Of a stretch of DNA of 41,713 nucleotides, positions 1-41,713 are shown one piece after another. Every line of letters begins with the position of its first letter. The first letter of the stretch is position 1. The stretch is taken from NCBI GenBank assembly GCA_027491075.1, contig JAIXWX010000026.1:1-41713 (forward strand), read 5' to 3'. The stretch is from Flavobacteriales bacterium (GTDB taxonomy: Bacteria; Bacteroidota; Bacteroidia; Flavobacteriales_D; Sanyastnellaceae). Made by a program: the position numbers and the translations under genes. The notes beneath the pieces are model-generated. The model made no database searches. It saw nothing but the letters and a program-made list of their open reading frames with translations, and was not told where the DNA came from.

Positions 1-1379
1 CCGATACAAAACTTCGAAAAGATAGAGTTCAGTAAATCGTCTGCGTTGATTTGCCCAGTGATATCGCTTAGATGAAAAAGCGTCTTTCGTATATCTACCG
101 CTAAAAAATCTCCCGTAACCTTACCTTCCAAACCATTAACAATATCGAATAAAGATGCCGAAGCTAAGCCGAGCGCTTCGTAATGGCGGAGATTGGTTAC
201 TATCGTTTCCCCATGATGCACTGTTCCAGATTGCACAGCAGATTGCAGTTTCTTTCTCAAAATTTCCAAACCCCTTCCATCCTTTGCGCTCATCAATACC
301 AATTCATAATTCTGCTGGAGAAGCTCTTGAATATCCCCGAGCGTTCGTTCGGTTTTATCCATTTTATTCGCAACAAGAATTAGAGTAGTCTCCTCTGATT
401 TCTGTTCTTCTACTTTTTTTATGAACGTTTGTACCTCCATGCCGTCATTGAAGTCAGCATCAAAAAGCACCAATATGATAGACGCTTCTTTCACTTTTGC
501 GATGCTGCGCTCTATTCCAAGTTTCTCAATAGTGTCATCCGTATCTCTTATCCCCGCAGTGTCGATGAATTTAAAACGAACACCGCCGAGCGTCATGCTG
601 TCCTCCACTGTATCTCTGGTTGTTCCTGCTATATCAGAAACTATAGCCCTTTCTTCATTCAACAAAGCATTCAGCAAGGTAGACTTCCCCATATTGGGCG
701 CGCCAACAATGGCCACGGGAACTCCATTTTTAAGCGCATTTCCCCATTTAAATGAAGCCCTAAGATGTTCGACTACATCCAATATTTCTTTGATCAATCG
801 TGTGAGTTCACCACGGTTGGCAAACTCCACATCCTCCTCGGCGAAATCCAACTCCAATTCGATCATCGATGCAAAATGAATTAGCTTATCCCGCAGGGCA
901 TTGATTTCCTTTGAAAATCCACCCCGCATTTGGTGAATTGCTTGCTTATGGGCTGCCGCAGACTCCGCTGCAATTAAATCTCCGACGGCTTCGGCCTGAC
1001 TAAGGTCCATTCTCCCGTTTAGATAAGCTCGCATTGTGAACTCACCGTTGGTAGCCATTCGTGCGCCCGAACGCAAGAGTAGTTCTAATAGTCTTTGCTG
1101 TATAAAGTGGGATCCATGGCAGGCAATTTCAACAGTATCTTCCCCCGTAAATGACTTGGGGCCTCTAAAAACGGTCAGCACCACCTCGTCTACCCGTTCA
1201 CCTTGGTCCATGATCCAACCGTGAATCGCCTTGTGGGATTCGGTATTTTGAATTTTTTTAGAAAAAATTTCTCCGACAATAGAAAGAGCGTCTTTCCCCG
1301 AAATACGGGCTACTGCAATACCTCCAATTCCTGGGGGTGTTGATAATGCGCAAATGGTTTCTCCTGAAATATGATTCAC
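1..1379 (-). CDS. mnmE: tRNA modification GTPase MnmE (TrmE), 3' end cut by window
   Basis: With MnmG, MnmE makes the cmnm5 modification at the U34 wobble position of certain tRNAs, using a tetrahydrofolate one-carbon unit. Reading the minus strand from position 1379 gives an N-terminal folate-binding region ([14 protein letters not shown]), a helical domain, an inserted G domain with P-loop GAPNMGKST and a DTAG switch, and the diagnostic C-terminus ending ...FSKFCIG. The window stops inside that FCIGK motif, so only the last residue or so and the stop are missing; about 460 residues fit the family. The start is a GTG preceded in frame by a TAA. A one-mismatch -7 box, GAACTTTG, lies 5 bases before it. 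The gene is divergent from sucD. Confidence 0.96.
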
Positions 1380-1395
1380 GGGGACAAAGTTCGCT

Positions 1396-1403
1396 TATTT
1401 TCG
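1396..1403 (+). promoter_or_regulatory. Candidate -7 box for sucD
   Basis: TATTTTCG, one mismatch from the Bacteroidota TAnnTTTG element, ends 19 bases before the sucD ATG. No TTG was found at the expected -33 spacing, so this is moderate evidence only. Confidence 0.4.
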
Positions 1404-1422
1404 CGGCAAAATATATAATTCC

Positions 1423-2292
1423 ATGGGCGTACTCGTAGGAAAAAATTCTAAAGTAATTGTGCAAGGCTTCACAGGAAGTGAGGGCACCTTTCACGCAGAG
1501 CAGATGATTGCATTCGGAACCAATGTGGTAGGCGGCGTAACTCCCGGCAAAGGCGGGCAAAAACATTTGGATCGCCCTGTATTCAATACAGTATCCGATG
1601 CTGTCAACACCACAGGAGCTGATGTGAGTATCATTTTCGTGCCGCCCGCTTTTGCAGGTGACGCAATCATGGAAGCGGCAGACGCAGGAATTAAAGTAAT
1701 AATTACAATAACAGAAGGTATTCCAGTTGCCGATATGCTCAAGGCAAAAGAGTACATCAAAGATAGAAACGTAAGATTAATTGGTCCTAATTGCCCTGGC
1801 GTTATTACTGCTGGAGAAGCAAAAGTTGGAATCATGCCTGGGTTCGTCTTCAAACCAGGTCCAGTAGGAATCGTTTCGAAGTCTGGTACGCTCACCTACG
1901 AAGCTGCAGACCAAGTGGCAAAGGCCGGTTTGGGCGTGACCACTGCCATTGGAATTGGTGGTGATCCCATCATCGGAACAACTACCTTGGAGGCCGTGCA
2001 ACTTTTGATGGCAGATCCAGCTACAAAAGCCATTGTAATGATCGGTGAAATTGGCGGAGAACTTGAGCCTAAGGCAGCGCGATGGATTAAAGAAAACGGA
2101 ACGAAGCCTGTAGTTGGCTTTATCGCAGGAGAAACCGCGCCCAAGGGCCGCACTATGGGTCATGCTGGAGCGATTGTTAGTGGAGAAAACGAGTCAGCAG
2201 CAGCCAAGAAAAAAATCATGCGTGAATGTGGAATTCATGTGGTAGACAGTCCTGCTGAGATTGGAGCAAAGGTCAAAGAAGTTTTAACATAA
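1423..2292 (+). CDS. sucD: Succinyl-CoA ligase (ADP/GDP-forming) alpha subunit
   Basis: Alpha subunit of the TCA-cycle enzyme that converts succinyl-CoA to succinate with substrate-level phosphorylation. The 289 residues match the usual length. An N-terminal CoA-binding Rossmann domain carries [11 protein letters not shown]. The middle has the GPNCPGVI and SKSGTLTYE segments. The phospho-histidine lies in [10 protein letters not shown] at about His247, equivalent to His246 of the E. coli enzyme. The ATG at 1423 gives the canonical N-terminus. The beta subunit gene (sucC) is not next to it; unlinked sucC and sucD is common in Bacteroidota. It stands alone between divergent mnmE and the downstream lipoprotein gene. 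Confidence 0.97.
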
Positions 2293-2311
2293 CATAATTT
2301 CGAGGAGAATA

Positions 2312-3805
2312 TTGAAGATTCTAAATCCTTTACCACTTGTTACTCTCATTTTACTAAAATTCTTTCTTTTTGTATCATGCAGATCTCAAGAAACGCACCC
2401 GCAAGGATTTGCGCGGATAAAGGATGGAAAGATCTCAGTAAATGATACTGTATTTCATGTCGTAGCCATTAATTACAGAATAAATCTTCGACAAGATTCT
2501 GCAGGCAACTACTTCCCAAACAGAGGACTAGGATATGAGCCTAATAGCAAATTCTCCTATCGGAATCCCCAAGATTGCCTCAATGAAATACGCAAAGATT
2601 TCTTGCTTTGTAAGGAGATGGGATACAACACTGTTAGAGTGGTAGGAATTGGTGAAGCGAATATCCTAAATCAAAAAAGCCCCAATCCTAAGGTCTATTA
2701 CGCCGCGTTTGTTACTGAGAATTATCTCCAAGAAGTTGATTTCAGAAACGCCCAGCAATGGAACAACTTTCAATCTGCGATTTCACAAGTCCTTGATATT
2801 GCATCTGAAATCGGTGTAAAAATTATTTTCACAACCAAACTTCTTCCCAACATTCCAATTCTGGATGAAATGTTGGAAAGCACGGTGAAGTATCACAAGG
2901 GTAGAAATGAAATTCTTGCCTATGATTTTTTAAACGAGCCACTCTACTTTGACTCTGTGGAACATTCAAAAAAAGAAATTTATTTGGCAACCCGCAACTG
3001 GAATAGAATTGTCAAAAACAACTCACCACATTTAACAACCATAGGGCTAGCTTGCCAGAGGGAGCTTTTCGTCTGGGATCCGAATGTAGTCGACGTCGAT
3101 TTTATATCTTTTCATCCCTACGAATATGAAAAAAATCAAGTCAATAGTGAGATATATTGGTACAGTAAATTCGTGAATAAACCATGGATATTAGGTGAAA
3201 CTGGGATTCCTGCTGATAACGACAGCATTCCTTACAGCGCTCAGGTCGACTTCGCGAAAAAAACACTGTATCAAGAAATGAATTGTAACGGGAATGGCTA
3301 TAGTTGGTGGCAATACAAAGACGTCCTCTGGGATAACAACTTTCATCAAGCTTATTTAGGTGTAGTGAATCATAAGGATAGCACCCTGCTAAGCAACGGA
3401 GAGTACGTCCACGGCACTCCAAAAGACCTTGGAAAAAACCTACCCTTTCTTTTGACGAGTTATCAAAAATCTACTTGTCAATGCCCCGATAATTATTACA
3501 ATTTTAGCGAGAATACATATTTCTCCATAAAAGGAAAGGTAGTAAATGAAGACGGAAAACCAATCGAGGGTGCTGGAATCTTAGCGTGGGATGAATATTG
3601 GGTGAATCACTATTTCACCACGACAAGAGCAGACGGAACTTTCGAATTGTTTAGCGACTATAAGTTTTATCATTGGATGGTAAGTGCCCTCGAACACGAC
3701 AAGGTCTATTTACATTTCAACCCAAATAATGCTGTACTCATTGAGAATACGCTGACGCTGGAAATGGGCGAAATGAAGTTAAAGGAAGTAGATCTGGGTG
3801 ACTAA
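2312..3805 (+). CDS. Lipoprotein with GH5-like glycosidase domain and regulatory-like beta-sandwich
   Basis: Predicted envelope lipoprotein: a hydrophobic leader ends in LFVSC with the lipidated Cys at about residue 23. Residues ~30-390 resemble the cellulase/mannanase (GH5, clan GH-A) barrel. The pattern NEP (acid/base Glu about 209) at the end of a strand and GETG (nucleophile Glu about 296) is the expected GH-A pair. Residues ~404-497 look like a carboxypeptidase-regulatory-like domain (GKVVNEDGKPIEGAGI...RADGTFEL). The start is a TTG with a good GAGGAGA ribosome site 5-6 bases upstream; no better ATG precedes the signal peptide. Substrate is unknown. It has no SusCD partner nearby, so it is not in a typical utilisation locus. 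Its stop shares CTAA with the convergent kinase gene. Confidence 0.75.
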   Translation: MKILNPLPLVTLILLKFFLFVSCRSQETHPQGFARIKDGKISVNDTVFHVVAINYRINLRQDSAGNYFPNRGLGYEPNSKFSYRNPQDCLNEIRKDFLLCKEMGYNTVRVVGIGEANILNQKSPNPKVYYAAFVTENYLQEVDFRNAQQWNNFQSAISQVLDIASEIGVKIIFTTKLLPNIPILDEMLESTVKYHKGRNEILAYDFLNEPLYFDSVEHSKKEIYLATRNWNRIVKNNSPHLTTIGLACQRELFVWDPNVVDVDFISFHPYEYEKNQVNSEIYWYSKFVNKPWILGETGIPADNDSIPYSAQVDFAKKTLYQEMNCNGNGYSWWQYKDVLWDNNFHQAYLGVVNHKDSTLLSNGEYVHGTPKDLGKNLPFLLTSYQKSTCQCPDNYYNFSENTYFSIKGKVVNEDGKPIEGAGILAWDEYWVNHYFTTTRADGTFELFSDYKFYHWMVSALEHDKVYLHFNPNNAVLIENTLTLEMGEMKLKEVDLGD

Positions 3806-4455
3806 CCTAATTCCCCGCTCTGCAACGAAAAACGACTGATCCCCGTAGGAAAATCCGTGTGTAGTATTTCACTCAACCTGCTATAGGCATTTTGATTTTC
3901 TAAAAAATCTAAGTCGCTACAATCCACTATTACCGCGCGCAATCGGGGATGTTGTCGAATAAATTCCATATAATTCTGCTGAATACTATCGAGATAGGCG
4001 GCCTCAATTTTTTGCTCGTACTCCCTTCCTCTTTTCGCAATATTCTTTAACAAACTCGCTGTATCGCGATAGAGATAAATGAGCAAATCCGGCTCAGGAA
4101 TGGCTGTTTGAACTATATCAAACATGCGCAAGAATAAATCGTATTCATCTTTACTGAGATTATTGCGAGCAAACACCTGACATTTGCTAATAATGTAGTC
4201 ACTCACTACGGTAGGACGAAAAAGATCACCAACTATAATTTCTTTCTTTAGTTGTGAGAATCTTTCGGAAAGGAAACTCAACTCAAGAGGAAAGGCATAC
4301 CGCTCTGGATTTTCATAGAACTTTGGTAAGAAGGGATTATCTGCAAACTCCTCCAACACCAGTTTCGCTCCCAAGTCGTGGGCCCATTTCGAGGCCAAAG
4401 ATGTTTTTCCAGCACCGATACAGCCTTCGATGGCAATAAAATTATACCGATGCAT
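3802..4455 (-). CDS. Deoxynucleoside kinase (dGK/dAK family)
   Basis: Salvage kinase phosphorylating deoxynucleosides with ATP. The 217 residues start with a P-loop GCIGAGKTS (residues 11-19), followed by the family pattern EEFADNPFLPKFY, then LSFLSERF and the YLYRDT/RGREYE region expected for the DRS-like and lid segments. The usual length is 200-220 residues. It overlaps the 3' end of folK by 14 bases on the same strand, which implies translational coupling; a folK-dNK pair is a familiar Bacteroidota arrangement. Which deoxynucleoside is preferred cannot be told from sequence. Confidence 0.9.
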   Translation of the reverse strand: MHRYNFIAIEGCIGAGKTSLASKWAHDLGAKLVLEEFADNPFLPKFYENPERYAFPLELSFLSERFSQLKKEIIVGDLFRPTVVSDYIISKCQVFARNNLSKDEYDLFLRMFDIVQTAIPEPDLLIYLYRDTASLLKNIAKRGREYEQKIEAAYLDSIQQNYMEFIRQHPRLRAVIVDCSDLDFLENQNAYSRLSEILHTDFPTGISRFSLQSGELG

Positions 4456-4939
4456 AGAAGGTCACTTTTGATTCATCCTGACACGCCCCTAACAGCTCGG
4501 ATATCTTCCTCTTTGACACTGGATGAACAAAATCAGGAGCCAACTCATTCATTGGTAAAAGAACAAATCTTCTGCCCTCCAAACGCGGATGGGGAATTGC
4601 AAGCTCTTCCAACTCAATAACCTCGTCGTTCCAAAACAAGACATCTACATCCATTTCACGAGACAAGTATTGACCTGGTTTTCGTTCCCTTCCATAATAC
4701 TCTTCCAATTCCTTTATTTCCTCCAGAAGTTGCAGTGGCGTAAGTTCGGTTTGAATACGCACAATTTGATTTAAAAAATTATCTGTTGACTGCATTCCCC
4801 ATGGAACGGATTCATATATCGAAGACGTTGCTTCAATTTCACCCATATTGAAAGTAATGAAGTCAAGAGTTTCTTCCAAGTTGGCCAATCTATCTCCTAA
4901 ATTGCCTCCAATACATAAATAAACCGTGTGCATTTCCAT
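4442..4939 (-). CDS. folK: 2-amino-4-hydroxy-6-hydroxymethyldihydropteridine pyrophosphokinase (HPPK)
   Basis: Transfers pyrophosphate from ATP to 6-hydroxymethyl-dihydropterin in folate synthesis. Seen: YLCIGGNLGDR at the N-terminus, the loop ESVPWGM, FLNQIVRIQT, and the catalytic/Mg region REMDVDVLFW then IPHPRLEGRRFVLLPMNELAPDF. These make a full HPPK. The reading frame is open upstream to 4981, but a -7-like box TATTTTCG ends 6 bases before the ATG at 4939, so upstream codons are probably untranscribed. A second ATG at 4933 is also possible (ATG GAA ATG). It is first in an operon with the deoxynucleoside kinase and divergent from sppA. Confidence 0.93.
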   Translation of the reverse strand: MEMHTVYLCIGGNLGDRLANLEETLDFITFNMGEIEATSSIYESVPWGMQSTDNFLNQIVRIQTELTPLQLLEEIKELEEYYGRERKPGQYLSREMDVDVLFWNDEVIELEELAIPHPRLEGRRFVLLPMNELAPDFVHPVSKRKISELLGACQDESKVTFYASV

Positions 4940-4945
4940 TCGCCA

Positions 4946-4953
4946 CGAAAATA
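4946..4953 (-). promoter_or_regulatory. Candidate -7 box for folK operon
   Basis: TATTTTCG on the minus strand, one mismatch to TAnnTTTG. It sits six bases before the chosen folK ATG, so the message would be leaderless or nearly so. It also decides against the longer reading frame. Confidence 0.45.
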
Positions 4954-5018
4954 CACCTATTACCCCGTCTATGAAAACCACCTATGTAATTGGCTTTTCA
5001 ATAACCCTAAAATGGAAC

Positions 5019-5026
5019 TAAATTCG
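5019..5026 (+). promoter_or_regulatory. Candidate -7 box for sppA
   Basis: TAAATTCG, one mismatch to TAnnTTTG, 25 bases before the sppA ATG in the folK-sppA divergent gap. No convincing -33 element was seen. Confidence 0.35.
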
Positions 5027-5051
5027 TCACACAATTTAAAATAGTGTCATC

Positions 5052-6824
5052 ATGAATTTTTTAAAGAATGTTTTAGCCAGTGCGATAGGAACATTCCTCG
5101 CATTTGCAATCGTGGTCGTTGTGTTGATAGTCATGATCTTCGGGGCTATTGCTTCCGGATCAAGCGGCAACAAAGTGGCTGAAGTAAAAGAAAATTCAGT
5201 TTTGCATATCAAATTGGATAAGCCAATTGTTGAAAGGGCGGGCGAAGAAAATGTAAAATTCAATCCTGCTACTTTTCAATCCACTTCTTCTATCGGGTTG
5301 AATCACTTTATCAATGACTTACAGCGCGCAAAGAATGACGATAAAATCAAAGGAATTTTCCTAGAGGTAGAAAGTGCTGCCGCTATGCCAAGCACTCTAT
5401 CTGACATGCGGAGGGCTCTTCTCGATTTTAAATCTTCTGGAAAATGGATTATTGCATACAGCGAAAACTACAGTCAGTCTGGCTACTATTTAGCCTCTGC
5501 AGCGGATGAGCTTTTTATGTACCCTACAGGTACCTTTGATTGGAGAGGTTTGGCTTCTGAACTCATGTTTTTCAAAGGAATGCTCGATAAACTAGAGATA
5601 GAAGCACAAGTAATTAGAGGCCCAAACAATAAGTTTAAAAGCGCTGTAGAGCCCTTTATGTATGATAAAATGAGCGATGCGAATCGTCAGCAAATCTCCA
5701 CTTACATTGGAGATATTTGGAACATCATGGTTCAAGACATCTCCGCATCCCGAGGTGTTGCTGCTGAAAAGTTGCAATCAATGGCTGATTCACTTAGCAC
5801 TAGAAGCAACCAAAACGTAATAGAAAACGGATTGATTTCAGGATTGGCCTATAGAGATGAGGTCATGAAAAACATTAAAACCCGTCTAGGAACTCCCGAT
5901 GCCGCTGATAAGGAAGTTAAAATGGTTTCATTAAGCAAGTATCACGAACCCAAGGATACTAAAGAAGGCGACAAGGTGGCGGTTGTTTATGCTGTTGGTG
6001 ATATCATGTCTGGAGAGGGGGATGACGAAACCATCGGCAGTGATCGCATTGCCAAAGCGCTTAAAGATGCGCGAGAAGATAAAGACGTAAAGGCCATCGT
6101 GCTTAGAGTGAATTCACCTGGAGGAAGTGCACTTGCATCTGATGTGATTTGGAGAGAAACCGAACTGATCAAAGCCAGCGGAAAACCATTTATAGTAAGC
6201 ATGGGAGACGTAGCAGCTTCTGGTGGTTATTACATTGCGTGTAGCGCCAATAAAATTTACGCCAATGCAAACACAATTACGGGTTCTATTGGCGTCTTTG
6301 GAGTGATCCCCAACATGCAGAAGTTCTTCAATAATAAAATCGGATTGACCTTCGACACCTACAAAACCAACGCGCACGCGGATATGATATCTGTAACCAA
6401 ACCTTTAGATGAGTTCGAAATGAAAGCCATGCAGGACATGATCAGTGATATCTACGACGACTTCACGCTGAAAGTAGCACAGGGCAGAGGCAAAACACAA
6501 GCGGAAATTGACAGTATTGGACAAGGACGCGTATGGAGCGGTGAAGACGCGAAACAAATCGGACTAGTTGATGAAATCGGAAACTTAGAGGACGCAGTCA
6601 AAGCAGCGGCTACATTAGCAGGTTTGAGTGATTACGCAACCAAGGATTTCCCAAAGATGGTAGACCCTTTTGAAGCCTTTATAAAAGAACTAACCGGTGA
6701 GCAAGAAGAAGCAGTAGCAAAAACCATATTGGGAGAGCATTTCAGATTTTACAAAGAGATAAAAAGAATGGAGAATATGAAGGGCCCACAAGCGCGCCTG
6801 CCGTATTTACTTGAGATAAAATAA
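5052..6824 (+). CDS. sppA: Signal peptide peptidase SppA, 67 kDa type
   Basis: Membrane-anchored serine protease that degrades signal peptides left after secretion. One N-terminal membrane segment (residues ~10-35) is followed by two tandem S49 domains; 590 residues is the long-form length. The catalytic Lys is in FKSAVEPF (about Lys196). The nucleophile is in GDVAASGGYY (about Ser390) in the second domain, matching the Lys209/Ser409 dyad of E. coli SppA. GSIGVFG follows as expected. The gene is divergent from folK. Its stop overlaps the next start (TAATG), so the SpoU methylase is co-translated. Confidence 0.96.
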   Translation: MNFLKNVLASAIGTFLAFAIVVVVLIVMIFGAIASGSSGNKVAEVKENSVLHIKLDKPIVERAGEENVKFNPATFQSTSSIGLNHFINDLQRAKNDDKIKGIFLEVESAAAMPSTLSDMRRALLDFKSSGKWIIAYSENYSQSGYYLASAADELFMYPTGTFDWRGLASELMFFKGMLDKLEIEAQVIRGPNNKFKSAVEPFMYDKMSDANRQQISTYIGDIWNIMVQDISASRGVAAEKLQSMADSLSTRSNQNVIENGLISGLAYRDEVMKNIKTRLGTPDAADKEVKMVSLSKYHEPKDTKEGDKVAVVYAVGDIMSGEGDDETIGSDRIAKALKDAREDKDVKAIVLRVNSPGGSALASDVIWRETELIKASGKPFIVSMGDVAASGGYYIACSANKIYANANTITGSIGVFGVIPNMQKFFNNKIGLTFDTYKTNAHADMISVTKPLDEFEMKAMQDMISDIYDDFTLKVAQGRGKTQAEIDSIGQGRVWSGEDAKQIGLVDEIGNLEDAVKAAATLAGLSDYATKDFPKMVDPFEAFIKELTGEQEEAVAKTILGEHFRFYKEIKRMENMKGPQARLPYLLEIK

Positions 6825-7369
6825 TGTTTGAAAAGAAATCTATGGATCTCCTCGGCCGAATGTCGGCCGAGGATTTCAAAAAGTCGGATAAGATTCCAGT
6901 GCTACTAATATTGGAGAATATCCGAAGTGGTTTAAACGTAGGAAGTTTATTTAGAACAGCGGATGCCTTTCGTTTGAAAGGCATTTTCTGTGTGGGCTAT
7001 ACTCCCACTCCGCCCCATCGAGAGGTTCTTAAATCTGCATTGGGAGCTACAGATACAGTAGAATGGGAACACGCAACGGATTCAATTCAACTAATAGAGC
7101 GTTTAAAATCTCAAGGCTTTCGATGTTTTGCCATTGAGCAAACAGAAAAGAGTATTCCTCTCAATGAATTTGAAGTACCCAATTATCCTACGGCCTACAT
7201 TCTTGGCAATGAGGTTCACGGAGTTGAACAGCAAACTATCAATGCTTGCGATGGGGTTATTGAAATTGCGCAGCACGGTACTAAACACAGCTTGAATGTG
7301 GCAGTTTGTGGAGGTATTGTCTTGTACTCTGTCTTTAATTCAATTGCTCAAAAAAATCAAAAAGACTAA
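6824..7369 (+). CDS. SpoU/TrmH-family RNA 2'-O-methyltransferase
   Basis: SPOUT-fold enzyme expected to 2'-O-methylate a tRNA or rRNA ribose using S-adenosylmethionine. The three family motifs are present: motif 1 as NIRSGLNVGSLFRTADAF, motif 2 as YILGNEVHGV, and motif 3 as IEIAQHGTKHSLNVAVCGGI. At 181 residues it is a compact single-domain member without the L30e-like RNA-binding extension, so the target RNA cannot be assigned. It begins inside the stop of sppA (one-base overlap), a coupled pair. Its stop shares CTAA with the convergent transporter. Confidence 0.88.
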   Translation: MFEKKSMDLLGRMSAEDFKKSDKIPVLLILENIRSGLNVGSLFRTADAFRLKGIFCVGYTPTPPHREVLKSALGATDTVEWEHATDSIQLIERLKSQGFRCFAIEQTEKSIPLNEFEVPNYPTAYILGNEVHGVEQQTINACDGVIEIAQHGTKHSLNVAVCGGIVLYSVFNSIAQKNQKD

Positions 7370-8577
7370 TCTGCGGATCTTACCATTGCCCTCTCCAACC
7401 ATTTAATACCAATCATAGTGGTCAAGGCAAAAAGTGCCAGAGTAATCCAAAGAGTGCGATAACCATAGTGCTCCATCAAGAAAGTAGCAATCATCGGTGT
7501 TAGGATTTGCGCGCTGCTCCATGACATAATATACAAAGAGGAATACTCACCTCTTTTCCCATTCAAAGCCCTGTTGTTCATGAACGTATTCATAAATGGC
7601 ATGGCCAACATCTCAGAGAAGGATATCACTACAATCAGCGTAAAAATCCACCAAAATCCCCCAACGAAAAGCAGAGCGAGATAGGATATCATTAATAGAG
7701 CCGCGCCTAAAAAAATGAAGTTATACAAAGAAGTGGCTTTCTCGTATTTATAAATCAAATACATTTCAAACAAGGCCACCACCAGTCCATTGCTCCCCAT
7801 CAACAAACCAATTTCCCCCTCTGAAAAATGCTCTACCTCTTTAAAATAGATAGGCATGGTAGAAAAAAATTGGAAAAAAGAAATAGCATATACGGCACTC
7901 AATGGGAGAAAAAGTAAAAACCATTTATCCCTGTATGGAGAAAGCACAACCGAATTTTCATTCGGTCGGGCATCTTGTTGTGCTTGTTGTGCATCTTTTT
8001 TTCTAACAAAAACCAAAAGAATAACAGCCGCTGTAAGACAAGTAATTCCATCCGCCCAGAAAATGTATTGATAATTGTATGCAGCCAAAAGTCCTCCAAT
8101 TGCAGGCCCAACACTAAATCCCAAGTTTATTGCCAGTCGATTCAATGTTACAGCCCGGGTGTAAATTTCCGGAGAGCTATAAAATGAAATCGCTGCCATA
8201 TTCGCTGGTCGAAACGCCTCCCCTATGGCGCTCAAGCAAAACATTGCAAGTCCAAGGATCTTCGCGTCTCTGATAAAACTAACTGCAAAAAACAACAGTG
8301 ATCCAAGTATCAAGCTCCACAACATCACAGGATAATATCCAATCCTATCTACGAGCTTTCCTCCAATGAATACTCCAGTCAGGGTTCCTGCACCAAAACA
8401 GGCCATAATTAATCCGACGTCTTCTAGTCCTAAACCAATAAAATCTTTGAGGTAAACAGAAAGAAAAAAAATCACCATTGTCCCACTTCGATTGATGAGT
8501 TGGGCCAATGATAAAAGCCAGACCTCTACGGGAATCCCTTGAAAAACGACCTTAGAAGCTTGAATAAGTTTTGTCAT
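7366..8577 (-). CDS. MFS transporter (DHA1/MdtH-like)
   Basis: Twelve-helix major facilitator protein, 403 residues. Hydrophobic segments run throughout. The loop between helices 2 and 3 reads GGKLVDRIGYYPV, the MFS motif A region, and helix 5 has GFSVGPAIGGLLA, an antiporter-type motif C pattern common in drug/H+ exporters. A basic cytoplasmic loop (RKKDAQQAQQ) separates the two halves. It lies 11 bases after folE on the same strand, so it is probably the third gene of the PTPS-folE operon. Transport of a pterin or an unrelated solute are both possible; the substrate is unknown. Confidence 0.85.
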   Translation of the reverse strand: MTKLIQASKVVFQGIPVEVWLLSLAQLINRSGTMVIFFLSVYLKDFIGLGLEDVGLIMACFGAGTLTGVFIGGKLVDRIGYYPVMLWSLILGSLLFFAVSFIRDAKILGLAMFCLSAIGEAFRPANMAAISFYSSPEIYTRAVTLNRLAINLGFSVGPAIGGLLAAYNYQYIFWADGITCLTAAVILLVFVRKKDAQQAQQDARPNENSVVLSPYRDKWFLLFLPLSAVYAISFFQFFSTMPIYFKEVEHFSEGEIGLLMGSNGLVVALFEMYLIYKYEKATSLYNFIFLGAALLMISYLALLFVGGFWWIFTLIVVISFSEMLAMPFMNTFMNNRALNGKRGEYSSLYIMSWSSAQILTPMIATFLMEHYGYRTLWITLALFALTTMIGIKWLERAMVRSAD

Positions 8578-8588
8578 TCACGACAAAA

Positions 8589-9179
8589 TTAACTCAATCT
8601 TGCTCCAATCAAGTCAATGAATTCCTTTCGTGTCTTGTCGTGATGAAGAAATTCACCACTGAAAGCGCTTGTAGTGGTGTGAGAGTTTTGTTTGGATACA
8701 CCTCTCATCTGCATGCACAAGTGCTTGCATTCAATTACAACCGCAACACCTGCCGGCTCAAGTGTCTTTTGAATACAGTCTCTAATTTCGATAGTCAGTC
8801 GCTCTTGTACTTGCAACCGTCGCGCAAAAACATCCACAATCCTAGGAATCTTGCTTAACCCAACTATTTTTCCATTAGGAATGTAAGCCACATGCGCCTT
8901 GCCGAAGAAAGGAAGTAAATGATGCTCACAAAGAGAATACACTTCAATATCCTTTACCACCACCATTTCGCTGTAATCTTCATCGAAAATCGCACTCTGC
9001 AATACCTCTTCTGCATTCTGTCGATAGCCCTGAGTGAGAAAATCATACGCCTTCGCCACTCTTTCCGGGGTCTTTAATAGTCCTTGACGCGATGGATCTT
9101 CCCCTATTTGGGTTAGGATTTCCGTAACCGCCTGCGCTATCTTGACTTGAGAAGGACTCAGATTACTTTCTTCACTCAT
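8589..9179 (-). CDS. folE: GTP cyclohydrolase I
   Basis: Converts GTP to 7,8-dihydroneopterin triphosphate, the first step of folate, tetrahydrobiopterin and queuosine routes. Length is 196 residues. Zinc ligands are visible: Cys84 and His87 in SLCEHH, and Cys155 in [10 protein letters not shown]. Also present are the substrate motif [23 protein letters not shown] and the C-terminal TTTSAFSG. It is encoded 6 bases after the PTPS gene on the same strand, which ties this copy to pterin synthesis rather than to folate alone. Confidence 0.96.
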
Positions 9180-9185
9180 GGTTTA

Positions 9186-9611
9186 TTATTTTCCGCCGAA
9201 ATATTCGACGTAGTTATTCTCTGTTTCAAAAAGTTTTATGCAATGCAGATCACAGCCCGCGGCTTGTATAGGAGCTTCTAATTGTTTCCAAATGGCAATG
9301 GCCAAGTTCTCGGTAGAGGCCATTATACCTTCCATGAAATCCACATCGAGGTTAAGATTGCTGTGATCCAACTTAGAGGTCACTTTATCTTTTATAAGCG
9401 TACTGAGATACTTCAAGTCTATGCAAAATCCGGTATCCTCCCCAGGAGTTCCTTTTACAGTTACAAAAAGATCATAGTTATGTCCATGCCAGTTGGCATT
9501 GGCACACTTTCCAAAGACTTCTTTATTTTTTTCATCACTCCATCGAGGGTTAAACAACTTATGCGCTGCGTTGAAGCGCTCTCTTCGGGTGACATACACA
9601 ATATTCGGCAT
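9186..9611 (-). CDS. 6-pyruvoyl-tetrahydropterin synthase family, eukaryote-like (BH4-type)
   Basis: Acts on dihydroneopterin triphosphate from FolE. With the start at 9611 the protein has 141 residues. Zinc ligands are His17, His42 and His44 (AAHKLF and WHGHNY), catalytic Cys36 is in FGKCANAN, Asp82-His83 in LDHSNL and Glu129 in FETENN. The spacing Cys-x5-HGH and the flanking text (SDEKN, LDHSNLNLDV, STENLA) resemble animal PTPS of tetrahydrobiopterin synthesis more than bacterial QueD, which has Cys-x3-HGH. An upstream in-frame ATG at 9650 lies before a perfect -7 box (9630-9637), so 9611 is preferred. Automatic annotation would probably call it queD; that remains possible. Confidence 0.9.
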   Translation of the reverse strand: MPNIVYVTRRERFNAAHKLFNPRWSDEKNKEVFGKCANANWHGHNYDLFVTVKGTPGEDTGFCIDLKYLSTLIKDKVTSKLDHSNLNLDVDFMEGIMASTENLAIAIWKQLEAPIQAAGCDLHCIKLFETENNYVEYFGGK

Positions 9612-9629
9612 TCCACAAATTTTGAGCAG

Positions 9630-9637
9630 CAAAGATA
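9630..9637 (-). promoter_or_regulatory. -7 box for PTPS-folE-MFS operon
   Basis: Perfect TATCTTTG on the minus strand, 18 bases before the PTPS ATG at 9611. It shows that the longer frame starting at 9650 is probably not translated. Confidence 0.6.
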
Positions 9638-9659
9638 CAATGCCTGTCATATTAAGAAC

Positions 9660-9667
9660 TAACTTCG
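9660..9667 (+). promoter_or_regulatory. Candidate -7 box for hldD
   Basis: TAACTTCG, one mismatch to TAnnTTTG, 24 bases before the hldD ATG, in the divergent gap with the PTPS gene. Confidence 0.4.
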
Positions 9668-9691
9668 TAGCGGAATTAAAGCCTTGGCAAT

Positions 9692-10657
9692 ATGATAGTG
9701 GTCACCGGTGCTGCCGGATTTATTGGCAGCTGTTTGGTTAGCAAACTCAATGAAGATCGATTCAACGACTTGGTGTTGGTAGATGATTTCTCCAAAAAAG
9801 AGAAGCTAGTCAACTATCAAAACAAGCAATACGCCCTTTTAGTGGATCGGAAAGAGTTTCCGCAATGGCTCGTCGAACATGAAGATCAAGTTCAGTTTGT
9901 ATTTCATTTAGGAGCCCGTACAGACACTACGGAGTTTAACGTTGAAATTTTCAATGAGCTAAACTTGCATTATTCACAAGAGATTTGGAAAATCTGCGTG
10001 GAGAAATCTCTGCCTTTGGTGTATGCCTCTTCCGCTGCAACCTATGGCGATGGCGCCTTGGGATACAAAGACGATCACTCTGTTATCCCAGAACTTCATC
10101 CATTAAACCCCTATGGAGAATCGAAGAATGATTTCGACAAATGGGTTCTTGAACAAAAGGAGCAACCATTCTTTTGGGCTGGCTTAAAATTTTTCAACGT
10201 GTATGGCCCAAATGAATATCATAAAGGAAGAATGGCCAGTGTTGTTTTTCACGCTTTTCATCAAATAACACAGAAAGGAGAGATGAAGCTGTTTCGCTCA
10301 CACCGCCCCGACTTCGCAGACGGTGGTCAGATGCGTGACTTCATCTATGTAAAAGATCTCATCAATGTTTGCATGTGGTTGATGCATCACCGCTCGAATT
10401 CTGGTATTTATAATCTTGGATCAGGAAAAGCAAGAACCTTTAATGATCTAGCTCACGCCACTTTCCATGCTATGGGTAAAGCGTCCAAGATTGATTTTAT
10501 TGATACACCAATCGATATTCGAGATAAGTATCAGTACTTCACCGAGGCTGATATGAGCAAGCTAATCGGCATAGGCTATCCTCATCCTTTTCATTCTTTA
10601 GAAGAAGGCATTACAGATTACGTGCAGCAATACTTAAATCAGAATAAATACTACTAA
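9692..10657 (+). CDS. hldD: ADP-L-glycero-D-manno-heptose 6-epimerase
   Basis: Last step of ADP-heptose synthesis for lipopolysaccharide inner core. Extended SDR of 321 residues. It has the NAD(P) glycine motif GAAGFIGS at the N-terminus, the catalytic YGESK, and the HldD-specific segments [18 protein letters not shown] and [13 protein letters not shown]. The product feeds heptosyltransferases such as the GT9 gene at 34.8-35.8 kb. It has its own candidate promoter. Its stop shares CTAA with the convergent DUF2256 gene. Confidence 0.95.
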
Positions 10658-10803
10658 GGAGCTTTAGGAGCATTTCTTCGGCATCGTTCGGAGCAGTACT
10701 TAACATTCTCCCAATCCTTTTCCCACTTCTTGCGCCACGTAAATGGCCTCAAACAAACGGGACATGTCTTCTCTGGTAGATGCTGTTTTTTAACTCCTTT
10801 CAT
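10654..10803 (-). CDS. DUF2256 family small Cys-rich protein (49 aa)
   Basis: Short gene of 49 residues. The translation contains [14 protein letters not shown] and then [12 protein letters not shown]. Four cysteines in CxxC...CxxxC, the central FTWRKKW and the trailing YCSxRCRR are the DUF2256 signature, suggesting a small zinc ribbon. An AGGAG ribosome site stands 5-6 bases before the ATG. It lies 7 bases after the Ppx/GppA gene on the same strand, so it is last in the ABC-ppx operon. Function is unknown. From memory, family members are often encoded beside photolyase/cryptochrome genes; here one lies 3.3 kb away on the other strand. Confidence 0.88.
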
Positions 10804-10810
10804 TCTTCTC

Positions 10811-11737
10811 CTATGCACTAATCAATTCAGAGATCACCCCTTCCTTGAGAGCATAAGCACTGTGGTAAATTCGCTCGAAAGAATTCAGCTCAAGTACATA
10901 CTTCACTAAGTAGCTCGCCAAAGGCATATACTCTGCTCGAATACTCGGAATAGCCGGGTGTTTCAATCGCTCTTCGTAGGTAGAGCCCATCAGCCATGAA
11001 TGCATATCCGGAAATGCCTTCCATGGCAATTCATTAAGTAACATGAAAGGCTCATTGATCTTTGATGGTGTTTGATGTTTGTAGATGGCGTAAAGGGTAT
11101 CGAAAGAACCTGATGAGCCAATCAATTGAACGCAAGGATATTTTCTCAAGGCCTCCTCCAACTCTTTCAATTCGGCTTCATATAGATTTCTGAGCTTCTT
11201 GATGTCCTCATGATTCATTCTATCAGAAGGTTGAACAGCCTCATGTACACGGCTCACTCCTAAAAGAAAGCTCTTTTTCCAGAATATTTCTTGACCATTT
11301 GCAATAATGAACTCTGTACTTCCTCCACCGATATCCATGATCAGTGAGGGCTCGTTTCCCAGATCAATTGTTTGCTTGATGCCTTTATAAATCAATTCGG
11401 CCTCTCTATCTCCGTCGATGACTTCAATATCAAGATTAAGCAGTTCCTTCGCCTTTTTTACAAAATCTTGTCCATTAGACGCTTCACGAATGGCGCTAGT
11501 GGCAAAAGCACGGATTTGTTGGCACTCAAAATTGGCCGCATTGCTGACATGGCATTGAAGAGCATCTAAACCTCTTATAAATCGCGAAGGGATAATGGTT
11601 TTTTTCTCGAACCCTCCAGCCCCGAGCTTCACTGCAAGTTTGTTCTCAAAATGTAACTTCCAAGTTTTGCCTTCCCCCACTTCAGCAACCAATAAGTTGA
11701 ACGTATTGGTACCGCAATCTATAATTCCAATCTTCAT
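10811..11737 (-). CDS. Ppx/GppA family exopolyphosphatase
   Basis: Member of the actin-like ASKHA phosphatases that hydrolyse polyphosphate or pppGpp. With the start at 11737 it has 308 residues, the length of the short bacterial Ppx1-like proteins without the C-terminal HD domain. Seen: phosphate-1 motif [13 protein letters not shown], the acidic residue region [11 protein letters not shown], and the phosphate-2 motif [13 protein letters not shown], with GSSGSFDT further on. In-frame starts at 11746 and 11794 lie inside the upstream permease gene; the ATG one base after the permease stop fits the family N-terminus best. Polyphosphate versus pppGpp cannot be separated from sequence. Confidence 0.92.
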
Positions 11738-11738
11738 A

Positions 11739-13085
11739 TTAACCATTGTATCTAATCCACTTCCATATTTCCTTGTAGGTAGCTTTTTTTCCATACATCA
11801 GAATACCTACTCTATAGATTCTTCCAGCGAGCCATACCGTTCCGATAAATGTTGCAACAAGAAGTACCACCGACAATATCAATTGCCAGACATTACCCAT
11901 ATTCCAGCCCATAGCTGTCTTTACCATCATCACTACAGGCGATGTCAACGGGATAATGCCAAACACCGTTCCCATGGTACCTTCTGGATTCTGCCACAAA
12001 AACTCCGAAACAATGAACCCAAAGAGGAGCGGAATAGTGACCAACGGCATAAACTGTTGGGTATCGGTTTCCTGATCCACAGCAGCGCCAATTGCCGCGA
12101 AGAGAGAGGCATACAGTAAAAAGCCTCCAATAAAATAAAACACGAAGGCTAAAACGATTTGCATCCAAGGAACATTCAAAAGAAAACTTACCGTCTCATT
12201 ATTCTTTAAAGCAGCCAATTGCCCACCTTGCGGCAGTTGTTCTGGCATCTGACCATTCACTACTCCTGTAACTTCTCCCGCAGAGCCCAATAATGCACTT
12301 ACCACGGTGAATGCAATACCCGAGAAGACAACCCATAAAACAAACTGAGTCAATCCAACCAATCCAATACCTATGACCTTTCCCATCATCAGTTGGAATG
12401 GTTTTACGGAAGAAATTATCACTTCAATGATTCGATTGGTTTTCTCTTCAATAACACCGCGCATCACTTGTATGCCGTAGATAAAGATGAACATGTATAT
12501 CACCACAGCGAAAACAAATCCAATGCCCGCGCGAGCTCTAAGATCTTCTCCTGATTCTGGCTTCTCTACATTGTGGGTATTGAGCGTCACTCCCTGCTTG
12601 ACGGACTGGTAGGTCTTCCAGTCCATCCCAAATTTCTTTACTCGCCATTGCTCCAATGCAGATTCCAGCTCTTCTTGAATACGATCTTGCACCGTTAGGC
12701 TAGGCAATTTTTTTACATAAAATTCACAAAGACCATCTGCATAAGAAGCACTGTCAAGCACTACCATCAGTGTATGTCGACTTGTCTTAAACTCTTCGTC
12801 AGTGATGGGGATGGTAGTGAATTCATACACCAAATTATCCTCATCTTTAAAGCGAGGGCGCTCTAGTCCAGCAAGCTTATAATCTACTACTTCCTGTGCA
12901 ATCAAAAACCCCGAAGTATCAACAATCATCACGTTGTGTTCGGTATCGTCGCTCATGGCTACGAATATGGCTCCAACCATCAACGCTGTGAAAAGCAATG
13001 GTCCTAGAAAAGTCATTATGATAAATGACTTCTTTTTTACACGAACCAAGTATTCTCTTTTTATAATAAGGGCTATTTTGTTCAT
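11739..13085 (-). CDS. ABC-2 type transporter permease (NatB-like)
   Basis: Membrane subunit of an ABC exporter, 448 residues. One N-terminal helix (residues ~20-45) is followed by a ~150-residue extracytoplasmic domain, then five or six helices in the C-terminal half. The sequence EEKTNRIIEVIISSVKPFQLMMGKV is the marker of NatB/ABC-2 permeases, the coupling segment before the second helix. It overlaps the ATPase gene by 4 bases (ATGA), so the two are co-translated. The substrate is unknown; NatAB exports Na+ in Bacillus but the family is broad. Confidence 0.9.
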   Translation of the reverse strand: MNKIALIIKREYLVRVKKKSFIIMTFLGPLLFTALMVGAIFVAMSDDTEHNVMIVDTSGFLIAQEVVDYKLAGLERPRFKDEDNLVYEFTTIPITDEEFKTSRHTLMVVLDSASYADGLCEFYVKKLPSLTVQDRIQEELESALEQWRVKKFGMDWKTYQSVKQGVTLNTHNVEKPESGEDLRARAGIGFVFAVVIYMFIFIYGIQVMRGVIEEKTNRIIEVIISSVKPFQLMMGKVIGIGLVGLTQFVLWVVFSGIAFTVVSALLGSAGEVTGVVNGQMPEQLPQGGQLAALKNNETVSFLLNVPWMQIVLAFVFYFIGGFLLYASLFAAIGAAVDQETDTQQFMPLVTIPLLFGFIVSEFLWQNPEGTMGTVFGIIPLTSPVVMMVKTAMGWNMGNVWQLILSVVLLVATFIGTVWLAGRIYRVGILMYGKKATYKEIWKWIRYNG

Positions 13086-14014
13086 GACTGAGATGCGTTG
13101 AATTTGTTAACAGCTTCGATAAAAATATCATTCATATCCGGTATCATTTCTCTTGCAGAAATAATCTCTAGATCTTTTAAAAGTGATGAGAGAAGATCAT
13201 TCAACTTTCTTCCATCAGGAATTCGAATTACAGCAACAGAGTAATCCTCGTGTTGGGTATTGTTGATCAATTCAAAACTTGCCCAAAGTCCAATTCCTAG
13301 ATCCATGGCATAGCCTTTATAAATGAGCTCATAGGTGTAGCTACGGAATCTATTCTTGACTTCTTTTACTGTTCCATCCAATATCACTTGCGAGCGATTT
13401 ATCAATGCTATTTGGTCGCATAGTTCCTCCACACTTCCCATGTCATGCGTGGATAAAATGATGGTCGATCCCTCTGACTTTAGACGAAGCATTTCATTGC
13501 GAATGAGCTCTGCATTGATCGGGTCAAAACCACTAAACGGTTCATCAAGAATCAGAAGCTTTGGTTCATGAAGCACAGTAGTAATGAATTGTACCTTCTG
13601 AGCCATTCCCTTAGAGAGATCTTCTACCTTTTTATCCCACCAGGTATGAATTTCGAATCGCTTAAACCAGTCCATTAAACGGGTTTTCGCCTCGTTGGAT
13701 GACAAGCCTTTGAGCTGAGCTAGATACATACATTGCTCACCCACTTTCATTTTCTTATAAAGACCACGCTCTTCTGGAAGATATCCTATTTGCTCTACGT
13801 GTTCTGCGCGCAATTTTTCACCATGAAACAAAACCTCTCCGCTATCAGGTCCTGTAATCTGATTGATAATACGGATCAAGCTTGTTTTTCCAGCGCCATT
13901 CGGTCCTAACAAACCGAAAACACTTCCCGATTTCACCGCAATAGAAACATCATTCAAGGCTTTGTGACCACTGTAAGCCTTGTGTATGTTCTTTGCCTCA
14001 AGTGCATAACTCAT
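13082..14014 (-). CDS. ABC transporter ATP-binding protein (NatA-like)
   Basis: ATPase of the exporter encoded with the following permease. Length is 310 residues. Walker A is GPNGAGKTS (about 37-45), the signature loop is the variant LSKGMAQKVQ, and Walker B is LLILDEPFSGFDP, followed by the switch His in STHDM. The last ~80 residues form the DUF4162-type tail typical of NatA-like subunits. The gene follows a perfect -7 box with a leader of about 30 bases, and heads an operon of ATPase, permease, Ppx/GppA and DUF2256. Confidence 0.93.
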   Translation of the reverse strand: MSYALEAKNIHKAYSGHKALNDVSIAVKSGSVFGLLGPNGAGKTSLIRIINQITGPDSGEVLFHGEKLRAEHVEQIGYLPEERGLYKKMKVGEQCMYLAQLKGLSSNEAKTRLMDWFKRFEIHTWWDKKVEDLSKGMAQKVQFITTVLHEPKLLILDEPFSGFDPINAELIRNEMLRLKSEGSTIILSTHDMGSVEELCDQIALINRSQVILDGTVKEVKNRFRSYTYELIYKGYAMDLGIGLWASFELINNTQHEDYSVAVIRIPDGRKLNDLLSSLLKDLEIISAREMIPDMNDIFIEAVNKFNASQS

Positions 14015-14045
14015 AAATTCAAATTTGGAGTTTCAATATTCAAAA

Positions 14046-14053
14046 CAAAGATA
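14046..14053 (-). promoter_or_regulatory. -7 box for the ABC-ppx operon
   Basis: Perfect TATCTTTG on the minus strand, 31 bases before the ATPase ATG. No -33 TTG at the right spacing was found. Confidence 0.55.
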
Positions 14054-14119
14054 GGTGTTCTATGGTTGTATGATTTATTTCACGAATGGTACTAGGGGAC
14101 AATAAGAGGTATTAGTGGC

Positions 14120-15613
14120 TTGAAAAAGGAGATTCAAATCATCTGGTTCAAAAGAGATCTTCGCACTCAAGATCACGCTCCTTTGTGGACGGCTGCACAA
14201 AACTCTATCGCAGCACTTGCCATCTATGTTTTTGAACCAGAAATAATGGAAGCCCCAGACCACTCAGAAAGGCATTTGATATTCGTTTGCCAGAGCATTC
14301 GTGATTTAAGAAAAAAACTATCTATACCACTGCTTTTATTCTTTGGCCGACCTGAACAGGCATTTGGCTTTTTGCAGAACAGTTTTACAATCAAGCAAGT
14401 ACTTTCTCATCAAGAAACAGGAAACAGAATATCCTTTGACCGGGATAAACGAGTTGCACATTTTTTCAAATCTGAGTCCATCGAATGGTTGGAGTTTCCC
14501 TCCAACGGTGTCATTCGAGGCATCAAGAACCGCAAGAATTGGTCAACATCATGGATGGAAACAATGAAAACACTCCAGTTCCCAGTGGATCTAAAACTTC
14601 TAGTGCCCGTTTTAGACACCATTATTGTAGAAAATACAATAAGTGGAGAGGACCTATTCCTGCGCCATCTCGAAGAAATTCCAGGATTTCAAAGAGGAGG
14701 CGAAAGTGAAGCGATGCGTTATATGGTAAGTTTTTTTGAGGAACGATATGTCAACTATATAAAGCACATCAGTAAACCTGCTGCGGCCAGAAAAGGATGT
14801 AGTCGTCTTTCTCCTTTTCTAGCATACGGAAATTTGAGCATTCGTCAGATTTTTCAAAAAGCTCTTTTCTTGAGATATCACGGAGGAAAAAAGAGGGAGC
14901 TTGATTTCTTTATCGCCCGCCTTCAGTGGCATTGCCATTTTATTCAAAAATTCGAAAGTGAATGTGAAATTGAGTTCACCAATTTAAACAAAGGGTTTGA
15001 TGATATTCGAACCGAGGTAAATGCGCTTTGGGTAGATGCATGGAAAAGAGGAATGACAGGCATTCCCATGGTCGATGCCTGTATGCGTTGCGTTGTAGCT
15101 ACCGGATACCTGAACTTCCGAATGCGAAGCATGTTGGTTTCATTTCTCACTCATCACCTGTTTCAACCGTGGCAGTCAGGCGTGCATCATCTTGCAAAAG
15201 CTTTCTTGGACTACGAGCCTGGCATTCATTTCCCTCAGTTTCAAATGCAAGCTGGTACTATGGGCGTTAACACCATCCGGATTTACAATCCCATAAAACA
15301 AGGTTTAGAGCACGATCCTGAAGGAGAGTTTATTAGAATGTGGGTAAAGGAGTTGAGCCATCTTCCTCCTTCCTTGGTGCACGAGCCTTGGAAAATGAGT
15401 CAATTAGAGCAAGCCTTCTACAACTATCAGCCCGGAATAACCTATCCCCACCCTATAGTAGACGTAGATTCGGCGGCGAAAACAGCACGAGAATCTATCT
15501 GGCAGAAGAAGAAAAGCAAAGAGGTAAAAGAAAACAACCGAGCCATCCTTCAAAAGCACACCAAAAGAAGCTCGGAACAAGAATCGCCGTTATTCCCTAT
15601 GAGAGGCGAATAA
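14120..15613 (+). CDS. Divergent photolyase/cryptochrome (FAD-binding)
   Basis: Blue-light flavoprotein of the photolyase/cryptochrome superfamily, 497 residues, full length. N-terminal photolyase alpha/beta domain begins IIWFKRDLRTQDH. The FAD-binding helical domain (~200-470) has LSPFLAYGNLSIRQIF, TGIPMVDACMRCV, LNFRMRSML and NPIKQGLEHDPEGEFIRMW. The segment that reads NNGGWQWAAS in E. coli CPD photolyase is here FPQFQMQAGTMG, so the lesion pocket differs. CPD repair, another lesion, or sensing are all open. The start is TTG with AAGAGG upstream. A DUF2256 gene lies 3.3 kb away. ugd follows with its own promoter. Confidence 0.88.
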   Translation: MKKEIQIIWFKRDLRTQDHAPLWTAAQNSIAALAIYVFEPEIMEAPDHSERHLIFVCQSIRDLRKKLSIPLLLFFGRPEQAFGFLQNSFTIKQVLSHQETGNRISFDRDKRVAHFFKSESIEWLEFPSNGVIRGIKNRKNWSTSWMETMKTLQFPVDLKLLVPVLDTIIVENTISGEDLFLRHLEEIPGFQRGGESEAMRYMVSFFEERYVNYIKHISKPAAARKGCSRLSPFLAYGNLSIRQIFQKALFLRYHGGKKRELDFFIARLQWHCHFIQKFESECEIEFTNLNKGFDDIRTEVNALWVDAWKRGMTGIPMVDACMRCVVATGYLNFRMRSMLVSFLTHHLFQPWQSGVHHLAKAFLDYEPGIHFPQFQMQAGTMGVNTIRIYNPIKQGLEHDPEGEFIRMWVKELSHLPPSLVHEPWKMSQLEQAFYNYQPGITYPHPIVDVDSAAKTARESIWQKKKSKEVKENNRAILQKHTKRSSEQESPLFPMRGE

Positions 15614-15616
15614 CCT

Positions 15617-15624
15617 TACTTTTG
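15617..15624 (+). promoter_or_regulatory. -7 box for ugd and the polysaccharide run
   Basis: Perfect TACTTTTG, 23 bases before the ugd ATG, just past the photolyase stop. It suggests that ugd-uxs-wbpD-tviB is transcribed separately from the photolyase. Confidence 0.55.
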
Positions 15625-15647
15625 CCACCGAAATAAATAATCGATAC

Positions 15648-16961
15648 ATGGAAATCGCAGTTGTGGGGACCGGCTATGTGGGTCTCGTTACAGGTACTTG
15701 TTTCTCTGAAACAGGCAATAATGTTACCTGTGTAGACATTGATCAAAACAAGGTGGAACGCATGAGAAAAGGTGAAGTTCCCATTTATGAGCCCATGCTC
15801 GATGTATATTTTGAACGCAACCAACGCGAAGGCAGATTACACTTTACTACCGATTTGGCGACTGCCGTGGAAAAAGCTCAAATCATCTTTCTTGCGCTTC
15901 CCACCCCCCCCGGTGAAGATGGAAGCGCTGATCTCAGCTATATTCTTCGAGTGGCCGATGACCTAGGTAAGATCATTAAAGATTATAAGGTTATTGTGGA
16001 TAAAAGCACTGTTCCTGTAGGAACTTGCGCTTTGGTGAAAGAAGCTATGGCGAAAAACTCAAAAGTAGATTTTGACGTTGTATCAAATCCGGAGTTCTTG
16101 AGAGAGGGTTTTGCTGTTGAAGACTTTATGAAACCCGATCGGGTGGTGGTTGGAACATCCAGCGCAAAAGCGATGGAAGTGATGACCGAGTTGTACAAGC
16201 CCTTTATACGCCAAGGAAATCCATTGATATTCATGGATGAGAAAAGTGCTGAACTCACCAAATATGCAGCAAACGCTTTTCTTGCCACCAAGATTAGCTT
16301 CATGAACGAGATTGCCAATTTCTGTGAGAAAGTGGGTGCGGATGTAGACATGGTTCGACTGGGCATTGGAGCTGACTCTCGCATTGGAAAGAGATTCTTA
16401 TTCCCTGGCATCGGATATGGAGGAAGTTGTTTCCCTAAAGATGTTCAGGCTCTCGCTAAGAGCGGACAAGAAGCAGGGTATGAATTCAAAATCCTGAAAA
16501 GTGTAATGAAGGTCAACGAACGACAAAAGACCATTCTTCTTCAGCCCATTCTTGATTTTTTCGAAAACAATTTACAAGGAAAGAAAATAGCCATTTGGGG
16601 ATTGGCCTTCAAACCAGACACCGACGATATAAGAGAGGCTCCAGCTTTATACATGATCGAGCATCTATTAGAAGCAGGAGCTACGATTGCTGCTTATGAT
16701 CCAGAGGCCATGGAAAATGTAAAGCGTCAAAGAAACTTCCCTATCGAATACTCAAAAGACCAATACGCAGTGTTGCAAGGAGCGGACGCCCTGCTTATAT
16801 GCACCGAATGGTCGGCATTTCGCAATCCTGACTTCGATAAAATCGCCAATGGATTGAAGGCAAAAGTTATATTTGATGGACGCAATCTATACGATCTCGA
16901 TCGAATGAAAAAACTCAATTTTCACTATAAGAGCATTGGTCGCGAAACCGTTGAAGTCTAA
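15648..16961 (+). CDS. ugd: UDP-glucose 6-dehydrogenase
   Basis: Oxidises UDP-glucose to UDP-glucuronate with two NAD+. Length is 437 residues. Seen: N-terminal Rossmann motif VGTGYVGLVTG, the KSTVPVGT segment, EFLREG, the helix ELTKYAANAFLATKISFMNE, and the catalytic Cys in YGGSCFPKD (about Cys261, Cys260 in E. coli). The C-terminal domain has WGLAFKPDTDDIREAP. The ATG of the downstream UDP-xylose synthase follows the stop directly, so substrate passes from this enzyme to that one. It is first in the nucleotide-sugar gene run. Confidence 0.96.
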   Translation: MEIAVVGTGYVGLVTGTCFSETGNNVTCVDIDQNKVERMRKGEVPIYEPMLDVYFERNQREGRLHFTTDLATAVEKAQIIFLALPTPPGEDGSADLSYILRVADDLGKIIKDYKVIVDKSTVPVGTCALVKEAMAKNSKVDFDVVSNPEFLREGFAVEDFMKPDRVVVGTSSAKAMEVMTELYKPFIRQGNPLIFMDEKSAELTKYAANAFLATKISFMNEIANFCEKVGADVDMVRLGIGADSRIGKRFLFPGIGYGGSCFPKDVQALAKSGQEAGYEFKILKSVMKVNERQKTILLQPILDFFENNLQGKKIAIWGLAFKPDTDDIREAPALYMIEHLLEAGATIAAYDPEAMENVKRQRNFPIEYSKDQYAVLQGADALLICTEWSAFRNPDFDKIANGLKAKVIFDGRNLYDLDRMKKLNFHYKSIGRETVEV

Positions 16962-17954
16962 ATGTATCCTATGAAAAGAGTATTAATTACCGGCGCCGCC
17001 GGATTCCTTGGTTCCCACTTGTGTGACCGTTTTTTGAAAGACGGTTATCAAGTAGTGGGAATGGACAATTTAATAACGGGAGACCTTAAAAATATTGAGC
17101 ATCTTTTTGCCAGTGAGCATTTTGAATTCTATCATCACGACGTTTCAAAATTCATCCATGTTCCTGGGAAATTAGACTTTGTTCTCCACTTTGCTTCTCC
17201 TGCAAGTCCAATTGATTATTTGAAAATCCCTATTCAAACCCTAAAGGTTGGATCCTTGGGAATTCACAACTGCCTTGGATTGGCAAAAGATAAAAAAGCA
17301 CGATTGCTCATCGCTAGCACTTCGGAAGTTTATGGAGACCCTACAGTGCATCCTCAAACAGAATCCTACTGGGGCAATGTGAACCCTGTTGGACCGAGAG
17401 GAGTATATGATGAAGCCAAGCGTTTTCAAGAAGCCATTACTATGGCCTACCATACGTTTCACGGATTGGAAACTCGAATTGTACGCATATTCAATACCTA
17501 CGGTCCACGTATGCGACTCAATGACGGACGCGTACTGCCAGCATTCATCGGACAGGCGCTGCGAGGCGAAGACCTAACCGTTTTCGGCGATGGCTCACAA
17601 ACACGTTCTTTCTGCTATGTCGATGATTTAATAGAAGGAATCGTTAGACTTCTTCACAGCGATTATTCAGGTCCAGTAAACATCGGCAATCCGGATGAAA
17701 TTACCATTTCCGAATTCGCTGAAGAAATAATTAAACTCACCGGTACTCAGCAAAAAGTAATCTACAAGCCTCTTCCCACAGATGACCCAAAGCAAAGAAG
17801 ACCTGATATTTCTCTTGCCAAAAGTCTTTTAGGATGGGAACCTAAAGTGTCTCGTTCGGAAGGATTAAAAATTACTTACGACTATTTCAAATCCCTAACA
17901 GAAGACGAATTGAATAAAGTGGAGCACAAGGACTTTACACGATTTATCAAATGA
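16962..17954 (+). CDS. uxs: UDP-glucuronate decarboxylase (UDP-xylose synthase)
   Basis: Extended SDR that decarboxylates UDP-glucuronate to UDP-xylose. Length is 330 residues. Seen: [16 protein letters not shown] (NAD site), the UXS-type [19 protein letters not shown], catalytic [16 protein letters not shown] and [14 protein letters not shown]. The ATG at 16962 follows the ugd stop with no gap; a second ATG three codons later (16971) is equally usable. It overlaps the next gene by 4 bases. Together with ugd it gives a complete UDP-glucose to UDP-xylose branch. Confidence 0.94.
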
Positions 17955-18520
17955 GCTATTTCGCCCACCCCACAGCCGTCATAGACGAAGGATGCGTCAT
18001 TGGAGAAGGCAGCAAAATTTGGCATTTCACTCATGTGATGCCCGACAGTGTGATCGGTAAAAACTGTAATATTGGTCAAAACGTGCTGATCTCTCCGCAA
18101 GTAGTCCTTGGTAATAATGTAAAAGTTCAAAACAATGTGAGCTTGTACACCGGTGTGATTTGTGAAGATGATGTATTTCTTGGGCCATCGTGTGTATTTA
18201 CAAACGTCATAAATCCGAGAAGCGGCATCAATCGACGTGGTCAATACGACAAAACATGGGTGAAGAAAGGGGCGACCATTGGAGCCAACGCCACCATCAT
18301 TTGTGGAAGAGTCATTGGCGAATATGCCTTTATAGGGGCAGGGGCAGTAATTACAAAAGATGTCCCAGCTTATGCCCTCTTCGTTGGAAATCCAGCACGT
18401 CAGTTAGGCTGGATGTCGCAATTTGGACATCGACTTCACTTCAACGAACATGGAATAGCCATTTGCCCAGAAAGCCAACAACAATATAGATTTGCACAAG
18501 GAACCGTGGTTCCTATCTGA
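17951..18520 (+). CDS. wbpD: WbpD-type nucleotide-sugar N-acetyltransferase (left-handed beta helix)
   Basis: Hexapeptide-repeat acetyltransferase of 189 residues. Repeats such as [37 protein letters not shown] and [11 protein letters not shown] build a left-handed beta helix. [18 protein letters not shown] and [14 protein letters not shown] match the WbpD/WlbB family, which acetylates the 3-amino group of UDP-GlcNAc(3NH2)A. Its usual partners, the WbpB dehydrogenase and WbpE aminotransferase, are not in this window. It overlaps the UDP-xylose synthase by 4 bases, and the TviB-like gene follows 10 bases after its stop. Confidence 0.88.
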
Positions 18521-18530
18521 TAGTAGCTTT

Positions 18531-19829
18531 ATGATTTACGACAATCTCCTTTCAAAAGAATCCAAGCTGGCCGTAATTGGTCTTGGATACGTAGGTTTAC
18601 CTATTGCGCTCGAATTTGCCAAGAAAATTAGAGTAGTGGGCTTTGATATAAATGAAGAGCGCGTAGAAATGATGCGCAATCACATCGACCCTTCGGAAGA
18701 ACTAGAGAAATCAGCATTCGAAGGTTGTGACATCACCTTCACCAGCAATATCGAAGATCTGAGAGAAGTTCAATTCTTCATCATCGCTGTGCCAACTCCC
18801 ATTAATAACATGAACTTGCCTGACTTGGGCCCCGTATTGAGCGCAAGCAGAACAGTAGGACAAGTGCTTAAAAAAGGAGACTACGTCGTATATGAATCCA
18901 CTGTTTATCCAGGCTGTACGGAAGACGACTGTGTGCCTATCCTGGAGCAGTTGAGTGGATTGAAAATGAAATCGGACTTTAAGGTAGGATATTCTCCAGA
19001 AAGGATTAATCCTGGGGACAAAAAAAACACCATACGTACCATTGTTAAAGTGGCCAGTGGTTGCGATGCTGAATCTTTAGAACAAATCGCAAAAACCTAC
19101 GAGCTGGTGGTCGATGCGGGCATACATAGAGCATCTTCCATCAAAGTTGCTGAAGCTTCAAAAATCATTGAGAATACGCAGCGCGATGTAAACATTGCAT
19201 TGATCAATGAATTGTCGCTCATTCTAAGTAAAATGGGAGTGAATACATACGATGTACTAGAAGCTGCTGGCACCAAATGGAACTTCTTAAAATTTAGTCC
19301 TGGATTGGTAGGAGGACATTGCATCGGAGTGGATCCATACTACCTGGTGTACAAGGCTAAAAAAGTGGGTTATTATTCAAAAGTCATCAGTTCAGCCCGT
19401 TACATTAATGATAGCATGGGCTTTTATGTTGGTAAACAAACCGTCAAAAAAATTCTTGAAAGCGGCAGAAATGCGCTTGAGTCGAAAGTCCTTGTTCTAG
19501 GCGCGACATTCAAAGAAAATGTAAGCGACGTTCGCAACTCGAAGGTCGTGGACATCATTCGAGAACTTGAATCATTCAGTATGCATGTCGATATCATGGA
19601 TCCTCATGCCAACAGCGACGAATTGAAACACGAATACGGCTTTGAACTTATACCCTCTCCCATTGCTGGATCGTATGATGCCATCATTCTAGCGGTTGCA
19701 CATAATGATTTCTTGAATTTACCAGAAAGTTACTTCAAGAATTTAATGCGAAATGGTAAAGGAGTACTCGTTGATATTAAGGGGCTTTACAAAAATAAAA
19801 TCAAGGATTTGGATTATTGGAGCCTATAA
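18531..19829 (+). CDS. tviB: UDP-N-acetylhexosamine 6-dehydrogenase, TviB/WbpO type
   Basis: NAD-dependent dehydrogenase oxidising C6 of UDP-GlcNAc or UDP-GalNAc to the uronate. The 432 residues carry AVIGLGYVGLPIALEF, AVPTPINNMNLPDL, YESTVYPGCTEDDCVPIL, YSPERINPGDK and catalytic Cys264 in GGHCIGVDPYYL. These are closer to TviB/WbpO than to WbpA by the patterns I know. The frame is open back to 18492 inside wbpD, but the ATG at 18531 lies past the wbpD stop and fits the family start. It could supply the uronate that WbpB, WbpE and WbpD would amidate. Confidence 0.92.
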   Translation: MIYDNLLSKESKLAVIGLGYVGLPIALEFAKKIRVVGFDINEERVEMMRNHIDPSEELEKSAFEGCDITFTSNIEDLREVQFFIIAVPTPINNMNLPDLGPVLSASRTVGQVLKKGDYVVYESTVYPGCTEDDCVPILEQLSGLKMKSDFKVGYSPERINPGDKKNTIRTIVKVASGCDAESLEQIAKTYELVVDAGIHRASSIKVAEASKIIENTQRDVNIALINELSLILSKMGVNTYDVLEAAGTKWNFLKFSPGLVGGHCIGVDPYYLVYKAKKVGYYSKVISSARYINDSMGFYVGKQTVKKILESGRNALESKVLVLGATFKENVSDVRNSKVVDIIRELESFSMHVDIMDPHANSDELKHEYGFELIPSPIAGSYDAIILAVAHNDFLNLPESYFKNLMRNGKGVLVDIKGLYKNKIKDLDYWSL

Positions 19830-19857
19830 TACACACGAGTATTAGGTAAACACTCCC

Positions 19858-19865
19858 TACTTTCG
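19858..19865 (+). promoter_or_regulatory. Candidate -7 box for TonB receptor
   Basis: TACTTTCG, one mismatch to TAnnTTTG, 19 bases before the receptor ATG. The 55-base gap holds no cobalamin-riboswitch-sized leader. Confidence 0.4.
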
Positions 19866-19884
19866 CGACCGAAATTGCCAACGT

Positions 19885-21768
19885 ATGAAGTTTACATTCC
19901 TTTTTGCTTGCATCTTTCTGTTCGCTCAGCTTTCTTTTTCTCAAAAAGATTCTACGAACGTACCACTGAATAGCACTTTGCAACAAGTAGAAGTGGTCCT
20001 GAACTCGAAGAGACTTCCATTAGAATCTGCGTTGAAGTCTGGGAGAAATATTGAAGTAATAACATCCGAAGACCTCATGAAGTTGCCAGTGCAATCCACA
20101 GTGGAAGCACTTTCATATATAGCTGGAGTGGATATACGACAGCGTGGACCTTTGGGTGCGCAAGCGGACATAACCATCGGTGGAGGAACTTTTGAGCAAG
20201 TGCTCGTTCTGGTCAACGGAATTCCCCTTCGCGATCCACAAACTGGACATCATCAATTGAATTTACCTTTTGATCTTCAGCAAATAGAGCGAATAGAAGT
20301 CATTAAAGGAACCGCCTCTCGCATTTATGGAGCGAATGCTCTGGCAGGGGCAATCAACATTGTTACGAAGGCACCTGCTTCCGAAAAAGTCTTCTTTCAG
20401 TCTTATGCAGGAATGCCTTTCGAAACAGACACCGCCACGGGCGAGGCATATTATGCTGCAGGTCTTAGAGCTGGTGTTGGGTTTAAAATCAAAGAGTCTC
20501 AGCACCGATTCGATGCAGGGTATCAAACAACGAACGGATTTCGTTTCAATAGCGCGAGTACCCAACAGCGCCTAAATTATTTAGGTCGATACTTCACCAA
20601 GAGAGCTCAAATCAATTTAATGGGGGGAACTCTTTTGAACAAATTCGGAGCCCGAGATTTTTATGCGCCACCTGTAGATATTGATGCTGTAGAATCCGTC
20701 ACTACTTCCTACGCTGGAGCAACAGCCAATATCGCCTTAGGAGAGTTCTCCCTTCGTCCCATTGTATACTGGAGATACAATCATGACGACTACAATCTAA
20801 ATGCATTCAATTACCGCAATAACCATTTCAGCACTGCCGCTGGAGCTGAGTTGCACAGCACTTACACGCTCGATCGTTGGGCATTCGGAGCTGGGCTAGA
20901 ATACCGAACTGAATTGATCCGGAGCAATAACTTGGGCAAGCACGAACGTCAATACTATGCATCCTATGCCGAAGCCAAATATAACTTTACCCAAAACGGT
21001 CATGTTACACTGGGTGCCAATGTGCAATACAATACTGATTTCGGAGTAAGTATTTATCCCGGACTTGAATTATACCAAGGATTTAGTTGGATTGAAAGCA
21101 AAACGATTGGAGTATTTGCCAATGCAGGATTTGGTAACAGAATGCCTACCTACACTGATTTGTATTATAGCGATTCGCGAACTGTTGGAAACCCGCTATT
21201 ACGGCCAGAGTCCGCCACCAATGGTGAAATTGGAGTACGATTGCATGATAAACAAAACACACGCATGCAAGCAAGTGCTTTTATTCGCAATGCCGATGAC
21301 TTTATCGACTTCGTGAGAGAAGATCTTTTTTCGCGTTTCCAGCCCATAAATTTTCAAAACGTGCAGGTCACTGGTATAGAGTTTTCTGGAGCGCACTCGT
21401 TCAAACAAGCTCAAAACCGCGACGTATTTCCAAGTAGTTTGAGAATCACTTATACCTACCTAGATGCGACACTTGGACTACAAAGTGCTTTGAGCCGATA
21501 CGCGCTAGAACATCTCAGACACCAATTGGCAGTGCAGCTTATAGTAAAAACTACAAAAAGCATCGACCATAGTTTTAATATAAGATATCTTGAACGTTTC
21601 AATGGTCCGCAGTATGCCATTGCAGACTACCGAGTGCGGGTTAATTTGAAACAATGGAGTCTTTTTGGGGATATTAGTAATATTTTTGACAGACAGTTCG
21701 TTGAAACTGGCTTTGTCCCAATGCCGGGACGTTGGTACAGAATCGGTGTAGAACTTAGAATCAAATAA
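19885..21768 (+). CDS. TonB-dependent outer-membrane receptor (BtuB-like)
   Basis: Outer-membrane gated importer of 627 residues, short for the class and close to BtuB size. Signal peptide ends around AQLSFSQ. The plug domain (~35-165) has VITSEDLMKLPVQSTVEALSY, GVDIRQRGP, VLVLVNGIPL and IERIEVIKGTASRIYGANALAGAINIVTK. The rest is alternating beta-barrel sequence ending in ...GRWYRIGVELRIK with a terminal aromatic/hydrophobic strand. There is no N-terminal carboxypeptidase-like domain and no SusD neighbour, so it is not a SusC. Ligand unknown: a corrinoid, metal chelate or small glycan are possible. It interrupts a polysaccharide gene run and has its own candidate promoter. Confidence 0.9.
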   Translation: MKFTFLFACIFLFAQLSFSQKDSTNVPLNSTLQQVEVVLNSKRLPLESALKSGRNIEVITSEDLMKLPVQSTVEALSYIAGVDIRQRGPLGAQADITIGGGTFEQVLVLVNGIPLRDPQTGHHQLNLPFDLQQIERIEVIKGTASRIYGANALAGAINIVTKAPASEKVFFQSYAGMPFETDTATGEAYYAAGLRAGVGFKIKESQHRFDAGYQTTNGFRFNSASTQQRLNYLGRYFTKRAQINLMGGTLLNKFGARDFYAPPVDIDAVESVTTSYAGATANIALGEFSLRPIVYWRYNHDDYNLNAFNYRNNHFSTAAGAELHSTYTLDRWAFGAGLEYRTELIRSNNLGKHERQYYASYAEAKYNFTQNGHVTLGANVQYNTDFGVSIYPGLELYQGFSWIESKTIGVFANAGFGNRMPTYTDLYYSDSRTVGNPLLRPESATNGEIGVRLHDKQNTRMQASAFIRNADDFIDFVREDLFSRFQPINFQNVQVTGIEFSGAHSFKQAQNRDVFPSSLRITYTYLDATLGLQSALSRYALEHLRHQLAVQLIVKTTKSIDHSFNIRYLERFNGPQYAIADYRVRVNLKQWSLFGDISNIFDRQFVETGFVPMPGRWYRIGVELRIK

Positions 21769-21780
21769 AGAATCCTCGAA

Positions 21781-22830
21781 ATGAAGTTACTGGTGACAGG
21801 AGGGGCTGGTTTTATTGGCTCACATGTTGTTCGATTATTGGTCAACAAGTATCCCAATTATGAGATTGTCAACCTTGACAAACTCACTTATGCGGGAAAT
21901 CTTGAGAACTTAAAAGACATCGAAAAGAATCCTAATTATAAATTCATTCAAGGAGATATAACAGATAAGCAGTTTATATCCGATTTATTTGTTGCGGAAA
22001 CCTTTGATGGAGTTCTGCACCTAGCGGCAGAGAGTCATGTGGACAGAAGTATTTCTGGACCAGAGGCATTTGTAATCACCAACGTGATAGGAACATTAAA
22101 TCTTCTCAATGCGGCTGTCCAGCAATGGAAAGGGGATTACACTGGAAAATTGTTCTACCATATTTCAACCGACGAAGTATTCGGTTCCCTGGGACAAGAA
22201 GGAAAGTTTGATGAAAATACCTCATACGATCCACGATCTCCCTATAGTTCAAGCAAGGCCTCCAGCGATCACTTGGTGAGAGCTTATCACCATACATACG
22301 GTCTGCCGATTGTAATCACCAATTGCAGCAACAATTATGGAAGTCATCAATTTCCTGAAAAGCTTATACCATTGATGATTCACAACATTAAAACCAATCG
22401 GCCTTTACCTGTTTATGGCAAAGGAGAAAATATTAGAGATTGGTTATGGGTAGAAGACCACGCGCGCGCTATTGATGTTGTTTTTCACCAAGGAAAAAAC
22501 GGAGAAACCTATTGCATTGGTGGAAATAACGAATGGAAAAATATTGACCTGGTGCATTTGCTTTGTGAAATCATGGATGATCGCTTGGGAAGAGAAAAAG
22601 GTACCTCTGCAGGGCTAATTACCTTTGTGAAAGATCGAGCTGGTCACGATTTGCGCTACGCGATCGACGCGACAAAAATCAAGTTCGAGTTGGGATGGGA
22701 ACCTACCCAGCCATTCAGGGATTTACTTGAGAAAACAGTGGACTGGTATTTGGCCAACGAAGAATGGCTCGAACACATCACCTCTGGTGCTTATCGAAAT
22801 TATTATATCGATCAATATCAAAACCGATAA
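21781..22830 (+). CDS. rfbB: dTDP-glucose 4,6-dehydratase
   Basis: Second enzyme of the dTDP-sugar path, forming dTDP-4-keto-6-deoxyglucose. Length is 349 residues. Seen: TGGAGFIGSHVV (NAD), LDKLTYAGNLENL, HLAAESHVDRSI, ISTDEVFG with the catalytic Asp-Glu, YSSSKASSDH with catalytic Tyr, NCSNNYGSHQFPEKLIPL and RDWLWVEDHARA. The thymidylyltransferase RfbA and the later RfbC/RfbD are not here, so the rest of the path is elsewhere. It starts 12 bases after the receptor and runs into the CpsB-like gene. Confidence 0.96.
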   Translation: MKLLVTGGAGFIGSHVVRLLVNKYPNYEIVNLDKLTYAGNLENLKDIEKNPNYKFIQGDITDKQFISDLFVAETFDGVLHLAAESHVDRSISGPEAFVITNVIGTLNLLNAAVQQWKGDYTGKLFYHISTDEVFGSLGQEGKFDENTSYDPRSPYSSSKASSDHLVRAYHHTYGLPIVITNCSNNYGSHQFPEKLIPLMIHNIKTNRPLPVYGKGENIRDWLWVEDHARAIDVVFHQGKNGETYCIGGNNEWKNIDLVHLLCEIMDDRLGREKGTSAGLITFVKDRAGHDLRYAIDATKIKFELGWEPTQPFRDLLEKTVDWYLANEEWLEHITSGAYRNYYIDQYQNR

Positions 22831-22836
22831 TCCTTT

Positions 22837-23592
22837 ATGGGCCTATTCGACAGATTCAAATCAAAGCCTCGAACCGAGCCGGTAATCGAGCCATTGGATT
22901 TAGGCCTCGTTGGAGTGGACATGCATAGCCACCTTCTTTTCGGTATCGATGATGGAGCGACTACTATAGAAGATTCTCTTCTCCTCATTGAAGAACTGAT
23001 GAAATTGGGCTATAAAAAGTTTATTACCACACCACACATCTTTCGCGACCTCTATTTGAATTCACCTGAAACCATCTTTCCTCCCTTGGAGAAAGTCAAA
23101 AGGGCTATAAAAGAGAAAGGGTGGGATATAGAAATTCATTCCGCCGCTGAATACTACTTAGATGAGCACTTTGAAGAACTTATTGAAAAGAAAGATCTGC
23201 TCACCTTCGGAAACAACTACGTGCTATTTGAATACTCGTTTGATGAAGAGCCTGCGTCGTCTAAAAGAGCCATTTTTAATTTGCAGCTCAACGGTTACAA
23301 ACCCATTCTTGCACACCCAGAGCGATATGCTTTTATGCACGACAAGTTTAGCCGATACGAAGAGCTTGCGGATCGCGATGTTTACCTACAGCTCAACATC
23401 AATTCTCTTCATGGTCATTATGGCCCTGAAGTAAAAAAGATATCTGAAAAGCTTATCGATGCGGGAATAATAAGTTTTCTAGGAACCGATTGTCATCACC
23501 TCGGTCATCTTGAATTGACCAAACAAGTGCGTACCAATGAGCACTTGAGAAAGTTGGTTGAAAGTGGAAAATTAAAGAATCACGAATTATAG
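22837..23592 (+). CDS. CpsB/YwqE-type PHP-domain tyrosine phosphatase
   Basis: Mn-dependent phosphotyrosine phosphatase of the PHP family that works against the capsule/exopolysaccharide tyrosine kinase (Wzc/CpsD type). Length is 251 residues. Metal-binding motifs are visible: DMHSHLLFGIDDGA at the start, TTPHI, the central EYYL, LAHPERY, and GTDCHHLG near the end. It follows rfbB after 6 bases. Its place at the end of the nucleotide-sugar run agrees with control of polysaccharide chain export; no Wzc-like kinase is in the window. Confidence 0.9.
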   Translation: MGLFDRFKSKPRTEPVIEPLDLGLVGVDMHSHLLFGIDDGATTIEDSLLLIEELMKLGYKKFITTPHIFRDLYLNSPETIFPPLEKVKRAIKEKGWDIEIHSAAEYYLDEHFEELIEKKDLLTFGNNYVLFEYSFDEEPASSKRAIFNLQLNGYKPILAHPERYAFMHDKFSRYEELADRDVYLQLNINSLHGHYGPEVKKISEKLIDAGIISFLGTDCHHLGHLELTKQVRTNEHLRKLVESGKLKNHEL

Positions 23593-23597
23593 GCTGG

Positions 23598-23924
23598 CTA
23601 GGCGCCTACTTCAGCAAGCTGTACTTTCAATCCATCTAGCTCTTGTGAAAGATGAATTTGACATCCCAATCTGCTATTGGATTTTACAAAAAAAGCTTGA
23701 TCGAGCATTGCCTCTTCATCGTCATTCCTTTCAAGAATGGAATGGTCTGAAACTACATACATATGACACGTAGCGCACATGGCCATTCCTCCACAAGTGC
23801 CTTCTACTGGCAATTCATAAGACTTACAAAGCTCCATCATATTCATGTTCATGTCCGTAGGACCGTCCAATTGGTGCTCCTTTCCGTCTCTATCAATTAC
23901 AGTAATTTTGATAAGGTTATCCAT
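23598..23924 (-). CDS. [2Fe-2S] ferredoxin (adrenodoxin/ISC-type)
   Basis: Small electron carrier of 108 residues. Cluster ligands are Cys44, Cys50, Cys53 and Cys88, in GTCGGMAMCATC and RLGCQI. The C-x5-C-x2-C spacing and the DDEEAMLD segment are those of adrenodoxin/ISC-type ferredoxins rather than plant-type ones. It lies 14 bases after the NADP reductase gene on the same strand, so the two very probably form an electron-transfer pair for Fe-S assembly, haem or another oxygenase system. Confidence 0.92.
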   Translation of the reverse strand: MDNLIKITVIDRDGKEHQLDGPTDMNMNMMELCKSYELPVEGTCGGMAMCATCHMYVVSDHSILERNDDEEAMLDQAFFVKSNSRLGCQIHLSQELDGLKVQLAEVGA

Positions 23925-23938
23925 TTTTTCAAAGAGAA

Positions 23939-24946
23939 TTAGAATCCGTTCACCCCATTAACGGTAGTGTACTTTAGTACATAATTTTTATCTGGATAAA
24001 TTCTCTTAAATGCGCTTTGAACCATGAGAGTCGCCTCGTGGAATCCACAGAGAATCAATTTCAACTTTCCAGGATAGGTATTGATATCGCCGATGGCGTA
24101 TATGCCGGGTACATTGGTGCTGTAGTCAAAAGTGTTGACTTCGATAGAGTTCTTGTCAATATTCAGACCCCAATCTGCCAGTGGTCCTAACTTCGGAGAA
24201 AGACCAAACAAAGGCAACCAATGATCCGTTGTGATGGCAGATTCAGAATTATCTTGATGCTGCACTTTCACCTCTTTGAGCACACCATTGCCATTTACAC
24301 CAATTACTTCCGCATCGGTGAGAAGATTGATCTTTCCAGATGCAGACATATCCAAGACTTTCTGAACACTATCAGGATGACCTCTAAAACTTTTGCTTCT
24401 ATGGATAAGGGTTACACTTTCAGCTACATTATTTGCCAGAAAAATTGACCAGTCTAGCGCACTATCACCACCACCACTCACGACCACTTTCTTTCCTTTA
24501 TAAAAGTTCGGATCTCTAACAATGTATTCAATCCCTTTGTCCTCGAAGTCGGAAATATTCGCAATAGGCGGCTTGCGTGGCTCAAAGCATCCAAGACCAC
24601 CGGCAATCGCAATGACTGGCGCTTTGTGTTTTGTTCCGCGACTGGATGTTAGAATGAACTTTCCATCCTCGGTTTTCTCAATAGATTCAGCTCTTTCGCC
24701 AAGGGTAAATCCTGGCTTGAAAGGGGCCGCTTGTTTCATTAAGTGATCTATAAGATCTCCAGCCAGTACTTCTGGAAATCCTGGAATATCGTAAATGGGT
24801 TTTTTAGGATATATTTCTGTCAGTTGCCCGCCAGGTTGTGGAAGGGCGTCAACAAGATGGCATCTCAACTTCAGCAAGCCCGCCTCAAACACTGTAAACA
24901 AACCGCATGGGCCTGCTCCCACAATGAGGATATCTGTTTCAATCAT
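23939..24946 (-). CDS. Ferredoxin-NADP+ reductase, thioredoxin-reductase-like
   Basis: FAD enzyme passing electrons between NADPH and ferredoxin, 335 residues. FAD motif is VGAGPCGLFTVFEAG, the NADP motif is SGGGDSALDWSIFLA, and the C-terminal FAD site is YAIGDINTYPGKLKLILCGFHEA. The CxxC pair of true thioredoxin reductases is missing, and the extended C-terminus is present; both mark the TrxR-like FNR (YumC) class. Encoded just upstream of the [2Fe-2S] ferredoxin. A candidate promoter and a CRP/FNR-like palindrome precede it. Confidence 0.93.
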   Translation of the reverse strand: MIETDILIVGAGPCGLFTVFEAGLLKLRCHLVDALPQPGGQLTEIYPKKPIYDIPGFPEVLAGDLIDHLMKQAAPFKPGFTLGERAESIEKTEDGKFILTSSRGTKHKAPVIAIAGGLGCFEPRKPPIANISDFEDKGIEYIVRDPNFYKGKKVVVSGGGDSALDWSIFLANNVAESVTLIHRSKSFRGHPDSVQKVLDMSASGKINLLTDAEVIGVNGNGVLKEVKVQHQDNSESAITTDHWLPLFGLSPKLGPLADWGLNIDKNSIEVNTFDYSTNVPGIYAIGDINTYPGKLKLILCGFHEATLMVQSAFKRIYPDKNYVLKYTTVNGVNGF

Positions 24947-24970
24947 ATATGTTTAGAACTAAATCGGCTG

Positions 24971-24978
24971 TAAAAGTA
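24971..24978 (-). promoter_or_regulatory. Candidate -7 box for fnr-ferredoxin operon
   Basis: TACTTTTA on the minus strand, one mismatch to TAnnTTTG, 24 bases before the reductase ATG. Confidence 0.35.
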
Positions 24979-24999
24979 ATGGATTCAACACACTGAAAT

Positions 25000-25015
25000 A
25001 GTGATTTGTATCACA
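25000..25015. promoter_or_regulatory. CRP/FNR-family-like palindromic operator
   Basis: AGTGATTTGTATCACA matches the TGTGA-N6-TCACA pattern at 9 of 10 fixed positions, with a perfect 5-base inverted repeat GTGAT/ATCAC. Its centre is about 40 bases upstream of the transcription start implied by the candidate -7 box of the ferredoxin reductase gene, the usual place for a class II activator site. Whether it is used is inference; chance matches occur. Confidence 0.35.
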
Positions 25016-25044
25016 CTCGACTAACAAGCCAATAAAAAAATTGT

Positions 25045-25296
25045 TTATGCGAAGGTCTCATTCACCGCTTCCACCGCTCTAATCTCGGGTACTGCGGCTC
25101 GAATCGCGCCTTCGACACCTGCCTTCATGGTCATATGACTCATAGAACAAGTAGTACACGCTCCGTGTAATGCCACACGAGCTCTGAAGTCTTCAGTGAC
25201 CTCTACCAGTGTTATGCCCCCCCCGTCCGCTTCTAAATATGGGCGGATTTTCTCTAAGGAATCATTCACTTTGTTAAACAATTCTGATGGTGTCAT
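25045..25296 (-). CDS. NifU C-terminal domain (Nfu) Fe-S scaffold protein
   Basis: 83-residue Nfu domain that carries a transient Fe-S cluster between two monomers. The cluster-binding Cys47-x2-Cys50 sits in HGACTTCSMS, preceded by RPYLEADGGGITLV and followed by MTMKAGVEGAIR, the whole Nfu signature. It has no N-terminal A-type domain. It begins 3 bases after the Mrp stop, so Mrp and Nfu form a two-gene Fe-S carrier operon. Confidence 0.93.
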   Translation of the reverse strand: MTPSELFNKVNDSLEKIRPYLEADGGGITLVEVTEDFRARVALHGACTTCSMSHMTMKAGVEGAIRAAVPEIRAVEAVNETFA

Positions 25297-25299
25297 TTC

Positions 25300-26397
25300 T
25301 TAAGCCTCCGTCGTTACTGCTTTCTTCTTTCTAAAAGGAAGCATTCTTATTTCTTTTTCAAAATTATTTAAAATCTCCTCCAAATGCCCCACCGCAGGAG
25401 TCCCCTCTTGCAATACTGCAGGTCTACCAGCATCACCAGCTTCTCGAATACTCTGAATCAATGGAAGCGGTCCAAGATAAGGAACATGAAGCTCTTCAGC
25501 TAAGAATTTGACTCCATCCTTACCAAACAAATAATACTTATTGTCCGGTAATTCAGCAGGCGTAAACCACGCCATGTTCTCTATCATTCCTACCACAGGA
25601 ATATCAATGCCCTTTATATCAAACATCGCAACGCCTTTTCTGGCATCAGCAAGAGCCACTTCTTGTGGAGTGCTTACCACCACTGCGCCAGAGAGAGGAA
25701 GGGCTTGTACAATACTCAAGTGGATGTCGCCTGTCCCTGGGGGCAAATCAATGATCATATAATCGAGTGGTCCCCAAAAAGCATCATTGATCATTTGATT
25801 TAAGGCTTTGTTCGCCATAGCACCTCTCCATACAATTGCTTGATTCACGTCTGCGAAAAAACCTATAGACAAAATTTTCACTCCATATTGTTCCACTGGG
25901 ATGATCAGATTGCGCCCGTCTATTTCTTTAACCAAAGGTTTCTCATGCACCACATCAAACATCGTAGGTGCGGATGGACCATAGATGTCTGCATCCAAAA
26001 GCCCTACTTTATATCCGCGTCGTGCCAAACCTACCGCCAAGTTGGACGCTACTGTAGATTTTCCAACCCCACCTTTTCCTGAAGCTACAGCAATAATGTT
26101 CTTCACGCCTGGGAGCACTTTGCGCAATTCCCCATCTCTCTCATCACCGCTAATGGGCACAACTTCTACATCTACAAGAAATTCCTTACCAAGCACTCTG
26201 TGAATCGCAAACTCGCATGCATCTTTCATTCTCACCCTACTATGCATGGCAGGGTTGCTAACTTTTACTTCCAAATGAATTTGTTGACCTTCTGCATGGA
26301 CTATTTTCACCAATCCCAAAGCCACAATATCTTTTTTCAAATCTGGCTCAATCACATTGGACAAAGCATCCAATATCGCCTGTTTGGAAACGCTCAT
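25300..26397 (-). CDS. mrp: Mrp/NBP35-family Fe-S carrier ATPase (ApbC)
   Basis: P-loop ATPase that delivers Fe-S clusters. With the start at 26397 it has 365 residues. An N-terminal MIP18/DUF59 domain (EPDLKKDIVALGLV) is followed by the deviant Walker A ASGKGGVGKST, DADIYGPSAPTM, DYMIIDLPPGTGD and the Mrp-type Switch II region. A GTG in frame at 26424 lies just 4 bases from a perfect -7 box, so a near-leaderless longer start is possible; the ATG gives the normal family N-terminus. Translation partner Nfu follows. Confidence 0.94.
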   Translation of the reverse strand: MSVSKQAILDALSNVIEPDLKKDIVALGLVKIVHAEGQQIHLEVKVSNPAMHSRVRMKDACEFAIHRVLGKEFLVDVEVVPISGDERDGELRKVLPGVKNIIAVASGKGGVGKSTVASNLAVGLARRGYKVGLLDADIYGPSAPTMFDVVHEKPLVKEIDGRNLIIPVEQYGVKILSIGFFADVNQAIVWRGAMANKALNQMINDAFWGPLDYMIIDLPPGTGDIHLSIVQALPLSGAVVVSTPQEVALADARKGVAMFDIKGIDIPVVGMIENMAWFTPAELPDNKYYLFGKDGVKFLAEELHVPYLGPLPLIQSIREAGDAGRPAVLQEGTPAVGHLEEILNNFEKEIRMLPFRKKKAVTTEA

Positions 26398-26428
26398 ATT
26401 ATTATTTTTCTTGGAAAACCACACACGG

Positions 26429-26436
26429 CAAATTTA
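26429..26436 (-). promoter_or_regulatory. -7 box for mrp-nfu operon
   Basis: Perfect TAAATTTG on the minus strand, 31 bases before the mrp ATG at 26397 and 4 bases before the alternative GTG at 26424. Confidence 0.5.
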
Positions 26437-26470
26437 CATCCTATGTCTCCTGCATTTTTCAAAAAACAAG

Positions 26471-27412
26471 CTAAATCTGACGATGTTCTTGTCGCTTAAA
26501 AAGGTATTCTTGCTCTGTTTGCCCTGGCGTGGGCACCCAGCGAACATTTTTCAAACCTAAACGATGAAAATCCATGACACTCGTATATCCACTTCTGCAG
26601 AATACTTCATCTGCACCCATCAACACAGCGCCTAGTAGTTCATCGTGCATTCGAGATGTAATCATGACTTTCTGAAGAAGCACAGATTCCTGTTCCTCGG
26701 GTTTTCCAGTGAGAATAAGAGTCTCTTCATTTTCTTTCAAAAAAGCTTGCTCTACTTCACGTTGAAAAATAGTGCGATAAGGCTCTGGACCAGAAATAAT
26801 AGCCACTTTAGCAAAGTTTCTCACCGCTTCTATTTTACCATTGAATCTGCTAAGAGGACCTATATACCGAGCATTGGATGGCACATTCTTGTGTGACAAA
26901 TCACCAGCCAACGACTTTGCCGAGTCCTCGTAATCGGGTATCCAAGTTTCATCAAAGCGTTCAAGCCAATACTGAATAACACCATGGACTCCCGCCCGAG
27001 ACCAACGCGGCACCCGTGGAGCAGTTTGATGGGTGATAATAACCGAATGCACATTCGGTAGATATACACCATAGCGATTATCACTGATGATTTGATCAAA
27101 TTGAAATTGGGAATGCGCCCTTCGCACCCATGCATGTTCCCTGCGGATGCAACTTAAAATTTTAGGCAGTTGCAGAGCCATCTTAAATGCAAATGACCAA
27201 CGAGTACTGTACTTTATCGAGTAATCAGGTATATCTGTAAGCAATATCAAACTGGGAAAATATCGGCTAAGAAGAGCCGCAGAACGGCCGTTAGATGCCA
27301 AAATCACCTCATTACCAAAAGCCAATTCTTCTCTTATAATTGGGATACAGCGGGCTGCATGGCCCAAGCCCCAATCCAATGGTGCAATCAATACCCTTTT
27401 CCGGCGATTCAT
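26471..27412 (-). CDS. MurG/GT28-like glycosyltransferase
   Basis: Probable UDP-sugar-dependent glycosyltransferase of 313 residues with a GT-B fold. The N-terminal half has APLDWGLGHAARCIPI, like the glycine-rich acceptor loop of MurG-type enzymes. The C-terminal half has VAIISGPEPYR and a nucleotide-binding region DEVFCRSGYTSVMDFHRLGLKNVRWVPTPGQTEQEYL, where SGYTSVMD matches the MurG RSGA..v.E pattern. It is shorter than true MurG (about 360) and lacks the lipid II signature, so the acceptor is unknown. It is divergent from trmB with a 39-base gap. Confidence 0.78.
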   Translation of the reverse strand: MNRRKRVLIAPLDWGLGHAARCIPIIREELAFGNEVILASNGRSAALLSRYFPSLILLTDIPDYSIKYSTRWSFAFKMALQLPKILSCIRREHAWVRRAHSQFQFDQIISDNRYGVYLPNVHSVIITHQTAPRVPRWSRAGVHGVIQYWLERFDETWIPDYEDSAKSLAGDLSHKNVPSNARYIGPLSRFNGKIEAVRNFAKVAIISGPEPYRTIFQREVEQAFLKENEETLILTGKPEEQESVLLQKVMITSRMHDELLGAVLMGADEVFCRSGYTSVMDFHRLGLKNVRWVPTPGQTEQEYLFKRQEHRQI

Positions 27413-27436
27413 TGGGGCAAGATAACATGTGAAGTG

Positions 27437-27444
27437 TATTTTTG
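27437..27444 (+). promoter_or_regulatory. -7 box for trmB-tadA
   Basis: Perfect TATTTTTG, only 7 bases before the ATG at 27452. It decides the start: the frame is open back to 27359, but those codons lie upstream of the promoter. Confidence 0.6.
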
Positions 27445-27451
27445 CAGCCGC

Positions 27452-28138
27452 ATGGGCAAAGACAAGTTAAAAAAATGGGCAGAAAATGAGACGTTCTGCA
27501 ACGTTCACCAACCTTCTTTAGATGATATCATCAAAAAGGGCTTGACCTATATGAAGGGAGAATGGCACGAAAAGGTATTCAAAAACGAAAATCCAATTGT
27601 GCTAGAATTAGGATGTGGAAAAGGAGAATACACCGTTGGTTTAGCGAGAAGATTTCCCGAGAAAAACTTCATTGGAATAGATGTAAAAGGTCATAGATTC
27701 CACAAAGGTGCAAAGGAAGCTTTGGAAGAAAATCTAAGCAATGTGGCATTTTTAAGAACCCGTATTGAGTTTATCGAAGCCTTTTTTGGTCCAAACGAGA
27801 TATCTGAAATTTGGCTCACCTTTAGTGATCCACAACCCTTGGATTATGTTGGCAACAGAAGAATTACATCCCCGTGGTACTTGGAAAAATATCGTAAATT
27901 CCTGCGCCCTGGAGCCTTATTGCATATCAAACACGACAATCCTGGAGTGTATGAAAAAGCCCTGAAAGAATTGCCTCAAGCGGGCTGTATTATAGAAACC
28001 CATTCCAACGATGTTTATGGACCGTACCTGCTAGAGCAAAGTGAAGAGATGAAGCACATTCTAAATATCCGAACCTTCTATGAGCAGATGTGGATGAAGG
28101 AAAATAGAATCATTAAGTACGTTAGAGTGAAAACATGA
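27452..28138 (+). CDS. trmB: tRNA (guanine-N7-)-methyltransferase
   Basis: Methylates G46 of tRNA using S-adenosylmethionine. Length is 228 residues. SAM-binding motif is LELGCGKGEYTVGLAR, with FIGIDVKGHRFHKGAKEA after it. RTRIEFIEAFF and GALLHIKHDN are the usual family blocks. The family motif FPDPW/Q..K(K/R)..RR reads FSDPQPLDYVGNRR here (Ser125 for Pro, loss of the basic pair), which is unusual. The start at 27452 follows a perfect -7 box at close range. The stop overlaps the tadA start by 4 bases (ATGA). Confidence 0.92.
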   Translation: MGKDKLKKWAENETFCNVHQPSLDDIIKKGLTYMKGEWHEKVFKNENPIVLELGCGKGEYTVGLARRFPEKNFIGIDVKGHRFHKGAKEALEENLSNVAFLRTRIEFIEAFFGPNEISEIWLTFSDPQPLDYVGNRRITSPWYLEKYRKFLRPGALLHIKHDNPGVYEKALKELPQAGCIIETHSNDVYGPYLLEQSEEMKHILNIRTFYEQMWMKENRIIKYVRVKT

Positions 28139-28605
28139 CCGATCAAGAAAAAAAAGATATACACTACATGAAACTTGCCATCAAAGAGGCACTCGAAGCT
28201 GAAAAGAAGGATGAGGTGCCCATTGGTTGTGTAGTGGTTTGTGATGATCGCGTTATTGCCAGAGGGCATAATTTAGTGGAGCAATTGCACGATTTCACCG
28301 CGCATGCAGAAATGCAAGCTTTCACTGCTGCGTCCGAATTCCTTGGAGGTAAATCACTTCACGATTGTACGTTATATGTAACACTCGAACCCTGTGTCAT
28401 GTGCGCTGGAGCAGCTTACAACACCAGAATAGGGAGAATTGTATATGGAGCCTCTGATGAAAAACGTGGTTATTCTTTTTTTGGAATGCACCAACATAAT
28501 CAACAAGGAATACTGCATCCCAAAACAATTATCAAAGAAGGGGTAATGAAGGAAGAGTGCATCGCTCTGCTCCAAAATTTTTTCAGAAAAAAAAGAAAAG
28601 ATTAG
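28135..28605 (+). CDS. tadA: tRNA-specific adenosine deaminase (TadA)
   Basis: Deaminates A34 of tRNA-Arg(ACG) to inosine. Length is 156 residues. Zinc/catalytic motif is His57-Ala-Glu59 (AHAEMQAF) with Cys87 and Cys90 in EPCVMCAGAAYNTRIGR, which matches TadA closely. Other cytidine/guanine deaminases of the family are less likely. It is translationally coupled to trmB; both act on tRNA. A basic tail (FFRKKRKD) ends the protein. Confidence 0.94.
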   Translation: MTDQEKKDIHYMKLAIKEALEAEKKDEVPIGCVVVCDDRVIARGHNLVEQLHDFTAHAEMQAFTAASEFLGGKSLHDCTLYVTLEPCVMCAGAAYNTRIGRIVYGASDEKRGYSFFGMHQHNQQGILHPKTIIKEGVMKEECIALLQNFFRKKRKD

Positions 28606-28768
28606 AAATACTGAAAATCGTCCATGAATATTTCTTTTCCGGGAACGAAGAACATAAGCACGGAATAAACGCTTTTCAACCCGCTTAAAATCAAGGCGTT
28701 GAAGCCATTCAAGTGAAACCATGTAGTACTCACATCGTACTAAGTTCAGATTACTTGAATAACTGCTT
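28606..28768. other. 163-bp intergenic segment, no gene assigned
   Basis: Between tadA and the next gene. It holds an imperfect stem (TTCAAC near 28674 against GTTGAA near 28699) but no T-run, so no convincing terminator. The minus strand is open across it and reads like protein (MVSLEWLQRLDFKRVEKR), but that frame runs on into tadA antisense. It might be a repeat copy or gene remnant; nothing in the window resolves it. Confidence 0.3.
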
Positions 28769-29320
28769 ATGAAATACGCACAAATGATTATCATGAGTTT
28801 GACAGTATTAAACCTGCCGGCCCAACTTGATCTCCCCTCTTGGTTGTTGCCTGATACGCTTGGGGAGTATGTCACGGTATATGGATTTATTTACGACCAA
28901 AGAGACTCACTCCCATCCCAGGGTGAAGTAGTGGTGATCAAAAATGGTCCGGCAGGTGGAATACACAAATTCACTAGCGACAAAGAAGGTCACTTCGAAG
29001 TGTATTTACCTTCTAACGGTCTGTACTCCATTAAAATCCTAAAGGCAGGATGCATTACAAAAACGGTAGAAGTGAACACAACCAATGTTCCAAAGAAAGC
29101 ATGGCGCAACAAATTCGCGCTTGAAATGGAAGTCTATATGGAAAAGCAACCTCCAGGATTCGATCTTGCGCTATCTAAGATCCCGTATAGCCAAGTAAAA
29201 TATGATCCCGAATTTAAGTTCTTCGTTTACGACGAAGAGTTTGAAAAAGAAAGGCGCTTGGCCATAAATCAAGAATTAGAACGATTGAAAATGACACAAA
29301 TTCACGCTGTCAAGTTCTGA
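28769..29320 (+). CDS. Small secreted protein with carboxypeptidase-regulatory-like domain
   Basis: 183 residues with a short N-terminal hydrophobic leader ending near LNLPAQLD, likely a signal peptide. Residues ~35-110 look like a transthyretin-like regulatory domain (VTVYGFIYD, KFTSDKEGHFEVYLPSNGLYSIKILKAG), followed by a charged, possibly helical tail (EEFEKERRLAINQELERLK). Such proteins are common and uncharacterised in Bacteroidota. It has no operon partner and overlaps the 3' end of the convergent dehydrogenase by 11 bases. No function is proposed. Confidence 0.7.
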   Translation: MKYAQMIIMSLTVLNLPAQLDLPSWLLPDTLGEYVTVYGFIYDQRDSLPSQGEVVVIKNGPAGGIHKFTSDKEGHFEVYLPSNGLYSIKILKAGCITKTVEVNTTNVPKKAWRNKFALEMEVYMEKQPPGFDLALSKIPYSQVKYDPEFKFFVYDEEFEKERRLAINQELERLKMTQIHAVKF

Positions 29321-30242
29321 AGTGCGCCAAAATTTTATCCGCCAATACAGAAGAAAGTTTGTAATACGATTCGACCGTCCAGCCAGCGACATGAGGAGAG
29401 AAGATCACATCTTCTCTCTTTTTTAATTCATGAAATTCCGGGTGATCCAGATTAATTTTCTCAAAAGAAGTTTCTTCATATTCCAATACATCCAACGCAG
29501 CGCCGATCACTTTTTTCGACTTCATTGCATCCAATAAATCCTTCAACGAAACTACTAAACCTCTTGAGGTATTGATGAATATAATCTCTTTTTCAAAGGA
29601 TTTAAAAAAAGCCGCATCGGCCAAGTATTTTGTTTCGGCATTCAGCGGGACGTGAAGACTCACAATGTCTGACTCTTTAAAGATTTCATCTAGTGTAGCT
29701 TGCTGTGCCCACTTATTGCTGTAATTCTCTTTGTATTTATCGAAAGCCAATACCCGACAATTGAAACCCGACAGCCGCTGAGCAAAGGCCTTTCCCATTA
29801 CACCATAGCCGATAAGTCCTACTGTTTTATTTTCTATTTCCAGGCCTCTGTTGGATTCTCTATTCCAAAAACCGTTTCTGACTTCAGCATCCGCCATCCT
29901 CAGTTTATTCAAGAGCATCAAGAGCATTCCCGTCGCGTGTTCTCCCACTGCTGTGCTATTGCCTTCAGGAGAATTGAATACTATTATCCCCTTTTCCTTG
30001 CAAGCATTTAAATCGATATTCTCCAATCCCGAACCCGAACGGGCGATAAACTCAAGCAACGGAGCTTTATTCAAGAACGCTTCGTCAATAGTTATTCTAC
30101 TCCGAATAACAATGCCTTGTATCTGTTCCAACTCCAACTCGTTCAAAGGATGAGTGTAATCATGAATGGTAGTCCAGCCAGCGGATTGTAGTCTTTGTTC
30201 TAAAATGGGATGAACAGAATCCAAGAACAATACATTCTTCAT
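29310..30242 (-). CDS. D-2-hydroxyacid dehydrogenase (phosphoglycerate dehydrogenase-like)
   Basis: NAD-dependent D-isomer 2-hydroxyacid dehydrogenase of 310 residues. Catalytic Arg lies in IARSGSGLENID, the NAD motif is VGLIGYGVMGKAFA, INTSRG precedes the second half, the acid is in ALDVLEYE and the proton donor His in FSPHVAGWT. It lacks a C-terminal ACT domain, so if it is SerA it is the short type; other D-hydroxyacids are possible. The ATG at 30242 overlaps the mgtE stop (TGATG). The frame is open further upstream but inside mgtE. Last gene of a six-gene minus operon. Confidence 0.88.
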   Translation of the reverse strand: MKNVLFLDSVHPILEQRLQSAGWTTIHDYTHPLNELELEQIQGIVIRSRITIDEAFLNKAPLLEFIARSGSGLENIDLNACKEKGIIVFNSPEGNSTAVGEHATGMLLMLLNKLRMADAEVRNGFWNRESNRGLEIENKTVGLIGYGVMGKAFAQRLSGFNCRVLAFDKYKENYSNKWAQQATLDEIFKESDIVSLHVPLNAETKYLADAAFFKSFEKEIIFINTSRGLVVSLKDLLDAMKSKKVIGAALDVLEYEETSFEKINLDHPEFHELKKREDVIFSPHVAGWTVESYYKLSSVLADKILAHFRT

Positions 30243-31600
30243 CAATGAATCAATATGAAATGACCAACAGTAAAATAAATTATAAGGCCGAAGATATCGT
30301 TCAAGGTAGTGACAAACGGGCCAGTTGCAAGAGCAGGATCTATCTTGAATCGGTTGAGAGTTAGAGGAATCCAAGTGCCAAAAAAGCTTGCAAAAATGAT
30401 CACTGAAAACAAGGCAATACTTGCAGTTAGACTTAGGTGATATTCAATCTGAAACAACAGGCTCACTCCAAAAATAATCAGGGAGCATATGAGTCCATTG
30501 AAAAGTCCAACTCCAAGTTCTTTGGCCAATTTTTGAGCGAGAGTTTCATCCAGAGCACTCTTATTAGCTAGGGCTTTCACCACCAGAGCCGCAGATTGAA
30601 CCCCGACATTCCCCCCCATCGCTGCGATTAAGGGCATAAAAACAGCCATTTGAGGATTCTCAGTAATATCAAATACTCCGATGATATTTGCAGAAATCAT
30701 TCCTCCCATCATTCCGATGAGAAGCCAAGGCAAACGCGCACGCGTAAGAGTGATAATGCTATCTCCAGATTCAACGTCCTCGGAAATACCAGAGGCCATT
30801 TGATAGTCTTTATCTGCTTCCTCCTGAATAACGTCTACGATATCATCGATGGTAATTCTACCGAGGAGTATTCCATTTTCATTGACCACTGGAATCACCA
30901 CAAGGTCGTACTTTTTCATTACTTGAGCTACTTCCTCAGCTGGCGCATTATCTCGAACAGATCGTACTTTTCCATTCCTCACCAGCTCGTTGATAGTGGT
31001 TCGCATGCTTGCGCTAGCAAAAATCATCGATTTGACCGAAAGGGTTCCAGTGAGTACCTCTTTTTCGTCCACGACATAGATGGTATAAATATGCTCGATA
31101 TCTTCCGCCTGTCTTCTCATTTCGCGGATGGTGTGCGCAACGGTCCAGTTTTGATTGACCTTCACCAATTCTTTAGCCATCAGAGCGCCAGCCGTTCCTT
31201 CCTCATAGGTCAGCAAGTCGATGATATCACTGGCTTGTTCCTCGTCTTCTAAAAGAGCAATGACTTCTTCCTGTTTTTCTTCAGGAAGTTCTGAGAGAAC
31301 ATCGGCAGCGTCGTCGGAATCGATATTCTCAATAAGATCCTCTGCGATCTCACGACTAGTGAGACTGCTCAGTAGTTTTTCACGAACATCCTCATCCAGC
31401 TCAAGCATTACCTCGGCTGCGTGTTCCTCTTCTAAGATTCGGTATAAATAAACTGCCTCATCCCTGCGCAGTTCGTTGATCAATTCAGCGATATCTGCAG
31501 GGTGTAAATCCCTGGTTACATCTCGGAGAGCAGTGTCCTTGCCATCTGCAATCCACTCTCTAATTTCTGAGAGAAGCTCTTTGGTAAGATTCCATTGCAT
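30242..31600 (-). CDS. mgtE: Magnesium transporter MgtE
   Basis: Mg2+ channel of 452 residues. An acidic N-terminal MgtE-N superhelix (~1-130, many Glu/Asp) is followed by a CBS pair (~135-250) and five membrane helices. Pore motifs are GGNVGVQSAALVVKALA and DPALATGPFVTTLNDIFGLIIYF. The acidic N and CBS domains sense Mg2+ in known members. Preceded by hemJ with a 69-base gap that holds a one-mismatch -7 box (TACCTTTA at 31638-31645, minus strand), so it may have its own promoter as well as operon transcription. Confidence 0.95.
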   Translation of the reverse strand: MQWNLTKELLSEIREWIADGKDTALRDVTRDLHPADIAELINELRRDEAVYLYRILEEEHAAEVMLELDEDVREKLLSSLTSREIAEDLIENIDSDDAADVLSELPEEKQEEVIALLEDEEQASDIIDLLTYEEGTAGALMAKELVKVNQNWTVAHTIREMRRQAEDIEHIYTIYVVDEKEVLTGTLSVKSMIFASASMRTTINELVRNGKVRSVRDNAPAEEVAQVMKKYDLVVIPVVNENGILLGRITIDDIVDVIQEEADKDYQMASGISEDVESGDSIITLTRARLPWLLIGMMGGMISANIIGVFDITENPQMAVFMPLIAAMGGNVGVQSAALVVKALANKSALDETLAQKLAKELGVGLFNGLICSLIIFGVSLLFQIEYHLSLTASIALFSVIIFASFFGTWIPLTLNRFKIDPALATGPFVTTLNDIFGLIIYFTVGHFILIH

Positions 31601-31669
31601 AAGGGTACAGGACTATCCATGGTTTGAATTTGCTCTGTAAAGGTAAGATGGATCATGCGATGGATGCAA

Positions 31670-32212
31670 TTAAAAAGTAGATTTTCTCTCTCTTTTTTTC
31701 TTATACCATTTTGCCACTAGCGCCAATACTACACCTATTCCTACTAAGCCCACCGATCCCCAAATCCAAGATACCGTGTCTTTCAATACCACCAAAAAAA
31801 CAACGGCCACTAGAATAAGCGTCCCGACTTCATTCATCAATCTCAAGTAAAAAGAAGTATGAGCACCGGGTTCATTTTGTAAACGTTTATATACTTTCTG
31901 CCCATATAATTGGTAAATCAACAACAATAAAATAAAGAACAACTTCAAGTGCATCCATGGCTTCGTGAGCCATAAGGGATAGATTACAAGCAGCCACGGC
32001 CCCAATAAGAAGGTTAAAATGCAAGAAGGCCAAGTGATAATATACCACAAACGCCTTTCCATTAACTTGAATTGATCGAGTAAAATTGATCTTTTGGGCT
32101 CCTCAAGCGAGTTCGCCTCTGCATGATAAACAAACAACCTCCACATGTAGAACAATCCTGCAAACCAGGTAACAATAAAAATGATATGCAGGGCCTTAAT
32201 TACTTCGTACAT
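31670..32212 (-). CDS. hemJ: Protoporphyrinogen IX oxidase HemJ (CopD-like membrane protein)
   Basis: Membrane enzyme forming protoporphyrin IX in haem synthesis in organisms lacking HemG and HemY. The 180 residues include about four or five helices. Conserved features: the N-terminal KALHIIFIVTWFAGLFYMWRLFVYH with His9, and Lys in WMHLKLFF, the two residues considered essential in HemJ. Length matches (about 145-180). It follows the TPR gene after 2 bases and precedes mgtE. Loose relationship to CopD copper proteins is known; HemJ is the better fit. Confidence 0.85.
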   Translation of the reverse strand: MYEVIKALHIIFIVTWFAGLFYMWRLFVYHAEANSLEEPKRSILLDQFKLMERRLWYIITWPSCILTFLLGPWLLVIYPLWLTKPWMHLKLFFILLLLIYQLYGQKVYKRLQNEPGAHTSFYLRLMNEVGTLILVAVVFLVVLKDTVSWIWGSVGLVGIGVVLALVAKWYKKKRERKSTF

Positions 32213-32214
32213 GA

Positions 32215-32721
32215 TTATAGTGTGTCAATCGTTTTCTTCTTTTTGCACCTTTCAATAGAATTGAGATAGGTATCAATGTTGGCATCTAGCAGCGTAAGAC
32301 GTGCAGCCATTTTATATTTCTCCATAGCATCATCATATCTCCCTGTCATCTCCAGACATATTCCCAACTCGTTGTAAATGTTTGGTCGATCGATGCCCGG
32401 TACTTCCAAAGCGGTGTTCAAAAGCTCCAATTGCTCGGCATACTTCCCCAACGTACTAAGAAGAATGGAAAAATTCACATAAATGGGTGTATAGTTTGGG
32501 TCTAAAGCCAAACATTTGCGGTACATATCCTCCGCTTTTACATAATCTTTATACTGCGTTTCAAAAATCCAACCCAAATGATTATAAGCCTTCCCGTAGT
32601 CAGGAGCTTCTACCAATATTACTTCCAAAGTAGAAATCGCTTCCGTAATTCGTTTTTCTTTGATCAAAGCATCAGCTTCAAAAAAAAGATCATCTAATTT
32701 TTGTTTTTGAAGAAAATCCAT
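32215..32721 (-). CDS. TPR-repeat protein
   Basis: 168-residue protein made almost wholly of tetratricopeptide repeats (AYNHLGWIFETQYKDYVKAE, IYVNFSILLSTLGKY, IYNELGICLEMTGRYDDAMEKY). No signal peptide, so cytoplasmic. TPRs bind other proteins. It is packed between a DUF2306 membrane protein (1-base gap) and hemJ (2-base gap), which suggests a role with one of these, but nothing in the sequence names the partner. Confidence 0.82.
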   Translation of the reverse strand: MDFLQKQKLDDLFFEADALIKEKRITEAISTLEVILVEAPDYGKAYNHLGWIFETQYKDYVKAEDMYRKCLALDPNYTPIYVNFSILLSTLGKYAEQLELLNTALEVPGIDRPNIYNELGICLEMTGRYDDAMEKYKMAARLTLLDANIDTYLNSIERCKKKKTIDTL

Positions 32722-32722
32722 A

Positions 32723-33373
32723 TCACAAAGGTAGTGAACGAACAGAATTCATTCGTTTAATAAACCCTTCAGCAACCAGAAGATTTATGACCCAGCCCAA
32801 CCATGCTACCCATCGGTATACATCCATAGGTCTAGGCTCGAACACAGCCACTATTCCCCATTTCCAAAGTCTTAAGGTGATGGCACTCAAGGTAAGAGCA
32901 TAACTTCGAATCATCCATTTTTGATGACTTTGAAAATCGCCCTGCCAAGCGGATTTCATTGCTAAAAAAGTAAACAACCACCATAACATTGCTAGCAGCA
33001 CAAAGGCGAGTTGAGAAGACCAGCCTCCGTTAGCATAAACTCCCATATAGATACCCGTGGGACCTGAAAAGACCAGAACTACCAATACATAAACATACCC
33101 CATGGCGCGGTGCAGATTTTTATAATCGCGCCTGATCTGCACGGAAAACTGTGTAAATCCTGCTAAAAGAGCAAACATAGAACTGTACACATGGGTGTAG
33201 AAACTTTCAAAATAAAATGGTTTCAACAATGCCTCTTGCTTGATGCGTAGAAAAGCAAGTTCACGGCAAGCAGGGATGTATTGCAAGGTAATTTGCAACA
33301 TCAACAATGAAAAAAAAATGAGGGTAACACTAACGACCAAACGCGTCGTAAAACTCCTCTGCGTGATCTTCAT
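32723..33373 (-). CDS. DUF2306 membrane protein
   Basis: Integral membrane protein, 216 residues from the ATG at 33373, with about six hydrophobic segments. HxxxGYVYV (LHRAMGYVYVLVVL) and a second conserved region HQKWMIRSYALTLSAITLR mark the DUF2306 family, whose His residues hint at haem or metal binding. The ATG overlaps the upstream YARHG gene by 44 bases. A TTG at about 33340 would cut the overlap to about 11 bases, so the start is uncertain. No function is known. Confidence 0.75.
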   Translation of the reverse strand: MKITQRSFTTRLVVSVTLIFFSLLMLQITLQYIPACRELAFLRIKQEALLKPFYFESFYTHVYSSMFALLAGFTQFSVQIRRDYKNLHRAMGYVYVLVVLVFSGPTGIYMGVYANGGWSSQLAFVLLAMLWWLFTFLAMKSAWQGDFQSHQKWMIRSYALTLSAITLRLWKWGIVAVFEPRPMDVYRWVAWLGWVINLLVAEGFIKRMNSVRSLPL

Positions 33374-34289
33374 ATCGAAGCAATAACTCAATATTCCTTA
33401 GTTCCGTATCTGTCAACATGCCCGATACATCCTCATGAACGGGGACGTACCAATCGAATTCACCAAAAAAGGCTGCCAATTGCGGGTTTGGGAAAGCAAA
33501 TCCGTGACGCGCAAAGATGGAATTGCGTAAAATAAATATGTCTCCTTTCTTTAAGTTTTCTACAAACTTGACAGGTAATAAATCTTTGGACGCATTCATC
33601 TTTCCTAAATCCTCTGTGGTAGCAAAGTAGAGTTCATCCACAGACTGAACCTCTTTCTGCTCATAATCATCAAAATAAACCAGCGTATCTGTTTTATACT
33701 TGTTCCAGTCTATAAATACCGCGTCCAAACCAAGTTCGTTGGATGGGTTATAAGAGAAAAGTCTTTTGGACAATCTAATATCCCTCCACGTATCCACCGA
33801 GGTGCGATATGGATCCCAAGACCCCTTCATAACCGTATCGTTCGCACTGATGGAAAAATTAAATACCCCGTCATAAATTCCATCATCCTTGTGCACTAGA
33901 TTTATTAAATATGTATTTTGAATCAACGTAAATGTTCCCGATAACCTCGCTTCTTTTCCCATGAAAAGTGATTTGGCAAAGATCTGATTGCCAATCACAC
34001 TGTCTATCTTTAAATTGAGCAAGGTCCACGCCTCTAGATTTAAAGAATCAACGGTAGCTGTATCAACAAAACTCACATAACCCACCCAATTGCCCGGCAG
34101 ATCCGCAACTCCCATTACCTTAACAGAAGGAGTAATAGTAACCGGCTTCAAACTCAAACGAACCGAATCTCGGATAGCCGTGAGCCGATCAATTCTTGAA
34201 ATATTAGTATGACCAGCAGCTTCATTACAACTATGAAAAAGCCAACCAGCTATTATCAATGCTAAAAAATAGTAAATACGTTGTTTCAT
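33330..34289 (-). CDS. YARHG-domain lipoprotein
   Basis: 319 residues. Signal peptide with lipobox LFHSC (Cys about 21), so probably an envelope lipoprotein. The last ~90 residues are a YARHG domain (LRNSIFARHGFAF..., AAFFGEFDWYVP), an extracellular domain of unknown function named for its motif. Middle part is beta-rich with no domain I recognise. First gene of the six-gene minus operon that includes hemJ and mgtE; a one-mismatch -7 box (TACCTTCG, minus strand near 34308-34315) lies upstream. Confidence 0.8.
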   Translation of the reverse strand: MKQRIYYFLALIIAGWLFHSCNEAAGHTNISRIDRLTAIRDSVRLSLKPVTITPSVKVMGVADLPGNWVGYVSFVDTATVDSLNLEAWTLLNLKIDSVIGNQIFAKSLFMGKEARLSGTFTLIQNTYLINLVHKDDGIYDGVFNFSISANDTVMKGSWDPYRTSVDTWRDIRLSKRLFSYNPSNELGLDAVFIDWNKYKTDTLVYFDDYEQKEVQSVDELYFATTEDLGKMNASKDLLPVKFVENLKKGDIFILRNSIFARHGFAFPNPQLAAFFGEFDWYVPVHEDVSGMLTDTELRNIELLLRYEDHAEEFYDAFGR

Positions 34290-34324
34290 TGTTTATGTGA
34301 AAGTAACGAAGGTATGAAATTCTT

Positions 34325-34332
34325 TAACTTCG
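34325..34332 (+). promoter_or_regulatory. Candidate -7 box for thioesterase gene
   Basis: TAACTTCG, one mismatch to TAnnTTTG, 4 bases before the ATG, so the message would be near-leaderless. Confidence 0.4.
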
Positions 34333-34336
34333 CGGC

Positions 34337-34867
34337 ATGAAAAAGACCGTGCTGGCGAAAGAAACACTTGCTACCGCTACCCACCTTGTACTACCTGAAA
34401 ACACCAACACACTAGGAAATCTAATGGGTGGTCAGTTGCTTAATTGGATGGACGTTATTAGCGCCATCAGCGCGCATCGCCATTGTAAGCGTATTGTTGT
34501 AACTGCTGCTGTCAACAACGTGAGCTTCCAACATCCAATAAAACTCGGAGATATCGTAACCATCGAAGCCAAAGTATCTAGAGCTTTCAGCTCATCTATG
34601 GAAGTATATATGGAGGTGTTTATTGAAGATAACGCAACTGGAAAAAAGCTCAAAAGCAACGAAGCTATCTACACTTTCGTTGCGGTAGATCAACTTGGAA
34701 CACCTATCGATGTACCAGATCTAGTTCCTGAGACAGAAGAGGAAAAACGACGATATGACGGAGCCTTAAGAAGAAGACAACTTCGACTGATCCTTGCTGG
34801 AAAGATGAAACCAGAAGACGCAACGGAATTGAAAGCACTGTTTATCGAACCCAAAGCCTTTCAATAG
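34337..34867 (+). CDS. Acyl-CoA thioesterase, hotdog fold (YciA/BACH-like)
   Basis: Hydrolyses acyl-CoA to free acid and CoA. Length is 176 residues with one hotdog domain. The sequence LPENTNTLGNLMGGQLLNWMDVISAISAHRHC has the conserved Asn and Asp of the acyl-CoA hydrolase family, and VNNVSFQHPIKLGDIVTIEAKVSR is the second conserved block. Chain-length preference unknown. It is a single gene, divergent from the YARHG operon and convergent with the GT9 gene, overlapping that by 26 bases. Confidence 0.9.
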   Translation: MKKTVLAKETLATATHLVLPENTNTLGNLMGGQLLNWMDVISAISAHRHCKRIVVTAAVNNVSFQHPIKLGDIVTIEAKVSRAFSSSMEVYMEVFIEDNATGKKLKSNEAIYTFVAVDQLGTPIDVPDLVPETEEEKRRYDGALRRRQLRLILAGKMKPEDATELKALFIEPKAFQ

Positions 34868-35822
34868 CCTTTAAGATTGCTTCATCCTCAATTTGATGAA
34901 TGCATTTGTTGGCCATTCCATACTTGCAACGGTTTCCAAGTTTTGAGCAAGGGCGTTTCTTTCGAAAGTTGGGCTCCAGTATAACAGAATGTTCATTCGG
35001 TCGATAAGGACTCATGCCAAATCCCGGTACAGTACAGCCCCATAGTGAGATAATCTTCTTTTTAAACGCAGCGGCAATATGCATCATACCGGTATCTCCA
35101 CTGATCACCACCTCTGCACCTTTCACTACCAAAGCACTTTCATCAACAGATAACTTACCGCACCAATTAAAAACTCCCTTGACTTTATCTTGAATAACAG
35201 CAGCCGTAGATTCATCCTCCTTTCCTCCAACGAGTACGACTGGATATTGTACTTTTAACAATAAGTCAGACCATCGTTCGGCACCCATTCGCTTCCCTAT
35301 ATGTGCGGCACCTATCGCCACAGCGATGTACTTTTCAGGAAGACCTTCTGGTGATCTGGTTTCGGGAGCACAATAATAGTCCAAACCTTTACCATCGTCT
35401 TTCACTGAAAAAGCTTCTAAAGTTTTTAAATACCTGTCCACAACATGTTCTTTCGGCATCCAATTGATTCCGAAATTCACCCAGATCCATTTCTGGATGT
35501 TGCGTTTATCGAAGGTGAAAGACAGTCTTTTCAAGCGCCGTTTGACAATGCGAGAACGTATGTTACTATGAAGATCAATGACGTAGTCAAAATCAACATC
35601 CATCAAGTCTGGTATAACTTCTTGTATAGTTCTTTCCATGGTATGTACCTTGAATACCATGGGATGATGCTCCAATAAAAACGAATACGACTTTTTTGTA
35701 AGGAAGTGAATCTCCACAGGGCCTTCCAGTTGTTCATACAGGTATCGAATGACTGGAGTTGTAAGGACGATATCTCCAATAGAACTCAGTCGAATAACAA
35801 GAATACGCGTGGCTGTCGACAT
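34842..35822 (-). CDS. GT9 family glycosyltransferase (LPS heptosyltransferase-like)
   Basis: Transfers heptose from ADP-heptose to lipopolysaccharide core in characterised members. Length is 326 residues, GT-B fold. Seen: RLSSIGDIVLTTPVIRYL at the N-terminus, DYVIDLHSNIRSR, YIAVAIGAAHIGKRMGAERW, and the nucleotide-binding block VISGDTGMMHIAAAFKKKIISLWGCT. hldD at 9.7 kb supplies ADP-heptose. Its start is 4 bases from a perfect -7 box and shares a 34-base gap with divergent tatD. Confidence 0.9.
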   Translation of the reverse strand: MSTATRILVIRLSSIGDIVLTTPVIRYLYEQLEGPVEIHFLTKKSYSFLLEHHPMVFKVHTMERTIQEVIPDLMDVDFDYVIDLHSNIRSRIVKRRLKRLSFTFDKRNIQKWIWVNFGINWMPKEHVVDRYLKTLEAFSVKDDGKGLDYYCAPETRSPEGLPEKYIAVAIGAAHIGKRMGAERWSDLLLKVQYPVVLVGGKEDESTAAVIQDKVKGVFNWCGKLSVDESALVVKGAEVVISGDTGMMHIAAAFKKKIISLWGCTVPGFGMSPYRPNEHSVILEPNFRKKRPCSKLGNRCKYGMANKCIHQIEDEAILKAIERLWVR

Positions 35823-35826
35823 AGCG

Positions 35827-35834
35827 CAAATATA
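35827..35834 (-). promoter_or_regulatory. -7 box for GT9 gene
   Basis: Perfect TATATTTG on the minus strand, 4 bases before the ATG at 35822. Predicted start of transcription is at or next to the A of the start codon. Confidence 0.6.
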
Positions 35835-35844
35835 AGAGTAGGTC

Positions 35845-35852
35845 TATATTTG
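35845..35852 (+). promoter_or_regulatory. -7 box for tatD-ansA
   Basis: Perfect TATATTTG, 4 bases before the tatD ATG at 35857. It is the mirror image of the minus-strand box in the same 34-base gap. Confidence 0.6.
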
Positions 35853-35856
35853 TACC

Positions 35857-36639
35857 ATGCAATGGATTGATACGCATTCTCACCTGTATTTACCTGCTTT
35901 TGCCGAAGACAGACCACAATGGCTGCAAAGACTAGATACAACACATATAGAAAAGGTTTTTCTTCCCAACATAGACAAGGAAAGCATTGGTGCCATGCAA
36001 GAGTTGTGTGCCATGCAACCGGAAAGATTCTTTCCCATGCTAGGATTGCATCCTTGTGATGTCAAAGAAAACTTCAATGCAGAATTAGAAGAAATAAAAC
36101 AGCATTACCAGACTCTTCAACCCATCGCAGTTGGTGAAATTGGAATAGACCTCCACTGGGATAAATCCACCTTGAAACAACAACAACAAGCCTTTCGTCA
36201 ACAAATAGAATGGTCATTGGAGTGGAACCTACCCATTGTGATTCATGCTAGAGAGAGTTTTAAAGAGATCTTTGAAATACTTGACACCTATAAAGCACCT
36301 ACTTTAAGGGGAGTTTTTCACTGCTTTACTGGAGGGATGGTTGAAGCCGAAAAAATCCTTAGTTACAATAACTTTTTACTGGGAATTGGAGGTGTACTCA
36401 CCTATGAAAAATCTGGATTGGATAAGGTCATTGAGCAAATTGACTTAAGACATCTGGTCTTAGAGACAGACGCTCCATTTCTTACTCCAAAGCCATACCG
36501 AGGAAAGCGCAATGAAAGCTCTTACATCCCCATTATCGGGGCTCGATTAGCAGAAATAAAAGGAGTGACCATGGAAGAGGTTAGCAATACAACCAGTACC
36601 AATGCGCTTAGAATGTTTAACTTGGCCCATTCTCGATGA
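35857..36639 (+). CDS. tatD: TatD-family metal-dependent hydrolase/DNase
   Basis: Amidohydrolase-fold nuclease of 260 residues. Metal ligands are visible in the DTHSHLYLPAF start, GEIGIDLHWD, IVIHARES, VFHCFTGG and LETDAPFLTPKPYRGKRNES, the full TatD set. It is coupled by a 4-base overlap (ATGA) to the asparaginase. Substrate in the cell is unclear; DNase and D-aminoacyl-tRNA deacylase activities are known for family members. Confidence 0.94.
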   Translation: MQWIDTHSHLYLPAFAEDRPQWLQRLDTTHIEKVFLPNIDKESIGAMQELCAMQPERFFPMLGLHPCDVKENFNAELEEIKQHYQTLQPIAVGEIGIDLHWDKSTLKQQQQAFRQQIEWSLEWNLPIVIHARESFKEIFEILDTYKAPTLRGVFHCFTGGMVEAEKILSYNNFLLGIGGVLTYEKSGLDKVIEQIDLRHLVLETDAPFLTPKPYRGKRNESSYIPIIGARLAEIKGVTMEEVSNTTSTNALRMFNLAHSR

Positions 36640-37670
36640 AAGGAATACTGCTTATTTATACAGGAGGAACCATCGGAATGATGGAGGATCCAGCATCAGG
36701 AAGTCTTACTCCCCTGAACTTCCAAGAACTTCGCACATATATACCTGAGATTAGAAGATTTTCATTTAGAGTTGACGTCAAAGCGTTCGATAAGCCCATT
36801 GACTCCAGCGACGTTCAAACACAAACATGGTTGGAAATAGCAGATTTGATTCACCAACACTACGATCAATATGACGGATTCGTAGTATTGCATGGCACAG
36901 ATACCATGGCTTACAGTGCGTCTGCTTTGAGTTTTGTTTTGAGAAATTTAAAAAAACCAGTAATACTCACTGGAAGTCAACTTCCCATTGGGAAACTTCG
37001 CACCGACGGCAAAGAAAACTTGATCACAGCCATTGAAATCGCTTCAGCCAAGCGCAACGGCGATGCCATTGTACAAGAGGTAGCGGTACTCTTTGATTCC
37101 AACCTTTTTAGAGGAAACAGAACACATAAATACAGCACCGAAAACTTCGATGCATTTGTTAGCCCTAATTATCCACCTCTCGCCACTGTTGGAATTTATA
37201 TTAAATACGAGTGGAAGCATTTGTTGAGAACACAAGGAGATTTTTTTGTGGAAAGGCACTTTGAAACAGACGTTGCGATATTAAAAATCTTCCCAGGAAT
37301 GAGCATTGATTATGTCAATGCCATCCTAAATATCCCTAGATTAAAAGGAGTAGTTCTTGAAACATACGGCAGTGGAAATGCCCCTAAAGACGCAGCGTTA
37401 ATTTCGGCTCTTCAAAAAGCCATAGAGAATGGAATTTGTATCCTAAATATTACACAATGCAGCAAGGGTTTTGTAGAGCAAGGAAGATATGATACGTCCG
37501 CAGGCTTGCAAAAAATCGGTGTTACCTCTGGTGGAGATTTGACTACAGAGGCTGCGCTTACTAAGTTGATGTTTCTGCTTGGAAAAGGCTTGCGCGGAAA
37601 ATCACTGCACGAACAATTGACCTCACCTATTTCTGGAGAAATTACCACCTTCTCCTCTATTTCCGATTGA
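36636..37670 (+). CDS. ansA: Type I (cytosolic) L-asparaginase
   Basis: Hydrolyses asparagine to aspartate and ammonia. The 344 residues have no signal peptide, so the enzyme is cytosolic. Catalytic threonines lie in IYTGGTIGM (Thr12) and VLHGTDTMAYSASAL, followed by VILTGSQLPIGKLRTDG. The C-terminal regulatory/oligomer part is normal. A TatD-asparaginase pair is a frequent Bacteroidota neighbourhood. No promoter lies between them. Confidence 0.94.
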   Translation: MKGILLIYTGGTIGMMEDPASGSLTPLNFQELRTYIPEIRRFSFRVDVKAFDKPIDSSDVQTQTWLEIADLIHQHYDQYDGFVVLHGTDTMAYSASALSFVLRNLKKPVILTGSQLPIGKLRTDGKENLITAIEIASAKRNGDAIVQEVAVLFDSNLFRGNRTHKYSTENFDAFVSPNYPPLATVGIYIKYEWKHLLRTQGDFFVERHFETDVAILKIFPGMSIDYVNAILNIPRLKGVVLETYGSGNAPKDAALISALQKAIENGICILNITQCSKGFVEQGRYDTSAGLQKIGVTSGGDLTTEAALTKLMFLLGKGLRGKSLHEQLTSPISGEITTFSSISD

Positions 37671-37780
37671 TTAAGTGGAAGAGAATTGAATATTACGAGC
37701 AACTACATCCTCATTTTCCGAGAAAGTGTCAGACGTTGTATATTGCGACCACTTGATACAATAAATAACGTTTTTACTCA

Positions 37781-40249
37781 ATGACACTTTTCCAGGTTCA
37801 AAACTTACTGTTCATTGTTTTATTAGGAGTTTCCTCCTCATACTCAAATGCTCAAAGTAACCGCATAGACAGCCTAAGGAACGTCGCTCAAAATGCCAAA
37901 GTAGACACTATGAAAGTGTCTGCACTTCTAGAGTTAGGGTTCCTTTATAAAGATTCTCCGCCAGACTCTGGTCTCTATTACGGTAAAAAAGCCCTTCAGC
38001 TAAGCGAGGAAATTCAATATGAAAAGGGGCTATGTGAATCCTATCTTCTACTTGGAATTTCTACCCACGAAAAGGGAGACTATCAAGGCTCTATTAATTA
38101 TTTGAAACTCTCTTCAAAGATTGCCGAGGACATTAATTATAAAAAAGCATTTGCCCGAGCCATCAATTCGGTGGGCATGAGCCAACTTCGATTAGCACAA
38201 TACGACCAAGCCTTAAAGTCTCTGATGACGGCCTTGAAGATAAGGGAAGAATTAAAAGACTCCTTGGATATGGCAGGCACCATGAATAACATCGGAATGA
38301 TATATTCCGAAATTTCCCAGCCACAAGAAGCATTGAATTATTACTTCAAAGTACTAGATATTCGAAAGAAGCTCAAGCACCATATGGGTATTGCGCAAAC
38401 CCTCAATAATATCGCTATCGTCTATGAAAAATATAAAGAGTATGACAAGGCCCTCGAAACATACCTCAGAGCGCTGTATATCTGTGATAGCATAGGAGAA
38501 AAATTCGGACAATCATTAATCACAGGTAACATAGCAGGCATTTATGGTCAAAAAAAAATGTATGAAGAGAGTAAAAACTACTACTTCAAGGCCATTGACT
38601 TGCAAGAAAAAGTGGGAAATCGCCTGGGTTTAATTTCCTCCTATAGCGGTTTAAGTAACGTGTATTTAGGAGAAAATGATCTTGAAAATGCAGAAATATA
38701 TGCCAATCAATCGTTAGCTCTTTCTTTGCCCTCCGGAGTGAAGGACGAGATTAAAGACATGTATAGGAATCTATACAAAATTGCGAAAGCCAAACGCAAT
38801 ATTGACGATGTGATTCACTTTGGAGAACTGTACTTTGCATATCACGATAGCCTCTCGGATGACAATATGAAATCCGAGATCACGCGCATCAAAGCTCAAA
38901 GTGAATATGAAGAAAAACTTATAGAGACTGAAGAAAGTAATAAGATACAACTAGAACAACAGGAATATCAATTAATGTTTTTCATGGTAGCGTTTATCCT
39001 GACATTAGTGGTTGTACTCATCTTTATCATCAATCGCAGCAGGCTTACAAAAGCACGTGACCTTGCCGAAACTGCTAGTTTAGCCAAATCAGAGTTCTTA
39101 TCTAACATGAGTCATGAAATCAGAACACCGCTAAATGCTGTGATTGGTTTTACTGATATTCTTACCAGAGAGAAACTCAGTAACGAACAAATGAACTATG
39201 CAAAAACAGCCAATGAATCTGCAAAAACACTGTTGGGTGTAGTGAATGACATTCTTGACTATTCGAAGATAGAAGCTGGTAAAATTGAAATAGAAAGAGC
39301 ACCATTTGCATTCGTTGATTTAAAAAATCAATTGCGCAGTGTAGTTAGCTATCAGATTTTGGAAAAACAACTTCATCTTCAATTCATTGCTGATAAACAC
39401 TTACCTGCTCGTATTTGGTCTGACGAAATACGCTTAAGGCAAGTTTTAGTGAACTTGCTGAGTAATGCTATTAAGTTTACATACCAAGGAAGCATTACTC
39501 TTAAAATAGATCTACTAAAGAAGATTGATGAACATCATATTCAAGTTAGATTTTCGGTAATTGATACTGGTATTGGAATAGCTGCGCCGGATCAAAAAGT
39601 AATTTTTAATGCCTTCATGCAGGCAGATGTTAGCACAACAAGAAAGTATGGAGGAACAGGACTAGGGCTATCCATTTGTAATAAGCTCTTGGGATTAATG
39701 GGCACTACCCTGCGCTTAGAGTCAGAGGTCAATAAAGGATCTATTTTTTATTTTGATTTGATTTTAATGCCAGATACTACTGAGAATATTGACTTGGATG
39801 CATTCAACAGCGATTTTGGAGGTGAGCCGACAGTAAGCATTTCAGAGGTGAAGAAGGAGTATAGTCAAGAAAGTAAAAAAATTCTCATTAGTGAAGACAA
39901 TCCAGTAAACATGTTATTAGCCAAAACCCTCATTAGAGATTTCGCTCCCAACGCGGAAATATTTGGCGCCGTATCAGGTGTGGAATGCGTGGAATTGTAT
40001 AAGCTGCATCAACCCGACTTGGTATTGATGGATGTTCAAATGCCAGAATTAAATGGTTACCAGACTACGGAACTCATCAGAACGTATGAGTCTGCTCATC
40101 GACTAAAGAAAGCCCCAATTGTAGCAATCAGTGCTGGAACCACCACTCTAGAAAAAGAAAACTGCATCAAAAGCGGAATGGACGGTTTCTTAAGCAAGCC
40201 CATCATCCGAAGCGAATTCGAAGACCTTTTAAGAAGGTATCTCCATTAG
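37781..40249 (+). CDS. Hybrid sensor histidine kinase with N-terminal TPR region
   Basis: 822-residue signalling protein. Signal peptide (~1-25) is followed by about seven TPRs (~45-370), a coiled region with Gln/Glu, one membrane helix (~398-420), HisKA with phospho-acceptor His445 (NMSHEIRTPLNAVIGF), an HATPase domain (NLLSNAIKF, DTGIGIAA, GGTGLGLSICNKL) and a C-terminal receiver with Asp751 (LVLMDVQMPELNG) and the Lys in LSKPI. The TPRs face the periplasm, so it probably senses a protein or peptide. No output domain and no DNA-binding partner nearby, so the phosphorelay ends elsewhere. The 110-base leader shows no clear -7 box. Confidence 0.92.
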   Translation: MTLFQVQNLLFIVLLGVSSSYSNAQSNRIDSLRNVAQNAKVDTMKVSALLELGFLYKDSPPDSGLYYGKKALQLSEEIQYEKGLCESYLLLGISTHEKGDYQGSINYLKLSSKIAEDINYKKAFARAINSVGMSQLRLAQYDQALKSLMTALKIREELKDSLDMAGTMNNIGMIYSEISQPQEALNYYFKVLDIRKKLKHHMGIAQTLNNIAIVYEKYKEYDKALETYLRALYICDSIGEKFGQSLITGNIAGIYGQKKMYEESKNYYFKAIDLQEKVGNRLGLISSYSGLSNVYLGENDLENAEIYANQSLALSLPSGVKDEIKDMYRNLYKIAKAKRNIDDVIHFGELYFAYHDSLSDDNMKSEITRIKAQSEYEEKLIETEESNKIQLEQQEYQLMFFMVAFILTLVVVLIFIINRSRLTKARDLAETASLAKSEFLSNMSHEIRTPLNAVIGFTDILTREKLSNEQMNYAKTANESAKTLLGVVNDILDYSKIEAGKIEIERAPFAFVDLKNQLRSVVSYQILEKQLHLQFIADKHLPARIWSDEIRLRQVLVNLLSNAIKFTYQGSITLKIDLLKKIDEHHIQVRFSVIDTGIGIAAPDQKVIFNAFMQADVSTTRKYGGTGLGLSICNKLLGLMGTTLRLESEVNKGSIFYFDLILMPDTTENIDLDAFNSDFGGEPTVSISEVKKEYSQESKKILISEDNPVNMLLAKTLIRDFAPNAEIFGAVSGVECVELYKLHQPDLVLMDVQMPELNGYQTTELIRTYESAHRLKKAPIVAISAGTTTLEKENCIKSGMDGFLSKPIIRSEFEDLLRRYLH

Positions 40250-40274
40250 GGTTGAGATACCCTTACATTTTTAT

Positions 40275-40304
40275 CGGGAACGGGAACGCGAATGGGAACG
40301 GGAA
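40275..40304. repeat. Short tandem hexamer repeat (CGGGAA)n
   Basis: Five hexamers in a row: CGGGAA, CGGGAA, CGCGAA, TGGGAA, CGGGAA. They lie between the histidine kinase stop and the tRNA terminator. The only frame through them on the minus strand gives VPVPIRVPVP-like text with no domain, so I treat it as non-coding. G-rich purine strand; no further copies in the window. Confidence 0.6.
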
Positions 40305-40346
40305 TGGACAGGAATACGCGTGAGAGCGAGTAGAAGCGTTGAGTAC

Positions 40347-40402
40347 AAAAAAAAGAGAACCAAAACCCAGAATTCATTTTCATTCTGTTTCTGATTCTCT
40401 TT
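40347..40402 (-). terminator. Rho-independent terminator of tRNA-Ser
   Basis: On the minus strand an outer stem AAAGAGAA (40395-40402) pairs with TTCTCTTT (40352-40359) and is followed by a run of T. A nested stem CAGAAT/ATTCTG lies inside. Position about 10 bases past the tRNA 3' end fits termination of that gene. Confidence 0.6.
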
Positions 40403-40410
40403 CTGTCCAG

Positions 40411-40498
40411 CGGAGAGTCAGGGATTCGAACCCTGGATACCCTTTTGGGGTATACACACTTTCCAGGCGTGCTCTTTCGACCACTCAGACAACTCTCC
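40411..40498 (-). tRNA. tRNA-Ser (anticodon GGA)
   Basis: 88-base class II tRNA on the minus strand. Acceptor stem GGAGAGT pairs with ACTCTCC, the anticodon stem CACGC/GTGTG holds the loop CTGGAAA (anticodon GGA, reading UCC and UCU), a long variable arm follows (TATACCCC...GGGTAT), and the T-arm is CAGGGTTCGAATCCCTG. Discriminator is G, normal for serine. CCA is not encoded. A perfect -7 box stands 12 bases upstream and a terminator follows. Confidence 0.95.
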
Positions 40499-40510
40499 TC
40501 AAATCGTCGG

Positions 40511-40518
40511 CAAATATA
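40511..40518 (-). promoter_or_regulatory. -7 box for tRNA-Ser
   Basis: Perfect TATATTTG on the minus strand, 12 bases before the tRNA 5' end. It lies downstream of the terminator of the T9SS protein gene, so the tRNA is its own unit. Confidence 0.55.
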
Positions 40519-40552
40519 CACCTTCAAAAGTGATGTCCGTTAGGCATCAAAT

Positions 40553-40579
40553 AAAAAAACCCCTCGCTTTCGCAAGGGG
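40553..40579 (-). terminator. Rho-independent terminator of T9SS protein gene
   Basis: Hairpin CCCCTTGC-GAAA-GCGAGGGG (one mismatch) followed by seven T on the minus strand, 28 bases past the stop of the exported protein gene. Confidence 0.75.
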
Positions 40580-40606
40580 TTTTATTTTAATATCTAAGAT
40601 CGCTAA

Positions 40607-41713
40607 TTACTTAATGATCTGAAGTTGTTCTGTCTTCACTTCTGTTGTAGACAACACGCGTACTCTATAGAGACCGTTGTTGAATGCAGCAGTGTTGATG
40701 GTGAAGTTGTACACCTCGTTGGCTTCAACTTGACCAGCGTATACCAAAGCAATGGTACGACCGGTTGCATCGATTACATCCAAAGTGATTTCATCATCAA
40801 TCTTCGAAGTTACCTTCACTTGTGAAGAAATGTTAGATGGGTTCGGGAACAAGCTCACAATTGAAAGGTTACCCTTGTCTTCGTTAGCAACTTCTGGAGT
40901 TACTGGAGCAATAGGAGCATCAACTGCGATCTCATTTCCTTCCCAAGTGATTACTTGAGTCCACTCAGTGATATTGCCAGTGCAATCCTCAGCAGTCCAG
41001 GTACGAACTACAGAATAGTCTGGGCAACAGTCAAGGATGAACGAGAAGTCACCACCACCAGTGAATACATTGGGCTCGTTTTCTGAAGAGCTATCAAAGA
41101 AGCTTCCGTTGTAGCTAAACCAACCACCGAATCCATTGTCTTCGTTAGTAACGTTGTTTGCACCGTCACCCAACTGGAATCCAAAGTACTTAGATGATGG
41201 AGCATGTACCAAGTTGATAGATGAACCAGCAAAGTCACCCCATCCAGTCAATTCATTGCCAGCAAGGTTTGCCAACACGAAGTAATACCAATCTTGGTAG
41301 TTCGCATCAACACCGTTACAATCAGCTTTGAATGAAGTTGGGAAGCTCTGAGTAGACCACTGAGCCCAATCCTTCTTATTCTCAAATGTAACGCTCAAGT
41401 TGAAACCACCATTTGGATTAGAAGTACTTACCAATTGCGCGGTAACTACAGCTGTTCCATTTGGATATTCTACAAACTCTCCGCTAAGGATGCTGTAGTA
41501 CTTATACATTTCTGGAGCATTCCAGAATGCCATTGCCCAGTTTACAGGATAGTAGCAATTTCCGCTGCTGCCTTGTGGCGTTAAGATGTTGCAGTCTGCA
41601 ATTGAACCTTCAGCTGGCATTTCACCAACGATAGTTTCAACCATCTCAACTTCAACCATACCGTTGCAGTTGTCCATGGCAGTGATTTGTGGTGCTGCTG
41701 GAACTTCCTCTGA
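40607..41713 (-). CDS. Type IX-secreted protein, C-terminal part with sorting domain (5' end outside window)
   Basis: Reading frame is open to the window edge; an ATG at 41677 is internal and codons continue before it. Visible part is about 369 residues. It has Cys-rich segments (DNCNGM, ADCNIL, GSSGNCYYP, DCCPD, ADECTGNITEW-like) like the CTGNxTEW domains of large Bacteroidota surface proteins. The last ~80 residues form a type A T9SS sorting domain: LFPNPSNISSQVKV, the middle VIDATGRTIA, and NGLYRVRVLST. So it is exported across the outer membrane by the gliding/T9SS machinery. It ends at a strong terminator. Function of the body is unknown. Confidence 0.85.
   Translation of the reverse strand, partial: SEEVPAAPQITAMDNCNGMVEVEMVETIVGEMPAEGSIADCNILTPQGSSGNCYYPVNWAMAFWNAPEMYKYYSILSGEFVEYPNGTAVVTAQLVSTSNPNGGFNLSVTFENKKDWAQWSTQSFPTSFKADCNGVDANYQDWYYFVLANLAGNELTGWGDFAGSSINLVHAPSSKYFGFQLGDGANNVTNEDNGFGGWFSYNGSFFDSSSENEPNVFTGGGDFSFILDCCPDYSVVRTWTAEDCTGNITEWTQVITWEGNEIAVDAPIAPVTPEVANEDKGNLSIVSLFPNPSNISSQVKVTSKIDDEITLDVIDATGRTIALVYAGQVEANEVYNFTINTAAFNNGLYRVRVLSTTEVKTEQLQIIK

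Follow-up and report, generated by a model that had tools for sequence, protein, structure and literature searches.

Probable overlapping back-to-back promoters with predicted leaderless starts between a GT9 glycosyltransferase gene and tatD in a Flavobacteriales bacterium

The window, a 41,713-nucleotide stretch of DNA from a Flavobacteriales bacterium, contains two divergent genes whose start codons are separated by only 34 bp, and within this gap the same octamer stands before each of them. This raises the question of whether both genes are transcribed from promoters so close to their start codons that the messages begin with the ATG itself, a possibility of some interest in Bacteroidota, which largely do without Shine-Dalgarno leaders. 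It also raises the question of whether promoters packed this tightly could fire only one at a time. To address these questions, we examined the layout of the gap, the relation of the octamer to start codons in the same genome, and the fate of both boxes in related genomes.

Layout of the gap and predicted starts

The features on which the argument depends are as follows.

35823-35856: intergenic gap of 34 bp between the GT9 gene (- strand) and tatD (+ strand), divergent neighbours
34842-35822, - strand: GT9 glycosyltransferase gene (heptosyltransferase family), start codon at 35820-35822; open reading frame with Pfam PF01075, E 1.1e-24
35857-36639, + strand: tatD gene (TatD-related DNase family); open reading frame with Pfam PF01026, E 1.5e-67
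36636-37670, + strand: asparaginase gene downstream of tatD; open reading frame with Pfam PF00710 and PF17763
35827-35834, - strand: GT9 -7 box TATATTTG, 4 nt from the GT9 ATG
35845-35852, + strand: tatD -7 box TATATTTG, 4 nt from the tatD ATG
35835-35844, no strand: 10-bp spacer between the two -7 boxes, its length not conserved in relatives
35822, - strand: predicted GT9 transcription start (A of the ATG), placed by the box-to-start distance of 4-5 nt in Flavobacterium johnsoniae (PMC6847099)
35857, + strand: predicted tatD transcription start (A of the ATG), placed by the same F. johnsoniae distance (PMC6847099) and by a pyrimidine bias at -1 in the family

The first-pass annotation had reported TATATTTG on both strands of this gap, 4 bases from each ATG, and this proved exact to the base: the + strand reads AGCG, CAAATATA, 10 bp, TATATTTG, TACC and the tatD ATG, while the - strand reads TATATTTG, then CGCT, then the GT9 ATG. 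At the far end of tatD, its stop codon and the start codon of the asparaginase gene share 4 bases (36636-36639), an overlap from which we take the two genes to be, probably, one transcript made from the tatD promoter.

The octamer is of a familiar type. TAnnTTTG is the -7 element of sigma-ABfr, the main sigma factor of Bacteroidota, which has been described together with a -33 TTTG in Bacteroides fragilis and F. johnsoniae (PMC6847099, PMC7366714), and in the latter species T-12, A-11, T-8 to T-6 and G-5 are reported as nearly invariant (PMC6847099). TATATTTG has this form on both strands, with no G at the two middle bases, and each copy also matches the revised consensus TAHHTTTG. Many F. johnsoniae starts lie 4 or 5 nt downstream of the -7 box (PMC6847099), and since each of our boxes ends 4 nt before an ATG, +1 is predicted at the A of the ATG in both genes, in agreement with that distance; for the same reason, both mRNAs are predicted to be leaderless.

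Mapped transcriptomes of the phylum put such messages in a minority, with leaders shorter than 10 nt at about 3.7% in Bacteroides thetaiotaomicron (PMC7366714), leaderless transcripts at 5.5% in Flavobacterium psychrophilum (PMC9723704) and leaders longer than 10 nt in 87% of the F. johnsoniae transcripts that have a probable promoter (PMC6847099); in contrast, PMC5397173 refers to reports that a large fraction of Bacteroidetes messages is leaderless. The frequency in the present genome appears similar to the mapped few per cent, as an exact box stands 4 or 5 bases before the start codon in 16 of the 274 genes called in our sample of it. Because leaderless mRNAs are few in mapped Bacteroidota, leadered transcripts may be made from an unseen upstream start.

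In sigma-ABfr promoters, the -33 element is TTG or TTTG and lies about 19-23 bp from the -7 box. It had been proposed from the sequence of the gap that the -33 region of each promoter lies in or against the other gene. The position stood, in that a +1 on the A of both ATGs puts the -33 points at 35824 and 35855, the edges of the gap beside the opposite start codon, but no -33 element was found there, and in this the gap promoters differ from the described sigma-ABfr promoter. A TTG 17-23 bp upstream of the box occurred in none of the 25 family tatD promoters with a box at the 4-base distance (hereafter N4), and on the GT9 side the closest TTG, judged by eye, precedes the box by 25 bp. The -33 motif of F. 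johnsoniae is also weak and far less evident than the -7 box (PMC6847099), and for that reason we did not treat it as strictly defining a sigma-ABfr promoter.

Register of the box in the genome and in relatives

The octamer alone is not rare in the window, where it occurs 5 times against 2.45 expected and where at least 5 copies appeared in 7 of 100 shuffles. Its distance to start codons is a different matter. Across 381,158 bases of the window's genome, in which closed open reading frames of at least 100 aa supplied 2004 candidate ATGs, exact TAnnTTTG boxes numbered 11 at distance 4 and 6 at distance 5, compared with a mean of 1.22 per distance over distances 10-59. In the same sample, TATATTTG stood at distance 4 from an ATG 4 times against 0.14 (the gap's own two boxes counted), and five permuted or reversed patterns gave at most 2 at distances 4 and 5. 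Genome-wide, TANNTTTGNNNNATG had 115 matches and the backwards-read pattern 31. Of 40 genomes compared, counting the window's own, 38 had more box-N4-ATG places than the control gave; only G040 and G042, both of other families, did not, and the surplus tended to be greater within the window's family. We conclude that the register of box to start codon is not a product of chance. The base at -1 in the window's genome was C or T at 10 of 12 N4 sites and at only 3 of 6 sites with a distance of 5.

We then asked how this register fares before tatD in relatives. Sixty genomes were searched, the window's included, and all 56 with a tatD match were examined, with start codons of tatD and GT9 chosen by a motif-based rule without regard to the box and with at most one mismatch in six allowed in the box itself. 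Of the 34 family genomes, 25 had the tatD box precisely at N4, as did 6 of the 22 from other families (31 of 56 in all, the window being one), whereas distances outside 3-8 averaged 0.26, 0.18 and 0.44 hits each in the family, the other families and the whole set, respectively. Boxes without any mismatch held the N4 place in 17 of 34 and 2 of 22. Among the 25 family promoters at N4, the base at -1 was a pyrimidine in 23 (C 20, T 3) and the base at -4 in 24 (C 19, T 5). These pyrimidines lie outside the criteria by which the promoters were selected and provide a supporting signal, a pyrimidine at -1 being expected for a start on A. The earlier claim that both messages begin at or beside the start codon thus agrees, as a prediction, with the F. 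johnsoniae numbering, with the tatD register in the family and with its -1 pyrimidines. Six relatives (L007, L015, L016, L019, L024 and L053) carry TAnnTTCG or CAnnTTTG at the same N4 place before tatD, which suggests that these are tolerated variants of the -7 box.

Two wider samples trace the extent of the trait. A second set, reached via GT9 and partly overlapping the first, began with 110 loci, from which we dropped five that were not divergent, one without a start, and others in which one of the two genes was missing from the stretch or the start region was identical; tatD had its box at N4 in 31 of the 39 divergent loci, including two Bacteroidales records (L125, L129), although several of these 39 are close relatives of each other and some GT9 starts are uncertain. 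In a class-level survey, 147 of 148 genomes had a match, and 29 loci besides the window, nearly all from other families of the class, were examined: the tatD box was at N4 in 6, an exact box lay 17-19 nt away in 7, and there was no box within 40 nt in 7. Given 6 of 22 in the first survey and 6 of 29 here, the N4 trait before tatD is most pronounced in the window's family and weakens beyond it.

GT9 lies divergent to tatD in 37 of the 56 genomes, and its box is held less strictly, at N4 in 8 of these loci and between N4 and N8 in 21, so that the distance drifts. Both same-genus relatives keep both TATATTTG boxes, with the GT9 octamer at N4 in one and at N8 in the other. A comparison of the gap in relatives, proposed by the first-pass annotation as a test in which no conservation of either box would count against its reading, did not refute it.

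To gauge how special tatD is, we followed other genes preceded in the window's genome by an exact box at N4. The names of two of them, RlmD-like and RsmE, are ones that we presume from the N-terminus; Pfam supported DnaG and the RNA methyltransferase domain and gave no match for the 185-aa RlmD-like piece. Searches of 40 relatives found matches in 35, 40 and 38 genomes for RlmD-like, DnaG and RsmE, and the best 30 loci of each were used. With at most one mismatch, the box was at N4 in 4 of 23 family genomes for the RlmD-like gene, against 25 of 34 for tatD (the window's genome being one in each), in 4 of 24 for DnaG and in 8 of 19 for RsmE, a comparison that is uneven in that the controls' starts were alignment-based, those of tatD and GT9 motif-based, and the sampling differed. 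The RlmD-like figure may be understated, as 6 of its 30 loci lack an ATG around the place where the start was expected and were scored as misses, and one of these six (L220) has TATATTTG nearby. A fourth control, the TPR gene at 32215-32721 in the window, was dropped, having one relative at 67% identity and other listed matches at or below 41%. Very short leaders look habitual in the family, and among the genes tested, with three usable and unevenly sampled controls, tatD appears to hold the register best. The boxes resemble those of leaderless bacterial mRNAs (PMC3160421), lying at -12 to -5 from an ATG that is the predicted 5' end; the differences are that the starts are here predicted from sequence and that the tatD register is kept better across the family than that of the three other genes.

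How the two promoters relate

Is the pairing of two such boxes in one gap itself exceptional? Exact boxes at N4 or N5 precede 7 of the 78 divergently placed genes of our sample (the window's two included), which form 39 pairs, and independent pairing would predict about 0.3 double pairs among them, or about 0.2 without the window's two genes. For the whole genome, the prediction is about 2-3 double pairs (about 1 without those two genes), and two whose boxes are separated by no more than 30 bp have been identified (on contigs C6 and C32). Both boxes in one gap are therefore not clearly above chance, and the window's pair is a member of a small group. General boxes opposed to each other with at most 30 bp between them occur at 25 places, compared with 20 for the backwards-read pattern, which is no clear excess; by our reading, 11 of these places, among them the window's, separate divergent open reading frames and have an ATG or GTG no more than 40 bp from the box in each direction.

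Several other places came to light in these searches. At 37311-37341 of contig C32 in the same genome, a CitMHS-type transporter gene (-) with its box 5 bases from the ATG and the RlmD-like gene (+) with its box 4 bases from the ATG form a second double near-leaderless pair with 15 bp between boxes (positions 512-542 of locus L211). At 8613-8645 of contig C20 (positions 1501-1533 of locus L133), CAAATATACCCTC, 7 bases and GAGGGTATATTTG form an intergenic, perfect 13-bp inverted repeat that resembles a hairpin or terminator and also holds two opposed -7-like boxes. A genome from another family of the order has an opposed pair of TANNTTTG-N4-ATG with 30 bp between boxes (G044, contig C2, 124313-124372). 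In the literature collection searched, no paper combined leaderless mRNAs, Bacteroidetes and TatD, and among the papers found there on overlapping or back-to-back divergent promoters none, judged by title, concerned Bacteroidota.

Since a polymerase covers roughly -55 to +20, the footprints on two predicted starts 35 bp apart would overlap almost fully, and mutual exclusion of GT9 and tatD firing, as the first-pass annotation had raised, is plausible on geometric grounds. Such overlap might even be selected as a regulatory toggle, so that the two genes fire exclusively. This idea is compatible with two separate promoters and adds a selected function to them, and short gaps do recur, at 45 bp or less in 12 of the 37 divergent loci. 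However, gap length among these loci ranges from 29 to 689 bp, and the spacing of the boxes is no better kept: 15 bp in both same-genus relatives versus 10 in the window. Where each gene has its box 3-8 bases from its start (21 loci, window included), the boxes are 0 to 103 bp apart, save for one locus at 665. Variable box spacing argues against a conserved overlap, chance pairing alone would yield roughly as many double N4/N5 pairs as are known, and in Escherichia coli the five bidirectional promoters tested fired too rarely at the basal rate for the two directions to compete, with interference arising once one direction was strongly activated (PMC12825309). We therefore regard a selected toggle as improbable. 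The promoters of Grainger and co-workers (PMC12825309, PMC10268837) resemble the gap in that -7 or -10 elements are opposed and one bound polymerase would block the other; they are defined by starts 7-25 bp apart, most often 18, and usually consist of one shared near-symmetrical element (PMC12825309, PMC10268837). The gap differs in having two separate back-to-back boxes, and with predicted starts at 35857 and 35822, 35 bp apart, it falls outside that class (PMC10268837); it is best called a case of overlapping back-to-back promoters.

Two further readings were weighed. As a perfect 8-bp inverted repeat, CAAATATA-N10-TATATTTG could be the operator of a dimeric regulator of both genes, with its -7 likeness secondary, and CAAATATA-N5..30-TATATTTG is found at only two places in the genome, the window's included. 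The same variable spacing argues against such an operator, as a fixed distance between arms was not seen and each arm stays near its own start, and single boxes are the rule: among 100 listed of the 115 TANNTTTG-N4-ATG places, only the window's pair face each other. We set the operator aside as very unlikely. Alternatively, the boxes could be chance AT-rich octamers, with the true promoters further upstream, within the opposite gene. The mild over-representation of the octamer in the window would fit this, as would the predominance of leadered transcripts in mapped Bacteroidota (PMC6847099, PMC9723704, PMC7366714), but an ATG register conserved before tatD in most of the family, together with the genome-wide peak, leaves chance hardly credible.

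The reading that we consider highly probable is that the gap holds two separate back-to-back sigma-ABfr promoters. Each would consist of a -7 box TATATTTG without a recognisable -33 element, and we infer that transcription of each gene would begin at the A of its ATG, or within about 1 base of it, giving leaderless GT9 and tatD(-asparaginase) mRNAs. A polymerase bound in one direction would cover the opposite promoter, so that both could not be occupied simultaneously; at ordinary firing rates, such occlusion would probably have little effect.

Significance of the tatD register

The arrangement in the gap is real, a compact version of an established type of promoter that looks functional and is ordinary in kind. 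Its one mildly unusual aspect is that most of the family conserves the tatD start to the exact base. A stronger version would be that selection holds tatD leaderless, with initiation at the A of the AUG itself the trait conserved across this family, while GT9 tolerates a drift of a few bases and the 34-bp form allows a strong change at one promoter to dampen its partner. We think this version unlikely, although if it were true, tatD (with asparaginase) would belong to a set of mRNAs that require leader-free translation.

Mutual exclusion of the two promoters would matter only with experimental proof. The locus offers a clean Bacteroidota example of very compact gene starts, and the tatD box, apparently fixed to the base relative to its start codon over much of the family, hints that selection there may act on leaderless starts gene by gene.
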